From Nodosilinea foveolarum (lineage in GTDB: Bacteria > Cyanobacteriota > Cyanobacteriia > Phormidesmidales > Phormidesmidaceae), in contig QBMC01000003.1 of the NCBI GenBank assembly GCA_003242035.1, positions 1-64,000 on the forward strand: a stretch of DNA of 64,000 nucleotides, given 5' to 3'. Made by a program: the position numbers and the translations under genes. The notes beneath the pieces were generated by a model. It did not search any database. It saw only the letters and a program-made list of their open reading frames with translations, and had not been told where the DNA came from. Below, one piece after another: positions 1 through 64,000 of the stretch (positions within the stretch are counted from its first letter, which is position 1; the number at the start of each line of letters is the position of its first letter).

Positions 1-69
1 ACAAGTTGCCCGATGCTCCTTCTTTAATTCCTCTAGCTACGACCTGAATCCTTACGTCTTAGCAGCGAC

Positions 70-306
70 ATGGCTCAGATGATGACCGCATGTATTCAGC
101 GTTGCCGCGACTGTGCGGATACCTGCACCATGTGCGTTCGATTCATGGCGCGCCAGTCGGAAATCCATCCTTATGTTTGTCGAGCTTGCGCTGAGGCGTG
201 CGATCGCTGTGCCAAAGAATGCGGCAGCCACCAGTCAGACCACTGCCAGCGCTGTGCTGAATCTTGCCGAAAATGCGCAGAGCTATGTCGTCAAATGGCT
301 GCATAG
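70..306 (+). CDS. Four-helix-bundle copper-binding/storage-like protein (DUF326/Csp type)
   Basis: 78 aa, Cys-rich with regular CxxxC spacing (CIQRCRDCADTCTMC...CRACAEACDRCAKEC...CQRCAESCRKCAELC). Confidence 0.8.
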   Translation: MAQMMTACIQRCRDCADTCTMCVRFMARQSEIHPYVCRACAEACDRCAKECGSHQSDHCQRCAESCRKCAELCRQMAA

Positions 307-327
307 TAGGTGAAAAGCCACAGGTCA

Positions 328-951
328 CTATGCGATGTTCTTCAATCGGTTGAGTATCTGCAAAACATCCCACAACTCATTCCGCCGTCTGTTCAGAGAG
401 AAGTCATCTGAGAACGCATATTCTCCCTGATCTAACTTGAGGAAAATAGATCGTTCTCCATTGCTAACTAATCCGAACTTTGGCCGATTTTGAGAACTAG
501 AAGCCATGTATGCCAGTGCTTGAGGCAAAGCAGTCGTGACGTTAAAAGATGTTCTTGTAGACTCTACTAGAACAATCCACAGCGCCTCTTGCACTATTAA
601 TGCATCAATGCGTCCCTGATAGACTTTCCGACTCTCATCTTCAAACTCAAAGCGTACAGAAGCCTCAGAGCGTAGTAAGAAAGGGGGATCGTAGAATCTT
701 GCCAATTCTAACAGCGGTGCGATGACTAAGAAGTTGACAGCGTTTTCTAGTAAATGGCCATGCTGTCGATGATATAAATAGCGCTGCTTAATTAGGTCGA
801 GCCTTTTTTGCTCAGCTACAGATAAAGCTTTGAGCTGAGATGTCCACTCTGGGAAAAAGCTGTACGCTTCCAAGCTTGCAGCGACACCATAAACACGCTC
901 AGCCTCAGCGAGGCTACTAATGTAATCTGTGACTGCAAGTAGCTGAACCAT
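328..951 (-). CDS. Type I restriction HsdR-N-like / PD-(D/E)XK nuclease-fold protein
   Basis: ORF 328..1068; the internal Met at 951 (MVQLLAVTDYISSL) is the likelier start because the longer form overlaps the 3' end of the upstream gene. Has a ...RFEFEDE...YQGRIDALIVQEALWIVLVEST pattern. Confidence 0.5.
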   Translation of the reverse strand: MVQLLAVTDYISSLAEAERVYGVAASLEAYSFFPEWTSQLKALSVAEQKRLDLIKQRYLYHRQHGHLLENAVNFLVIAPLLELARFYDPPFLLRSEASVRFEFEDESRKVYQGRIDALIVQEALWIVLVESTRTSFNVTTALPQALAYMASSSQNRPKFGLVSNGERSIFLKLDQGEYAFSDDFSLNRRRNELWDVLQILNRLKNIA

Positions 952-986
952 TTTACGTGGAGGTATAGAAGCCTTTGATCCTCCTA

Positions 987-1910
987 CTATCCTAACTTGC
1001 AAATGGATTCTCCACCTAGCTCGATCCAGCCATGAATCAATCCAGAAGTTGATTGAGCCGCAGCACATTTACCCGCGTTATCAATCACAATTACACCCCC
1101 TTCGCCATTGACTTTAGCCACTAAATATTCAATCCCGGCTTTGGCGGCTTCTGTTGCATTCATACCTTTAAAGTAAACATAATCGGAGACTGTTTTAGAG
1201 AGCACCGTGCGCAAAAACTGTTCTCCATACCCCGTCGCTGAAACCGCGCAGGTTTCGTCATCGGCAAAGACGCCTGCACCTACTACCGGCGTATCGCCGA
1301 CGCGTCCCCACCGCTTGTTTACGAGTCCGCCGGTAGAGGTGGCCGCTGCCAAATTTCCATGGATATCTCTGGCAACTGCGCCAACGGTGCCTAGCTTTTG
1401 TTTGATTTTCTCGTGATCTAAAACAATTCTTCCGGCAGCTTGAGCTTCTTTTAGCTGCTTGATTCTGCCGGGGGTGATGAAGTAGTCGTCTGGGCAAATC
1501 TCAACTTTATAGAGTTTGGCAAATTTGCCCGCGCCTTCGCCCGCTAGCATGACGTGGTCGCCCTGTTCTAGTACTTGGCGAGCTAGAGAAATGGGGTTTT
1601 TGATGTTCTTTACGCAGGTGACCGCGCCTGCTTTAAGGTCGCTGCCGTTCATTAGCGCGGCGTCCATTTCTACCTGTCCGTTTTCGTTGAGGACGGAGCC
1701 TTTACCCGCGTTGTAGAAGGGATCGTTTTCTAGCAAATTAACGCAGTGTTCTACTACGTTTAGGGCGCGATCGCCTTCCTCCAATCGCGCTCTTCCCGCC
1801 TCCAAAATTTTGACAATGCTCTGCTTAAAATCATCTGCACTCGCCTCGTACTTCAGGTCTTCAAGCGCACCCGCGCCACCGTGGATCATCAAAGAATAAG
1901 GCTGAGTCAT
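987..1910 (-). CDS. Isoaspartyl peptidase / L-asparaginase (Ntn hydrolase)
   Basis: MIHGGAGA N-terminus; GTVGAVARDIHGNLAAATSTGG autoprocessing/catalytic Thr motif. Confidence 0.9.
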   Translation of the reverse strand: MTQPYSLMIHGGAGALEDLKYEASADDFKQSIVKILEAGRARLEEGDRALNVVEHCVNLLENDPFYNAGKGSVLNENGQVEMDAALMNGSDLKAGAVTCVKNIKNPISLARQVLEQGDHVMLAGEGAGKFAKLYKVEICPDDYFITPGRIKQLKEAQAAGRIVLDHEKIKQKLGTVGAVARDIHGNLAAATSTGGLVNKRWGRVGDTPVVGAGVFADDETCAVSATGYGEQFLRTVLSKTVSDYVYFKGMNATEAAKAGIEYLVAKVNGEGGVIVIDNAGKCAAAQSTSGLIHGWIELGGESICKLG

Positions 1911-1994
1911 GGTGAAAGGTTCTCTAAAAGTTGTTGATTGGGAGAAAGTGTTAGCTTAAGTCTGTTGTTTATTGAGACTGATAATTGAGACTGC

Positions 1995-3761
1995 TTACTG
2001 AGAATATGACTCTTCAGGATTCAGTTCTTCTAAAATCGTAAAGTGAATGTGGTTAATCGCAAAGTCTCCTAAGGAAACACCCTCGGGCCAGCCCTTAGCC
2101 TTGAACTTAGCGAAAGAGATCCCTTTTCCTAGTTCGGTATGATACCAAGCCAAGCCCATAAAGAACCGGGTTGGATATGGCCCCTGATCGATCACATCGT
2201 CTACGTTAGATTCCATCGGGAGCCAGCCAATCCCAGGCGCGTAAAATTCTAGCCAAACGTGGTTGAAGTCTGGCTCTAGCGGCAGGTTTTTCTTTTCAGG
2301 GAACTGAGGGCATTTGTAGCGACCAATCGTGCGGCAGGCAATGCCGTTTAGTCGGGTTAAGGCCAACAGAATGCCGACATATTCACCACAGGAAGCGGTG
2401 CCTCTAGCCAGGGCAATATCAGGCGTGTCGATTTTGGGTTGAATGCCGTAAGAGAGCTGATCGTAAACGTAGTTACGAATTTTGAGCATTTTTCTGAGGA
2501 GGTTGGTTTCGGTTCCGACGGCGGCTTTGGCGGCGGCCCGAATAATGGGCGTCTCCATCGATAGCTCGTCGTCGTCAACTAGGTAAGCGGCCTTAAAGTC
2601 TTCTGAGAGCGGTGGACTGTTTTCTACGTCCTCGGGAGCGAGATTATATTTGATGCTATACATCTCAATGAGCGCTCTCCAACCAACTAGGCCAGCCTGA
2701 TAGGGCGCAATATGATCGAACTTGAAGACGGCGACGCGCTGACCGTTTTGGATCTCGTCGGTGAAAGGGTGGCCGATGGCTTCTACCTGACGAACTTTTT
2801 GTCGGGGCGTGTCGGCGGGTAAGGCAATGCGCCATTCTGCGCCGCTGAGCGAAAGTTCTTCTAGCGGCAGCATTTCTTCTACATAAGACAGCTCTATGAG
2901 ATAGCCGTTGGAAAGGGTTTGCTTTTTTTCGGGGATGTGGTGGATGAAGAGCGGATGGATGAAGGTGCGATCGCGCAAGGTCAACTGTAGCGGGTCGGCA
3001 GCGTTGGGATCGTCTCGAATATAAGCTTCTTTGTCTGCATAGGAAATATAGCAAACAGATTTGCCGTTTTCTGGGCCGTTTTCTGGGCTGTTTTCTGGGC
3101 CGTTCTCTTGAGGATAGAACGTGATGCCAGTGGGCGAGCCAAAGGGGGTGAGGGCGCTGAATTGAACTTTTCCCGTTTCCAGATCCAGGCAGAAGACGGT
3201 TTGCTCGGCGCGATCGCACACCCAAAGCGCCCCCTCCTCCACGGTCAGGTTCTCAATTCCAATTCCCGGCTGAGCAATCTTGCTAACCGGTTTGCCGCTA
3301 GCTTTGTCAAATACGTGAATATAGCCAGACTTCTCACAGGAAACGTAGACTTTATCGCCGTCCAGAGCGATCCCGTTAGCGGAGTAGGGCAACCGAGCGA
3401 ATTCGACCGGCACGGAAAGCTGAAGCGGATTGGGGTAAGACGAGAAGGTGCTGGAGGCGCGATCGCACTTATAGACAGACTGATCTTTCGCAAACCAGAT
3501 AGCCTCATCCTCAGCGGCAAGTCCCGATGCACCGACCCAATCCGCTGCGTGAAGGCCATTGAGAATAGTGGTGTTGTTTGTTTTCGGCTCGACCTGAGCC
3601 AAATAACCTCGCACCGACTCTAAGGCAATTAATCTACGATCTAACACAGTCAGCCCTGAGATAGCATAAAGCCCGATAGGTCTGACTGTACTTGGCTGAA
3701 CTGAGGCAAAACTAGATGGATTTTGAGAAGATACCGACGACCTTTGAGCATCGTTAGACAT
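1995..3761 (-). CDS. Beta-propeller + transglutaminase-like domain protein
   Basis: C-terminal transglutaminase triad context GTASCGEYVGILLALTRLNGIACRTIGRY...FNHVWLEFYAPGIGWLPMESNVDD; N-terminal propeller-like repeats. Confidence 0.8.
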   Translation of the reverse strand: MSNDAQRSSVSSQNPSSFASVQPSTVRPIGLYAISGLTVLDRRLIALESVRGYLAQVEPKTNNTTILNGLHAADWVGASGLAAEDEAIWFAKDQSVYKCDRASSTFSSYPNPLQLSVPVEFARLPYSANGIALDGDKVYVSCEKSGYIHVFDKASGKPVSKIAQPGIGIENLTVEEGALWVCDRAEQTVFCLDLETGKVQFSALTPFGSPTGITFYPQENGPENSPENGPENGKSVCYISYADKEAYIRDDPNAADPLQLTLRDRTFIHPLFIHHIPEKKQTLSNGYLIELSYVEEMLPLEELSLSGAEWRIALPADTPRQKVRQVEAIGHPFTDEIQNGQRVAVFKFDHIAPYQAGLVGWRALIEMYSIKYNLAPEDVENSPPLSEDFKAAYLVDDDELSMETPIIRAAAKAAVGTETNLLRKMLKIRNYVYDQLSYGIQPKIDTPDIALARGTASCGEYVGILLALTRLNGIACRTIGRYKCPQFPEKKNLPLEPDFNHVWLEFYAPGIGWLPMESNVDDVIDQGPYPTRFFMGLAWYHTELGKGISFAKFKAKGWPEGVSLGDFAINHIHFTILEELNPEESYSQ

Positions 3762-4060
3762 GTTTGAATATCACGCTGTAGTACATTATCTGCTGGCTTG
3801 AGTCGTCGTATTTGCTGAAATTGAGTTTTCTCCGATTGTTCTCCAGTTATCTTCAACGACACGGTATTAAATAAACATAGTAGATCAGGAATCCGATTCG
3901 CTGTTAGGCTGGTTTAAGGGGGTATTCCCTTGAGAATTCTACGCTAAACGCGCTTTATCAAGATACCTTTGAGAAAAATAAGGCTGAGCAAAATAAGGCC
4001 CGAAGTGGCATCCTAAAAAGCGAAGCAAAGGCTACAACCCTATAACAACTGCTAACTCCG

Positions 4061-4294
4061 ATGAAATCAATCTACGATCCTGACAAAGACATTTTACATA
4101 TTTCCTTGACGAAAGCTGTTGTTGAGGAAACCACTCAGATTGCGCCAGGTCTTATTCTAGACTACGACGAAGACGGCAAAGTTATTGGGCTAGAGATTAG
4201 AAAAGCCTCTCAAAAAGTGGACGATCCCTACGAAATGACTCACTTAGTGGGGAAAGGCAACGAAAATAAGCCGCCTGCTAAAGGAATTCTATAG
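4061..4294 (+). CDS. DUF2283 family protein
   Basis: YDPDKDILHISLTKA...EETTQIAPGLILDYDEDGKVIGLEIRKAS. Confidence 0.85.
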   Translation: MKSIYDPDKDILHISLTKAVVEETTQIAPGLILDYDEDGKVIGLEIRKASQKVDDPYEMTHLVGKGNENKPPAKGIL

Positions 4295-4303
4295 CAGACG
4301 GCT
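4269..4303 (+). terminator. Hairpin overlapping the stop codon of the DUF2283 gene
   Basis: AGCCGCCTGCTA (4269-4280) / TAGCAGACGGCT (4292-4303), 12-bp stem with one mismatch; stop codon TAG at 4292-4294. No clear T-tract. Confidence 0.4.
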
Positions 4304-4429
4304 GATTTGGTCGGGGCGAACCCGGATGATTAAATTCGATGCTTGGGCGTCACGAGACAACTCTCTCATGACGCCTTGTTGTCGTATCCTTTGGATGATG
4401 TCTTGCCTTGAGTTCGTCGGTTTGGACAG

Positions 4430-4651
4430 CTAATCGTTCATCCAAGATTCACTGCCGATCAGGTCGCATACGGAGTCTCTGAGTAAATACTCGTTAACTT
4501 CTAAAACTTGCTCTACCGATCTCCATTCAGCGGTGCTGTAATATCTCGCCAGCGCATATATTTGCTGACGCTTTGCAATCGTGCCTTTTTCGACTAAAGC
4601 CTGCACATCTTCTTGAATTGAGCTAATAGAGCAGCGGCGTTCTGTAAGCAT
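4430..4651 (-). CDS. DUF4327 family protein
   Basis: QQIYALARYYSTAEWRSVEQVLEVNEYLLRDSVCDLIGSESW resembles the recalled DUF4327 pattern. Confidence 0.65.
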   Translation of the reverse strand: MLTERRCSISSIQEDVQALVEKGTIAKRQQIYALARYYSTAEWRSVEQVLEVNEYLLRDSVCDLIGSESWMND

Positions 4652-5537
4652 GGTAGTGTCCTGGTAAGTGAGCTAGAACGCCGTATCCTGCTGACGCTTC
4701 TTAACCGCGAGGCGATCGCGATATAGGTGAAGATGACCGCTGGTAACGGTGTTCTAAAAGCTAAAATCTGTAGTCATCAAAGCGAGTTATCGAAGCGTAA
4801 GCAGAGACGATGAAGATAACTTGATAAGCCTGCTATAGCAACGGTTCTATTATAGCTAACGGTTAGTGACCGCTGAGTTTTTTAAAGATTAAAGCAGAAA
4901 TAATGCTCAGCGAGAAAATCTGTTCTACCGACGTATTTTATGTTCAGTTTCTTCAGGTTTAGCTGCTCTGTATCCAATTTTAGGTGCGAGGCTATTCAGC
5001 TTTTTAAAATTTGTATTTTGGAAGAATGGTATCCTTTCGAACTCAGATACTTCTTCTACGGGTTACGCTTACTAATGGTGGTATTGTATAACACCGTTTT
5101 ATAGCTGAATCAGCTAGTTAGTCAAGGTTTCATAACATTACCCCGTCAGTATTATTGAGTCTATATGAGATGAGACGACTCCGTATGACTTGCCTTTGCT
5201 AGATCCTGAGCTTTCGCGTTATGCAGGCGATCGCGCTAGCCGATAGACAACTCATCTATAGCCTTCTGTTTGTCTTTTGGGTGGCATACCTTGGCAAGGT
5301 TAAGAGAGAAATAACACATTTAATAGTTGCCAGCATTTATTGAGGCAAACGCTGACAATATGCGTTGATTAGATGGGTTAGCGATCGCGCTATGGTTCTA
5401 TTCTAAAGAAAAGCTTTCAAAATCCATGCTACGAAGATTCGTGCTATGCCAGAAGCGGGCGATAATAGTGAGCTGTTTGCTAAAAATCTGACGTACTTAA
5501 AGATCTGACAGCAGAGTAGTTTGATAGGAAATTTTCA

Positions 5538-7637
5538 ATGACCGACCGAATTTTAATGTGTGCACCTCATCATTACGATGTGGACTACGTAATTAACCCC
5601 TGGATGGAGGGGAATATTCATCGCTCGTCGCGCGATCGCGCAGAAGCGCAGTGGAACCAACTCTACGAAGTGCTAAAGACGCACGCTGAAGTAGTGCTAG
5701 TAGAGCCGCAGAAGGGCTGGCCAGATATGGTATTCGCGGCGAATGCGGGCCTGGTACTGGGCGATCAGTGTGTGCTGAGTCGGTTCTTTCATCCCGAGCG
5801 ACAGGGGGAGGAGCCGCATTTTCAGAAATGGTTTGAGGACAATGGGTTTACGGTGCATACGCTGCCCGAGAGCTTGCCTTTTGAAGGGGCGGGCGATGCG
5901 CTGATAGACCGCGCGGGGCACTGGGTTTGGGCGGGCTATGGCTTTCGCTCCGAGCTAGACTCTCACGCTTATTTGGCAAAATGGCTAGATGTGGAAGTGG
6001 TGTCGCTGCGCTTGGTAGACAATCGGTTTTACCATTTAGACACCTGCTTTTGTCCGCTGAAGGACGGGTACTTGATGTACTATCCGCCCGCGTTTGACGA
6101 CTATTCCAACCGGCTGATTGAGATGCGTGTCCCTGAAGATAAGCGCATCGTGATAGAAGAGGTAGACGCGATTAACTTTGCCTGCAATACGGTGAATGTG
6201 GATCGGGTGGTGGTGATGAATAAAGCGAGCGAGGCTTTAACGAAGGCGCTGGGCGATCGCGGGTTTAAAGTGGTCGAAACGCCGCTCACTGAGTTTTTGA
6301 AAGCGGGCGGTGCGGCTAAGTGCCTCACGCTAAAGGTGAACGAGGCGCGACAGGCAACGCCTCAATCTTCAACGATTGAGTCTCGAACGATTCTCATGGA
6401 GGGACACCTGCTAGATTCGGGGCTGGTGAATCGGGCGCTCGATACGATTGTGGCGGGTGGCGGTAGCTTTCAGGTGCTGAGCTTTGACTTGGGCAAGCAA
6501 AGACAAGACAGCTCCAGGGCAGAGGTCAAAGTATCTGCGCCAGACGATTCGGTGATGGGCGACATCATGGGTCAGCTAGTTGATTTGGGCGCAGTTACCA
6601 TGCCGGACGAAGAGGCTGCAATCTCTGCGGCTTTAGAAGGCGTTGTGCAAGATGGGGTTGCCCCAGACGACTTTTACGTCACGACGATTTATCCAACTGA
6701 GGTATGTGTTGACCGGCAGTGGCTGCGGGTCGAGGGTCAGCGGATGGATGGCGCGATCGCTATCACTCAAGACAAAGGTCAGTCCGTTGCGAAGTGCAAG
6801 CTGCTGCGCGATTTGCTCGAAGGTGAAGAGGTTGTCGTCGGCAGCAAAGGCATTCATACGATTCGCACTGCGCCTTCGCTGAAGAAAAAAATGGATGACT
6901 TTAGCTTTATGGGCGCGGGCGTGTCGAGTGAGCGCCGAGTGGAGCTAGTGGTGGATCAAATTGCCTGGGATCTGCGGCAAATTCGCGATCGCGGTGGCAA
7001 AGTAGTCGTCACGGCTGGCCCAGTGGTGATTCATACGGGCGGCAGCGAGCACCTGAAGAATTTGATTCGCGGCGGGTATGTACATGCGTTGCTAGGGGGA
7101 AATGCGATCGCTGTGCACGATATTGAGCAATCCATGAAAGGCACGTCTTTAGGCATGGACATGAAGCGTGGCGTCTCGGTGCATGGCGGTCATCGGCATC
7201 ACTTGCAGGCCATCAACACCGTGCGTCGGCACGGCAGCATTGCCAAAACCGTTGAGGCGGGTGTGCTTAAAAGCGGCGTGATGTACGAATGCGTCAAAAA
7301 CAATATCCCGTTCTCTTTGGCCGGTTCTATTCGCGACGATGGGCCGCTGCCGGATACCAAGATGGATCTGTTAGAAGCGCAGGCGGATTATGCTCGGCTG
7401 ATTGAGGGTGCGGACTTAATTTTGATGCTCTCGACCATGCTGCATTCTATTGGCGTGGGCAATATGACACCGGCCGGAGTGAAGATGGTTTGCGTGGATA
7501 TTAACCCAGCGGTGGTGACTAAATTAAGCGATCGCGGTTCTGTTGAATCGACCGGTGTCGTCACTGACGTGGGCCTGTTCTTGAGTCTGCTAGTGCAAAA
7601 ACTGGGTAAGTTGACCGGGCAGTACGCGCAGGTTTAA
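5538..7637 (+). CDS. argZ: Bifunctional arginine dihydrolase / ornithine cyclodeaminase-type protein (AgrE/ArgZ family)
   Basis: N-terminal guanidine-modifying fold (MCAPHHYDVDYVINPWMEGN...PDMVFAANAGL...HLDTCFCPL) fused to a C-terminal LOR/SDH-type domain. Confidence 0.88.
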   Translation: MTDRILMCAPHHYDVDYVINPWMEGNIHRSSRDRAEAQWNQLYEVLKTHAEVVLVEPQKGWPDMVFAANAGLVLGDQCVLSRFFHPERQGEEPHFQKWFEDNGFTVHTLPESLPFEGAGDALIDRAGHWVWAGYGFRSELDSHAYLAKWLDVEVVSLRLVDNRFYHLDTCFCPLKDGYLMYYPPAFDDYSNRLIEMRVPEDKRIVIEEVDAINFACNTVNVDRVVVMNKASEALTKALGDRGFKVVETPLTEFLKAGGAAKCLTLKVNEARQATPQSSTIESRTILMEGHLLDSGLVNRALDTIVAGGGSFQVLSFDLGKQRQDSSRAEVKVSAPDDSVMGDIMGQLVDLGAVTMPDEEAAISAALEGVVQDGVAPDDFYVTTIYPTEVCVDRQWLRVEGQRMDGAIAITQDKGQSVAKCKLLRDLLEGEEVVVGSKGIHTIRTAPSLKKKMDDFSFMGAGVSSERRVELVVDQIAWDLRQIRDRGGKVVVTAGPVVIHTGGSEHLKNLIRGGYVHALLGGNAIAVHDIEQSMKGTSLGMDMKRGVSVHGGHRHHLQAINTVRRHGSIAKTVEAGVLKSGVMYECVKNNIPFSLAGSIRDDGPLPDTKMDLLEAQADYARLIEGADLILMLSTMLHSIGVGNMTPAGVKMVCVDINPAVVTKLSDRGSVESTGVVTDVGLFLSLLVQKLGKLTGQYAQV

Positions 7638-7649
7638 TCCTTAAAAATA

Positions 7650-7686
7650 CGGGTGGGCATTCCGTCGATGCTCACCCGATTTTTTC
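7650..7686 (+). terminator. Rho-independent-type terminator after argZ/agrE
   Basis: CGGGTGGGCAT / ATGCTCACCCG stem followed by ATTTTTTCG. Confidence 0.8.
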
Positions 7687-7843
7687 GTCCCAGTAGTGAG
7701 CAATTCCTTCAGCTCCTTTCCTTTTGGCCCATTCGTTGAGTGCGGTGCGATCGCCCTGATAGCCATACTGCGGCACACTCATTCCGCAAGAAGTCTGCAC
7801 CAAATCAACGCTCAAATCAAAGATCTGACAGAACTATGGTGAA

Positions 7844-8875
7844 CTAAATCACATCGTCCACAATATTCTGCATTTCCATCGGCGGACGCTTGTAATCTAT
7901 TTTTTCTTGTCTGGGCGGTAGCGTCATGGGTGGCGGCGTCAAATCTTTGTAGGCGATTTGATGCAGCAGATGATTGATGCAGTTGAGCCTTGCCCGCCTT
8001 TTATCATCGGCCTCTACTACATTCCAGGGCGATCGGGTTGTATCCGTCGCCGCAAACATATCGTCTTTAGCCATAGAGTAGTCAAACCATCGCGCTCTAG
8101 CCTCCAAATCCATCGGGCTAAGTTTCCACCGCTTAGTCGGGTCGTTCAGCCGATCTTGAAAGCGCTTTTCTTGTTCTTCATCGCTCACCGAGAACCAGTA
8201 CTTCACCAGCACAACCCCAGCGCGTTGCAGCATGTGCTCAAACTCCGGACAAGAGCGTAAAAATTCCACATACTCCTGCTGTGTACAAAATCCCATAACT
8301 TTTTCTACTCCCGCTCGGTTGTACCAGCTTCGGTCGAATAGAACAATCTCACCAGCGGTGGGTAGTTGTGCCACATATCGCTGAAAGTACCATTGTCCTT
8401 TCTCCTCATCGTTAGGAGCCGCTAGAGCCACTGTTCGGCAAATTCGAGGATTCAGGCATTCGGTAATCCGCTGGATTGCGCCGCCTTTACCCGCCGCATC
8501 GCGTCCTTCAAAAAGAACAACAACTTTCAGTCCCTTGGCCTTTACCCAGTACTGAAGCTTTACCAGCTCTGCTTGCAGTTTTTCTAGCTCTTTCTTGTAG
8601 GTTTTTTTGCCTAGTTTTTTAGACTTCTTAATTTTTTTGGACTTTTGGTCGCTGTGTTTTTCACTATTTTTAACACTGTCCTCATCGGGTTTGGAGCGGG
8701 TGCTATCGTCTTCGCGACCCGAGAGCTTGCTCTTCTTTCCGCTAGTTTTCTGGTTTGACTGCTCATTGTCTTTACTTTCTACCGATTTGGCTTTATTAGA
8801 AGACGATGAAACTACGCTGTCTGAGGTGCCATTAGAACTTGTAGTGGCGGTGGATTGTTTTTTCTTTTTTGCCAT
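7844..8875 (-). CDS. ppk2: Polyphosphate kinase 2 family protein with Lys/Ser-rich N-terminal extension
   Basis: VVVLFEGRDAAGKGGAIQRITE Walker A; FDRSWYNRAGVEKVMGFC; ~90-aa low-complexity basic N-terminus. Confidence 0.9.
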   Translation of the reverse strand: MAKKKKQSTATTSSNGTSDSVVSSSSNKAKSVESKDNEQSNQKTSGKKSKLSGREDDSTRSKPDEDSVKNSEKHSDQKSKKIKKSKKLGKKTYKKELEKLQAELVKLQYWVKAKGLKVVVLFEGRDAAGKGGAIQRITECLNPRICRTVALAAPNDEEKGQWYFQRYVAQLPTAGEIVLFDRSWYNRAGVEKVMGFCTQQEYVEFLRSCPEFEHMLQRAGVVLVKYWFSVSDEEQEKRFQDRLNDPTKRWKLSPMDLEARARWFDYSMAKDDMFAATDTTRSPWNVVEADDKRRARLNCINHLLHQIAYKDLTPPPMTLPPRQEKIDYKRPPMEMQNIVDDVI

Positions 8876-9038
8876 GAATCTTCTAGCTACCTTAGGTTAT
8901 CTACCAGCGTAGAACAGGTTTTTAGAACTCAGGCACAATTTTAGAAGGTGTTAACGAATCGTTAATCTGTGGGCGGTGAGGTGCCGCACTAGGCAAGGGC
9001 TTCTATGATATGGGGGTAGTTGGCGGGGCGATGAGCGC

Positions 9039-9893
9039 ATGAAAGTGGGAATTTTGGGCATCGGGTTGATGGGAGGCCCAATGGCACTGAAGCTTCAGGC
9101 GGATGGGTTTGAGGTGATGGCGTGGAATCGAACTTTGAAGAAGCTGACGCCGCTAAGAGAGGCCGGGATTGAGACTACGGAAGTGGCGGGTGGAGCGATC
9201 GCTGCCTGCGATGTCACCATTACAATGCTCAGCGATGCCGCTGCTACCGAAAGCGCACTATTTGCAGACGCTTCGGCCCTGGCAGAGCGCACAATATTAC
9301 AAATGGCGACCATTGCCCCCGAAGAAAGTCGTCTGCTAAAGCAGCAAGTAGAGGCGGCAGGCGGCACCTATTTAGAAGCGCCAGTATTAGGAAGCACTCC
9401 GGAAGTAAAAGACGGCTCGCTGATCGTCATGGTTGGCGCAACGCCCGAGCAGTTTGAGCAGTGGATGCCGGTATTTAAATGCTTTGGCGTGGAGCCTCAG
9501 CTCATGGGGCCAGTGGGCACCGCAGCGGCGACTAAGCTAGCGATGAATCAATTGATTGGGACGTTGACCTCAGCGTTTTCGATGAGCTTGGGATTGGTAC
9601 AGCGAGAAGGCTTAGATCTAGAAAAGTTTATGACGCTGGTGCGAGCGAGTGCGCTGTATGCGCCGCAGTTTGATAAGAAATTGGGTCGGATGTGTGATCG
9701 CAATTTCGAAGATCCAAACTTTCCGACCAAGCACCTACTCAAAGACATGAATTTGTTCGTGCAGGCGGCTGAGAATAAAGATATTGATGCGAGGGTGGCG
9801 GCGGGTGTGAGTGCGATCGCCCAAAAAGCGATCTCTCAAGGTCTAGCCAACAAAGATTATTCGTCCATCTACAGCGCGGTTAATCCGGATTAG
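9039..9893 (+). CDS. NAD(P)-dependent oxidoreductase (3-hydroxyisobutyrate dehydrogenase / GLYR1-like)
   Basis: GILGIGLMGGPMALKL Rossmann motif; EAPVLGSTPEVKDGSLIVMVG. Confidence 0.9.
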   Translation: MKVGILGIGLMGGPMALKLQADGFEVMAWNRTLKKLTPLREAGIETTEVAGGAIAACDVTITMLSDAAATESALFADASALAERTILQMATIAPEESRLLKQQVEAAGGTYLEAPVLGSTPEVKDGSLIVMVGATPEQFEQWMPVFKCFGVEPQLMGPVGTAAATKLAMNQLIGTLTSAFSMSLGLVQREGLDLEKFMTLVRASALYAPQFDKKLGRMCDRNFEDPNFPTKHLLKDMNLFVQAAENKDIDARVAAGVSAIAQKAISQGLANKDYSSIYSAVNPD

Positions 9894-9915
9894 ACCGATT
9901 CGAACGGCGTCCTTT

Positions 9916-10716
9916 CTATGCAGTCAGAACAGGCTCTTTTACCCGTTTCGCCACTTGGTTTTTCGCTTCAGTAACCCCATCCTTTGCATTACCGAACCGG
10001 CGATCGCGCTGCTGATAGGTTTGTAGTGCCCGATGAAACTCACCCCGGTCAAAGTCGGGCCAAAAGGCACGGGTAAAGTACATTTCGGTATAGGCCAACT
10101 GCCAGAGTAAGAAGTTGCTCAGGCGCTGTTCGCCGCTGGTGCGAATGAGCAAATCGGGATCGCTGCCTGCGGTATAAAGATGCTGACTAAGTATCTCTTC
10201 GCTAATGGCTTCTGAAGACAGCTCGCCGCGCTCTACTTTTTGGGCGACCTGCTGACAGGCCTGAACAATCTCACTGCGGCTACCGTAGTTAATCGCGACA
10301 TTAAAATCTATGCCGGTGTTATCCGCCGTCTCTTCCATCGCTCTTTTAATCTCTGCTTGCAAGGAAGGAGAGAGGGCTTCAAGCTCGCCAATAAAGCGAA
10401 TACAAACGCCTTCGCGATGCATTTCTTTCAGCTCTTTACGCAGCATTTTTTCAAACAACACCATTAAAAAGTCCACCTCGGACGTGGGCCGCCGCCAGTT
10501 TTCGGTAGAGAAGGCGTAGGCCGTCAGCGCCCCAATGCCCCAGTCTTTGCAGCAGCGCAGCAGATCTTTGAGAATTTTTGCCCCCTGCCGATGGCCGACT
10601 ACACGCGGCAGCCCTCGCTGATTGGCCCAGCGACCGTTGCCGTCCATGATGACAGCGACATGATTCGGCAGGCACTGAGGGTTGAGATCGTCGGGAAGAA
10701 CAGAGTATAGGCTCAT
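9916..10716 (-). CDS. uppS: Isoprenyl transferase (undecaprenyl diphosphate synthase family)
   Basis: [52 protein letters not shown]. Confidence 0.95.
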
Positions 10717-11210
10717 GGTTTGGCGAGTGTCGAGGTGGGCTCGTAGGAATGGAAAAAGTGGCTGTGGTCGGGTAGCTGAAGGCTATGAGATGGCGCTAAA
10801 AGATAGCCTCAGCGGTTTCCGTGGGTTGGCTTGAGAATTCCCGATGAAGCGGAAAAGCCAGACGGTGATTCCACTGCAAAATCTGATCCATTACCAGGCC
10901 ACAGGCGTAGGCCCAGTCGGTAGGGCTAGATTGCTTTGGCGATGAGACTGACGCGCTCAGATAATCGGCTTCACTCTTAGATTAGTCAGTTAGCGCTTAA
11001 ACGTCAGTCGGAAAAAGTCGGTGGAAGTCTGCTCTTGGCTTTCAGGCAGTGGGCGCTGAGGAGGCGTTCTGCTTGAAGTACCGGTAAAATGATGTTGAAC
11101 CTGCCTAGTCCGTTCGGAACATTGGCTGGGTAGCTGGTAGTCTATGCTTGCAGCGGGCGCATCTACACAGATAACCGTCTAAAAGACAGATCTCGATATC
11201 GTCGGAAACC

Positions 11211-13568
11211 ATGGGAATAGATACGGCAATTGAATATGCCGACCAGTTGCTATACGAACGCACTGGCCGACATCTGAGTGATTTGCAAAGCTGTATTATT
11301 CAACAGAGCTGGCAGGGCCAAACTTACGGACAGGTCGCGACGATTGCGGGCTATAGCGAGGGTCATATTAAGGATGTGGCCTCTCAGCTATGGCGGCTAC
11401 TGTCGGAGGCACTGGGCGAGCGCATTACGAAAGGAAATTTGCGATCGCGCCTCATCAACCGCATCAAGCGCACGCTTAAAAAAGCCTCTTCTCTCCATCA
11501 AACTGAATCTTTTAGGGCAGCGACTATCGAAACAATCGTTTCTTTTGCCTCAGCAGTAGCCGCCATTCCAACACCGTTTATTGGCCGCGAGCAAGCACTT
11601 CAGACCCTACAGAATCTTGCTTTGACTCATCTAGCCGTCGTTATTCAAGGCGAGGGTGGAATTGGTAAAACAACGCTGGCTCAGCAGTACTGTCAGCGGT
11701 TTGATCAAACGTTAGAGCTGCTGATGGCGAAAGAATCAGCTAGTATTACGCCGGTCGAAAGCGTGGTGGAGGAGTGGTTACGCCAGTACTTCGATGAGGA
11801 GCCGGGGCGCGAGTTTGGCGTCACGCTGAGTCGCCTAAAGCATCATTTGCAGCAGGGATCGGTGGCTGTGCTGATTGATAATCTGGAACCCGCGTTAGAT
11901 AGTAACGGGCAGTTCATCGCGGCGCATCGGCATTATGCAGAGCTGCTGCGGGTGCTTTGTGCGTCGGGGTCGGGGGCGACAACGATTATGACCAGTCGCG
12001 ATCGCCTTTGCGAACCGGGCGTAACTGTCTATCACTATCGACTGCCAGGGCTGAGCCTAGAAAGCTGGCAACAGTTTTTTCAAGATCGACAGGCCGTGGC
12101 GTTAGAGAGTCTGGCGCGGATGCATCGGGCCTATGGCGGTAATGCTAAGGCATCGGCTGCAAGCGCTAGACGCTGATGCTTACCGTTTGTTTTGTCGGTT
12201 GGGGTGCTATCGCTATCAGGATCGGGCTAGGCTGAAGGCGGCGGCGGCGTTGGCTTTGATGTGGGATATTGATCCTTCGCAGCAGCGGCAGACGCTGAAT
12301 TCTTTGCGCGATCGCTCTCTACTAGAATTTCGTAAGGGCGACTATTGGCTGCATCCGGTGAGTCGAGCAGAGGTTATTCTGCGGCTGCGGCAAGGCACGG
12401 CTCAAAACAAGGCTGAAGACTGGCAGCAGGCGAATCGAGCGGCCGCAAACTATTGGACGAATAGCGTTAGCACGGTGGTTTCGGTCGAAGATGGATTGCA
12501 GGCGTTAGAAGCCTATTATCATTTGATTGCGGCTGAGAATTACGATGCGGCCGCAGCGGTACTGCTGAAAAGTCGGCACAATCAGTGGCAGCAGTTTTGC
12601 CTTTAGCGGCGAGTCTGTATCGCGTTGGATTGTTGCAGCCGGTGGTGAATGCGATCTCGCAGATATTGCCGCATGTGACGGCGGGCCGCAGCGAATTGAA
12701 CAACATTTTGGGCGATGTCTACTGGATTACCGGTCGGATTCATGAGGCGATCGCCTGTTAACAACAAACCCTAGCCGATACCGAGCGCCGACTGTCGATC
12801 CTAAAAACTCAATCTGTTGTACAGAGCGGTGCCGATGAAGCGCTGAAACAACAGATTGGAACGTCTACCCATAAAAGAGATATTTACTATCTTAAGATGC
12901 TGACGGTCGATGCCCATTTGAGCATGGGTTTATATCGAATGGATTTGTGGGAGTTAAGTGAAGCCGCTGAGCAGTTTGAACAGGTTATTGCGCTCGCAGC
13001 GGGAAGCGATCATCAAGCCTGGGCGGACAAGGCGACTGTCGGGCTGGCTTTAGCGCGAGCCTACCTGGGGCAAACGGCGGTGGCCCATGAGCTAGCTCTA
13101 GAGGTCTATCCCCGGTTTGCTACTGGCATAAATGATCGCCACGGTCGCCATGCTTACTTTTTGCAGCTTTTGGGTCAGGCGTTCGATAGCTTGGGCGTAT
13201 TTGATAAGGCGCGATCGCTCTATGCACAGGCGATTAATTTTGCTGAGGCGGGCCATTACGTTCAGGTGCAGGCGAAGGCGCTGACCGGTCTGGCTGTTTT
13301 GGAGCGGCATCGGGTCAATTACGGTGAGGCGGTTCGTCTACACTGTGAGGCTGTAACGCTATGCGAAAAAATTGGGGCAAAGTGCGATTTGGCTGAGGCT
13401 TATTTTCAGATGGGACTGAGCAGACGGTTGGCGAATGAGGCAGAGACGGCGGTGGCTGAGTGTTTTGATCGGGCGATCGCGCTCTTTGCCGATATCCGTG
13501 CACCTCAGCAGGTGGCGCGAGTAGCCGCCGCGCAGAAAATCAGAGGTACGAACACTTTCTCCGAGTGA
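11211..13568 (+). pseudogene. Degenerate vMAP-N/NB-ARC (STAND) ATPase + TPR gene, broken by frameshifts, an in-frame stop and a probable internal deletion
   Basis: ORFs 11211-12176, 12133-12606 and 12897-13568 read as one protein in three pieces: HTH-like N-terminus, GEGGIGKTTLAQQY Walker A, then ALDADAYRLFCRLGCYRYQD, then TPRs. Frame changes near 12150 and 12597; in-frame TAA after EAIAC near 12760. Confidence 0.8.
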
Positions 13569-13633
13569 ATTCCCGGAAATGAGCTGGCAGGTTCTGATGA
13601 ATAAACTAACCCCTTCTACAACAGTTTAATTGT

Positions 13634-14713
13634 ATGAATGACGCTACTTGTTTTAGTTCTATCCGGTCAGGTTCTAGGCGTTCGGGTTCTGTGCGTTTGG
13701 GGGCGATCACCGCACTGATAATGCTGACGGGCGCTCCTTTATCAACGGCGGCCTACGGCGCTCAATCGTCCTCGGCAAAAGAGGCGGCTTATACTGCTCA
13801 GCTCACCGAGTCTGCTGATGATACTTACGAGGCGATTGTAGAAGCCGGACAACAACAGCTTGATGCGGGAGAGTACGAGCGCGCACTGGCTACGTTTGAA
13901 GGAGCGATCGCCCAATATCCTGATGCGGCTCGGCTGTCTGTCGGTAAAGGAGAATCGCTGTACGGACTGGGCCAATTTGAGGCAGCGGTAGTGGCCTTTA
14001 AGACCGCAACCGAGCAGTCACCCGACTATTTGTACGCTTGGGTTTGGCTGGGCAACGCCTACGACGACAGCCAACAGCTAGACCTAGCGCTCGATGCCTA
14101 TTCTACGGCGAGTCGGCTCGATGCTACGAACCCCATGCCCTACTATCATCGTGGCATTGCGCTGTGGTACGCCGACCGAGACGCTGAGGCCGAAGCTGAC
14201 TTTCGCAATACCGTAGACATTGCGCCTGACTTTCCGAATGCCTGGATGTGGCTAGGCCGCAGCTTGGGAGAGCAGGAAAAGTACGAGGATGCGCTAGCTG
14301 CTTTTGACCAGGCGATCGCGATAGAACCGGGTCATTTGGGTGCTTTGTTTGGTCAAGGTCGCTCCCTGCTAGAGCTAGGCCAGTCTAAGGCGTCGGTGAA
14401 GGCTTTTGACAGTTACTTGTTACAGGATTCAGAATCTGCTCAGGCTTGGTTCTATCGAGGTAACGGACTGTTGGCGCAGGCGCAGTCCGAAGATGCGTTA
14501 GCTTCCTATGAGCGATCGCTGGCAATCAATCCTAACGAGGGCACGTTTTACAACAAAGGTCTGGCGTTGACTAGCTTAGAGCGCTATGACGAGGCGATCG
14601 CAGCTTTTGAACAGGTAATTGTGATTAATCCAGAAAACGCAGATGCCCGCGAACAGGTGGAAGCGCTAAAACAGCTAAAAGCTCAAGCTAAGCTAGCAGT
14701 TGCAGTGTATTAA
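13634..14713 (+). CDS. Tetratricopeptide repeat protein with N-terminal signal-like segment
   Basis: Multiple TPR units (YLYAWVWLGNAYDDSQQLDLALDAYSTASRLDATNPMPYYHRGIALW...). Confidence 0.9.
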   Translation: MNDATCFSSIRSGSRRSGSVRLGAITALIMLTGAPLSTAAYGAQSSSAKEAAYTAQLTESADDTYEAIVEAGQQQLDAGEYERALATFEGAIAQYPDAARLSVGKGESLYGLGQFEAAVVAFKTATEQSPDYLYAWVWLGNAYDDSQQLDLALDAYSTASRLDATNPMPYYHRGIALWYADRDAEAEADFRNTVDIAPDFPNAWMWLGRSLGEQEKYEDALAAFDQAIAIEPGHLGALFGQGRSLLELGQSKASVKAFDSYLLQDSESAQAWFYRGNGLLAQAQSEDALASYERSLAINPNEGTFYNKGLALTSLERYDEAIAAFEQVIVINPENADAREQVEALKQLKAQAKLAVAVY

Positions 14714-14933
14714 GCCTTCAACCTTCAGCGTTATGACGAAGATCTTGACATGCTACGCAGCCATCTCAATTTCGCCGCTTTGATCAAAAAGAAGCCTAAC
14801 GACTGATCTTCAGATGTTTCCATTAGCCTATGTAGGAGTAGCCCTCGCAGCCCTTGGAGATGATACGCTAATACGTAATTATTCGCCGTAGTCTGTTTGT
14901 TACAGAGTCCGGCACACAGGAGCGTTCGAGTCT

Positions 14934-15800
14934 ATGCGTTGGAAAGAGGGCCGTCGTAGCGCAAACGTTCAAGACCGTCGCGGGATGGGCGGTGGCTATA
15001 GTCGCGGTGGCGGTAGCCCGATGGTTGTCGGCGGCGGTGGATTGGGCATGATCGTCGTCGCTATTGTCATCGCGCTATTAGGCGGCGACCCGACAATCCT
15101 ACTCGACTCGTCTCCGCCAGTGAGCCGTACCCCTAGCAGCGGTCAATATCAGGCTAGCTCCCCCCAAGAAGACGAGCTGGCAGACTTTACCTCTGTTGTC
15201 TTAGCAGACACAGAAGACACCTGGGACAAAATTTTCCCCAAGGAGTTTGGCAGCAACTACCAGCACCCCGGACTCGTTTTATTTACCGGCGCGGTGCAGT
15301 CGGCCTGTGGCACCGCGCAATCCGCAGTTGGCCCGTTTTACTGCCCCGCCGACCAGCAAGTTTATATTGACCTGGACTTTTACCAGGACTTGAAGAATCA
15401 GCTAGGTGCACCTGGCGACTTCGCGCAAGCGTATGTGATTGCTCATGAGGTAGGCCATCACGTGCAAAATCTGCTGGGCATTTCCGACCAGGTACGTCAG
15501 GCCCAAAGAAGAGTAAGCAAAACTGAGGCCAATCAGCTATCGGTGCGGCAGGAGCTTCAGGCCGATTGCTTTGCCGGTGTGTGGGGTGCTAGCGCCCAAG
15601 GCCGGGGTCTTTTGGAAGCGGGTGATGTGGATGAAGCGCTGAACGCGGCCAGCCAGATCGGAGACGACAAGTTGCAGAAGCGTCAACAAGGCTATGTCAA
15701 CCCAGATTCTTTTACTCATGGGAGCGCCGAGCAAAGACAAGAATGGTTCCAGCGCGGCTTTTCGTCTGGCGATGTGGATCAGTGCGATACCTTTAGTTAG
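14934..15800 (+). CDS. YpfJ-type neutral zinc metallopeptidase
   Basis: RRSANVQDRRG N-terminus, single TM, FAQAYVIAHEVGHHVQNLLG (HExxH), ELQADCFAGVWG. Confidence 0.93.
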   Translation: MRWKEGRRSANVQDRRGMGGGYSRGGGSPMVVGGGGLGMIVVAIVIALLGGDPTILLDSSPPVSRTPSSGQYQASSPQEDELADFTSVVLADTEDTWDKIFPKEFGSNYQHPGLVLFTGAVQSACGTAQSAVGPFYCPADQQVYIDLDFYQDLKNQLGAPGDFAQAYVIAHEVGHHVQNLLGISDQVRQAQRRVSKTEANQLSVRQELQADCFAGVWGASAQGRGLLEAGDVDEALNAASQIGDDKLQKRQQGYVNPDSFTHGSAEQRQEWFQRGFSSGDVDQCDTFS

Positions 15801-15822
15801 CTGTCTTGGTACAGGCGCTAGC

Positions 15823-17298
15823 CTAACTCCGTCGAGATTTTTTCTTATCCCAAGCCTCCTGATAGCGTTGTTCATTCACCTCTACCGACTTCTGCAAGTC
15901 AACAACCGGATTGGGATAGTCCACCCCAATTCGAATATCGAAACGCTTTTGCTCTACCGGCTGCAATTTCCAGGGCGCATGTACCTTTTTTGCCGGAACC
16001 TGTTCTAGTTCGGGCAGCCAGTGCTTCACATATTTGCCTTCTGGGTCGTAGTCTTTAGACTGCTTTGGAATGTTGAAGTAGCGAAACCCCCGCGCATCGT
16101 TCCCTACGCCCGCCGTGTAGTTCCAGTTACCCCAGTTACTACACACGTCATAGTCAATCAGCAGCGACTCGAACCATTCCGCGCCCATTTGCCAGTCAAT
16201 GCCCAAATTCTTGGTTAAAAAGCTTGCCACGTTTTGCCGACCCCGGTTAGACATATACCCAGTCGCGGCAATCTCTTTCATATTGGCATCTACCAGCGGA
16301 TAGCCCGTTTCGCCATCGCGCCATTTGTCGAAACGCTTCCAGTCTTCTTGCCATTTTATCGGCAGTCCGCGAATGCCGCCTTTGCGAAAGATCTTGCGGC
16401 CATACTTGTGGCACACAAATCGAAAGTAATCTCTCCATAGCAGCTCGAATACCATCCAGTAGGTAGAGTTGTTCTTTCTTCGCTGCTGCTCGTACTTTTG
16501 CACTTCCTCGTATATTTTTCTAGGAGAAAGCGATCCGTTGGCTAGCCAGGGAGAGAATTTTGAGGAATAGTCGGCTCCCAACATTTCGTTGCGAGTTTCT
16601 TTGTAAACTTGCAGTCGGTCGGCGTCCCAGAAGTAGTGCTGTAAGCGAGCAAAGGCTTCTGTTTCGCCTCCTTTGAATGGTAAGACGCCTTTGGGATCTA
16701 TTTTGGGTTGTTCTAAGTTGAAGTGGGCGATCGCTGGAACCTCACCCACTTCAATCTCTTTCGGCAACGCCGATAGTCTTTCTGGGGTTGGAAACGCTGG
16801 CGTAATCTGACTCTCTTTCTCTACGGCCTTTCGAAATTGAGTAAAAACCTCAGGCAGCTTTTTAATCTCAAAAGGCAAATCGTCAGGATGGTAAAGCGTG
16901 GCTCCCCAATAGACTTCAGAGCTTACTTTCATTTCAGCCAGGACTTTTTCTACCGCCCGCTCTATCTGTGTCTCCTCTGAAGTAACTTCTTCATGCCAGT
17001 ACACAGCGTCTATACCCAGTGCTTTCACCAATGCTGGAATTTCTTCTTCAGGTTTGCCCTGGCGAATAACCAGATCGCTACCTTTTTTCCGAAGCTGCTG
17101 CCTCAAGTCTGCAACCGCTTCTATCAAAAACTGAGCGCGGTAAGCACCGGTTTTAGGGAAGCCAAAAGGTGTTTCACCAAAGTGTCTAGGGTCGAAACAA
17201 TAGAGCGGAATGATATCGGCTTGCTTTTCTAACGCTCGGTGAAGCGGCTCGTGATCGTGTAGGCGAAGGTCGTTGCGAAGCCAGAGGAGAATGCGCAT
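15823..17298 (-). CDS. Cryptochrome DASH / photolyase family protein
   Basis: MRILLWLRNDLRLHDHEPL at 17298 is the likely start (ORF extends to 17418); LLWRDYFRFVCHKYG; YDPEGKYVKHWLPEL. Confidence 0.9.
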   Translation of the reverse strand: MRILLWLRNDLRLHDHEPLHRALEKQADIIPLYCFDPRHFGETPFGFPKTGAYRAQFLIEAVADLRQQLRKKGSDLVIRQGKPEEEIPALVKALGIDAVYWHEEVTSEETQIERAVEKVLAEMKVSSEVYWGATLYHPDDLPFEIKKLPEVFTQFRKAVEKESQITPAFPTPERLSALPKEIEVGEVPAIAHFNLEQPKIDPKGVLPFKGGETEAFARLQHYFWDADRLQVYKETRNEMLGADYSSKFSPWLANGSLSPRKIYEEVQKYEQQRRKNNSTYWMVFELLWRDYFRFVCHKYGRKIFRKGGIRGLPIKWQEDWKRFDKWRDGETGYPLVDANMKEIAATGYMSNRGRQNVASFLTKNLGIDWQMGAEWFESLLIDYDVCSNWGNWNYTAGVGNDARGFRYFNIPKQSKDYDPEGKYVKHWLPELEQVPAKKVHAPWKLQPVEQKRFDIRIGVDYPNPVVDLQKSVEVNEQRYQEAWDKKKSRRS

Positions 17299-17401
17299 AG
17301 AAAACGTAAGGGCGTCACCTGCTGTGCGCCTAATGCAAAGAGTCAGATCGGAATGATAGGCTGACAGTAGAGATAGTCGCGACTGCACAGAGACAGAGAA
17401 A

Positions 17402-17821
17402 ATGCCTGTAAAAGACAAATTGACAGACGGTCTGAAAGAACGGCTAGAGAATGCCTGTAAGGATTTGTGGTGGAGCAGCGAAGCGGACTATCCGGTAAAA
17501 GTTGTTTGGCAACCTAGTGTAGTGGGCGATCGCAATCCAACGGTAATTAACCAATGGATTAGCTCTGTTCACGAAGAAAGTAAAATAGAAAAAGTCGATC
17601 TTAATGACTTTTTTGAGCGAGCAACAACCCCTAAAAGCTGGCACACAAAAGACGATAAGGTACAGCTTTCAAGACTAAAGTGCCTTAAAGAACTTCTAAA
17701 CGCAGAACTCTCTGCTCTACAGGTTTATCGCTGCGGCGAAGTCGAGATCGCCGCGTACGTTTTGGGCTATTCGACAGAGGGCGTACTTGCTGGCGTACAG
17801 ACGGTCTTGGTGGAGACTTGA
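17402..17821 (+). CDS. NuiA-like nuclease inhibitor
   Basis: LWWSSEADYPVKVVWQ...DLNDFFERATTPKSWHTKDDK...LSALQVYRCGEVEIAAYVLGYSTEGVLAGVQTVLVET resembles recalled Anabaena NuiA (SESEYPFEVF...FFAPATTEEDWH...YRVGDIEIDVYIVG...VVET). Confidence 0.8.
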   Translation: MPVKDKLTDGLKERLENACKDLWWSSEADYPVKVVWQPSVVGDRNPTVINQWISSVHEESKIEKVDLNDFFERATTPKSWHTKDDKVQLSRLKCLKELLNAELSALQVYRCGEVEIAAYVLGYSTEGVLAGVQTVLVET

Positions 17822-17822
17822 C

Positions 17823-18827
17823 CTATCGACTTTCTATGGCAGCTTGAATGTCTGCTGGAACCTCTGAAAGTAAATCGTAACCAGTGGCGATTTCGATACG
17901 ATCTACGGTGGTGCGGTAGGTTTGCCAGTCGGCTTCGATGCGATCGCTATTCGGCATATCCACCGCAATCACTGCCGTATCCCGGCTAATCCCAGCATTT
18001 ATATCGTCCAGTACCACGATCACCTTCCAAACGCGCCCTGGCACCGTCACCCGGCCCACCTTTCCCTGATCGCCATACAAGCCGCCAATAACGTACAGCG
18101 CTTTACCGTCCTGATAAATCAGATCGCGGCCATATTGCTCTAGTTCCTTCCATGGCCCTCGGTTATTTTCGCTGGCCTGCGGGAGAATATTCGTCATTAA
18201 AAAGGTGGCGGAGTTGTCTTGAGACGTATTGGTGCGATCGCCCGAGGGAACCATATGCCCCCGGTCGTATCCGCTGCGACGATACTCTCCCGGTGTCGCC
18301 TGATAGAATCCCTTCGGCAGTCCACCATCGGGCCTGAAGTCGTCTTGTCTATCTGTACGGCCCAACCAGCGATTATCTACGCGCCAGCTAGCCCAATTCA
18401 ACACATTGCGGCTTTTGCTGTAAGACAAGACGTATTGCGATCGCTCTATCAGCCAATTGTCGGGATTGTCCTTTCCCGCATTGCTCGGATTACCAAAGGT
18501 CAGATGCTCGCTATTGGAAAAATAGGTCGGTGCGTCTAAGCCAACGGCCACTGCGGGTAGGCTTTCGCAAGCGGTGCCATTGCGATCGCCATCCAGATTG
18601 TAAACATCGTCTTCAAAGGCGACCAAAACCGTTTGCGCCTGAGCCTGGTTGGTAAAGTCGCTACAGTCGCAAACGATGTCCGCGCAGGGCGGTAGGCTGG
18701 CGTAAATGTCTGATGCTGATAGGCGATCGCAGCTACTAAGACCTAGAACAGCGGCGATCGCTAGCCAGCTAAACCGCCAGATAGACGGTGATGAGAGCAG
18801 CAGAGAGAAGGGGCTTAGCCTGGACAT
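17823..18827 (-). CDS. Lipoprotein-type DNA/RNA non-specific endonuclease (NucA-like) with N-terminal Excalibur-like domain
   Basis: Lipobox-like LGLSSC; YNLDGDRNGTACESLP Excalibur motif; SGYDRGHMVPSGDRTNTSQDNSATFLMTNILPQASENNRGPW (DRGH nuclease motif). Confidence 0.9.
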   Translation of the reverse strand: MSRLSPFSLLLSSPSIWRFSWLAIAAVLGLSSCDRLSASDIYASLPPCADIVCDCSDFTNQAQAQTVLVAFEDDVYNLDGDRNGTACESLPAVAVGLDAPTYFSNSEHLTFGNPSNAGKDNPDNWLIERSQYVLSYSKSRNVLNWASWRVDNRWLGRTDRQDDFRPDGGLPKGFYQATPGEYRRSGYDRGHMVPSGDRTNTSQDNSATFLMTNILPQASENNRGPWKELEQYGRDLIYQDGKALYVIGGLYGDQGKVGRVTVPGRVWKVIVVLDDINAGISRDTAVIAVDMPNSDRIEADWQTYRTTVDRIEIATGYDLLSEVPADIQAAIESR

Positions 18828-18972
18828 TAAAGTAACGGCAGTCAGTGAACAGCGGATAGATGGACTTACGGTTTAATACGTACGTTCTATCAAACTATCA
18901 TCTGTAGCGCTGATGACAAAAGCCTTGCTCAAGAATGAGTCCACTAAAAAGCCAGAGCGGTATACTAAAGTC

Positions 18973-18991
18973 ATACCCCCCCCAGGGGGAT
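18973..18991. promoter_or_regulatory. C/G-tract quasi-palindrome upstream of sodN, resembling CsoR/RcnR/InrS-class operators
   Basis: ATACCCCCCCCAGGGGGAT, ~70 bp upstream of the sodN start. Confidence 0.35.
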
Positions 18992-19059
18992 CTGTGATGA
19001 CTCATCCGAGCCAATCTGATTCCTCGGAGGGGATGCTGTTTACAAAATAACAAGACCCT

Positions 19060-19533
19060 ATGTTTAGCATCGTTATTTCGACTTTGAAAACCTGTTTTCC
19101 GGCCCCCGTGGTACAGGCCCACTGCGACGGCCCCTGTGGTGTATACGACCCGTCTTCTGTGCGCATCGCGGCTGAAGCAGTCGTTTCTATGACCAAAAAG
19201 ATTCTCGACTTGCAGCACCCCGAAGGCGGCGATAAGCAGGCGATGGCTTCTTACCAGAACACCATGTCTCGCTATATTGCGATTAAAGAAGAGCAGGCTC
19301 AGATTGCTAAAGATGAGCTGTTAGTTCTTTGGACTGACTACTTTAAGCCCGTGCACCTAGAGAAGTATCCCGACCTGCACGATACTTTCTGGAAAGCCGC
19401 TAAGACTTGCTCTGCTTGCAAAGTAGAAGTGAGCACTCAGCACTGTCAGGAGCTGATGGACGCCGTACAGAAGATTCACAACATGTTCTGGGAATCCAAG
19501 GGCCGCGATGTTTCTTGGTATACCGCTAGCTAG
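19060..19533 (+). CDS. sodN: Nickel superoxide dismutase
   Basis: Short propeptide then HCDGPCGVYDPSSVRIAAEAV Ni-hook motif. Confidence 0.96.
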   Translation: MFSIVISTLKTCFPAPVVQAHCDGPCGVYDPSSVRIAAEAVVSMTKKILDLQHPEGGDKQAMASYQNTMSRYIAIKEEQAQIAKDELLVLWTDYFKPVHLEKYPDLHDTFWKAAKTCSACKVEVSTQHCQELMDAVQKIHNMFWESKGRDVSWYTAS

Positions 19534-19574
19534 TCGAGGGCTGGTGAGCTAATGCGCGCTAGTTAGACAAAAGA

Positions 19575-19612
19575 CCCTGTAATCTGTTGAGGCAGCATTA
19601 CGGGGCTTTTTT
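19575..19612 (+). terminator. Intergenic hairpin between sodN and sodX (terminator or attenuator)
   Basis: CCCTGTAAT (19575-19583) / ATTACGGGG (19597-19605) followed by CTTTTTT. Confidence 0.7.
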
Positions 19613-19616
19613 GTGG

Positions 19617-19961
19617 ATGGCGAAGCTGGGACGAGACTGGACAGAAGTTTGGCAATGGGTGCTGGGTAAACGGTGGCGAGTGCGCATAGAAGGGCGCTCT
19701 ATGTTGCCCACGCTACAGCCGAATGATGACGTGCTAGTGCTGCCAGTGACCCGGATGACGGCGCTCGCTCCCGGAGATATTGTGCTTTGCATTCATCCCT
19801 TTAGGCCAGATCTGCGCATGGTGAAGCGGATCAGTGAGACTTTTTATGATGGGGGTTGCTACGTGCTCAGCGATAATGTGGCTGAGGGTAATGATAGCCG
19901 GTCGTTTGGGGTGGTGGGTCGCGATCGCATTGTGGGCCTAGTGACCAGTCGGCTGCTGTAA
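19617..19961 (+). CDS. sodX: Nickel-type superoxide dismutase maturation protease (S26 signal-peptidase-like)
   Basis: IEGRSMLPTLQPNDDVLVLP...LRMVKRISE; immediately downstream of sodN. The in-frame ATG at 19617 is preferred to 19587, which lies in the hairpin loop. Confidence 0.9.
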   Translation: MAKLGRDWTEVWQWVLGKRWRVRIEGRSMLPTLQPNDDVLVLPVTRMTALAPGDIVLCIHPFRPDLRMVKRISETFYDGGCYVLSDNVAEGNDSRSFGVVGRDRIVGLVTSRLL

Positions 19962-20000
19962 TTCTAATTTTTCATCTATCTTGTGAGAGAGCATTCCGCT

Positions 20001-20507
20001 ATGACCGTTGAAATTCGCCCCGCCTATCCAGAAGATGTTTCGACTATTTTTGCTTTAATTAAGTCGCTCAGCGAGTACGAGAAGCTAGCGCATGAAATGG
20101 TGGGTAGCGAAGCGGATCTGCACGCAGGCTTGTTTGGGCCGGTTCCCTATGCGGAAGTAATGATCGCGGAGGTGGACGGTCAGGCGGCGGGTATGGCTCT
20201 ATATTTCTACAACTTTTCTACCTTCTTAATGAAGCCAGGTATTTATTTAGAAGATCTTTTTGTGCTGCCAGAGTTTAGACGACAAGGGATTGCGACGGCT
20301 TTGCTAAAGCATTTGGCGGCCTTTGCCCTGAGTAAAGACTGTGGCCGCCTGGAGTGGAGCGTATTGGATTGGAACGAAGATGCGATCGCCTTCTACAAAC
20401 GCATGGGTGCGATCCTAATGGATGAATGGACAGGTTGCCGAGTAAGTGGAGATGCCTTAGTGGGGCTTTCCAAATTAGAAGACTCTGCTTCAGCAGAACC
20501 CGCTTAG
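20001..20507 (+). CDS. GNAT family N-acetyltransferase
   Basis: MTVEIRPAYPEDV...GIYLEDLFVLPEFRRQGIATALLKHLA. Confidence 0.93.
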   Translation: MTVEIRPAYPEDVSTIFALIKSLSEYEKLAHEMVGSEADLHAGLFGPVPYAEVMIAEVDGQAAGMALYFYNFSTFLMKPGIYLEDLFVLPEFRRQGIATALLKHLAAFALSKDCGRLEWSVLDWNEDAIAFYKRMGAILMDEWTGCRVSGDALVGLSKLEDSASAEPA

Positions 20508-20941
20508 CTACTTATCCCCTGCTTGCTATCTTTCATTAAGCTAAACCTTCTCCTGCCCAATCTTTAGGATAGGCAGGAACAAAAAGCTGTGCAAACAAGA
20601 CTGACTATCTATGTACGTGTACTAAGTACATCAGGGTGCAGTCGCGGCTTTTTCTGGTAATTATTATTGCAAATAGCTCAGTAAATCCTCTAGTGCTCAG
20701 ATTAAAGGCTTAAAAATAGTGTCCTTTCGTAAAGGCAAGGTTCCTCGGCCTTGCATAAATATACTTGCTCTTCACATAGTGCCTGTAAACGGTATTGTTT
20801 AGCACTAAGTATAGGCACTGAGTAAGGCATTCTCATTATCTTCGAAGGGACAGGGCCGCTAGCCTAGCTAATTGACCTCATTAGCTCGCGCACTTCTACC
20901 TCATACCTCTACCCCAATAGTTCTAACCTGAGGGTATTTCA

Positions 20942-22708
20942 ATGGAATTCACCGACAGCACAAGCTCCATTTCTAACCCGATGACATCGACAATTGCTCG
21001 CCGTCGCTGGCGAGACTCCTCCGGAGAGGCTTTGCCAACGCCAGAATGGAAGCTAGCGGATGCTAACGATGTCATTATTGCTTCTCGCCACTGCGTTGAG
21101 GCATTGGTTTCGCAGCAAATAGGATTGCCGCTGAGTGAGCAGTCTAAAAATGCTGATGAGAAAGCCTGGGAACCCGACTGTGAAAGAGATCAGGAAAGAA
21201 GCCGCTTCACGCTGACGCAGCTCTACTCGCAGAAAAAAGTTGTTGTCGATGTGCATTTGTTCGACCCCACCGACAATCACGAGCTAGTGCGGTTGCAACA
21301 GAACGCTAGAGAGCTTCAGGCCCTAAACTATGCAGCGATTCCGGCTTATGTTGATGCTTTTGAGCTAGAAACCTCGCTAGGGCCTGGGTTTGCAATTGTG
21401 CAGACGGCGACTGAGGCTAAATCTATTCAAGAGTGGATGGCCGATGGCTACTGCTTCGACGAATTTGAGCTGAGGCTGATTGCGCTGCGAGTGCTCTCTA
21501 CGCTGAAATATTTGCATGGTCAGACGGATAGCCAGACGAACGCTCAGACGATAGGAACGGCTGGTTGTACGCTCCACCGAGCCATTAAGCCGAGTAATAT
21601 TCTGCTAGAAAACCGGCGCGTAGCCGACCCCTTTGCCGACTACGAACCTACCCGAGACCGACGATCAAAGCTCAAGCGCGATCGCGGTTTTGGTCGGCTA
21701 TACCTGGTCAACTTAGGCCAAGCGCCCGCCGAAAACGCCAGTGGTACAGTCACCTCAAAAGGCACCTATGGCTATACTGCACCCGAGCAGTTTTATGGTC
21801 GAGCGCGGCCCGCCTCCGACCTTTACAGCCTGGGCGCAACGCTAATCTATATGGCTTCTGGGAAGTCTCCCTCGGCCTGGATGGGCGCGGACTTAGAGAT
21901 TCAACCTCGCGATATCGCGCTATCTCGGCCATTCGTCGAATGGATCTCTCGACTGACGCAGGCCGACTTGACCAAGCGCACAACTTCCGCAAGCAGTGCC
22001 CTTCAAGAGCTAGAACTCATTCAACTGCTCGGCAAACCACTGGCAAAAGGCGATTACAATCTGGCGGTGCCTCGCACTCAGCTCTCACCTAAACCCCAGA
22101 CGGCTTATCTCGACTTTAAAGTGAACTCGACGCCTCAAGAGCTTAAAATTCACTTCAACTACGACCGGATAAAAGGTGACAAAACCCAGACGCGAGCGAT
22201 CGCCACCAGCATCATCAGCCCCGAGGAACTTAAGACGGCCCTACTGCTAGTGCTAGCCGTGACCGTCATCGGTGGCACCGTCGCCCTGACCGGATCGCCG
22301 CTGCTAGGACTGGTGGTGGCCTTATTACTACCGAGCTTTTATCTTTTACTCGTTCCCCACGCACCTGTGATTGACGAACCCGCAGAACGGCAGGCTAGCA
22401 TTCGACTACGCCGAGATAATTTCGGTCGCATGTTTGTAACATTGGCAACGACGCCTCTGCCAAAGCAGAGACTAAAAGGACATTCCAGAGCGCGGACTAG
22501 AGCGCAAGCTGCTTTTCTAGAGAGTCAGATTCACTTTGCCAATGTTCCTATCCGACTGCTCTGTACCAAGCCAGGTTTCTTCTCCCCTAAAATTAGCTTC
22601 ATTCTGGCTACAAACGATCCTAAACGCACCGAAAAGTTAGCGATTTTAGGTAGCCAAGAAGAGATTCGCTGGCTGCGAGTGCATGTGGGCCGCTGGCTCA
22701 AAAGCTAG
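20942..22708 (+). CDS. Ser/Thr protein kinase-like protein, probable pseudokinase, with C-terminal TM segment
   Basis: Kinase fold with LHRAIKPSNILLENRR, LVNLGQA, GTYGYTAPEQFYGRARPASDLYSLGATLIYMASGKSP; TM segment LLLVLAVTVIGGTVALTGSPLLGLVVALLLPSFYLLLVP. Confidence 0.85.
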   Translation: MEFTDSTSSISNPMTSTIARRRWRDSSGEALPTPEWKLADANDVIIASRHCVEALVSQQIGLPLSEQSKNADEKAWEPDCERDQERSRFTLTQLYSQKKVVVDVHLFDPTDNHELVRLQQNARELQALNYAAIPAYVDAFELETSLGPGFAIVQTATEAKSIQEWMADGYCFDEFELRLIALRVLSTLKYLHGQTDSQTNAQTIGTAGCTLHRAIKPSNILLENRRVADPFADYEPTRDRRSKLKRDRGFGRLYLVNLGQAPAENASGTVTSKGTYGYTAPEQFYGRARPASDLYSLGATLIYMASGKSPSAWMGADLEIQPRDIALSRPFVEWISRLTQADLTKRTTSASSALQELELIQLLGKPLAKGDYNLAVPRTQLSPKPQTAYLDFKVNSTPQELKIHFNYDRIKGDKTQTRAIATSIISPEELKTALLLVLAVTVIGGTVALTGSPLLGLVVALLLPSFYLLLVPHAPVIDEPAERQASIRLRRDNFGRMFVTLATTPLPKQRLKGHSRARTRAQAAFLESQIHFANVPIRLLCTKPGFFSPKISFILATNDPKRTEKLAILGSQEEIRWLRVHVGRWLKS

Positions 22709-22815
22709 GTTCTTCAATCGTTGATCGGTTGCAACGTAGGAGATCTTTCTTTGGAATCACACAGGGAATTGCTAGCTACCCTAAACTATACCGAACGTAG
22801 TTTAGATAAGCTTGT

Positions 22816-24318
22816 ATGACGGTTGGCATTTGGGTATTGGGCGATCAGCTTTGGGTGGGACAATCAGCGATAGAGAGCGGATCAGCAGATAAGGCTAATA
22901 CTCCGATCATTTTCATCGAATCGTTAGATCACGTAAAGGAGCGACGGTATCACCAGCAAAAGCTGATTTTAATTTGGTCGGCAATGCGCCACTTTGCAGA
23001 GGAGCTACGAGCCGCTGGCTGGGCAGTTACTTACGAAACGGCTGATTCGTTTGAAGGGCCGCTGACAGCGTGGATAAAGCAGAACAAAATTGATGAGCTG
23101 CGGGTGATGGAGCCTGCGGATCGACCCTTTGCCGCTTTGCTCAAAGGACTCAAGCTAGAGTGTGAGTTAACCCAGACGCCGAATAATCATTTTCTGTGGT
23201 CTACTCAGGAGTTTGAAGACTGGGCGGCAGCGCGTAAAAGTCTTTTGATGGAGTCGTTTTACCGGGAAGGGCGTAAGCGATTCAACATTTTGATGAATGG
23301 CAAAAAGCCTGTGGGCGATCGCTGGAATTTTGATAAGGAGAACCGGAAGCCACCAAAAGGAGAGATTTCGCCGCCTCCTCCGCTGACGTTTGAAGCGGAT
23401 GAGATTACGAGGGAGACGATCTCGCTAGTAGAAGCCGCCGACTTTCCGACGTTTGGGGATGATAGCTGGTTTGGCTGGGCGGTGACTCGGGAGCAGGCGC
23501 TACAGGTGCTGGATAATTTTGTGAGCGATCGCCTCACCACCTTCGGCCCCTACCAAGACGCGATGGTTGCAGGCGAAGATACCATGTGGCACGCGCTACT
23601 CTCTCCCTACCTCAACATTGGTTTGTTGCAACCGATGGAAGTTATCGAGGCGGTAGAGCAAGCCTACGAGCAAGATAAAATTCCGCTGAACTGCGTGGAG
23701 GGTTTTATCCGTCAGATCATGGGCTGGCGAGAATATATGCATGGCGTATACAGCCGGGTCGATGAGGATTATCCTGCTCGTAATTATTTTGAACACCATC
23801 ATCCCCTGCCCGACTTCTTTTGGGATGGCGATACGCAGATGAACTGTCTGCATCAAACCATCGACACTATTAAGCGCACAGGCTACGCCCATCACATTCA
23901 AAGGCTGATGATTTTGGCGAACTTTTCCCTGATTGCTGGACTCTCTCCGCAGGAAGTAGAAGACTGGTTCCACTCGGCTTTTATCGACGCTTACGACTGG
24001 GTAATGCAAACCAACGTAATCGGTATGGGGCTGTTTGCCGATGGGGGCCTGCTAGCGACAAAGCCTTATGCTTCTAGTGCTAATTACGTGAATAAGATGA
24101 GCAATTACTGCAAAGGTTGTTCTTATGATCGCAAAGCTCGAATTGGAGAAAATGCCTGCCCGTTTAATTTCTTTTACTGGGACTTTTTAGATCGGCATCG
24201 AGAGAAACTAAGTAGTCAGGGACGCATGAACTTTATCTTGAAGAATCTAGATAGAATGTCGGCAGAGGAACTTAATGAGATTCGACAGCGGGCGAAGGAC
24301 TGGCACCTCGCAAGCTAG
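22816..24318 (+). CDS. Deoxyribodipyrimidine photolyase-related protein (FeS-BCP / prokaryotic 6-4 photolyase-like)
   Basis: MTVGIWVLGDQL; GWREYMHGVYS; Cys set QMNCLHQT + NYCKGCSYDRKARIGENACPFN. Confidence 0.9.
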   Translation: MTVGIWVLGDQLWVGQSAIESGSADKANTPIIFIESLDHVKERRYHQQKLILIWSAMRHFAEELRAAGWAVTYETADSFEGPLTAWIKQNKIDELRVMEPADRPFAALLKGLKLECELTQTPNNHFLWSTQEFEDWAAARKSLLMESFYREGRKRFNILMNGKKPVGDRWNFDKENRKPPKGEISPPPPLTFEADEITRETISLVEAADFPTFGDDSWFGWAVTREQALQVLDNFVSDRLTTFGPYQDAMVAGEDTMWHALLSPYLNIGLLQPMEVIEAVEQAYEQDKIPLNCVEGFIRQIMGWREYMHGVYSRVDEDYPARNYFEHHHPLPDFFWDGDTQMNCLHQTIDTIKRTGYAHHIQRLMILANFSLIAGLSPQEVEDWFHSAFIDAYDWVMQTNVIGMGLFADGGLLATKPYASSANYVNKMSNYCKGCSYDRKARIGENACPFNFFYWDFLDRHREKLSSQGRMNFILKNLDRMSAEELNEIRQRAKDWHLAS

Positions 24319-24444
24319 TCTCTTTCGGGGATCGCGCGCGAACTTTGATGAGGTTAATGTCTTGTCTACTATGTTGCGACATCGTAGACGTTCGGCTCTG
24401 AATAAGGACGCCAACTTTACTGCTCAAAGACTGAAGATCTGGCC

Positions 24445-27087
24445 TTATTCGTTAGAGACAGGAAAACGATTGATTAAAAACGCGGCTTGCCTTGCCGTTG
24501 TTCTTACTTCGTCAGATAAGTAGGGAACATGCGGAATTTGTGAGAGTAAATCCAGCGTACGTCGCAAAATTCGGACGATATCACCTTCGTCTAAGCTGGT
24601 GTTGTCGCAGAGTTCTTGCCACTCAGCTTCTAGCGCCCACCGTTCAACGATGGCAATCAGGTCGTAGTCTAGCCAGACGGGAATTTGAATGTCCTGTCGG
24701 CGCTGTTCTTGGAAAATGCGGCGGCGAAGATTGCGCAAGCCTTCGAGTGCTTCAATGACGGGAGCCGTTGGCTCGTAACGAATCCAAGTATCGGGGCGAT
24801 TGTTCTCCATCAGGATGCCCGCGCAGGCGGCGGCGAACTGCTGGGGTTCTAGTGCGTCAAATTCGCCGGAGGCTAGCGCCATGCCTAGCCATAGCTCGTT
24901 GTCGCCCCGAATGGCGGCGCACATTTGGCCTACCTCTGTGGGGCCGTTGTCTTCTAAACACTCAAAGTTTTTTAGAATTTGCATTAGGCTAACAAACTCC
25001 AGCCAGTAGCGATGGGTTTGGTTGTCGTATTTTTGGGTGCGATCGCTCAACTCCTCCAACAACCTTCTCAACCGCTTCTGCTGCTTCACCACCGCCCTCG
25101 GATTCGACAGCTTGCCCACCGGATTTTCTTTTATTTTTGCCTCCACTGCCTCTACTTTCTCTCTTTGGGCCTTCACCTCAGGTGCTTGCGCTTCAAAGTC
25201 GGGGAGCGGTGGAATTTTCGCGATCGCCGACGCTGTTGTTTCATCGCCTTTACGAGACTTCCCAGGAGATGCTGCCAAATCAGCCGGTGGCGTCAGCTCA
25301 TCCGCCTCCCGAATCCGCTGCTGGTCGCCATAGATCATCACGACATCCTTCACCGTCACCACGTACCAGCGGTTGTCTTCTCCCAAGCACACCAAAAGAG
25401 GAAACTGTCCTGGGCCAGGTACTTTGCTGACTAAAATCGCCTTCAGCGGCGCAGATACCTTTACGTTCTTTCCTTTCAAGGCCAGCAGCGTTCCGCCCAT
25501 GGCAAAAGAAGCGGCCACCGGATCGCCGCCGCCTAAAGTCTCCTCTGCCTGCTTTTCTAAAATCTTCAGCAGCCGGTCTTCTTCTCTTAGCCAGCCCCGC
25601 AGTTTCTCGTACTCCGCCAGCGCCGTATCGTCTACATAAGTGAGCTGATCCTGCAAAATGGAAATCTCGGTCTTTACCGCTTCTATGCCCTGCCGCTGTG
25701 GAGCTAAGTGCAGCGTTGCCAAATACTGACCAAAGCTTCGCTCAATCAGCTCTTGCGCTTCTTCTACTGTGTGAATTTGCAACAGGTTTAGCACCATGCC
25801 ATAGCTGGGCGTAAACTGGCTCACCAACGGGTCGGGCGGTGATAATGCCAGCCTCGAAGCTTCTTTTGCCCCTTCAAAAGGAGACTCTACCGTGACAACA
25901 TGACCTTCTGCGTCCATCCCCCGGCGTCCCGCTCTACCCGACATCTGTAAAAACTCAGAGGCATGAAGCAGGCGATGTCCGTCGTCCGTCCGCTTCGATA
26001 AGCTAGCAATTACGGTTGTCCGAGCAGGCATGTTAATTCCGGCAGCCAGTGTCTCTGTCGCAAACACAACTTTAATTAACCCCGACTGAAACAACTCTTC
26101 TACCAGACTTTTCCACGCGGGTAAAATACCGGCATGGTGAGCGGCAATTCCTCTATAAAGCGGCTCTAGCTGATTGGCGCGAATAGCGTCTGGATTGCGA
26201 TCTACAAACGCATCAATTCGGCGCTTAAGCAGTTCGGCCTCTGCCTGGGTGACTAAGTTCAAATGCGCTACCGACTGCACCGACTTATCGCACCCCTTGC
26301 GACTGAAGATGAAGTAAATGGCGGGCAGCATGTCCTTTTGCTGGAGCTTGCTGACGATGTCGGGAAGAGTGGGGCCAGATGCCTGTGCCTTTTGCCCGCG
26401 CTGACGGCGAGGCGGTTTGCGACGGCCCTTTAGCTTGGGATGGATGGCATTGCCCGACGGATTTAGCAGCGGGAAAATGCCTTTTTCTACGGCAAAGTGA
26501 AAGTTGAGCGGGACGGGGCGGTAGTCGGAGTAAATGAGCTGCGTCGGGCCGTGGACTTCACTAATCCAGTCGGTGAGCTGACCGCCGTTGGCGACAGTCG
26601 CAGAGAGGCCCACGAGCTGAATCTCGGGCGGGCAGTAGATGACAGATTCTTCCCAAACGGTGCCCCTTTGCCGGTCGTTCATGTAGTGACACTCGTCTAG
26701 CACCACAGCCTGCACTTCCATTAGCGAGGTGCCTACTTGCCCAATGCTGGTGCCGTAAAGCATGTTGCGAAAAATCTCAGTGGTCATTACCACAATGGGG
26801 GCATCACGGTTGATGGAGGTGTCGCCCGTGAGCAAGCCGACGTTTTCCTCGCCGAAGATGCGCTGAAAGTCTCGAAGTTTTTGGTTGGAAAGGGCTTTGA
26901 GCGGGGTGGTGTAGAAGACCCGACGACCGAGTTCTAGGGCGCGGTGGATGGCATATTCGCCCACCAAAGTTTTACCGGAGCCGGTGGGGGCGCAGACGAT
27001 GACGGATTCGCCTTGGTTGAGGGCGGCGATCGCCTCCAGTTGAAAATCGTCTAGCTGAAAGGGAAACAGGGTTTCAGGCGCTAACAC
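24445..27087 (-). CDS. Ski2/Mtr4-like DEVH/DECH-box RNA helicase
   Basis: FQLDDFQLEAIAALNQGESVIVCAPTGSGKT; VVLDECHYMND; QMSGRAGRRGMD; C-terminal DSHCT-like region. Confidence 0.92.
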   Translation of the reverse strand: MLAPETLFPFQLDDFQLEAIAALNQGESVIVCAPTGSGKTLVGEYAIHRALELGRRVFYTTPLKALSNQKLRDFQRIFGEENVGLLTGDTSINRDAPIVVMTTEIFRNMLYGTSIGQVGTSLMEVQAVVLDECHYMNDRQRGTVWEESVIYCPPEIQLVGLSATVANGGQLTDWISEVHGPTQLIYSDYRPVPLNFHFAVEKGIFPLLNPSGNAIHPKLKGRRKPPRRQRGQKAQASGPTLPDIVSKLQQKDMLPAIYFIFSRKGCDKSVQSVAHLNLVTQAEAELLKRRIDAFVDRNPDAIRANQLEPLYRGIAAHHAGILPAWKSLVEELFQSGLIKVVFATETLAAGINMPARTTVIASLSKRTDDGHRLLHASEFLQMSGRAGRRGMDAEGHVVTVESPFEGAKEASRLALSPPDPLVSQFTPSYGMVLNLLQIHTVEEAQELIERSFGQYLATLHLAPQRQGIEAVKTEISILQDQLTYVDDTALAEYEKLRGWLREEDRLLKILEKQAEETLGGGDPVAASFAMGGTLLALKGKNVKVSAPLKAILVSKVPGPGQFPLLVCLGEDNRWYVVTVKDVVMIYGDQQRIREADELTPPADLAASPGKSRKGDETTASAIAKIPPLPDFEAQAPEVKAQREKVEAVEAKIKENPVGKLSNPRAVVKQQKRLRRLLEELSDRTQKYDNQTHRYWLEFVSLMQILKNFECLEDNGPTEVGQMCAAIRGDNELWLGMALASGEFDALEPQQFAAACAGILMENNRPDTWIRYEPTAPVIEALEGLRNLRRRIFQEQRRQDIQIPVWLDYDLIAIVERWALEAEWQELCDNTSLDEGDIVRILRRTLDLLSQIPHVPYLSDEVRTTARQAAFLINRFPVSNE

Positions 27088-27195
27088 AGGCAGTCGGGTA
27101 AGAGGATAATCCCTCTATTGTGCCAGTCCTTGCAAAGTCTGCGCAAAAGTTGGCGTTAACGTTACCTAAGACAGATGCCGCTATCTCCCCATTTT

Positions 27196-27888
27196 CTAGG
27201 CGTTTAGCAGGCGGATGTGTTCGTTGAGAAAGGCGAGCGATCGCGCCCAAGCCTTTTCTTTCGCTGCCGCATCATAGCTATCGCCCGTCTCATTCCCAAA
27301 CGCATGTTCTGCGCCTTCGTAGCGATAAAAGTCGTAGTCTACGTTACTGGCTCTGAGCTTTTCCTCTAGCGCGTCTACCGCCTCCGGTGGAAAGAAGCTA
27401 TCGGCAGTGCCAAAATGCCCCTGTACTGGAATGCTAATTTTGCTCGGGTCGCCGCCCTCTTCGGGCGGAACGCCGTACCAGCTAATCGCGGCCTGAATCT
27501 CTTCAGAAAGATGAATAGCTGCAAGCATCGTGAGGATGCCGCCCATGCAGAACCCCATTACCGCCACCTGTGGACTGCTCGTTTTCAGGTAGGCCGCCGC
27601 GCCGCGAATATCCTGATTCGTCGCATCGTCAAAGTTCAGGTCTTCCATTTTATGCTGAGCTTCGGCTTGCTCTAGCGTCACATCACCTCTGTACAAGTCG
27701 GGGACTAAAACGCGGTAGCCTGCCTCAATGAGATCGTCGGCCATTCCCTTTATCTGATCGTTCAGGCCCCACCATTCTTGAATGAGCACCACGCCCGGTG
27801 CTGTTTTATTGCCATCAGGTGCGCCATAGTAGCCAGAACAGCTTTTACCATCGGGACGTTGAAACGTAATCATCTCAGACATTGACAA
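27196..27888 (-). CDS. Dienelactone hydrolase family protein
   Basis: GVVLIQEWWGLNDQIKGMADDL; VAVMGFCMGG; catalytic D and H regions (GTADSFFPP; GAEHAF). Confidence 0.93.
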   Translation of the reverse strand: MSMSEMITFQRPDGKSCSGYYGAPDGNKTAPGVVLIQEWWGLNDQIKGMADDLIEAGYRVLVPDLYRGDVTLEQAEAQHKMEDLNFDDATNQDIRGAAAYLKTSSPQVAVMGFCMGGILTMLAAIHLSEEIQAAISWYGVPPEEGGDPSKISIPVQGHFGTADSFFPPEAVDALEEKLRASNVDYDFYRYEGAEHAFGNETGDSYDAAAKEKAWARSLAFLNEHIRLLNA

Positions 27889-27956
27889 AGTCTCTCTTAT
27901 AGATATCTTCTTGGCTAGCTGAGGGTAGTATGCGCCTACCCTCAGCTACTGGTAGC

Positions 27957-28264
27957 TCAGGCTTTAGCAAACTCTTCGATAGCTTTGCTACAAAAAGCAT
28001 CCAAATCGTCTGGATTTCGGCTAGTAATTAGGCCCTGGTCTACATGCACCGTTTCATCCACCCAGGTGCCACCCGCATTGCGAATATCGGTTTGAAGGCT
28101 AGGGAAAGAGGTCAGTGTGCGACCTTTTACTACGTTGGCCTCGAAACTAGCTCTACAGTGGCTCCGGCTGATTTGATCGCCTCCCAAGGCTGAGTAAACT
28201 CCACCTGTTCGAATCCATCGGTTGCAAGAAACGCAATCTTCTTTCCGTTAAGCTGATCGGACAT
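27957..28264 (-). pseudogene. PfpI/DJ-1-type glutamine amidotransferase remnant with internal deletion
   Basis: N-terminus [44 protein letters not shown] joins, after a frame change near 28145, to C-terminus [61 protein letters not shown]; the central nucleophile-elbow region is absent. Confidence 0.85.
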
Positions 28265-28341
28265 TAAGTAATCTCTCCTTTGTTGTTTATGTTTGCTTAG
28301 GAATGAGAATTTAATAAGTTGCCGATCTATTTCCGGCCACC

Positions 28342-28399
28342 CTTCGACTACGCTCAGGGTTCGGAATCAGCAACTGCCGCTGGCTGAGCGCAGTCGAAG
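28342..28399. repeat. Inverted repeat element CTTCGACTACGCTCAG...CTGAGCGCAGTCGAAG (copy A)
   Basis: 16-nt arms at 28342-28357 and 28384-28399; second copy at 56358-56405. Confidence 0.85.
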
Positions 28400-28463
28400 C
28401 CAAAACCTACCGATCTACGAAAGCGCTTCTTATTTAATCCTCATCCCTTAACTGTTCTTCCGC

Positions 28464-28889
28464 TTATTTTTCCAGATGTACTTCTAGCGAAATATCGGCA
28501 TTGAACAATCTAGAAATGGGGCAGTTCTCTTTGGCCGTATTCGCAACTTTCTTGAAAGTCTCTTCGTCGGCACCTGGTAGTTTGCCCGTAATCTTTAGCT
28601 GAATCTGAGAAACTTTAGGCTCGTTACCTTCTGTACTCAGCGTGACCGTAGCCACCGTTTCTAGCTTCTCTGGCGTAATGTTCTCACCGCCTAACCCATC
28701 GGCTACTGCCATGGTGAAACAGGCCGCATGAGCAGCGGCAATTAGCTCTTCAGGGTTGGTGCCAGGGTTATTCTCAAAGCGAGTGCCAAAGTTATATACA
28801 GACTCATTGAGCGCCTTACTTTCGGTGGTAATTTTACCTTCGCCCTGCTTGAGGCTACCTTGCCAAACAACGGTTGATTTGCTATCCAT
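28464..28889 (-). CDS. OsmC family protein
   Basis: [44 protein letters not shown]. Confidence 0.9.
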
Positions 28890-29038
28890 AAAAAGATTCC
28901 TTTTGTGTGCTTTAATGCTTTTCTACTAGACCACAAACCGATGTGCTAGCCATCCTTCACAAGATAGTCATATCGCCGTAGCACCATTGTCAAATGAGCT
29001 AGATAAAATTAGCGTATTCTCGTTACACGTAAGGTTTA

Positions 29039-30301
29039 ATGTCTGATAATCGCTCTGTAGATACATCTTCTTATCCATCTGGGAGAATTAATTCGGCTGG
29101 CCGTAAGCTGGCAACTTCTGCGGCTCTAGTTATGCTAGGTGCAGGCACCGCGACAGGAGTTCACTATGCTCTAGAAGGTGGGCCTAACGCGAATCCGGTT
29201 GCCATCACTCAGCCTGTTTCTCAGCCTAATTACAGCACCGTGAACGCCAGTCTGGCGCTGCCTGCTGAAAGTAGTTCTGTGGCTGAAGTGGTTCAAGCGG
29301 TAGGCCCAGCCGTTGTGCGAATTAATGCCTCTCGCACCGTTTCTAGCCAGCCCTCAAATTTACCTCCCGGTGTGCCGGATAGCTTCCGCCGTTTCTTTGG
29401 CGACGATGCCCTTCCAGGGGGCGCTCAAGGTGGCCCTCAAGAGAGAACGGAAAGCGGCGTGGGTTCGGGCTTTATTGTCAGTGAAGATGGACGCGTGTTG
29501 ACCAATGCTCACGTGGTTGAGGGTGCAGATACGGTGCAGGTGACGCTGAAGGACGGTCGTAGCTTTGAAGGAAAAGTGCTGGGCGCTGATCCGGTGACGG
29601 ACGTGGCGGTGATCGATATTGAGGCGAACGATTTGCCGACGGTGAAGGTGAATGAGGCTGAGTTGCAGCCGGGAGAGACGGCGATCGCCATCGGCAATCC
29701 ACTCGGTCTAGACAATACCGTCACCGTCGGCATCATTAGCGCCACAGGTCGAACGAGCGGTCAGGTCGGCATTGCTGATAGACGAGTGGACTTTATCCAA
29801 ACCGATGCGGCGATTAATCCGGGTAATTCGGGCGGGCCACTGCTCAACGCAAGGGGTGAAGTGGTGGGTATGAACACCGCGATTATTAGCGGTGCGCAAG
29901 GTCTGGGCTTTGCGATTCCGGCGGAAGCTTTGCAGCGAATTTCAAGTCAGCTCGTGGCCGATGGCAAAGTCGATCATCCGTTTATTGGTATTCAAATGGT
30001 GAACCTGTCGCCTGAGCTGCGCAAGTCGGTGAATGCAGATCCGAATCGGGGCTTTACCGTAGAGTCTGATGACGGTGTGCTGGTGGCTGAGGTGCTGCCG
30101 GGTTCGCCTGCGGCTAAGGCCGGACTGCGCTCTGGTGATGTGGTGCGTCAGGTAAATGGCGCGGCTATTAAGACGGGGCAAGATGTGCAAAACGCAGTGG
30201 AGTCGAACGGTCTGAGCCGCGATTTGCGATTGCGCATTGAGCGGAGTGGCGCGTCGGAAACGATTTCTTTGCGACCTGAGCCTTTGCCTGCGCAAGGTTA
30301 G
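29039..30301 (+). CDS. HtrA/Deg-type serine protease with PDZ domain
   Basis: SGVGSGFIVSEDGRVLTNAHVV; DVAVIDI; DAAINPGNSGGPLLNARGEVVGMNTAI; C-terminal PDZ. Confidence 0.95.
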   Translation: MSDNRSVDTSSYPSGRINSAGRKLATSAALVMLGAGTATGVHYALEGGPNANPVAITQPVSQPNYSTVNASLALPAESSSVAEVVQAVGPAVVRINASRTVSSQPSNLPPGVPDSFRRFFGDDALPGGAQGGPQERTESGVGSGFIVSEDGRVLTNAHVVEGADTVQVTLKDGRSFEGKVLGADPVTDVAVIDIEANDLPTVKVNEAELQPGETAIAIGNPLGLDNTVTVGIISATGRTSGQVGIADRRVDFIQTDAAINPGNSGGPLLNARGEVVGMNTAIISGAQGLGFAIPAEALQRISSQLVADGKVDHPFIGIQMVNLSPELRKSVNADPNRGFTVESDDGVLVAEVLPGSPAAKAGLRSGDVVRQVNGAAIKTGQDVQNAVESNGLSRDLRLRIERSGASETISLRPEPLPAQG

Positions 30302-30516
30302 GGGGGCGATCGCGCGTCGCTAATATAAGATAGCTTTCTGCCGTAGGGTTGCCCATACCCTGCGGCTTCTTTATTGGCTTTGGAGCAAAAAATCTTATGC
30401 CAAAAAATCTCATAAAATCAAACAATTTGAGTTTGTTTTTTCAGGTGCGATTATCTTTTCGTCCCAGCCTTAACAACTCTCCTGGTAACCTCTCGTATGA
30501 TGAGAGCCTAATGTAA

Positions 30517-31149
30517 TTGAGGTGTTTCTGCTATGAGGAAGCCACCGCTGAAGCCTATAACTTTGCCAATCTATCGCTGAGCGATTTAGATAGCGACGGT
30601 CTTTCGGAAGTGATTGTGCAAAACTACAGCGGCGGTGCGCATTGCTGTACCAATACAACCGTTTATAGCTGGGAAGACGACAAATTTACCAGCATAGAGT
30701 CTGGCTACTTAGATGGGTTAGGCGGTCGCTTTGAAGATTTGGATGGCGATCGCTTTAGCGAATTTATCTTTTATAACAACAGGTTTCTCTATCGTTTTTC
30801 TTCTTATGCGGGTTCGTTTCCACCGCCTTTAATTTCCACATTTAAAGGCGGCGAGTTTACCGAGACTACGCGGCAGTATCCAGCCGTCATTCGAGCGCGG
30901 ATAGCTCAAATTGAAGAGACTTTTGCCGATGAAAACTTTGAAGGAGAGCGCAACGGTTTGTTGGCTGGCTATGTAGCGATGAAAAGCCTGGTAGGAGAGT
31001 ACGATGAAGTCTGGGCGTATATGCTAGAACGCTATGATTCTGAGTCTGAGTGGGGATTAGAAATTCGCGATGAGGCAGGCGAGGAGGTCGGAACTTACCC
31101 AGACTTTCCTACGGCACTAACAGCGCTTTTAGAACAAGAGGGGTATTAG
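30517..31149 (+). CDS. FG-GAP-like/VCBS-like hypothetical protein, probably 5'-truncated
   Basis: LSLSDLDSDGLSEVIVQNYSGGAHCCTNTTVYSW...FEDLDGDRFSEFIF; only TTG start, no signal peptide. Confidence 0.55.
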   Translation: MRCFCYEEATAEAYNFANLSLSDLDSDGLSEVIVQNYSGGAHCCTNTTVYSWEDDKFTSIESGYLDGLGGRFEDLDGDRFSEFIFYNNRFLYRFSSYAGSFPPPLISTFKGGEFTETTRQYPAVIRARIAQIEETFADENFEGERNGLLAGYVAMKSLVGEYDEVWAYMLERYDSESEWGLEIRDEAGEEVGTYPDFPTALTALLEQEGY

Positions 31150-31211
31150 CTGCGATCGCCCCCGCCTGTTGCAACGGCTACGCCAGCGAAACCATAGTTT
31201 AGGCAGATTTC

Positions 31212-32117
31212 CTATGCTTGGTTTGCCTGCAATTCGAGATCGTCTATCAGGTCTTGTAGCTGGTCACTATCCGCCCGATACTTCTCATTGCAGAAGTGGC
31301 AAACGGCCTCAGCGCCTTTGTCTACTTCGATCATGTCTTTTAGCTCATCAATGCCTAGCATTCTGAGTGCGCTTAACATGCGATCGCGCGTACATCTACA
31401 GCTAAACTGCACCATCTGAGATCCCGGCAACATCTCCAGTCCCATATCGCCGACCAGCTCCTCAAAAATCTGCGGCAAACTTTTTCCCGCTCTTAGCAAA
31501 GGCGTAAATCCAGTCAAAGATCCCAGTCTTTCTTCCAACAGCGAAACCAGTCCTTCATCCCGCGCCGCTTTCGGCAGTACTTGCAATAGCAATCCGCCCG
31601 CTGCTTCTACCCCATCCGCCCCGGTAAACACGCCCAGCACCAAAGCCGAAGGCGTCTGCTCCGAGTTGGCCAAATAGTGCGTCAAATCATCACCAATCTC
31701 ACCCGAAACCAGCTCCGTCATACTGCTATACGGATAGCCCCGACCCATATCTCGCACGATATACAGATAGCCCTCGCGCCCAATCGCGCCGCCGACATCT
31801 AGCTTTCCATCGGCATTCGGGGGTAGCTCCACCTCCGGCTTTTCCACATATCCGCGCACCGTTCCGTCTAAACCTGCATCTACTAGCAGTCCGCCCAGTG
31901 GTCCGTCGCCCTTCACGCGAATATTTACCCGAGACTGTGGCTCTTTCATACTCGACACGAGCAGCAGGCCCGCTGTCATGGCTCGGCCCAAAGCCGCTGT
32001 CGCTACGTAAGACAACTCGTGTCTTTTTCGAGCGATTTCTACTAAGCGAGTGGTTGTCACGCCTACGACTCGAATACCACCGTCTGCCGCCGTCGCGCGA
32101 ATTAGCTGATCTACCAT
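31212..32117 (-). CDS. hslO: Redox-regulated chaperone Hsp33
   Basis: C-terminal CxCx...CxxC (FSCRCTRDR...VCHFCNEKY). Confidence 0.95.
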   Translation of the reverse strand: MVDQLIRATAADGGIRVVGVTTTRLVEIARKRHELSYVATAALGRAMTAGLLLVSSMKEPQSRVNIRVKGDGPLGGLLVDAGLDGTVRGYVEKPEVELPPNADGKLDVGGAIGREGYLYIVRDMGRGYPYSSMTELVSGEIGDDLTHYLANSEQTPSALVLGVFTGADGVEAAGGLLLQVLPKAARDEGLVSLLEERLGSLTGFTPLLRAGKSLPQIFEELVGDMGLEMLPGSQMVQFSCRCTRDRMLSALRMLGIDELKDMIEVDKGAEAVCHFCNEKYRADSDQLQDLIDDLELQANQA

Positions 32118-32212
32118 ACTAACCGTTGAATTCCTTTATTTGCCTTGCTCTTCTTATTGTAGGGCAACCGTCATAGGGCATCTGTCGTATAAACCCTTCG
32201 CTCGACCGAAAA

Positions 32213-32249
32213 CAAAAAAAAGCGCTTTCTACTCATGCAGAAGGCGCTT
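32213..32249 (-). terminator. Rho-independent terminator downstream of chlP
   Basis: AAGCGCTTTCT/AGAAGGCGCTT stem; T8 tract on the minus strand. Confidence 0.8.
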
Positions 32250-32284
32250 AAAAACAAAGAGAATAACTTAAGACCAATCGAAAC

Positions 32285-33523
32285 CTAAGGCGCTAGCGCA
32301 TAGCCTCTCAGCAAGCTACCCACTGTTTTTGCCGTAATCTTCATCTGCGTGAGCGGATTCGCCGGGACAACCGTTTTGTACAGGTAGCTTTCAAAGGTCA
32401 GCTTTTGCACATCAATGTCCGAGCACATTTCGACAAAGGCTTCGCGAGAAGCATCGCTGCGATAGAACACGCGCTGTAGAATGTCGAGCACTTTGTAGGT
32501 AAGGCCGTACTCCTTGTCCCACTGTTTGAGGTAAAGCTTCAGCTCATCTTCGGTGAGCGATCGCGCCCCATTCTCAGAGTACTTCACGATAGTTTCAGCA
32601 CACATCCGAGCCGACTTAGCCGCAAAGTAAATGCCTTCACCGGAAGACTTGGTAACAGTACCGGCAGCATCGCCGACTAGGGCAACTCGGCCCACTACCC
32701 GGCGAGGTCTAGGATGCTCAGGAATAGGATGAGCTTCTACCTTAATAATTTCGCCGCCTTCTAAACGCTTGGCCGCGCGAGTGCGAATGCCGCGCTGTAA
32801 TTCCTTAATGCGAGCTTGGTTAGGCCGCATGGTGCCTGTACCCACCGCGACGTGGTCGTACTTGGGGAAGACCCAGGCGTAGAAGTCGGGGGAAACATCG
32901 TCGCCCACGTACATCTCAGCGAGTTCTTCGTAGTAGGCCATTTTGTCTTCGGGGAGACGAATGCGCTCTTGGAAAGCGATCGCATAGTTATAGTCACCCG
33001 CATCAATCGCCCGAGCCACGCGCGAGTTAGCACCATCCGCACCAATCACCATGTCTACTTTCAAAATCTTCGCTTCGCCCTGAAGCCCTTCCTTCGAGTG
33101 GTCTGCATAGTGCAGCACGTAAGGATCTTTATTGTTACCCGGAATCTCAAGCTTATGAACGGTGCCGTTGATCAGGTTCGCGCCTAGCTTTTCGGCTCTA
33201 TCGCGCAAAAATCCGTCTAGCACTTCCCGGCGACACATGCCGATATACTCGTGGTCGTCGAGGGTTCCGCCAATGTTTACTTCCACGTTAGAAGGCGAAA
33301 TCATCTTCATCTTGCGAACGCGACGGTCGATGATGTGGGGTGGCAAATCAAACTCTTCTACCATACAGAGCGGAATCGCGCCGCCGCAGGGCTTTGCATT
33401 ATCCAGCTTGCGCTCAAAAAGGTAAGTCTCAATACCTGCTTTAACCAAGACTTCAGCGGCGGAAGAACCGGCTGGGCCTGCGCCTACAACTGCGACTCGA
33501 AGTACCAAGTGCTTATGCTCCAC
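32285..33523 (-). CDS. chlP: Geranylgeranyl reductase
   Basis: VAVVGAGPAGSSAAEVLVKAGIETYLFERK; GGAIPLCMVEEFDLP; VALVGDAAGTVTKSSGEGIYFAAKS. Confidence 0.95.
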   Translation of the reverse strand: MEHKHLVLRVAVVGAGPAGSSAAEVLVKAGIETYLFERKLDNAKPCGGAIPLCMVEEFDLPPHIIDRRVRKMKMISPSNVEVNIGGTLDDHEYIGMCRREVLDGFLRDRAEKLGANLINGTVHKLEIPGNNKDPYVLHYADHSKEGLQGEAKILKVDMVIGADGANSRVARAIDAGDYNYAIAFQERIRLPEDKMAYYEELAEMYVGDDVSPDFYAWVFPKYDHVAVGTGTMRPNQARIKELQRGIRTRAAKRLEGGEIIKVEAHPIPEHPRPRRVVGRVALVGDAAGTVTKSSGEGIYFAAKSARMCAETIVKYSENGARSLTEDELKLYLKQWDKEYGLTYKVLDILQRVFYRSDASREAFVEMCSDIDVQKLTFESYLYKTVVPANPLTQMKITAKTVGSLLRGYALAP

Positions 33524-33746
33524 TCAAAAATTAATCTAGAGAAATCGTATCACCGCACTCTATTTAGGGGCATAAGAGCGCTGGAATGTTACATACATTG
33601 CAACACTGATTTACATTCCGAAAGGAAAGTAAGATACCTAACTAAAATCTGTGAATTGTACGGATTTTAAGCAAAAAAGCTCTGAAGAAATTCTTAAATT
33701 TATTACAACAACTCAGTCAGCTTCAAGCGGTAGCGCGATCGCCTGT

Positions 33747-34928
33747 TCATCCCACATCACTCTCCCCCACCTGCGCCAAATCAAAATAAAACGTACTCCC
33801 TTCCCCCACCACAGAGCGCACCCCAATCTCGCCCTGATGCTGCTCTACCACTCGCCGACACAGCGCTAGCCCAATCCCGCTACCCTCCGCTCGACTTTTC
33901 CCGGCCCGATTAAACATGGCAAATATTTTTTCCTGGTCGTCAGGGGCAACCCCTGGGCCATTATCGCTGACTAAAAATAGCCATCTAGCCGCTTGCAAAC
34001 TTGTGGCGGGTCGTGGCTCTGCTGCAATGGTTATCGTTGGCAAAGCCGCCTCGTTGTGCACGATCGCGTTTTTCACCAAATTGCTCACTAGCTGTACCAA
34101 AAGCTGACGAGCGCCCAAGACAACCGGCAGCTTCGACCAGCTCACTTTAGCCTGCCGGTCTTTAATTAACTGCTGAAAATTTGACACCGATTCTTCTAAA
34201 ACTTTGTTCATATCAACTGGCAGAAAGGATTCTGTCCCTTGCGATCGCATCTTCCCATAGTCCAGCAGCGCCCCCAGCACCTGATTCATACTCTTCGCCG
34301 TTCGCTGACCCATACCCACAATTTTTTGCTGCTTGGCATCTAGCGCCATTCGAGCGAGCAAATCGAAGCTGCTCGTCATAATGCCCAAAGGGTTTCTCAG
34401 CTCATGCGCCGCCGTATAGCTAAAGCTCTCCAAAGTCCGATTGCTTTCTTGGAGTTGATAGAGCGTATCGCGCAATGCATACTGCCGCTGCCGGTTTTGT
34501 AAGCAAGCGCGCACCATCGCCGCAAATATCTGGCGCTTTAGCGGTAGCTCCAATAGCAAGACACTGCGCTGATGAGCCGTTTGATTCATTAGACCCAAGC
34601 AGTCTGCAAAACGCTGATAATCGCGCATTAAAATGATGACCGGAATATCTGACCAGCTTGGCTGATCGTTCAGGCATCGACCTATTTGTTCAGCCGCTGC
34701 TTGGTTAGTGAATACTTCCTCAGTCACGACAACCAGCGCTGCATTGGTTTCAATCGCTTCGGCCACCGCCTCTACGCTCGCCGCATGGACGCAGACCATC
34801 GACTCGGCTTCTAGCACCTCTCGCAGCACCGTCGCGTTTCGCCCCCGATAGGTAGCCAGCACGATATGCCCATAAGCTTTGTAGTTGGGAGAAGATCGAG
34901 TATCGCTATTCGTCAATTCGCTAATCAT
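33747..34928 (-). CDS. Histidine kinase with degenerate N-terminal receiver-like domain
   Basis: HisKA box FSYTAAHELRNPLGIM; HATPase NLVKNAIVHN, VSDNGPGV, GSGIGLALCRRVVEQHQGEI; N-terminus lacks the canonical phospho-Asp. Confidence 0.85.
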   Translation of the reverse strand: MISELTNSDTRSSPNYKAYGHIVLATYRGRNATVLREVLEAESMVCVHAASVEAVAEAIETNAALVVVTEEVFTNQAAAEQIGRCLNDQPSWSDIPVIILMRDYQRFADCLGLMNQTAHQRSVLLLELPLKRQIFAAMVRACLQNRQRQYALRDTLYQLQESNRTLESFSYTAAHELRNPLGIMTSSFDLLARMALDAKQQKIVGMGQRTAKSMNQVLGALLDYGKMRSQGTESFLPVDMNKVLEESVSNFQQLIKDRQAKVSWSKLPVVLGARQLLVQLVSNLVKNAIVHNEAALPTITIAAEPRPATSLQAARWLFLVSDNGPGVAPDDQEKIFAMFNRAGKSRAEGSGIGLALCRRVVEQHQGEIGVRSVVGEGSTFYFDLAQVGESDVG

Positions 34929-36450
34929 CGTCTCTTAGCAAATCCTTGCCCTCCCCGGTATACTGCGGCGTACGAGACAAAATACCAGAGAACTGACTGA
35001 GCGATTGACCAATTTGAATACTGCCAGGCCGCAGCCGCACCTCTCGAATCTGCTTCTCGTGATCGCCGTAGCGCTTCTTGTATACGCTCACGGCCTGTCG
35101 AATCACCCCGCTGTCCTCAAAGTGACGCAGTAGCAGTACCGTATCGGCTAAGTAGCTGATGTCTACTGTTTCTTCTAGTGCAGGCCCAATCACGCCACGC
35201 TGAGCCACCACCAAAAAAGTCAGGACGCCGCGCCGATTGAGACTCATCATCAGCTCGTGCATTTGAGAAGTTAGCCGCGCGTCGGTTGGCATAGAGTTCC
35301 AATAGCCCGTAAGCGTGTCGATAATGACAATGCCCGCGCCCCAGATGTCCACGTCATGGTCAACTAGGCTAGCAAACTTACCTGGCGTAACATCCCCAAA
35401 GCTCAGCTCGCGAATCCGAATCCGGTCTTTGCCTACCAGTTCCGCCACATCCATTCCCAGCCCTTTTGAGCGCCGATCAAAGGTATCTGCTAGCTCATCG
35501 AATAGAAAGATACTCACCTTTCCCCCTTGCGTTGCAAAGTTATGGGCAAATAAGGTGGTCATTGAGGTCTTTCCCGTTCCGGATGGCCCAACGAGTAAAC
35601 AGCTCGTTCCGGTGATTAGGCCGCCGCCCACTAGCTTATCGAGTGAAGGTAATCCGCTGGATATAATTCGAGCCGAGTCTGCGTTCGCTTGTTCAGCAAT
35701 CGTCTCAGCCGAAATAGCCTCTACAGAGGTATCGAGGTGAGATCGATAGATGCGAATACCGCGATCGCTAATTTCCATATCGTGTTTACCCGGCTCAAAG
35801 CCGCTGCCCCGCAGCTTGGCAATGCGCAGATACCGATGATCGCTGCCATGTCTGGTGGTCTCCATCGACAAATCGATCACCCCATGCGCCATCGCATTCA
35901 GTTCGTTATCTCCGGGTGCTAGATCCTGCGTATCAGTCAGCATTAGCGTAATCTCGCGCGGCGAAATATAGTCACGCAGCTTAAACACCTGCTGCCGATA
36001 GATCAGCGAATCGCGAGCCAATAGCCTTAAGTAAGCAATGCCATCGAAAACCACCCGATTGGGTTGCTCCTGTTCCATAATCTCGATCATGGCTGTTACG
36101 GTGTCTGCCAGCTCAACCTCAGACGTATCAAAAATAGTCTGCTGCTCGGAAAGTGCTTGCAAAGACTCAACCGTACTTAAATCTTGAAAGGTGATGCCTG
36201 AAGTCTTCAGCCCGACGGATTTTGCCGAGTCTTCCAGGCTGTTTACCCGCTGAGACAAGGCTAGACAGAGCACTTTTTCTTGATTGGCTGCGCCTGCTTG
36301 TAAAAAGTGCAGGGCTAGCGTGGTCTTTCCGGTGCCTGGTGCTCCGTTGACGACATACATCTCTCCAGGAGGCAAACCCCCACGCAAAATCTTATCGAGC
36401 GTTTCAATGCCTGTAGAAGCTCGATTAGAAGTGCTTTTGCTGCTAACCAT
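34921..36450 (-). CDS. KaiC-like dual RecA-domain ATPase (not canonical clock KaiC)
   Basis: Two P-loops: VNGAPGTGKTTLALHFL and VGPSGTGKTSMTTLFAH; TGIETLDKILRGGLPPG and SGLPSLDKLVGGGLITG signatures. Confidence 0.88.
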   Translation of the reverse strand: MVSSKSTSNRASTGIETLDKILRGGLPPGEMYVVNGAPGTGKTTLALHFLQAGAANQEKVLCLALSQRVNSLEDSAKSVGLKTSGITFQDLSTVESLQALSEQQTIFDTSEVELADTVTAMIEIMEQEQPNRVVFDGIAYLRLLARDSLIYRQQVFKLRDYISPREITLMLTDTQDLAPGDNELNAMAHGVIDLSMETTRHGSDHRYLRIAKLRGSGFEPGKHDMEISDRGIRIYRSHLDTSVEAISAETIAEQANADSARIISSGLPSLDKLVGGGLITGTSCLLVGPSGTGKTSMTTLFAHNFATQGGKVSIFLFDELADTFDRRSKGLGMDVAELVGKDRIRIRELSFGDVTPGKFASLVDHDVDIWGAGIVIIDTLTGYWNSMPTDARLTSQMHELMMSLNRRGVLTFLVVAQRGVIGPALEETVDISYLADTVLLLRHFEDSGVIRQAVSVYKKRYGDHEKQIREVRLRPGSIQIGQSLSQFSGILSRTPQYTGEGKDLLRDDD

Positions 36451-36594
36451 TCGCTTTCGCTTCCACTTCCGACGGATACTGTCTCAACATCTTTGCATAG
36501 AAGGACTCTATCACCGGTTACGGATGACCGTCAGTATACTCATAGCATCGTAATATAGTACGGCTGTTCCTTTAATTTAATCTCGGCGTGGCTG

Positions 36595-37782
36595 ATGGCG
36601 ATTAAACCTTCTCAGATTCAACGGGCGCTTGATCAAAAACGAGCCGATTTTGCCAGCTTTGATGAGAGTACTTCGAGCTATTTGATGCAGTACCGAGCGG
36701 CCTGGGATCAGTGGGTAAAGCTGACACCGGCTAGCCGAGCGGACTGGGTGAGGTCTCAATCAAGAGACATCGGAGCTAGACCGCTAGAGCCGATGAGTCC
36801 TCAAAGCAAAGGCATTATTCGCAGCAATCTCGCCTGGGATAATCGCGAGCAAAGCCTTCAGTGGGTCAGCGAGCATCTGGCGAATGTGACAACGTTTGCG
36901 GTCGATGGCTCTCAGGTTTTTCCGCAAAAAGACTTTTCGATTCCGATTGCGCTGGTTCAAATTGGCTGGTTTGAAAATCACCACTGCAACGAGGGGCGCT
37001 ATGAGAAAGATATTCTGCTCGATGTGATGACGCCAAAGGATTTGGTGGCCGACCGCTCGCAGCCCATGGATAGGTGGATCAATATGCGCCGCTTCTCAAT
37101 GGAAGTGCAAAAGCTAACTGGCTATATAAAGAGCGCAAAAGATCGCGCCTTAGCAGAGGGCAGAGATCCTGAAAAATGCCTGGTGTTTTTTGATGGCTCG
37201 CTGGTGCTGACCTTTGCTTCTATGCTCGACGAAAATCTGCGCGCGCCCTACGTTCAGCAGGTGACGGCGCTACTCCATGCCAGCAAAAAGTACGAGGTGC
37301 CGCTGGTGGGCTACGTCGATACGGCTCAGTCGAACGACATCACAACGCTGTTGAGGACGACAAAGGATTTAGAGACGACGCGTGCGGTTCACGATGCCAA
37401 GCTGATGAATCGGCTGATGGATTGGGGCGATCGCACTCCCCTAATGATTTGCGATCGCGGCGGTATCCTAACCGAATATGGCAACCAATCCGACCAAATT
37501 GCCTTCACCTATCTCAAAACCAACGCCAACTATCCGGCTCGCCTCGAACTTCCCCGGTGGCTGTGGGACACGGGCCGCGCCGAAACCGTGATCAATCAGG
37601 TGCGCGCCGAGGTAATTGTGGGCAACGGCTATCCCTACGCGATTGAAACGGCTGACCAGACCGCTGTTTTGCAAAGTCGCGATCGCCAAATCTTTTATCG
37701 CATCCTCCAAGACTGGGCCAAGCAGGAAAATCTTCAGCTTCGCCTTTCTCAAAAAATGATGAGCAAAGCCAGACGGAGATAA
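36595..37782 (+). CDS. NurA-domain nuclease-like protein
   Basis: TFAVDGSQVFPQKDFSIPIALVQIGW; LVFFDGSLV; PLVGYVDTAQSNDI. Confidence 0.8.
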   Translation: MAIKPSQIQRALDQKRADFASFDESTSSYLMQYRAAWDQWVKLTPASRADWVRSQSRDIGARPLEPMSPQSKGIIRSNLAWDNREQSLQWVSEHLANVTTFAVDGSQVFPQKDFSIPIALVQIGWFENHHCNEGRYEKDILLDVMTPKDLVADRSQPMDRWINMRRFSMEVQKLTGYIKSAKDRALAEGRDPEKCLVFFDGSLVLTFASMLDENLRAPYVQQVTALLHASKKYEVPLVGYVDTAQSNDITTLLRTTKDLETTRAVHDAKLMNRLMDWGDRTPLMICDRGGILTEYGNQSDQIAFTYLKTNANYPARLELPRWLWDTGRAETVINQVRAEVIVGNGYPYAIETADQTAVLQSRDRQIFYRILQDWAKQENLQLRLSQKMMSKARRR

Positions 37783-38195
37783 CAGCACAATCGTTACGCC
37801 ATCTACGCCATACGGCTTACGTGCATATACTTATTCCCGATATATAATCCATCGAACGAGTACTGCCTTCATCAAGTCTGTATCCGTAATGAAAAAAAGT
37901 ATGTGACGCTTAATGCAGTGAGCCATCAAGCACTACCGTTGTATGAGCTAGCGCCACGCCGCTAAATTGAGAAAGTCACCATAAGCGCTTTTGAAAAAAG
38001 GTACTTACTGCGGCTATCTAGCTATTTTTTTTACGATCTCTCTCGGATGGCTTGCGATTGTCTGTTACCATCAACTCGCTCTAAATACTGAGGGCAATTT
38101 CGAATCATCGGCCTTTTTACCGACGTATTAGTGCAAGTATTCCAATACTTCTAGGTAGCCCGTGGTGACACTCAACCTTTGACTACGGCGACAGG

Positions 38196-40577
38196 ATGCT
38201 CCCAGATAGAAGACAATCAATTGACTGGCTAAAACGCTACTGTCAGACCCTTCGGATGCAGCCCTTTACGCGACGTTCACGCCACCGCCGCCCCCTGAGC
38301 CGTCAGCGATCGCAGCCCATTCTGATGAGTGCCAGCAGTCGGCGGTTTGGGCTTTGGTCTGGCCTGGTCGTGGCGACCCTATCCGCCGGACTCTCGACGG
38401 TCGATGGTTGGCAACTGCTGGAGCTACAAAGCTATAACTTCATGCATCGGACTCGGCGATCGCTAGCCGGTGCGCCCACTTGGGATGATCGCATTGTGGT
38501 GATCGCCATAGACGATGCCAGTACGTTACAACTCGGTCGGTTTCCCTGGCCCCGACAAACCTACACCGATTTGCTAGATCAGCTTTGGAGTACGCAGCCC
38601 GCCGTCGTTACCTTCGATATTCTCTTTGCCGATACCACCGAGGAAGACGGCGATCTGGCCGCCGCGATTGTCAATAGCGCCAATGTTGTCTTAGCAGTTG
38701 CCGACGGGGGCGATACGCCCATTGCCGTCTCCCCCACCATTGCCGATCCAGCCGACGGGTTTTTCCTGCCTGGAGACATCAGCCACCAACCCGATATAGA
38801 CGGCATCAGCCGCCGCATTCAGCTCTACAGCCACGCCAACCCGTCTTTGAGTGTAGCCACTCTCCAGATTTATGCAGAAACGATGGCCAGTACCACTCAG
38901 GCCAACCTCAGCGGCTCCAATAATGGTTTTAATCACGATAGAGCGCATCATTCAAGCTCCCTAGAATTAGACCCTATTGATGGCGCAAAAGCTTCAGCGG
39001 GTCCTCCTAGTTCGACCGCTAATAAAACACACAGCGGCCAAAAAACTCACTCTCCGTCTACCTTTAGCCTGAGCCATTACGGGCTTTCCCGCCAAGAAGA
39101 TGCTTCGAGTGCTAAGACAGATCGGCCTAATCAAAAAGATCCGGGCAACTATTCCAACTCATCGCCGCCGTTTAGCCGCCTTTCTCTGGGCCAGTCTTTT
39201 AAGTTTGGCGCTGACTTGATCGAGCGACTTTCAGACCGAATTCCAGATGATCAGACGCTGTGGGTTAGCTGGCCTGGAGAAATTGGCCCGCCACCCACAA
39301 AGACTCAGGGCGGTACTCGCGCCATGGTCACCTCTCAAAATCAACTCAAAGAGTCTCAAGCAGGCTACCTGAAAACCTACTCTTATGTAGATGTGCTCAA
39401 AGGCAGAGTAGACAATAGCCACTTTCAAAACAAAATTGTTCTGATTGGCGCTACTGCGCCCGGTATCGATCCGCTCAGAACGCCTTTTCAGTCTCGCCTC
39501 CCCACTGGCGGTGTCTATCTTCATGCCGCCACCATCGACAACTTACTGAATAAATCCTTCCTCAAACGCCCGCTCAAGTGGCAAAGAACGCTGCTGCTGG
39601 CTGCCTTGGCGATCGCCAGCGCTCAGTTACTTCAGCGTCAGGGCGTCTATCGTCGGCTCGCTGTTTTAGTCGGCTTCCCGCTGGCCTGGAGCGGCTTCGC
39701 CTATGGCAGCTTCCTCCTCGGCTGGTGGTTGCCTGTGGCGGCTCCTTTATGCACAGTTGCCCTAGCTGGACTCGTGATTCAGCTACGCGAACAGCAGGAA
39801 AAACAGCAGTTGATGGACATTTTCTCGATGAACGTTTCTCCCGGCACGGCAGAGCTAATTTGGCAGCATAAAGACGCTATTTTGCACCGGGGCGAACTTG
39901 CTGCTCAAACGCTGACGGCAACGGTTTTATTTATGGACATTCGGGGCTTTAGCGGCATTGCCGAAACGCTACCCTCTCAGCAGCTATTGCCCTGGCTCAA
40001 TCAGTATTTTGAAACCATGACCGACTGCATCATGGATCACGGCGGCATGGTCGATAAGTATATTGGCGATGCCATTATGGCGGTTTTTGGCGCACCTCTG
40101 CCTCGCAGTAGCGCTGCTGAAATTCAGGCAGATGCGATCGCTGCTCTCACCGCCGCCCTCGAAATGCACGACCGCCTAAAAGCGCTCAACCTCCACCTCG
40201 CCCGTCAAAATCTACCCACTATCGACTTCGGCATTGGCATTCATACCGGCCCCCTCATCGGCGGCACCGTCGGCAGTCGCTACCGGCTCAACTACTCTGT
40301 CTTTGGCGATACCGTCAATATTGCCGCCAGACTAGAAAGCATGACTAAAGCCCTACCCCCATCCGTTCCTTTCCGCCTGCTGATCAGCGCCGACACCTCT
40401 CAATACACCCAAACCCAATTCCCCGTCAAGCTATTTCAGTCTGGCAACCTGCGCGGACGCAAAAGCAGCACCGATGTTTATACCCTAGTAGATACTGCCG
40501 CTCCTACGCCCGCAGCAAAAGCCGCCGCGATCGCCAACCTTCAGCCAGTACTCGACCCCCAAGCCGCCACCGCCTGA
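38196..40577 (+). CDS. CHASE2-domain adenylate/guanylate cyclase
   Basis: CHASE2 N-terminus (RIVVIAIDDASTLQLGRFPWPRQTYTDLLDQL), TM helices, catalytic domain ATVLFMDIRGFSGIAE...DKYIGDAIMAVFGAP...YSVFGDTVNIAARLE. Confidence 0.92.
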   Translation: MLPDRRQSIDWLKRYCQTLRMQPFTRRSRHRRPLSRQRSQPILMSASSRRFGLWSGLVVATLSAGLSTVDGWQLLELQSYNFMHRTRRSLAGAPTWDDRIVVIAIDDASTLQLGRFPWPRQTYTDLLDQLWSTQPAVVTFDILFADTTEEDGDLAAAIVNSANVVLAVADGGDTPIAVSPTIADPADGFFLPGDISHQPDIDGISRRIQLYSHANPSLSVATLQIYAETMASTTQANLSGSNNGFNHDRAHHSSSLELDPIDGAKASAGPPSSTANKTHSGQKTHSPSTFSLSHYGLSRQEDASSAKTDRPNQKDPGNYSNSSPPFSRLSLGQSFKFGADLIERLSDRIPDDQTLWVSWPGEIGPPPTKTQGGTRAMVTSQNQLKESQAGYLKTYSYVDVLKGRVDNSHFQNKIVLIGATAPGIDPLRTPFQSRLPTGGVYLHAATIDNLLNKSFLKRPLKWQRTLLLAALAIASAQLLQRQGVYRRLAVLVGFPLAWSGFAYGSFLLGWWLPVAAPLCTVALAGLVIQLREQQEKQQLMDIFSMNVSPGTAELIWQHKDAILHRGELAAQTLTATVLFMDIRGFSGIAETLPSQQLLPWLNQYFETMTDCIMDHGGMVDKYIGDAIMAVFGAPLPRSSAAEIQADAIAALTAALEMHDRLKALNLHLARQNLPTIDFGIGIHTGPLIGGTVGSRYRLNYSVFGDTVNIAARLESMTKALPPSVPFRLLISADTSQYTQTQFPVKLFQSGNLRGRKSSTDVYTLVDTAAPTPAAKAAAIANLQPVLDPQAATA

Positions 40578-40578
40578 A

Positions 40579-40606
40579 CTCATCACTCATCACTCGTCAT
40601 TCATCA
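40579..40606. repeat. Heptamer tandem repeat (YTCRTCA)x4 filling a convergent intergenic gap
   Basis: CTCATCA CTCATCA CTCGTCA TTCATCA. Confidence 0.9.
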
Positions 40607-42958
40607 CTATTTCAACACACTCCCCATATAATCGCCCCAAAGCTGCGCCGCCTGCCCGCTCCCCGCATCCGTTGGCTCATTCTCGTCGTTACCCAGCCAA
40701 ATGCCCGTTACCACCGAATAAGGCGACGGCACAAAGCCAATAAACCACGAATCCACATTATCGTTGGTGGTGCCCGTTTTGCCCCCTTCGCCTAACCCAA
40801 TTGCCGCCGCCCGTCCGGTGCCGCCCTGCACCACGCCTTGCAGCATACTCTCCACCGTATCTGCCACTCCGGGGTCTAATACTGGCTGGTTCGCATCGGC
40901 ACTCTGCGAAAAATCGTAGATGACTCGGCAGGTTTGAATGTTGCTGAAGTCTCTACAGTCGCTGCTGTCTAACACTTTTTGAATGCCGTGGGGCCGATTC
41001 CAAACGCCACCGTTGGCGATCGCCCCAAAAGCCCCAGTGATCTCTATCGGCGTCACCTCACTTTGGCCTAATATCAGCCCCGGCTCTGCTGCCAGCTTGC
41101 TCTTAACGCCCAGCCGATGAGCCATCTCCATCACGTTTTCTAACCCCGCCGCCTGAGCTACCCGCAGCGCAATCGGGTTCTCCGACCGGGCCAGCCCCGC
41201 ATACATATCTAAAGACCCCCCGCCCGACGCGCAGCCTGGATAATACAGTCCGTCCCAGTTCAGCTCAGCGCAAGAAAATGTCTCCCCCGGTGAAATTCCC
41301 TGCTCAATTGCTGAGGTGTAGGCGAAGACCTTGAACGTAGAACCGGGCTGTCTGAGCGCTTGAGTCGCCCGGTTAAACTGACTCTCGGCGTAGTCCGCAC
41401 CGCCGACGAGCGCTTCAATTTCGCCGTTGCTGGAGTTTAAAGTAACGAGCGCACCCTGGGAAAAGCCGAGCTGCGCGCCATTCGATTCGATGGCCGCTTT
41501 GAGCGATCGTTCTGCCGCTAGCTGAGTTTTCAAATTCAAACTCGTCTCTACTACAAAGTTGCCTTCGCGAGCTAGGTTGCTGCCTAGCACCTCATCTAGT
41601 TCGTCAAAAATATAGCTATAGAAATAGGGCGCTTGAACGCTTTGTAGCTGTTCGCGGGCGTTGGGGCTAATTTCAATGCGCGATCGCCTCGCCCGTCGTC
41701 CGTCTTCAGCGCTAATCATATTCAGCGAGACCATGCGTTGGATGACGCGATCGCGATATTCCACCGCCGCCTGATAGTCCTGCACCGGATTAAACGCGTT
41801 CGGCGCAGGCAAAATGCCTACTAGCGTCGCGGCCTCGGCAATGGTCAGCGCATCGCCCGACTTGCCAAAATAAAACTGTGCTGCATCCTCAAAGCCGTAT
41901 AGGTTGTTGCCTAAATACACCCGATTCATATACAGCAGCATCAACTGATCTTTGCTGTAAAAAGTCTCTAGCTTGAGCGCGACCACGGCTTCTTTAATCT
42001 TTCGAGTGGCGCTATCATCCGTTCCCACAAAATCCCGATAGGTATTGCGAGCGAGCTGCTGCGTCAGCGTACTGGCCCCTTCTTTAATTTCGCCCTCGGC
42101 CACGTTCGTCACCAAGGCTCGGGCCACGCCCAGCGGGTCAACGCCCACATGCCAATAAAAGCGCGTATCCTCAGAAGCCACAATCGCCTTGGGCAAAAAC
42201 GCCGAATATTCTCTTAGCCGCTGCTTTTCTCGGTGCGAAATGTTCGGCAGCTTGTTCAATGGCTCTCGTCCCTTTTCGCCATCTGCGGTAATCAGCACCG
42301 GCCCCTGCACCGACTCTGGCAGGGGATTGATCGAAATCTTCGGCCACTGCAATCCCACAATCCAAAACACCAGCAACCCGGTGAATCCGGTTGCGCCATA
42401 CAGCCCATAGCGCAGCACGTTCAAATACATCGGCGGCGGATCGATGTAGCGCACGGTCACCGCATCGGCCAATTCTCTTGGCCCTAGCGTGAGCATATCG
42501 CCGTGTCGCAGCGGCAAAGAAGAGATGCGTTTTTTATTTCGATAGATGCCGTTGGTCGATCCCTTATCTCGAATGACAAACGGGTTGCCCGGTCGCGAGC
42601 GATCGCGCGTGAGGGCCAAATGGGTTTGGCTAACGATGGGCGATCGCACCACAATATCGCAGGCTTTAGACGAGCGCCCTAGCAAATAATGCTCGCCCAC
42701 CAGTGGGTACTCACTCTGCTTCCCGTCCGACTCGATATAGAGTTTCGGCACCCGCGCATTCGGCTTCAGCGGAATCTTCGAAAAGTCTACATTCGCCTGC
42801 ACCGTCTGAAACGCCTGGGTAATCGATCCCAGCACCGTTCTCGGCACAGACTGCTCCGACTTTTGAGGCTTTCTACCCGGATCGGGACGACCCGCATTAG
42901 GTTCGTTAGAACGATTGGGGCCAGGACGATCAGGGGGCTTAGGCGGTGGAGAAGTCAT
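40607..42958 (-). CDS. Bifunctional class A penicillin-binding protein with N-terminal FHA domain
   Basis: FHA (YLLGRSSKACDIVVRSPIVSQTHLAL...KGSTNGIYRNKKRI); transglycosylase EDTRFYWHVGVDPLG...EGASTLTQQLARN; transpeptidase GSTFKVF, GGKTGTTND. Confidence 0.94.
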   Translation of the reverse strand: MTSPPPKPPDRPGPNRSNEPNAGRPDPGRKPQKSEQSVPRTVLGSITQAFQTVQANVDFSKIPLKPNARVPKLYIESDGKQSEYPLVGEHYLLGRSSKACDIVVRSPIVSQTHLALTRDRSRPGNPFVIRDKGSTNGIYRNKKRISSLPLRHGDMLTLGPRELADAVTVRYIDPPPMYLNVLRYGLYGATGFTGLLVFWIVGLQWPKISINPLPESVQGPVLITADGEKGREPLNKLPNISHREKQRLREYSAFLPKAIVASEDTRFYWHVGVDPLGVARALVTNVAEGEIKEGASTLTQQLARNTYRDFVGTDDSATRKIKEAVVALKLETFYSKDQLMLLYMNRVYLGNNLYGFEDAAQFYFGKSGDALTIAEAATLVGILPAPNAFNPVQDYQAAVEYRDRVIQRMVSLNMISAEDGRRARRSRIEISPNAREQLQSVQAPYFYSYIFDELDEVLGSNLAREGNFVVETSLNLKTQLAAERSLKAAIESNGAQLGFSQGALVTLNSSNGEIEALVGGADYAESQFNRATQALRQPGSTFKVFAYTSAIEQGISPGETFSCAELNWDGLYYPGCASGGGSLDMYAGLARSENPIALRVAQAAGLENVMEMAHRLGVKSKLAAEPGLILGQSEVTPIEITGAFGAIANGGVWNRPHGIQKVLDSSDCRDFSNIQTCRVIYDFSQSADANQPVLDPGVADTVESMLQGVVQGGTGRAAAIGLGEGGKTGTTNDNVDSWFIGFVPSPYSVVTGIWLGNDENEPTDAGSGQAAQLWGDYMGSVLK

Positions 42959-43114
42959 AGCGTAAAAGAGAATGACAGTTCAGCCAAGAACAGACAAATA
43001 TCAAAACCTAACTAGATAGATATTAGGCGATCTGCCCGCAGAAAGGATGACCAAGGGCAATTGCCACGACATAACCACCAACAACCTGCCACCCCCAAGT
43101 TTCGGAAATCCCCA

Positions 43115-43149
43115 TTCATCATTCATCATTCATCATTCATCACTCGTCA
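43115..43149. repeat. Heptamer tandem repeat (TTCATCA)x4 + CTCGTCA at the lspA 3' end
   Basis: Five consecutive heptamers, the last overlapping the lspA stop codon. Confidence 0.9.
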
Positions 43150-43641
43150 CTTCCCCCTCGACCGCCCCCCACCGTCTCCCTGTCCAAGCGCCTCTAAAAT
43201 GGCCACCAAAATAAAACAGCCAATGCCCACGTTAATCCAGATATCTGCCAGGTTAAATATCGGAAACCGGGTGGCCGGAAACACCTGCAAAAAGTCCACC
43301 ACCTCACCCGCTAGCAGCCGATCTATGCCATTGCCAAACGCGCCAGCCAAAATGAAGCCGTAGCCCGCCTGCTCCCAGCGCAGCGAAATCCGCGCCACCC
43401 AGCCATAAATCGCCAGCGCCGCGCTCACGGCCATCGACAGCCAGCGCAACCATTCGCCATTCTCGCTAAAGAGGCTCCAGGCAGCTCCCGGATTGGTCAC
43501 GTAGGTAAAGTTCAGCACTCCTGGGATGACGGTGATGCCCTCCCCCAGTCCAAACGTCTGCACCGTCCACCATTTCGTTAGCTGATCGAGCACTACGCCC
43601 ACAATGGCTATCAGCCAAAACAGACCGTTTTTAGGTTTCAT
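43147..43641 (-). CDS. lspA: Lipoprotein signal peptidase
   Basis: VLDQLTKWW; VTNPGAAWSLF; GAFGNGIDRLLAGEVVDFL; FNLADIWINVG. Confidence 0.95.
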   Translation of the reverse strand: MKPKNGLFWLIAIVGVVLDQLTKWWTVQTFGLGEGITVIPGVLNFTYVTNPGAAWSLFSENGEWLRWLSMAVSAALAIYGWVARISLRWEQAGYGFILAGAFGNGIDRLLAGEVVDFLQVFPATRFPIFNLADIWINVGIGCFILVAILEALGQGDGGGRSRGK

Positions 43642-43681
43642 ATTTTAATCATTCATACTGATATTGCACGCTGGAGCGCGC

Positions 43682-44287
43682 TTAATAAAATAGCGCTCGC
43701 CGCATACCATACGCTATTAGGGCGATCGCACAAGCCACCATCACCTGCCCCGGAATCTCTAGCACCGAATAGGTCATGATCGCCTCACCCAAAGACCCTT
43801 CTAGCCGCACCCATCGCACTAAAGATCCCAACAGCAAATAGCTCAACCCGCACAGATGCACGGCAGCTAGCCCCGCCAAACTGCCAAAAGCCAATCGCTC
43901 CAGAGTTGCCTTAGATCGAAACGCCAGCCAGCCACAAAGCCACCCGCCCGGAATAAACCCTAGTAGATAGCCAAACCACGGCTCCCTTAAAGACGCTATC
44001 CCGGCTCCCTGGGTAAATACCTCGTAGCCAAACCGGTCAAACAGCAAAATTCCCAGCGCTACATAGGCAATCTGCGAGAGCGCCGCCGCTGTCTTTCCCC
44101 CCATACAGCCGGTAAACAAAGCGGCCCCGACCTGAAAGCTCACCTGTAAAGAAGAAATCCACGCGCCCTGTTCTCCTCTTAATAAATCTCTCAGCGGTAC
44201 GCCCAGACTAAACGCCTCTAGCCAGGTACTGCCAATGGTTAAAATCAGACCAATCAGTGCCCAAAGCAGCACAAACAGAGCGCTCAC
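43682..44287 (-). CDS. bioY: Biotin transporter BioY-like protein
   Basis: Polytopic; REPWFGYLLGFIPGGWLCGWLAF, BioY-like central motif. Confidence 0.8.
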   Translation of the reverse strand: MSALFVLLWALIGLILTIGSTWLEAFSLGVPLRDLLRGEQGAWISSLQVSFQVGAALFTGCMGGKTAAALSQIAYVALGILLFDRFGYEVFTQGAGIASLREPWFGYLLGFIPGGWLCGWLAFRSKATLERLAFGSLAGLAAVHLCGLSYLLLGSLVRWVRLEGSLGEAIMTYSVLEIPGQVMVACAIALIAYGMRRALFY

Positions 44288-44475
44288 GTAATCTTTTTAC
44301 CTTTGTTTAAATCCAACTTAAATCAACTTATTGCTTTCAGCATTCTATCGCCTTAGCTTGATTTCTTAAGGAACATAACTTTTGCCCCACTAGGCCAAAG
44401 CGAATCTCAATCCAAGCTTTACACTAAACTCAACAACACTACATATTTGAGAAATAACGCCTTCTCTCCCGTCCT

Positions 44476-45462
44476 ATGTTTCCTAATCATCGCCCCCGTA
44501 GACTGCGATCGCACCCAAACCTCCGCCGCATGGTGCAAGAAAACCTTGTCACCGTCAACGACTTGGTCTATCCGCTCTTTGCCGCCCCCGGTGAGTCCTT
44601 CTCTCAAGAAGTCAAGTCCATGCCCGGTGTCTATCAGCTTTCTGTGGACAAAATTGTCGAAGAAGCTAAAGAAGTGCACGGACTAGGCATTCCGGCGATC
44701 ATCCTCTTTGGTATTCCGATCGAAAAAGATGCTGAAGCGACTGGCGCATGGCACGACCACGGCATCGTTCAAAGAGCCTCTGAAGCAATCAAAAAAGCCG
44801 TCCCCGACCTGATTGTCATTGTTGATACCTGCCTGTGCGAGTACACCGACCACGGTCACTGCGGCTATCTAGAAGTGGGCGATCTTTCTGGTCGGGTGCT
44901 GAATGATCCCACGCTAGAACTGCTGAAAAAAACGGCGGTTTCCCAGGCCAATGCAGGTGCAGACATCATTGCGCCTTCGGGCATGATGGATGGCTTTGTC
45001 CAGGCTATTCGTGCTGGACTCGATGCCGGTGGCTTTGAAGATTTACCAATCCTTTCTTATGCCGCTAAGTATTCTTCTGCTTACTATGGCCCCTTCCGCG
45101 ATGCGGCTGAGTCGGCTCCTCAATTTGGCGATCGCCGCACCTATCAAATGGACCCGGCCAACGGCACCGAAGCCATTAAAGAAATTGAGCTGGACATTGC
45201 CGAAGGCGCAGACATGCTGATGGTCAAACCTGCCCTCGCCTACATGGACATCATCTGGCGAGTGAAGCAAGCGACTAATCTGCCGGTGGCTGCCTACAAC
45301 GTCTCTGGCGAATACGCTATGGTCAAAGCTGCCGCGCTCAACGGTTGGATCGACGAAGAGCGCGTCGTTATGGAAACCATGATGGGCTTTAAGCGCGCGG
45401 GGGCCGATCTGATTTTGACCTATCACGCGAAAGATGTGGCTCGCTGGTTGGGTGCCAGTTAG
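44476..45462 (+). CDS. hemB: Porphobilinogen synthase
   Basis: [67 protein letters not shown]. Confidence 0.97.
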
Positions 45463-45476
45463 ACTAGCCAGCTAAG

Positions 45477-45655
45477 CTAGAACGCGCCTGAATCCTTCGA
45501 CAGCACCATCCTCACCGTCCGCATTAAAATCACCCAATTGTACCGTCGGCTCCAGCGCTGTTGATAGTACAAATCCAGCGCTACGACGGTCTCAAAATCC
45601 TCAATTCTCGACCGCCCGCTCACCTGCCACTGCCCGGTCAGGCCGGGTCTTACTG
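45477..45655 (-). pseudogene. 3' remnant of a bacterial sugar transferase (undecaprenyl-phosphate hexose-1-P transferase type)
   Basis: Own minus-strand translation: VRPGLTGQWQVSGRSRIEDFETVVALDLYYQQRWSRRYNWVILMRTVRMVLSKDSGAF*; stop codon just upstream (TGA ~45662). Absent from the ORF track. Confidence 0.8.
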
Positions 45656-45725
45656 AGAAACTTCATAAAGGCAGGAACCTATCCCAAAATCGAGGCTTCT
45701 GTGATGGGTTAAAGTAGGCATTATT

Positions 45726-46958
45726 TTGTTGCCCTTGGGTACTAGAGCTGCCGCGACTATGAACGACTCTTTCCCTCGTCCTATCCATCTAGAGCAACCA
45801 GTCCCTATGGCCTCAGATAGCTCAGCTCCAGAGAATATTCAGCGCTTGGCCGCGTCCTGGCAGCAGCAGTTAGCGAACGATCTGCCTCAGCAGTCCGCAG
45901 AAACTCACGCAGCGATCGCCCAGTGGCTAGTCGGCCCTCTTGAGCGCTTCGAAACTATGAGCCAGGATGATATCAAGCTGGCCAAAAAAGCGATGGACTA
46001 TCGCTACCGCATTTTCATCACGCGCTATTGGGGTCTCTCTCCCGAACGAGCTTACAAAAGTATGCTGCAAAAGCTGGGGGGGCTTTTCCTTATTCGTAGT
46101 AAAATTCGCACCTGGATTGCCCTTAGTCGCGATCGCAAACGCGCCGTTAAAGATGTGCTCCAGGAAGTGATTCAAGAAATGCTGCAAAGCGATCGCTATA
46201 TGCAGGAGCAAACCCTGTGGATTAAGCAGTGCACCAACAGAGCCAGCCTGCGCAATCTGTTGACGCTGGCCACGATTGAAGAATATTGTCTGCGGCCCAT
46301 TTGCAATCAGCCGCTGTTGGTCTATCGGTTTGTGAATTATTTGCGGCGATCGCAGCGCGGCGGCATGACTCAAGTCCCCAACGCCGAAATCATTCAGCTC
46401 ATCTCCGAAGAAATCGGCAAAGACGCCACCGAAGGCAGCCTTAGCCTCCTAGACTTTGAAGCTCTAGACCGCTACGAAGTCGAACAAGACCAGCAGCAGC
46501 AGCAAATCAACCGCCAGCAGGTGAAGCAACAGTTCGCCGACTACCTGCAAGAAAACCTGGGCAACACCGCTGTTCAATGGCTAGAGCTACATCTTCAGGG
46601 CTACGCTCAAGACAGCATCTCTCGCCAGCTTGGTCTCAACGTCCGCGAAGCCTACCGCCTGCGCGAAAAAGTCAGCTATCATGCCATCCGCATCTTCACC
46701 CTAAAAGAACAGCCCGATCTGGTCTTTAGCTGGCTAAAAACCTCACTCAAGCAGCACAATTTGGGCCTCACCCCCGCTGAATGGGACACCTACTGGAAAA
46801 CGCTCACGCCCGAGCAACAAGCCCTCCTCAACGACTTCAAAGCCGATAAAACCGTAGAAGAAATCGCTAATGCCAGCGATCGCACCCAACGCCAAGTCAC
46901 CGGCCAGTGGGCCGACCTCTACCTACTGGCTCAAGAAACCCGCGTAACTAAGATTTAG
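45726..46958 (+). CDS. HetZ-related protein
   Basis: LGGLFLIRSKIRTWIALSRDRKRAVKDVLQEVIQEMLQSDRYMQ; LRPICNQPLLVYRFVNYLRRSQRGGMTQVP. Confidence 0.8.
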   Translation: MLPLGTRAAATMNDSFPRPIHLEQPVPMASDSSAPENIQRLAASWQQQLANDLPQQSAETHAAIAQWLVGPLERFETMSQDDIKLAKKAMDYRYRIFITRYWGLSPERAYKSMLQKLGGLFLIRSKIRTWIALSRDRKRAVKDVLQEVIQEMLQSDRYMQEQTLWIKQCTNRASLRNLLTLATIEEYCLRPICNQPLLVYRFVNYLRRSQRGGMTQVPNAEIIQLISEEIGKDATEGSLSLLDFEALDRYEVEQDQQQQQINRQQVKQQFADYLQENLGNTAVQWLELHLQGYAQDSISRQLGLNVREAYRLREKVSYHAIRIFTLKEQPDLVFSWLKTSLKQHNLGLTPAEWDTYWKTLTPEQQALLNDFKADKTVEEIANASDRTQRQVTGQWADLYLLAQETRVTKI

Positions 46959-46994
46959 ATGCCAGTCTAGGAAAAATATTCAGAAAGCAGCCTC

Positions 46995-47645
46995 TTAACT
47001 CTTAGCCGCCTTCCCATCCCGCCAGCTTTCCACCGCTCGACCAAAATTCAATTTAAATTCCTTCAGCCCAATCAGCCCACCCGACTCCTCATCCCAAGAA
47101 GCCGACAGTACACCATAGGTCAATCCCAACACGCCTAAGCCAAAGCATCCCATCGTCACTAGCAGCACCGCTACCGGCGCAAACGCTACAATCTCGCGGC
47201 TCTGCAAATAGTAAGACAAAAAGAAAACCCCCACGCCCAGCGCAATCGGCATCCCCGAAAAAAAGGCCATCCGCCGCAGCATTCGCTGACTTACATCCTT
47301 TGGAATTTCACTGTCAGCGCTACCGCCTTTGGGCCGCTGCTTGTTTTGGGTAGTCTTTTCCGCTCGCCGCTGTCGCATTGCCCGAATTTCTTCCACCCGA
47401 GCCTGAGTCTGCGGAGAAACCGCAGACTTTTCTTTTGATGCTTTAGCAGACTTGCTTTTCTGTGACTTTTCTTCGGACGGCTGCGCTTCAGATGACTTGG
47501 AGTTGCGATCTTCTTGCTCTCGCTCAGACTTGTCCGAACGCTGCCGACTGCCCTTAGGTTCAAAAGGGAGTCCCGCCCGGTCGCCCGACGATTTCTTATT
47601 AGATCCGCGCTGATCAGAAGCCATGGTCAATCCAACTGTCGTCAA
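46995..47645 (-). CDS. PAM68 family protein (DUF3464)
   Basis: Charged N-terminus then IPKDVSQRMLRRMAFFSGMPIALGVGVFFLSYYL...FGLGVLGLTYGVLSASWDEE. Confidence 0.85.
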   Translation of the reverse strand: MTTVGLTMASDQRGSNKKSSGDRAGLPFEPKGSRQRSDKSEREQEDRNSKSSEAQPSEEKSQKSKSAKASKEKSAVSPQTQARVEEIRAMRQRRAEKTTQNKQRPKGGSADSEIPKDVSQRMLRRMAFFSGMPIALGVGVFFLSYYLQSREIVAFAPVAVLLVTMGCFGLGVLGLTYGVLSASWDEESGGLIGLKEFKLNFGRAVESWRDGKAAKS

Positions 47646-47694
47646 TCTAGATACTAGCTAGTCCAAATGTTAGTCTAGAGCCGCTAACACCTCA

Positions 47695-47964
47695 TTATCT
47701 GCGGATGCCTAGCTTTTGAATCAAAGCCTTGTAGCGCTCCGGATCTTGTCTGGTCAAATAAGCGAGTAGTCGCTTGCGCTGACCAATCATCTTCATGAGG
47801 CCGCGACGGGAAGAATAGTCCTTTTTATTCTTTTGTAGATGCTGACTCAGCGTATTAATTCGGTCGGTCAACATCGCGATCTGTACATCTACAGATCCGG
47901 TATCGGTTTCGTGTACCTGGTTGTCGGAGATGATCTCCTGTTTGCGTTCTTGTAGCAGAGCCAT
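47695..47964 (-). CDS. rpsO: 30S ribosomal protein S15
   Basis: [50 protein letters not shown]; start MALLQERKQ at 47964. Confidence 0.96.
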
Positions 47965-48313
47965 ACGCCTAAGTTCAGATTGAATGTATTCATAGAGGTC
48001 TCTAATCGTATCACAGGCAAGTCCTGGTTCTGCTCCATGGCTCAACTTTGGCTCGACGTTCCTATTAGCTCCGTTTTTAGGACAAAAAATCTTGAATTTT
48101 CTAAAAAATAGTTAGCGGTCATTCAATTTGCCGCCCTGATAAAAAAAAGACCTTTTCGGGCCATGATGCCGCGAAAAAAGCACAAGGTCACAGGGGTCAG
48201 ATTTAAGGCCTGAGGAAGAACTTGTGTGGCCTGTCTGTCTGTGCGGACGTTCTAACAGGTTTGCTTGATAGCTCGCTGCGATCGCAGGGAATTCAAAGGG
48301 TGAGAATCGCCCG

Positions 48314-49846
48314 GTGCGTATTCCCCAACTGACAGCTTTATCGCAGTTCCCCTTAATGCTTCGTCATCTCCCTATGATTCAGGTTACTCAGCCTCATAGC
48401 CTCTTGATCTCAGCGGCTCTCTCCAAATCAGCTAAGCGTAAATCGGCCTTTTATTCCCTTCGGGCTGCCTTGCGTGTCACCTATAGAGGACTGCTTAGTG
48501 GCGCAATTGGCCTTAGCTTGAACGCTGGAATGATGGCCCCGGCAATGGCCCAACCCTTTAAAGGTGCAGCGATCGCTCCTTCCACCGCTCAAGCGCCAGA
48601 GTCCATTCAAGACCATCCGATTGCGCAAGCGGCTCTAGATAAAACGAGCACTGTCGAATCCTCCGAACTAGGCGTAACGAATGCCCCTATCCAGCTAGCC
48701 GCTCGTACTAATAACTCAGCCGAAATCCGCTCCATTTGGCTAGATCGCGAAACTATTGTCAATGCCAAATCTCCGCAGGGACTCGCTAAGGTATTCGAAC
48801 GGTTCAAAGCCGCTGGCATTAACACCGTTTTTGTTGAAACGGTTAACGCGGGCTACCCGATCTATCCCAGTACCGTCGCTCCCGAGCAAAATCCGTTAAC
48901 TAAAGGGTGGGACCCGCTCGCTGCTGCTGTTGACCTGGGCAAAGCCTATAACATCGAAGTCCATGCTTGGGTGTGGATATTTGCCGCTGGCAATCAGGCT
49001 CATAATCCTTTGGTTGGTAAGCCTGCTAGCTATCCTGGCCCGATCCTCAGCGCTCATCCGGACTGGGCCGGAAAGGACAACAAAGGCAACCTGATTATCC
49101 CTGGCCAAACCAAACCCTTTTTAGACCCGGCTAATCCAGAAGTTCGTAGCTACTTGCACAGCCTGCTCTCCGAAATCGTCACTCGCTACGACGTAGACGG
49201 CATTCAGCTAGACTACATCCGCTACCCTTTTCAAGACCACAACAACAACCAGCTATTCGGCTACGGCACCGCTGCCCGCGCCCAGTTCAAAGATCTGACT
49301 GGCGTAGATCCTACGCAGCTCTCGCCCAACTCTCAAGACCAAAGAATCCGCTACCTTTGGAACCAGTGGACGGCCTTTCGCACTCAGCAGGTCACCACTT
49401 TTGTCGCGGAAACGGCTCAGCGTCTGCGTCGTCAAGATCCTACGCTCACCATTTCTGCTGCTGTTTTTGCTGACGATACTTACAAGCGTCAGCAAACGCT
49501 TCAGCAAGACTGGGAGGACTGGGCCGATCAGGGGCTGGTCGATTGGATTGTGCTGATGAGCTATGCCAGCAGCACGGATCGCTTTGCTGAACTGATTCGC
49601 CCCTGGCTTGTAGAGTCTAGCTATCGGCATACTCAGGTTATTCCGGGGATTCGTTTGCTCAATCTGCCGCCTGCTGTGGCCGCTGGTCAGCTTCAGATGC
49701 TGCGCGATATGTCTACTCATGGCTATGCGCTTTTTGCGGCTGATAATTTGAATGGCGAAGTGCAGACGATGCTTTCTCGGATGCAGGGGGAGCGGGAACT
49801 TGCCGGGGTAGAGACTGGGGAGGAGATCGCCAACCGCCGCCAGTAG
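48314..49846 (+). CDS. Family 10-like glycosylhydrolase (GHL10/DUF187)
   Basis: EIRSIWLDRE...INTVFVETVNAGYPIYPS...VDGIQLDYIRYPFQ...LVDWIVLMSYAS. Confidence 0.88.
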   Translation: MRIPQLTALSQFPLMLRHLPMIQVTQPHSLLISAALSKSAKRKSAFYSLRAALRVTYRGLLSGAIGLSLNAGMMAPAMAQPFKGAAIAPSTAQAPESIQDHPIAQAALDKTSTVESSELGVTNAPIQLAARTNNSAEIRSIWLDRETIVNAKSPQGLAKVFERFKAAGINTVFVETVNAGYPIYPSTVAPEQNPLTKGWDPLAAAVDLGKAYNIEVHAWVWIFAAGNQAHNPLVGKPASYPGPILSAHPDWAGKDNKGNLIIPGQTKPFLDPANPEVRSYLHSLLSEIVTRYDVDGIQLDYIRYPFQDHNNNQLFGYGTAARAQFKDLTGVDPTQLSPNSQDQRIRYLWNQWTAFRTQQVTTFVAETAQRLRRQDPTLTISAAVFADDTYKRQQTLQQDWEDWADQGLVDWIVLMSYASSTDRFAELIRPWLVESSYRHTQVIPGIRLLNLPPAVAAGQLQMLRDMSTHGYALFAADNLNGEVQTMLSRMQGERELAGVETGEEIANRRQ

Positions 49847-49893
49847 CTTCAAAGCCGATACAATAAGGCAAGCAAGCTCAGGAGCTTTACGCG

Positions 49894-50576
49894 ATGATAG
49901 CAACTCGCAAAATTGAAGTAACGACGCCTCCGTTAGAAAATGGAGATAGATTAACTCGCGAAGAATTTGAGATTCGCTACACAGCGATGCCTGAGCTGAA
50001 GAAAGCAGAACTTATTGAAGGGGTTGTTTACTTGGGATCTTGTGTTCGGGTCGTTCATCATAGTCAGCCTCATGGTGTTTTCTCAACGCTTGGTTGGGCG
50101 TCTATTTACTGCTTACGCCCGGTGTAATGATTTGCGATAACGCCACTGTTCGGCTAGACGACGAAAATGAACCTCAGCCGGATACTTTGCTACGCATCGA
50201 AACGGGAGGAAGTTCTTGGATTGCGCAGGATGATTATCTTGAGGGAGCGCCAGAGCTGGCAATTGAGGTTGCGGGCAGCAGTGCGTCTTACGATCTGCAC
50301 GATAAGAAGGAAGCTTACCGACGTAATGGGGTGCAGGAGTATATTGTTTGGAATTCGGGGGCAAGATCGCTCTCCTGGTTCAAATTATGCTCAGACCAAT
50401 ACGTATTGCTAGACTCTGACAGTTCAGGCATTATCTGTAGTGAAGTATTTCCGGGGCTATGGCTAGATGTAGAAGCGTTTGTAGCAGGCGACTTGCAGCG
50501 AGTGTATGAGACTTTGCAGATAGGTATTGCAAGCGAACCGCATCAAGCGTTTGTTAGCAAGCTCGCTCGTAGTTGA
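49894..50576 (+). pseudogene. Uma2 family endonuclease gene disrupted by a frameshift
   Basis: ORF 49894-50127 and ORF 50094-50576 join as one Uma2 protein (...[12 protein letters not shown]...HSQPHGV | [34 protein letters not shown]...) with a 1-nt shift at GGTGTTTTC. Confidence 0.85.
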
Positions 50577-50671
50577 ACTTACCTTTGGAAAGGTTGAATG
50601 AACGTTGTCCTGACGCCTGAATTAGAACAATCCGTACAGGCGCAAATCGCAAGCGATCGCGATCGCTTTAA

Positions 50672-50759
50672 TTAACGTCAGTTCGGGTTTAGCCTAACGC
50701 CAAAGACCTCAGCCAGCAGTCACCCCTCTCGGGCTAATCTTGTAGGGACGGGGTGGGTC
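50672..50759. repeat. Diverged direct repeat, copy 1
   Basis: TTAACGTCAGTTCGGGTTtAGC...CCAGCAGTCACCCCTCT...GGGGTGGGT, shared with 51362-51440. Confidence 0.8.
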
Positions 50760-50860
50760 TGCACCTTATGCACCTACCGATCTACGCTCCGTATTTGTCA
50801 CGATTCCTGGTAAAACAATTGACACCTCAAAAAGAAAGCTGATACGCTAATGCTTAAGGT

Positions 50861-51029
50861 GGTTGCAAGCTAGCAACCATGTCACCGCCCGAAAAATTTA
50901 GCCGTTGTCGGCATTGGTTCGCACCCAACGCCGACAACTAACCTCAAAACTGACACAAGCAGTAAAGAGGCTTTGGCCATTGTGCCATAGCCACCCTGAC
51001 CCCTGACAAGTTAGAGTGGCTATCTTTTT
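50861..51029 (+). ncRNA. Candidate structured leader or ncRNA upstream of the small ORF at 51065
   Basis: GGTTGC/GCAACC; GTTGTCGGCATTGG/CCAACGCCGACAAC; GGCTTTGGC/GCCATAGCC overlapping ATAGCCACCCT/AGAGTGGCTAT + CTTTTT. Confidence 0.5.
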
Positions 51030-51064
51030 CGTGGCTTTCTTCCACAACCTCACCGGAGAAAACC

Positions 51065-51352
51065 ATGAAAACTATATGTTTCACGAGCGATCGCCCCTCA
51101 GCGGCGGGTCAAATCACGCTGGCTCCTTTGCCCATGCTGTCGCAGATAACGCCCGTTGGCAACGCTGCTAGAGAACCGCTGCGTCACATTCTGCTAGGCA
51201 GTCCCGCTGCGGTGCGACAAACGATTCATCTACTGCACAGGCTGCACTACGCCGAAACTCTTCTTTGGAGTCCCATTATGACGACTGAAGAACCGCTGAT
51301 TATTACGCCTGCGCAAGGAGAGGCGATGAGTCTTTTGCGAAAGTATCTGTAA
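51065..51352 (+). CDS. Small hypothetical protein, probably conserved in cyanobacteria
   Basis: 95 aa with RBS-like GGAGAAAACC before ATG; AVRQTIHLLHRLHYAETLLWSPIM...PAQGEAMSLLRKYL. Confidence 0.7.
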   Translation: MKTICFTSDRPSAAGQITLAPLPMLSQITPVGNAAREPLRHILLGSPAAVRQTIHLLHRLHYAETLLWSPIMTTEEPLIITPAQGEAMSLLRKYL

Positions 51353-51361
51353 CCTGCCTAT

Positions 51362-51440
51362 TTAACGTCAGTTCGGGTTAAGCAAAACCCTGAAACACCC
51401 AGCCAGCAGTCACCCCTCTGGAGGGGCCGGGGGTGGGTTT
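51362..51440. repeat. Diverged direct repeat, copy 2
   Basis: TTAACGTCAGTTCGGGTTaAGC...CCAGCAGTCACCCCTCTGGAGGGGCCGGGGGTGGGT. Confidence 0.8.
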
Positions 51441-51544
51441 CGTTGCTGTAACTGACGTTTCTTTAGCACTGCTTCGATGCTTTAGGCTCGTGACTTTGTT
51501 TTGGGTAAAAAACAGTCTCACAGTGTTAGAGCGTCGGGCAAGCT

Positions 51545-52333
51545 CTAATCTTCTTTTTTGGACGTAGGAGGATACTCTATGCTCACCCCGCCAGCGTCGC
51601 TGATAACGACCTCGCCCCCCAGTTTACGGATATTTTGAACGGCTCTTGCCTGAGTTTGTTCATCGCGAGATGTTGTTAAAATATTACCCCAGGCACCAAT
51701 CTTTGCCTGAGTGCTGTCTGGATCTGAAGCCAGGAAATCTGCCGTTTGCCGAGAGAGCGTTGCTATCAGCTTGCTATCTTTTTTGTTTGACTCTTCTGCC
51801 CATGCAGCGGCCATCTCAAAAGACTTCTGCGCTGTTTTAGAGTCATCTAAAAACAATAGCTCATCTGTACCCTTATATCGCCATACGTAGTAGCTATCAG
51901 GCGCTCTATTTTCTTTGAGGTAAGGCAATTTTGTTTCTATTATCTCAACTGTTCTGTCGGGCATTCCAGCATAGAAAGTTGCGCTTTCTGACAGAAAGAG
52001 ATAGAAGTCTTTATAGTACGGATCGTGAGCTAGAACCGCAGATAGATAATCAGGACTTAGATTATAGCCGTTAGCGTTTCGGGCTTCTTCGTCACCGAAG
52101 TATTGCAAGAATTGAAGAAATCCCCAGTTTGCAATGGAGTTTCCAAAGCCAAAGCTGGGTGTATTCTTGAGAATATTTAGCTGCTCGACAGTTTGTTCAA
52201 CCTTCGAATAGTTACTCTGAACAAAGCCATCTTTAGTATTGCTATTTAATCGGTTCAGACTAGAATACTGAAATCCGCTGATAGCGGCTATGCATAAAGT
52301 CCCTATCAATCCGCTAGTCAAATTATTAGTCAT
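51545..52333 (-). CDS. pilA-linked hypothetical protein with N-terminal TM segment
   Basis: SIANWGFLQFLQYFGDEEARNANGYNLSPDYLSAVLAHDP...YYVWRYKGTDELLFLDDSKTAQKSFEMAAAWA. Confidence 0.65.
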   Translation of the reverse strand: MTNNLTSGLIGTLCIAAISGFQYSSLNRLNSNTKDGFVQSNYSKVEQTVEQLNILKNTPSFGFGNSIANWGFLQFLQYFGDEEARNANGYNLSPDYLSAVLAHDPYYKDFYLFLSESATFYAGMPDRTVEIIETKLPYLKENRAPDSYYVWRYKGTDELLFLDDSKTAQKSFEMAAAWAEESNKKDSKLIATLSRQTADFLASDPDSTQAKIGAWGNILTTSRDEQTQARAVQNIRKLGGEVVISDAGGVSIEYPPTSKKED

Positions 52334-52384
52334 ATAGAAAGCATCTCTTTCAGGAGTATCTTCTCGATTTCGCTACACCTATAT

Positions 52385-52422
52385 AAAAAAGGAAGCGAGC
52401 TTTCGAAAAAAACTCGCTTCCT
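52385..52422 (-). terminator. Strong hairpin terminator or attenuator between pilA and the downstream gene
   Basis: Perfect 10-bp stem AGGAAGCGAG/CTCGCTTCCT, then a T-tract on the minus strand. Confidence 0.85.
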
Positions 52423-52482
52423 ACAGAACATGCTGTTCTTATATCTCAATTACGTTAAGAACAGTCTAGAAAATAGAAAGCG

Positions 52483-53073
52483 TTAGCCCCCAAGATTTTT
52501 GTATTCTACCGGGCAGGCAGGGGCACCAGCTTCAGTAGCAGCTACTATGGTGAAGTCCTCAGTTCCCTTTGCTCCCTTTGCAATAGGTGAAGCTAAGGCT
52601 TCACACAAAGTCGCAAGCGTTGTTGCTTCAGCCGCCGCTTCCGTACCTATTGTACCAATTTTAACAGCACCGGCGTAAGCTTTGAGTGCAGAAGCGGGAT
52701 CTATTTCCTTATTTTTGGCAGGTATAGCTTGTTGTCGAACGGCAGCATCACCTTGTGGTTTAATTTCATAGAGGTAGTTAGCAGTCTTTGTTTCAATACC
52801 TAAGCCCAACTGACCAAAATTGGGTGTATCAATCACAAACTTGCCGTTTTCCAGATAGTAAGCCTGCTGAGCGCGGTTTGCAGAACCAACGTAGGTCTTA
52901 GCTTCAGACTGCTTAGCTTTGTTTGCTTGGTTCAAGAAGGAAGGCAGTGCAATAGCCGACAGAATACCGATGATGATAATTACAACAAGAAGCTCAATGA
53001 GCGTAAAACCGCCGTTGCCCTTCTTTTTCGCGGCGAAGTGCTGAAGCAATTTTGCTTTAATTTGAGTGGTCAT
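52483..53073 (-). CDS. pilA: Type IV major pilin-like protein
   Basis: Prepilin motif GGFTLIELLVVIIIIGILSAIALPSFLNQANKAKQSEAK; start MTTQIKAK at 53073. Confidence 0.95.
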   Translation of the reverse strand: MTTQIKAKLLQHFAAKKKGNGGFTLIELLVVIIIIGILSAIALPSFLNQANKAKQSEAKTYVGSANRAQQAYYLENGKFVIDTPNFGQLGLGIETKTANYLYEIKPQGDAAVRQQAIPAKNKEIDPASALKAYAGAVKIGTIGTEAAAEATTLATLCEALASPIAKGAKGTEDFTIVAATEAGAPACPVEYKNLGG

Positions 53074-53484
53074 GGAAGGTGTCTCCGAGATGTTTTGAGG
53101 TAAGTTGCGTTGCGCTGCGGTCTTCAAGTTTTCCACCCTAGCCAAAGAAAGTATCAAAAGCTTGAAACCCCCACTGCGTCCGGCATTCACTTGTCTTTTT
53201 CGCTACAAATTTAACTTACCCCCCAACATTTCTTGAACAGTCAGCTTTATTACATAAGCCCGCCCCAGTTACTTCCCCACAAATCCGTACTTCCCCGGTG
53301 ACAGTTCGCCCGCTAACGCGACAAGCAAACCCAGTGCAACACATTTCATAGGTTTCCCACCCCACCCATCAAATTAGCTTGTTCGTAAAAGCCTTCCGGA
53401 TGAATCGGCAATGGGATGGAGGAAAAGAGAGAAAAGGGTGGGGTGGGTCACCCTTATGCCAAAAACCAACAACCCTCAATCCCG

Positions 53485-54240
53485 TTAACCCTCAGGCAAA
53501 CTGTCTGGATCGATGCCCTGCGATCGCAATATCTCCTCTAACTGCTTTCTGCGCGATCGCTCCCGAGAAACAGCCACCTCAGCTTGCTCAGCTCGCCAGC
53601 TCGCCTGCTCCTCCGCACTCCAATGCCGCTGACCCTGTTCGTCATACCAAGTCAACACTTCTTGAGCCAGTCCGCCCACCTCACCCTGATAGCGACCAAT
53701 GCCCAGTCCAATCTCCGGCATCCAGTAAGGCTCGCCAATCTGCAAGCAATAAGCGCCAGCCTCATCAAGCTTATAAATCTCAAGCGGCTGATGGCGATCT
53801 CTATTCCAATACTCCGGGTTATAAACCACGTAATACAGCACGCCTAAACTAGCGTAGATATCCATCCTCTTGTCATACTCCCCGCCCGGTTTGTGCGACA
53901 CCATTTCCAACGTCAGCATCGGGACAACATCTTGCTCCTCCCACACCGCATAACTTCTACGAGACTTACCGTTTTTCTTCCGCTCCACGCCCAAACTCAA
54001 AAAGGCATCCGGCACCACCGGCACCCTAGCGTTAAAGCCCGTCGTGTGATAAACCGCCATATCCACCCCAAAAAACCAGTCCATTCGCTCCGCCCATAGG
54101 CTGTTCAGCAGCAACAGAAGCAGGTTAGGCAGCAGATTCTGATCTTCATCATCCACAGGCGTATCGTCAGAGCAGGGCAAATCGGCAGTACTCGGCAAAG
54201 ACTGACGAAGGTAGGCAGAAGTCATAATTAAACGCCTCAA
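53485..54240 (-). CDS. Uma2 family endonuclease
   Basis: PVVPDAFLSLGV...VPMLTLEMVSHKPGGEYDKRMDIYASLGVLYYVVYNPEY. Confidence 0.88.
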   Translation of the reverse strand: MRRLIMTSAYLRQSLPSTADLPCSDDTPVDDEDQNLLPNLLLLLLNSLWAERMDWFFGVDMAVYHTTGFNARVPVVPDAFLSLGVERKKNGKSRRSYAVWEEQDVVPMLTLEMVSHKPGGEYDKRMDIYASLGVLYYVVYNPEYWNRDRHQPLEIYKLDEAGAYCLQIGEPYWMPEIGLGIGRYQGEVGGLAQEVLTWYDEQGQRHWSAEEQASWRAEQAEVAVSRERSRRKQLEEILRSQGIDPDSLPEG

Positions 54241-54363
54241 AGAAGCTTCAGCTCTATTGTAATGCTCGTCTGGTGGCTAGCTCTAACCCTAAAGACAAGC
54301 GACTATCCAGGCCGCTCATCTCTTTTTTCACACAACTCACTCAAGTGCAGCATCGTCATTTCT

Positions 54364-55830
54364 CTAAAACTGCTCCAACGCCGCAAATTTCCCCGTTGTC
54401 CCATGCGCCGCCTCCCCACAAGTCCTCGGCGTCGGAAAAATCTTCGTCGGATTCGCCAACCCCTTCTTATTCACCGCCCCCCGCACCCACTGCATCGTCT
54501 CCAAATCCACCGCGTTAAACATCTCCGGCATATAGCACCGCTTATCCGCCCCAATCCCATGCTCGCCCGAAATGCTGCCGCCCACGCGCACACACAGCTT
54601 CAAAATATCCCCGCCCAAAGCCTCCACCGCCTCCAGCTCACCCGGCACACTGTTGTTATACAAAATCAGCGGATGCAAATTCCCATCCCCCGCATGAAAC
54701 ACATTCGCCACCCGATACCCATGCTGCTCTCCCAGCCTCTCAATCTCACTCAACACCTCCGGCAACCGCGTCCTCGGAATCACCCCATCCTGCACATAAT
54801 AATCAGGACTCAATTTCCCCATCGCCGCAAACGCCGCCTTTCTCCCTTTCCACAGCCGCAGCCTTTCAGTTTTGTCCGTTGCATGAGTCAGCGACCTGGC
54901 CCCATTCTTTTCGCAAAGCGCCGCCACCTGCTTGGCACTCGCCGCCACCTCCGCCGGAGACCCATCTAGCTCAATTAGCAAAATTGCCACGGCATCGCGC
55001 GGATAGCAGTTCGTCGCCACCACATCCTCCACCGCATTCAGGCTAAAGTTGTCCATCATCTCCAGCCCCGCCGGAATAATGCCCGCGCTAATAATGTCCG
55101 AAACCGCTTCCCCAGCCGCCTCCACGCTCTCAAAATCCGCCAGCATCACCTGCACCGCCTCCGGCATCTTCAAAATCTTCAGCGTCACCTCCGTCACCAC
55201 GCCCAAAGTCCCCTCCGACCCCACAAACACGCCCGTCAGGTCGTACCCTGGCAGCTCTCGCACCGCACCACCCACCGTCACAATCTCCCCATCCGGCAGC
55301 ACCACCTTCAGCCCTAGCACATGGTTCGTCGTCACCCCGTACTTCAGGCAATGCACCCCGCCCGAATTCTCCGCCACATTCCCCCCAATAGAACAAGCCT
55401 GCTGGCTCGAAGGATCAGGCGCATAATAAAACCCCATGCCGCCCACCGCCTGCGAAATCTGCTGGTTAATCACCCCCGGCTGCACCACCACCCGCTGATT
55501 GTCATAGTCAATCTCTAAAATCTGGCCCATACAGGTCGTCACCAGCAGCAAACACTCCTCAATCGGCAGTGCCCCCCCCGAAAGCCCAGTCCCCGCGCCT
55601 CTAGTCACAAACGGAATATCCTGCTCGTGGCAATATCTCACCACCGCCGCCACTTCCGCCGTCGTCCGAGGCAGCGTCACCACCGCAGGCCGCTGTCGAT
55701 AGCTGGTCAGCCCATCGCACTCATACACCAGCAGCTCCTCTTTGCGCCGCATCACCCGATCCTCTCCCAGCATCGCCTCTAACGCGCGAACAACCGGTCG
55801 CCAATCACGAGTAGCCACAGCAACAACCAT
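54364..55830 (-). CDS. glcD: FAD-linked oxidase / glycolate oxidase subunit GlcD
   Basis: PFVTRGAGTGLSGGALPIEECLL; VGSEGTLGVVTEVTLKIL; GGSISGEHGIGADKRCYM. Confidence 0.93.
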   Translation of the reverse strand: MVVAVATRDWRPVVRALEAMLGEDRVMRRKEELLVYECDGLTSYRQRPAVVTLPRTTAEVAAVVRYCHEQDIPFVTRGAGTGLSGGALPIEECLLLVTTCMGQILEIDYDNQRVVVQPGVINQQISQAVGGMGFYYAPDPSSQQACSIGGNVAENSGGVHCLKYGVTTNHVLGLKVVLPDGEIVTVGGAVRELPGYDLTGVFVGSEGTLGVVTEVTLKILKMPEAVQVMLADFESVEAAGEAVSDIISAGIIPAGLEMMDNFSLNAVEDVVATNCYPRDAVAILLIELDGSPAEVAASAKQVAALCEKNGARSLTHATDKTERLRLWKGRKAAFAAMGKLSPDYYVQDGVIPRTRLPEVLSEIERLGEQHGYRVANVFHAGDGNLHPLILYNNSVPGELEAVEALGGDILKLCVRVGGSISGEHGIGADKRCYMPEMFNAVDLETMQWVRGAVNKKGLANPTKIFPTPRTCGEAAHGTTGKFAALEQF

Positions 55831-55917
55831 AGTGAACCCCAGGAAAAATCTGCCCTTCGATCCTAACGTAGAACTGAAGCGGAATATAGAAACTCAAAAC
55901 GCGCTGCTTTTGCCAAT

Positions 55918-56313
55918 CTATGCAACGGCATAGCCTGTATGCGGACGTACGTGCGGCGGATGAAAAGCTAGAACAATAGATGCCTTCGGCACCCCAGCCT
56001 CTACTAGTTCCTCTGTAATCCCGTCTTCAATGCCGTCGTAGCGAATCCAAATCTTACCGTCTCGGATTTCGGCATGAACCACAAACCCATGAAACCGCTG
56101 CTTGCCCTGCCAGTCTTCTTTCATCAGCATAAAGTGGTTTAAGTTGCGGCCAACCACTACAAATTCTCTAGTATCAGAATAACGATTGGGGATATCTGCA
56201 TAGCGCTGCAAAATTTGCTCTAGCGTCTGACGCCAATACGCGAGCGTTTTTGCGTCTAAGGTATCCACTCCAACGATCTCCTCCTCAACATACCTATCTA
56301 GCATAATATCCAA
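55918..56313 (-). CDS. XisI-like (fdxN element excision controlling factor) protein
   Basis: DWQGKQRFHGFVVHAEIRDGKIWIRYDGIEDGITEELVEAGVPKASIVLAFHPPHVRPHTGYAVA. Confidence 0.88.
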   Translation of the reverse strand: MDIMLDRYVEEEIVGVDTLDAKTLAYWRQTLEQILQRYADIPNRYSDTREFVVVGRNLNHFMLMKEDWQGKQRFHGFVVHAEIRDGKIWIRYDGIEDGITEELVEAGVPKASIVLAFHPPHVRPHTGYAVA

Positions 56314-56357
56314 TATTAGGTTAGAGATTATAGGTTAGAGATCAATGTTTCCGTTGG

Positions 56358-56405
56358 CTGAGCGTAGTCGAAGTCAAAACCCAGCCGGATTTCGACTACG
56401 CTCAA
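56358..56405. repeat. Inverted repeat element CTGAGCGTAGTCGAAG...TTCGACTACGCTCAA (copy B)
   Basis: Arms at 56358-56373 and 56391-56405; related to 28342-28399. Confidence 0.85.
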
Positions 56406-56500
56406 TCCTCGGTTACCGCTGCACCTGAGAGTTCTGAACAGTATCGCTAAACATGCGTGATAGATATCTTTAGCAGCCATGCTCTCATTCTATAGCAGCT

Positions 56501-59500
56501 CTACCCTCCGCGCCCTTTCTCCAAGCTCTCCCCATTCAGCATCCGCTGCGCCGCATCTAGCAATGCCTCTTCCAAATAGGGCTTCGTAAAGTACCCACTC
56601 GCCCCTAAGTCCACGGCCATCTGCCGATGACGATCGGCCCCGCGCGAAGTCAACATCGCAATCGGCACCCGCTTTAGCTGACTGTCTTTTTGCATCCGCG
56701 ATAGCAATTCTAAGCCGTCCATTCTCGGCATTTCAATATCGCAGAACACCAAATCGCAAGGCAGCCCAGACCGCAGCTTATCCCAAGCCTCCTGCCCGTC
56801 TCGCGCCTGCTCCACCCGATAGCCCACCTTGTTAAAGCTCATCGACAGCAGCTCGCGCACCGTAATCGAATCATCCACAATCAGCACGGTTGGCTCGACC
56901 TTCGCTGGCGCTTCTTCAACCGCAGCCATCCCCGCTTGCGCCCACATCATCGACGACGACTCTCGGCGCACTCGGCCCATGGCAATATCAATCAGCTCCA
57001 GCACGTCAGCAATCGGCATCACGCGGCCATCCCCCATCACCGTCGCACCGGCAATTCCTAGCGGCTTGGGCACTGGCCCCTCTAGCTGCTTAATCACAAT
57101 TTCTTCTTCCCCAATTACCTGATCGACCTGCACGGCCACGTAGGTATTGGCGTTTCTAAGTACGATGACAGAAATTACGTCGTCGTCCTGACTGCCCCCA
57201 TACACTCGGCCTCGGCCTAGCGTTCGGTTAAACTTCAGCAAATTGGTCACCGGCTGGAACGGAAGCAAAGTCTCTCGCCAGCGAACGCAGTCTTGATCTT
57301 GGTCGTTTTTGATCACGCGATCGCGCGGCACATCCAACATATCTTCTACCCCATCCATCGGGAAGGCAATCCGCGCCTGATTGCTCACGCAGCTTAGCGC
57401 CTTAGAAATACTCAGCGTCAGCGGCAGGCGAATCGTAAAGCTAGTGCCCCGACCCAGCTCGGAATCAATCGTAATGCTGCCCCGAATCTCCGCTAAAGAA
57501 GTCCGCACTACGTCCATCCCCACCCCGCGACCGGCAAAGTCATCCGCCTGATCGCGCGTGCTAAATCCAGGCTGAAACAGCAAGTCGTAAGTCTCAATAT
57601 CAGAAAGCCCCTCTGCCGTTGCCTGAGAAATTAGTCCTTTTTCAATCGCCTTACGCTGCACAAACTTAGTGTCAATTCCGCCGCCATCGTCGGCGACATA
57701 AATCACAGTCTGATTGCCCTGATAAAAGGCCCGCACCGTAATTTTTCCTTCAGCCGATTTACCCGCAGAGGTTCTGGTCTCTGGCCTTTCGATGCCGTGC
57801 GTAATCGCGTTGTTTACCAAATGGGTCAATGGATCGTACAGATGCTCCACAAGCATCTTGTCGATTAGCGTATCTTGTCCTTCTACAACTAGTCGGGCCT
57901 CTTTGCCACACTTCAAGGAAATGTCTCGGACGGCGCGAGGGAGTCGGTCGGCGGCCTGAGAAAAAGCCACCATGCGGGCGGTGTTCAAGCCTTCTTGTAG
58001 CTGGGTTGTAATTTGTCTAAATTGCCGAGTCACCTGATCGGAAGACTCTACGGTATAGCCAATGTCAGAAGAAGACTCTCGTACTCTGACAATTAGCTCA
58101 ATCATTTCTTGCGAGAGCGAGTGGAATCCGGTGAAGCGATCCATTTCTAGGGCGTCGAAGATAGCGCCTGTGGCGTGATTGTTTGCCGTTGCCTTAGCCG
58201 TACTGTTGGCTGGAGTTAATCGCTTGTTCGACATTAAGGAACTTTCTAGCAGCGATCGCTCATACAAGTCGCGCAGGCGCTGCCCTACATCATTAAGCTG
58301 CTGCACCTGAAACAACAGATTATCTAAAAACTGTCTTAGCCGCTCCTGGTCTCTTTCAAGCGTGTTCCGGCTGACTACTAGCTCGCCTACTAGGTTGCTC
58401 AAATTGTCTAGGTGCTTCACCGACACGCGCATATTCTGCTCGCGCATATTGACGATGCGCCGCTGCGACCTTGCGGCGGTTCGCCTCGTTGTCGGTTCGC
58501 CATCAGCCTCTCCATCTCCCAACAGCCGTTCTAAATCATCAAAGTCGTCCATATCAGCGACCGACAATCCCGACGTAGCCTCTTCACCAAACCCGGTCAA
58601 AGTAGGGGTGAGCATAGGCAAATTGCCTGTTACCGTCGGCTCATCGGCTTCTTCAGAGAGTAAAGCATCCAGGTCGTCAAAGTCCGTAAAGTCTTCGGTA
58701 TCCTGCCCTTCATTCGCTTCTTCATCGGTCTCTTCAGGGACCCATCCAAAGAAGTCATCCTCATCTACCTCGCCTCGTGGTGCCTCCTCCGGTGCTACCG
58801 AAAGATCGTCAGCATCAGCAGACAGCGATTCTTCATCAAACAGATCATCAATATCTGAAAATGCTTCAATCACCGAGCGATCAATTGATCCATTGACCTG
58901 GCTATCGTTCTCTAGTAGATTTTTGGGCGATCGCTCACTCTTATCTACCGCAAAGTCTAGTCCCAGCAAGCTATCTAGCTCTGCATCTTCAAGCCTCAAA
59001 TCGGTAATGTCGCTAATCGTTGTTTCGCCATCTGCTGCATCTGCAAACTCGTCTAAATCGCCCGAGAAAGTGGGCAAGTCTTCCTCATCAGACAAATCGA
59101 CATCCTGACTATCAGCCGCAGCTTCTCCGGCAGAGAAATCGTCAGTCTCTGTTAGTCCTAGCCCAAAAGCCGTATCGAAATCTAACAAGTCAGCTTCTGA
59201 CAATGGGGTGTTGCTATCAGCAGCCAGCTCTAAATTGTCGGTACTGTCAGCAGAGAGTTCTGTCGTTAGAAAATCGTCTTCCAATATCGAGCCAGTCTCT
59301 ACAGAATCTCCTTCATTTGAAAGAACGGTTTCAAGAATACCGTTTGTATTCTCTTCTTCAATAGAACCCGTATCACGACCAATTCCTATTCCCTTTTCAT
59401 CTGTTGCACTTGCAGGCAGCCTTTCTTCAGACAGTATCTTTTCAGACGCCTTATTAAAGTCTGAATTTTCTAAACTTGAGTCCTCAAAGTCTAAGTCCTC

Positions 59501-62140
59501 AAAGTCTGAGTCTTCAAAGACTAAGTCCTCAAAGTCGCTCTCACTAGCGATGACATCGCGGCTGTTGGGCGTTGCCTCAAAAGACAGTGAGAAATCCAGA
59601 TCTGCATCCTCAGTTTGTGCTTCAAGCAGATCCGAAGCCGCCTCCAGGTCTCCCCATAAATCATCTGTCATATCATCCGACTCGAGATCATCAGATAATG
59701 AGCTAGTGAACGTCTCATCCGGAACTCCTAACAGCGCTTCTAGCTCCGATTCCGCCGCCTCAATCTCAGAGATAGCGTCAAAATTAGTTTCTGGTGAATC
59801 AATAAAGATTGCCGCTAAATCAGAATCATCAACTGCCTTAGCCTGATCTGCTATCTCTAAGGTGTCTTCTTTTATAGACTCCCGTGATTCACTGACATCC
59901 GAATCAAAGTCTAGATCATCCTCAAGTTCGCTTTCTTCGGTCATGGTGAATAGATCTAGAGAAAGCTCACTCCAAGGATTGTCAGCTTCTAAATCTTTAG
60001 CCGTTGTATCAGCATCGTCTTCGCCCATAAAGAAGCTATCAATGTCCTCCTCTGCCTCTTGCAGTTTGACGCCAATCAGGGTTGGAAACTCAATCTCTAG
60101 CTCGCGAGGCGGAACCGACTTGGCCTCGATCAGATGTTCTGTTAAAGAGAGTTTCCTGGTCTGCTGAACCGTATTCTCTGTAGGCGATTCTGTCTTTAAC
60201 AGGCTACCTACGTCAGCGTCTTCTATATCCAATAAATCCAAATTCAAATCGTCTAACAAACTGGATGAAGAAAAATCTGCAAGTTCAGCAGTCTCTAGTT
60301 CAGACGATGTTGTCTCAACTGCTGTACTGAAGCTATGCAGCGATCGCTCCTCCACATCCTGTTCATCTTCCAACCATACATCTTCGCGCAGCGCAGCCAT
60401 CTCGCCAAGCAGCACACTCTCTTCCAAATCCTCAGAACTTTCAGCAAACTCATCAGCTAGAACAGTCTCTGCTACAGACCCAGTCTCTGAAATTGACTCT
60501 CCAAATAGGTCTTTGTCACTCCAAAGATCCCCAAATTCATCTGCTTCATCTTCTTCAACAACGTTCTCTGCCTCTGCGCTGATACTTTCTTCATAAGCTC
60601 CTGGTGAAATGTTCAGTGCATCTAAATCTGCATCGTCAATAAAGCTATTGTCTAGCTCAGCAAACTCACCGTCAGTGAGCGTTCCACCAAATAAGTCTTC
60701 TTCCTCTAACTCGTTCTCATCAGTTTCAGAATCCTCCTCTGGCAACTTATCTTCTGCAAAGAAATCCGCTAAATCTTCTTCCGCTACAGACCCTATTCCC
60801 TCTGGATTCAGTCGCATTTCTTCAGAAATGAATGTATGATTGCCCAAAGTATTGTCAAGTTCATCTAAATCACCATCGAATAGATCGGCCAAGCTATTAA
60901 GTTCTTCGCTGCCGACATCCGGGCCTGTAACATTCACAGTAGCTAAAAGCGCATCTAACGACTCATCTGCTTTTTCTGCACTTCCAGCATTGCGATTAAG
61001 CGCCGATAGCTCTGATGGAATTTCGTCAAACTCTAGCTCCATACTTAAACGATTAACCGGATTCAGCTCGCTATCTGTAGCCTCTTCATTAGCTAGCTTT
61101 TGAATAGGCTCGTCCGGAATCTCAGCAAACAGCTCGTTCGCTAGCTCGTCGCTTTCTTCATCTGTTACGAATAAACTATCTGCCGAATGACTATCGAACA
61201 ACCCCTTAAACTCGTCAGCATCCTCTGTAGTTAAAGGCGAGTTGAAGAGATCTTCAGCCTCATCAGCCTCCCCAAACAAATCGCTTAGTTCATTTGAAGC
61301 GGTTTCAGTTAGCGGATCTTCTGGTAATAACGCCTGCATTGCGTCGCTGATTGCAACCTCAGAGGCTCGCCCGGTCAGCACCATGTCCTGAGCTTTTTTA
61401 ATCTCCTTAATGAGAACAGGTGCTAGCTGGCGGTAGTCATTACTCAATTCGCCGACGGCAATACGAGCCGTCTCAGCTAAATCGCACCACTCAGTCAGAT
61501 CAAACTGCTGACCAATGGAAATCAGCTCTGTACAAGCATCTCGCAGCGTTTTCCGACTTTCCAGGTTGTCATCAAGCTTGAAAGCGGTGAGCAGTTGACG
61601 CAAAAGCACAGTCACACCGTGCTTGAAGCTAGTCTGCAAAGCCTCAGGCGTTGCTGAAGCTCCTGAGGAAAATTGTGCCTCCGCCACCTGTCTGACCGTC
61701 GTACTGGTGGCACCAGATTTGCTCACCAGGGATGCAAGGTGCGTTTCTAACTGCCCAAAGACAGGTTCCACATCTGCCATAATTTCCTGAGCTTTATCTG
61801 GGGTTAAGCCAAAAGGACCTTCTAGCTGCTCTAGCAAGTTCTTTAACCCATCAGAAACACGCAGGAACATGGTCTCTAGCGCTCGATCAACCTGAACGGG
61901 CGATTCCTTCAGGATTTTGAAATAATCCTCCATCCGATGCGCTATTTGCTGAATGCTTTCTAAGCCCAGCATGGCCGCACCGCCTTTTACAGAATGCGCC
62001 GCCCTAAAGAGTTCGTTAGCCTTCTCACCATCTTGAATAGTGGCCTGAAGATTGAGCAACCCCTGTTCGATTGTATTGAGGTGGTCTTTCGCCTCCTCAA
62101 TGAAATAGCCCATGATGCGCTGTTGTTGCTCAGGCAGCAT
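56501..62140 (-). CDS. PilL/CheA-type hybrid histidine kinase (HPt - long acidic linker - HATPase - CheW - REC)
   Basis: HPt AAHSVKGGAAML; HLVNNAITHGIERPETR; VADDGGGID; GRGVGMDVVRTSL; CheW domain; REC VLIVDDSITVRELL...LVFCDIEMPRMDGLELL. Confidence 0.93.
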   Translation of the reverse strand: MLPEQQQRIMGYFIEEAKDHLNTIEQGLLNLQATIQDGEKANELFRAAHSVKGGAAMLGLESIQQIAHRMEDYFKILKESPVQVDRALETMFLRVSDGLKNLLEQLEGPFGLTPDKAQEIMADVEPVFGQLETHLASLVSKSGATSTTVRQVAEAQFSSGASATPEALQTSFKHGVTVLLRQLLTAFKLDDNLESRKTLRDACTELISIGQQFDLTEWCDLAETARIAVGELSNDYRQLAPVLIKEIKKAQDMVLTGRASEVAISDAMQALLPEDPLTETASNELSDLFGEADEAEDLFNSPLTTEDADEFKGLFDSHSADSLFVTDEESDELANELFAEIPDEPIQKLANEEATDSELNPVNRLSMELEFDEIPSELSALNRNAGSAEKADESLDALLATVNVTGPDVGSEELNSLADLFDGDLDELDNTLGNHTFISEEMRLNPEGIGSVAEEDLADFFAEDKLPEEDSETDENELEEEDLFGGTLTDGEFAELDNSFIDDADLDALNISPGAYEESISAEAENVVEEDEADEFGDLWSDKDLFGESISETGSVAETVLADEFAESSEDLEESVLLGEMAALREDVWLEDEQDVEERSLHSFSTAVETTSSELETAELADFSSSSLLDDLNLDLLDIEDADVGSLLKTESPTENTVQQTRKLSLTEHLIEAKSVPPRELEIEFPTLIGVKLQEAEEDIDSFFMGEDDADTTAKDLEADNPWSELSLDLFTMTEESELEDDLDFDSDVSESRESIKEDTLEIADQAKAVDDSDLAAIFIDSPETNFDAISEIEAAESELEALLGVPDETFTSSLSDDLESDDMTDDLWGDLEAASDLLEAQTEDADLDFSLSFEATPNSRDVIASESDFEDLVFEDSDFEDLDFEDSSLENSDFNKASEKILSEERLPASATDEKGIGIGRDTGSIEEENTNGILETVLSNEGDSVETGSILEDDFLTTELSADSTDNLELAADSNTPLSEADLLDFDTAFGLGLTETDDFSAGEAAADSQDVDLSDEEDLPTFSGDLDEFADAADGETTISDITDLRLEDAELDSLLGLDFAVDKSERSPKNLLENDSQVNGSIDRSVIEAFSDIDDLFDEESLSADADDLSVAPEEAPRGEVDEDDFFGWVPEETDEEANEGQDTEDFTDFDDLDALLSEEADEPTVTGNLPMLTPTLTGFGEEATSGLSVADMDDFDDLERLLGDGEADGEPTTRRTAARSQRRIVNMREQNMRVSVKHLDNLSNLVGELVVSRNTLERDQERLRQFLDNLLFQVQQLNDVGQRLRDLYERSLLESSLMSNKRLTPANSTAKATANNHATGAIFDALEMDRFTGFHSLSQEMIELIVRVRESSSDIGYTVESSDQVTRQFRQITTQLQEGLNTARMVAFSQAADRLPRAVRDISLKCGKEARLVVEGQDTLIDKMLVEHLYDPLTHLVNNAITHGIERPETRTSAGKSAEGKITVRAFYQGNQTVIYVADDGGGIDTKFVQRKAIEKGLISQATAEGLSDIETYDLLFQPGFSTRDQADDFAGRGVGMDVVRTSLAEIRGSITIDSELGRGTSFTIRLPLTLSISKALSCVSNQARIAFPMDGVEDMLDVPRDRVIKNDQDQDCVRWRETLLPFQPVTNLLKFNRTLGRGRVYGGSQDDDVISVIVLRNANTYVAVQVDQVIGEEEIVIKQLEGPVPKPLGIAGATVMGDGRVMPIADVLELIDIAMGRVRRESSSMMWAQAGMAAVEEAPAKVEPTVLIVDDSITVRELLSMSFNKVGYRVEQARDGQEAWDKLRSGLPCDLVFCDIEMPRMDGLELLSRMQKDSQLKRVPIAMLTSRGADRHRQMAVDLGASGYFTKPYLEEALLDAAQRMLNGESLEKGRGG

Positions 62141-62272
62141 AGCTGCGTTCTCCTTTATACAATCCAGAGTATTTGGCTATTTCAGTCAGCCATGGCCTTA
62201 GTTAAACAGACCCCTTAAAACCTAAGCACATCAGCCAAACTTGACGACCAAACTTGACTAATAGTCCTCTTT

Positions 62273-64000
62273 CTATTTTTTCTGATCGGAGCTTACCTTA
62301 AACTTATCGACCGAAGTCAGCAAGTCCTTAGCCACCCCGACCAGATTTTGCAAAGAAGCCGACACCCGCTGAGACTCTTGAGAGGTTTCTTGGGCCGTTA
62401 GCTCAACTGATTGCATCACTTGGGCGACAGCTCTCGAAGTCTCAGTCTGCTCTACGGTATCAGCCGTAATCGAGCGAACCAGCACATCAATCCGATTAGA
62501 AACTTGAATAATATCGTCTAATGACTGCTTTGCTTGCTCGGCTAGCCGAGTGCCTTCAATGACTTGCTGGGTGCCTTCTTCCATCGCGGTCATTACACCG
62601 CTGGTCTCGCCCTGAATTTGTAGCACAATCTGCTCAATTTCTTTCGAAGCCTTGGCAGCCCTGTCAGCGAGCTGTCTCACCTCGTCGGCCACAATTGCAA
62701 AGCCTCGACCGGCTTCACCGGCCCTAGCTGCTTCGATACTGGCGTTTAGCGCCAGCAGGTTGGTTCGAGAAGCAATTTGAGAAATTAACGCCACAATCTT
62801 TGAAATTTCTTGAGAAGACTCGGCCAGACGCTTCACCTTGCGAGTGGTGTCCGCTACGGTTTCACGAATATCTAGAATACCGGCCACCGTGCGCTCTACT
62901 GCCTCACCGCCTCTCAGTGCGGTTTCGTTGGCGGATCGGGCCACTTCCTCGGCTTCCCGTGCGCTTTCGGCTACTCGCTGAATAGAGTCTGTCATTACCT
63001 GCACAGAGTTTAGCGTGACGGCTAGCTCTTCGGCCTGACGGAGCGCATCGGCTGAGAGCGATCGCGCAAACGCCTCATTCTCAGTCGAACCCTGACTCAC
63101 CTGACGAGCCGCCACGCTTACCTGCTTCACAATCTCGCGCAAGTTCTCAATCGTTAAGTTAAAGGAGTCCGCAACTGCGCCCAACACGTCAGCCGTTACC
63201 TCGGCTTTGACGGTTAAATCACCTCTGGCCGCGCCTTCTACATCATCAAGCAACCGAATTACCTGACGCTGCAAGTCCTCTTTCGCTTGCTCCTGCTCTT
63301 GGGCCTTGCGCTGGGCTTCGCTCGTGGTCGTAAAAATAGAGCTAGCCATCTGATTGAAGCCTTCAGACAGCTTGCCAAATTCATCTTGCGTAAAGATAGT
63401 GGCTCTGGCATTCAGATCGCCTTTGGAGACCTGCCCAAAGCGCTTTTGCAATTCATCGACGGTCTGACGGGTGCGGCGATCAACTAAGGTACTCATGCCA
63501 AATACGCTGCCAAAGCTGACTAAGCCCATGAGACTACTGGTTGCCAATGTTCTGACTGGAGAAGGCTTAGCCGCTTCTGGTGCAGGCGCGATTAAGTTGA
63601 TAGCGATGGCGGCGATCGCACTCAAAACGCCAGCCGAGCCGGACACAATCAGGCGTTTGGTCAGCATCGAAGCATTTTCTAGCGGTGCCAAAGCGCCCTG
63701 CTCGCGAGGCTTAGGATTATTAACAGCCTTTTTATTAAAAATCGGCATCGGCGCAGACGTCTCTGATGCCGCGAAGCTGTCCTCATCAAAAGCGTCGCCG
63801 GATGAAGCGGCACCCTTACCTGCCGATAGCGCTCCAAACTGGCTAGGCATTGCGCCTATCGAAGGATTCGTAAAGCCAGCAGAGCTGTCAGACAAGTCAA
63901 AGTCGGGAATGCTTTCAAAATCGTCGAAATCGTCGAAAGAATCAGCGAATGGATTTGGCTTAGCGCTCGCCGCGCCCGTACCGTCCTCAAAGTCAGGAGC
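62273..64000 (-). CDS. Methyl-accepting chemotaxis protein (PilJ-like), 5' end beyond the window
   Basis: HAMP + MCP signalling hairpin [51 protein letters not shown]. Frame stays open from 63895 to 64000 ([36 protein letters not shown]). Confidence 0.92.

Follow-up and report, generated by a model that had tools for sequence, protein, structure and literature searches.

Pairs of a KaiC-like protein and a histidine kinase with a conserved N-terminal domain were published in 2011, when De Luca et al. reported that in Ramlibacter and other bacteria one group of kaiC genes is systematically followed by a gene for a specific histidine kinase (PMC3164672). The members of this group carry SY, TY or SF at the phosphorylation sites and have no kaiB in their genomes, the two genes are cotranscribed in Ramlibacter according to RT-PCR, and binding of KaiC to the kinase N-terminal domain was proposed, while cyanobacterial kaiC was named as an exception to the association with signalling genes (PMC3164672). 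In the cyanobacterial subgroups KaiC1, KaiC2 and KaiC3, the catalytic Glu-Glu pair is kept in the CI domain (PMC5520375). SasA and CikA are kinases whose non-catalytic domain reads a KaiC-based assembly, and CikA, too, has a pseudo-receiver. According to Makarova et al. 2017, as cited in PMC5847659, archaeal KaiC-like ATPases are signalling hubs, some of them with inactivated ATPase domains, and they have other partners. The literature on KaiC in Pseudomonas, Azospirillum, Methylobacterium and Sinorhizobium yielded nothing on a module of the type considered here.

The window analysed in this study, a 64,000-nucleotide stretch of the genome of Nodosilinea foveolarum, carries such a pair (Table 1). 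It can be likened by description to the 'dark-blue' group of KaiC/Nt_HK pairs (Rta_04330/Rta_04340), with which it shares the gene order, the SY/TY/SF type of site and the lack of a neighbouring kaiB (PMC3164672). Given this earlier description, the kind of module is already known, and the notion that it is unprecedented had to be given up. Little work has been done on such modules, which Proteobacteria commonly carry. The window module differs from the Ramlibacter type in its cyanobacterial host with a full kaiABC set and in the replacement of the second CI glutamate by Gln. Absence of kaiB from the genome does not apply here because the host has a clock, with kaiB on another contig; as this trait belongs to the host genome, we regard the module as a homologous variant and not as a strict Ramlibacter-type member. 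Thus, with architecture and phosphosites matching and the no-kaiB trait missing, we call it a cyanobacterial variant of the Ramlibacter kind of module.

Table 1. Features of the KaiC-like ATPase/histidine kinase locus, with positions in the window (coordinates of the two genes include the stop codon; aa, residues of the respective protein).
Feature	Position	Strand	Basis
KaiC-like double-RecA ATPase, 509 aa	34921..36450	-	ORF call, two PF06745 domains
First RecA domain (CI-like), aa 12-236	35743..36417	-	Pfam PF06745
CI catalytic position, Ser66-Gln67 (TCT CAG) in place of Glu-Glu	36250..36255	-	Alignment
EQQTIFDTSEVEL, aa 102-114, family-conserved, candidate docking element	36109..36147	-	Alignment
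Second RecA domain (CII-like)	35002..35661	-	Pfam PF06745
CII catalytic position, Asp318-Glu319	35494..35499	-	Alignment
Ser432-Tyr433 at the KaiC S431/T432 position	35152..35157	-	Alignment
PQYTGEGKDLL, C-terminal tail motif common to the family	34936..34968	-	Family alignment
Stop/start overlap of 8 nt, ATGATTAG	34921..34928	-	ORF coordinates
Pseudo-receiver histidine kinase, 393 aa	33747..34928	-	ORF and domains
Predicted pseudo-receiver domain, about aa 20-135	34524..34871	-	AlphaFold2, Foldseek
QPSWSDIP, aa 89-96, most conserved pseudo-receiver patch, candidate docking surface	34641..34664	-	Alignment, model
HisKA dimerisation/phosphoacceptor domain, aa 167-229, H-box AHELRNPL, His175	34242..34430	-	Pfam
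HATPase_c domain, aa 274-384, N-, G1-, F- and G2-box present	33777..34109	-	Pfam

The two reading frames run as the preliminary description had them, with the ATPase stop overlapping the kinase start: at the junction, GACGATGATTAG, the kinase ATG (34928-34926) falls within the final ATPase codons and the ATPase stop codon TAG occupies 34923-34921. The pair is surrounded by a NurA-domain gene, a CHASE2 cyclase gene, a geranylgeranyl-reductase-like gene and an Hsp33 gene, none of which looks connected to the module, and no response regulator gene adjoins it. The NurA-domain nuclease gene (36595-37779, forward strand) is divergent from the module. Scans for consensus promoters and terminators gave matches no more numerous than in shuffled sequences. 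We read the two genes, with a probability of roughly 0.6, as a translationally coupled two-protein signalling module consisting of an ATPase driven by CII, with CI as a non-hydrolysing scaffold, and a conventional kinase that has a pseudo-receiver as its input domain.

The upstream protein belongs to the KaiC superfamily and is distant from clock KaiC. It scores 195.1 bits against the KaiC ATPase domain PF06745 (gathering score 26.6), both RecA domains announced beforehand lying above the cut-off, and only 115.6 bits against the NCBIfam model circ_KaiC (TIGR02655, cut-off 546.25), far below what the clock-KaiC equivalog models ask for. Its AlphaFold2 model (pLDDT 82.7, pTM 0.78) finds KaiC as the best Foldseek matches, and the identity to the canonical KaiC of the host itself is only 23%. 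The double RecA domains, both Walker A motifs and the overall fold are shared with KaiC1, KaiC2 and KaiC3, and the Walker motifs of CII are kept; in contrast to these proteins, to which it is about 22-28% identical, the window protein does not conserve the CI Glu-Glu pair, the KaiB-binding loop or the A-loop, and its gene has no kaiA or kaiB next to it. Alignment with KaiC revealed no A-loop-like tail at the C-terminus. Where KaiC CI has the KaiB-binding loop, which is itself not conserved, stands the segment aa 102-114, which is partly of low confidence in the model and contains two residues, Q104 and E113, that are invariant in alignment A2.

Could the module be private to the Nodosilinea genome? 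This was rejected once orthologues had been found in other cyanobacteria and in Proteobacteria; a single-protein query of the genome contigs gave no match, and an alignment query recovered the relatives. Cyanobacterial orthologues with 55-63% identity occur in two families, in three genomes of the same family (G011, G027 and G024, the last split between contigs) and one of the other (G215), with the kinase gene directly downstream wherever downstream sequence was covered. At a threshold of E <= 1e-84, only seven of the 390 genomes sampled from the class matched; three of them (L110-L112) lie outside the clade, so the module is rare and patchy in cyanobacteria. The nearest relatives beyond this phylum are proteobacterial (about 36-41% identity), encoded on plasmids and other contigs in Variovorax, Ensifer, Azospirillum, Agrobacterium, Roseomonas, Loktanella, Sphingobium, Methylobacterium, Bradyrhizobium and others. 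The tree joins the cyanobacterial clade, on its long stem, to the proteobacterial family (99/95 support), and a second group of KaiC-like proteins from cyanobacteria stands apart. The position found for L110 depends on a long branch.

A profile search placed a pseudo-receiver kinase directly downstream in 42/42 full-length close relatives (40 proteobacterial and two cyanobacterial, L009 and L010), and the nearest possible kinase start ranged from 59 nt inside the ATPase gene to 10 nt after it, leaving out L071, whose domain was seen by profile and for which no upstream start codon passed the filter. The N-terminus of the window kinase has homologues in the partner kinases of relatives such as Variovorax and Acidovorax. 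No pseudo-receiver was found within the flanks of at most 1.5 kb of 15 other cyanobacterial KaiC genes, mostly of canonical clock type (L023-L037; 0/15). The class of the kinase varies: most are HisKA kinases, HWE kinases occur on different branches of the tree (L057, L067, L085 and L110), and PAS and C-terminal receiver domains are optional. As the pseudo-receiver stays constant while the rest of the kinase varies, the conserved unit is the KaiC-like protein plus the pseudo-receiver. Distances between KaiC-like proteins and between pseudo-receivers correlate with r = 0.88 over 45 pairs, a value that shared ancestry contributes to and that 0/1000 permutations equalled. The recurrence of pair and motifs across genera and phyla argues that they are not due to chance, and the co-occurrence that the preliminary description wished to see checked extends far beyond the window's genome.

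Several loci deserve mention on their own account. Vasconcelosia minhoensis LEGE 07310 (L090, about 5001-5893) holds a relic of the module in which pieces of both genes have decayed together; the ATPase has a large internal deletion, and of the kinase the pseudo-receiver part alone is detectable. L110 (G273:C61), a KaiC-like gene from a cyanobacterium, sits on a very long branch and combines Ser-Gln in CI with an HWE-type pseudo-receiver kinase. In Caballeronia zhejiangensis the module is closely followed by another, different KaiC-like gene (L079, 8291-9739), after which comes a short receiver-like ORF. The second cyanobacterial KaiC-like group (L011-L022, L038-L051, L111, L112; 31-36% identity) is also adjoined by receiver-like and kinase genes in most loci read; it differs by Glu-Glu in CII and mostly xE in CI, and its adjacent receiver-like domain fails the pseudo-receiver profile.

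The host genome, 99.85% complete, has a clock of its own. Its kaiA, kaiB and canonical kaiC lie together on contig C228, whereas the window lies on C233, which carries neither kaiA nor kaiB; the two genes are absent from the neighbourhood of the module, as had been stated at the outset. Besides kaiB, the host has another reading frame with a KaiB domain, which is 403 aa long and SasA-like. We observed that the host clock KaiC (L001, G000:C228) reads HISAITD and so has Ala (GCG) at T432; Thr is kept there by the clock KaiC proteins of the other genomes compared (L025-L030 and L032-L037), two of which belong to the same genus. Either a genuine clock with a single site or an error in sequencing could lie behind this. 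With these components at hand, the ATPase or the kinase might feed the host KaiABC system, for instance if mixed hexamers form or if the kinase works on the SasA/RpaA output. We consider such a clock accessory unlikely, even though it is the alternative that fares best, since the ATPase is so far removed from the resident KaiC, neither the KaiB-binding loop nor an A-loop-like tail is conserved, and the same module occurs in Proteobacteria and, unlike the clock, only here and there in cyanobacteria. The module looks unlike a Kai oscillator; the kaiABC set of the host is separate from it. Of the initial proposal of a non-clock KaiC-derived switch with a dedicated kinase, the KaiC-derived protein and its dedicated partner hold up, as the Glu-Glu pairs are not intact and the gene pair is widely conserved; that it acts as a switch is still something we infer.

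The partner kinase combines a conventional catalytic core with an unusual N-terminus. It has the make-up of a HisKA sensor kinase, with a phosphoacceptor His, a HATPase_c domain and intact core boxes. AlphaFold2 predicted for its N-terminus (aa 15-165, window 34434-34886) five beta-alpha units in receiver order (pTM 0.85), with the last helix extending toward the kinase core, and the 50 best Foldseek matches were receivers or receiver-containing proteins, with neither KaiB nor thioredoxin among these 50. The positions of the acidic pair, the phospho-Asp and the Lys read A25/T26, T69 and L128, which are not those of an active receiver. On the predicted model, the N-terminus is therefore a pseudo-receiver, that is, a receiver fold devoid of catalytic residues; the absence of a phospho-Asp had been remarked on before, and acidic pair and Lys turn out to be missing as well. 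A KaiB/SasA-like reading of this domain, toward which PMC3164672 leaned while noting a weak receiver similarity, was rejected on the grounds of the predicted fold and the receiver-only matches. The kinase thus differs from SasA, which has a KaiB-like domain, in having no N-terminal KaiB-like thioredoxin fold, and from CikA, whose pseudo-receiver is C-terminal and binds KaiB, in that its pseudo-receiver is N-terminal and its gene overlaps that of a KaiC-like partner.

Pfam gave no match to this domain beyond marginal E-values in any of 36 members, PF00072 included. The pseudo-receiver (window 34524-34871 and homologues, alignment A4) is hence without a Pfam family, though conserved in Proteobacteria and cyanobacteria. 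Its strongest conserved patch, QPxWSDxP, consists of invariant or near-invariant columns in the loop that connects helix 3 to strand 4; in FrzS, a partner protein binds the helix3-strand4-helix4 surface of the pseudo-receiver (PMC12632262). Quinones bind to the pseudo-receivers of CikA and KaiA (PMC12632262), and one might accordingly regard the domain, conserved as it is across phyla, as the place where a small ligand or the redox state is first sensed, with the KaiC-like ATPase downstream or modulatory. That the best conserved patch is a surface loop with no obvious pocket argues against this, and we think it quite improbable.

Returning to the ATPase, the CI motif LALSQRV spans aa 63-69, so that the Glu-Glu pair of KaiC aligns to Ser66-Gln67, in agreement with the replacement noticed at first. 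The CII motif FLFDE (aa 315-319) and the site in DISYLAD, where Ser is kept and Thr has become Tyr, likewise proved to be as initially described. D318 and E319 are invariant in alignments A2 and A5, with Asp-Glu throughout the family, and the phosphosite pair consists of S or T followed by Y or F, with SY, TY and SF in relatives. The idea that the window protein is special in having Tyr at T432 and Ser in place of the first CI glutamate was rejected, as both are family-wide in the alignment. In these alignments, loss of the first CI glutamate, Asp-Glu in CII and an aromatic residue at T432 are traits of the family; most of the residue changes pointed out in the preliminary description are family traits because the proteobacterial relatives carry them, too. 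All 40/40 proteobacterial relatives have Ser/Ala-Glu at the CI site and keep the second glutamate, whereas Ser/Ala-Gln is found in all five members of the cyanobacterial clade that are intact or sequenced in part, among them the window protein, L009 and L010 with Ser-Gln and L109 with Ala-Gln; L110 has Ser-Gln, too. As judged by the alignment, this second Glu-to-Gln change is the only lineage-specific one and marks the cyanobacterial lineage. CI appears to be the catalytically dead half of the protein; the missing glutamates lower the likelihood of hydrolysis, short of proving its loss.

The same residues bear on the idea of an hourglass timer, in which slow Ser432/Tyr433 phosphorylation cycling in CII would be reported by the kinase, as proposed for Ramlibacter (PMC3164672); Ser is kept in the window lineage, and Tyr is counted as phosphorylatable in PMC3164672. 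Against it, several relatives have Phe at the second site and others have Thr at the first, which means that no fixed cycle over two sites is conserved. Moreover, hydrolysis in CI is the slow step of KaiC timing, and it should be impaired in the window protein. We therefore hold a timer to be very unlikely. Least credible of all is mere operon packing, in which two signalling genes co-travel and their products do not interact: gene overlaps are common in bacterial operons, but the same two partners recur in three proteobacterial classes and two cyanobacterial families, kinase cores being swapped while the pseudo-receiver is kept and no other conserved neighbour is seen.

From the gene overlap, family-wide pairing, domain folds and residue changes, which were obtained by computation, we infer for the signalling module a hexameric ATPase, a complex with the kinase, an inactive CI, a direction of signalling and a target. 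Solved KaiC proteins are hexamers, and the KaiC-like protein probably is one as well, with ATP bound in both RecA domains. CII, with its Walker motifs and Asp-Glu, would be the likely sole site of ATP turnover, and CI, with both glutamates lost, a non-hydrolysing domain that holds the ring together. The ring would offer a nucleotide-dependent surface to be read by the N-terminal pseudo-receiver of the kinase, which, not being phosphorylatable in the usual way, may act as a protein-protein input domain. Its long C-terminal helix would set the activity of the HisKA/HATPase kinase, and the latter would phosphorylate a response regulator encoded elsewhere, unlinked to the pair. A bolder version, which we put forward only tentatively and think rather doubtful as a whole, is that CI turned into a pseudo-ATPase and its KaiB-binding loop was rebuilt as the docking site for the dedicated, unclassified pseudo-receiver, such that the ring signals to the kinase directly, without KaiA or KaiB, beside the true clock of the host.

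Work on KaiC has dealt almost exclusively with its role as a clock. If the reading as a signalling module is true, a ring ATPase of the KaiC type would simply supply a kinase with its input signal, and the pair would provide a simple two-gene system, present in Proteobacteria and a few cyanobacteria, for the roles of KaiC-type rings outside timekeeping. The conserved pseudo-receiver missing from Pfam would be a concrete candidate for the docking domain.
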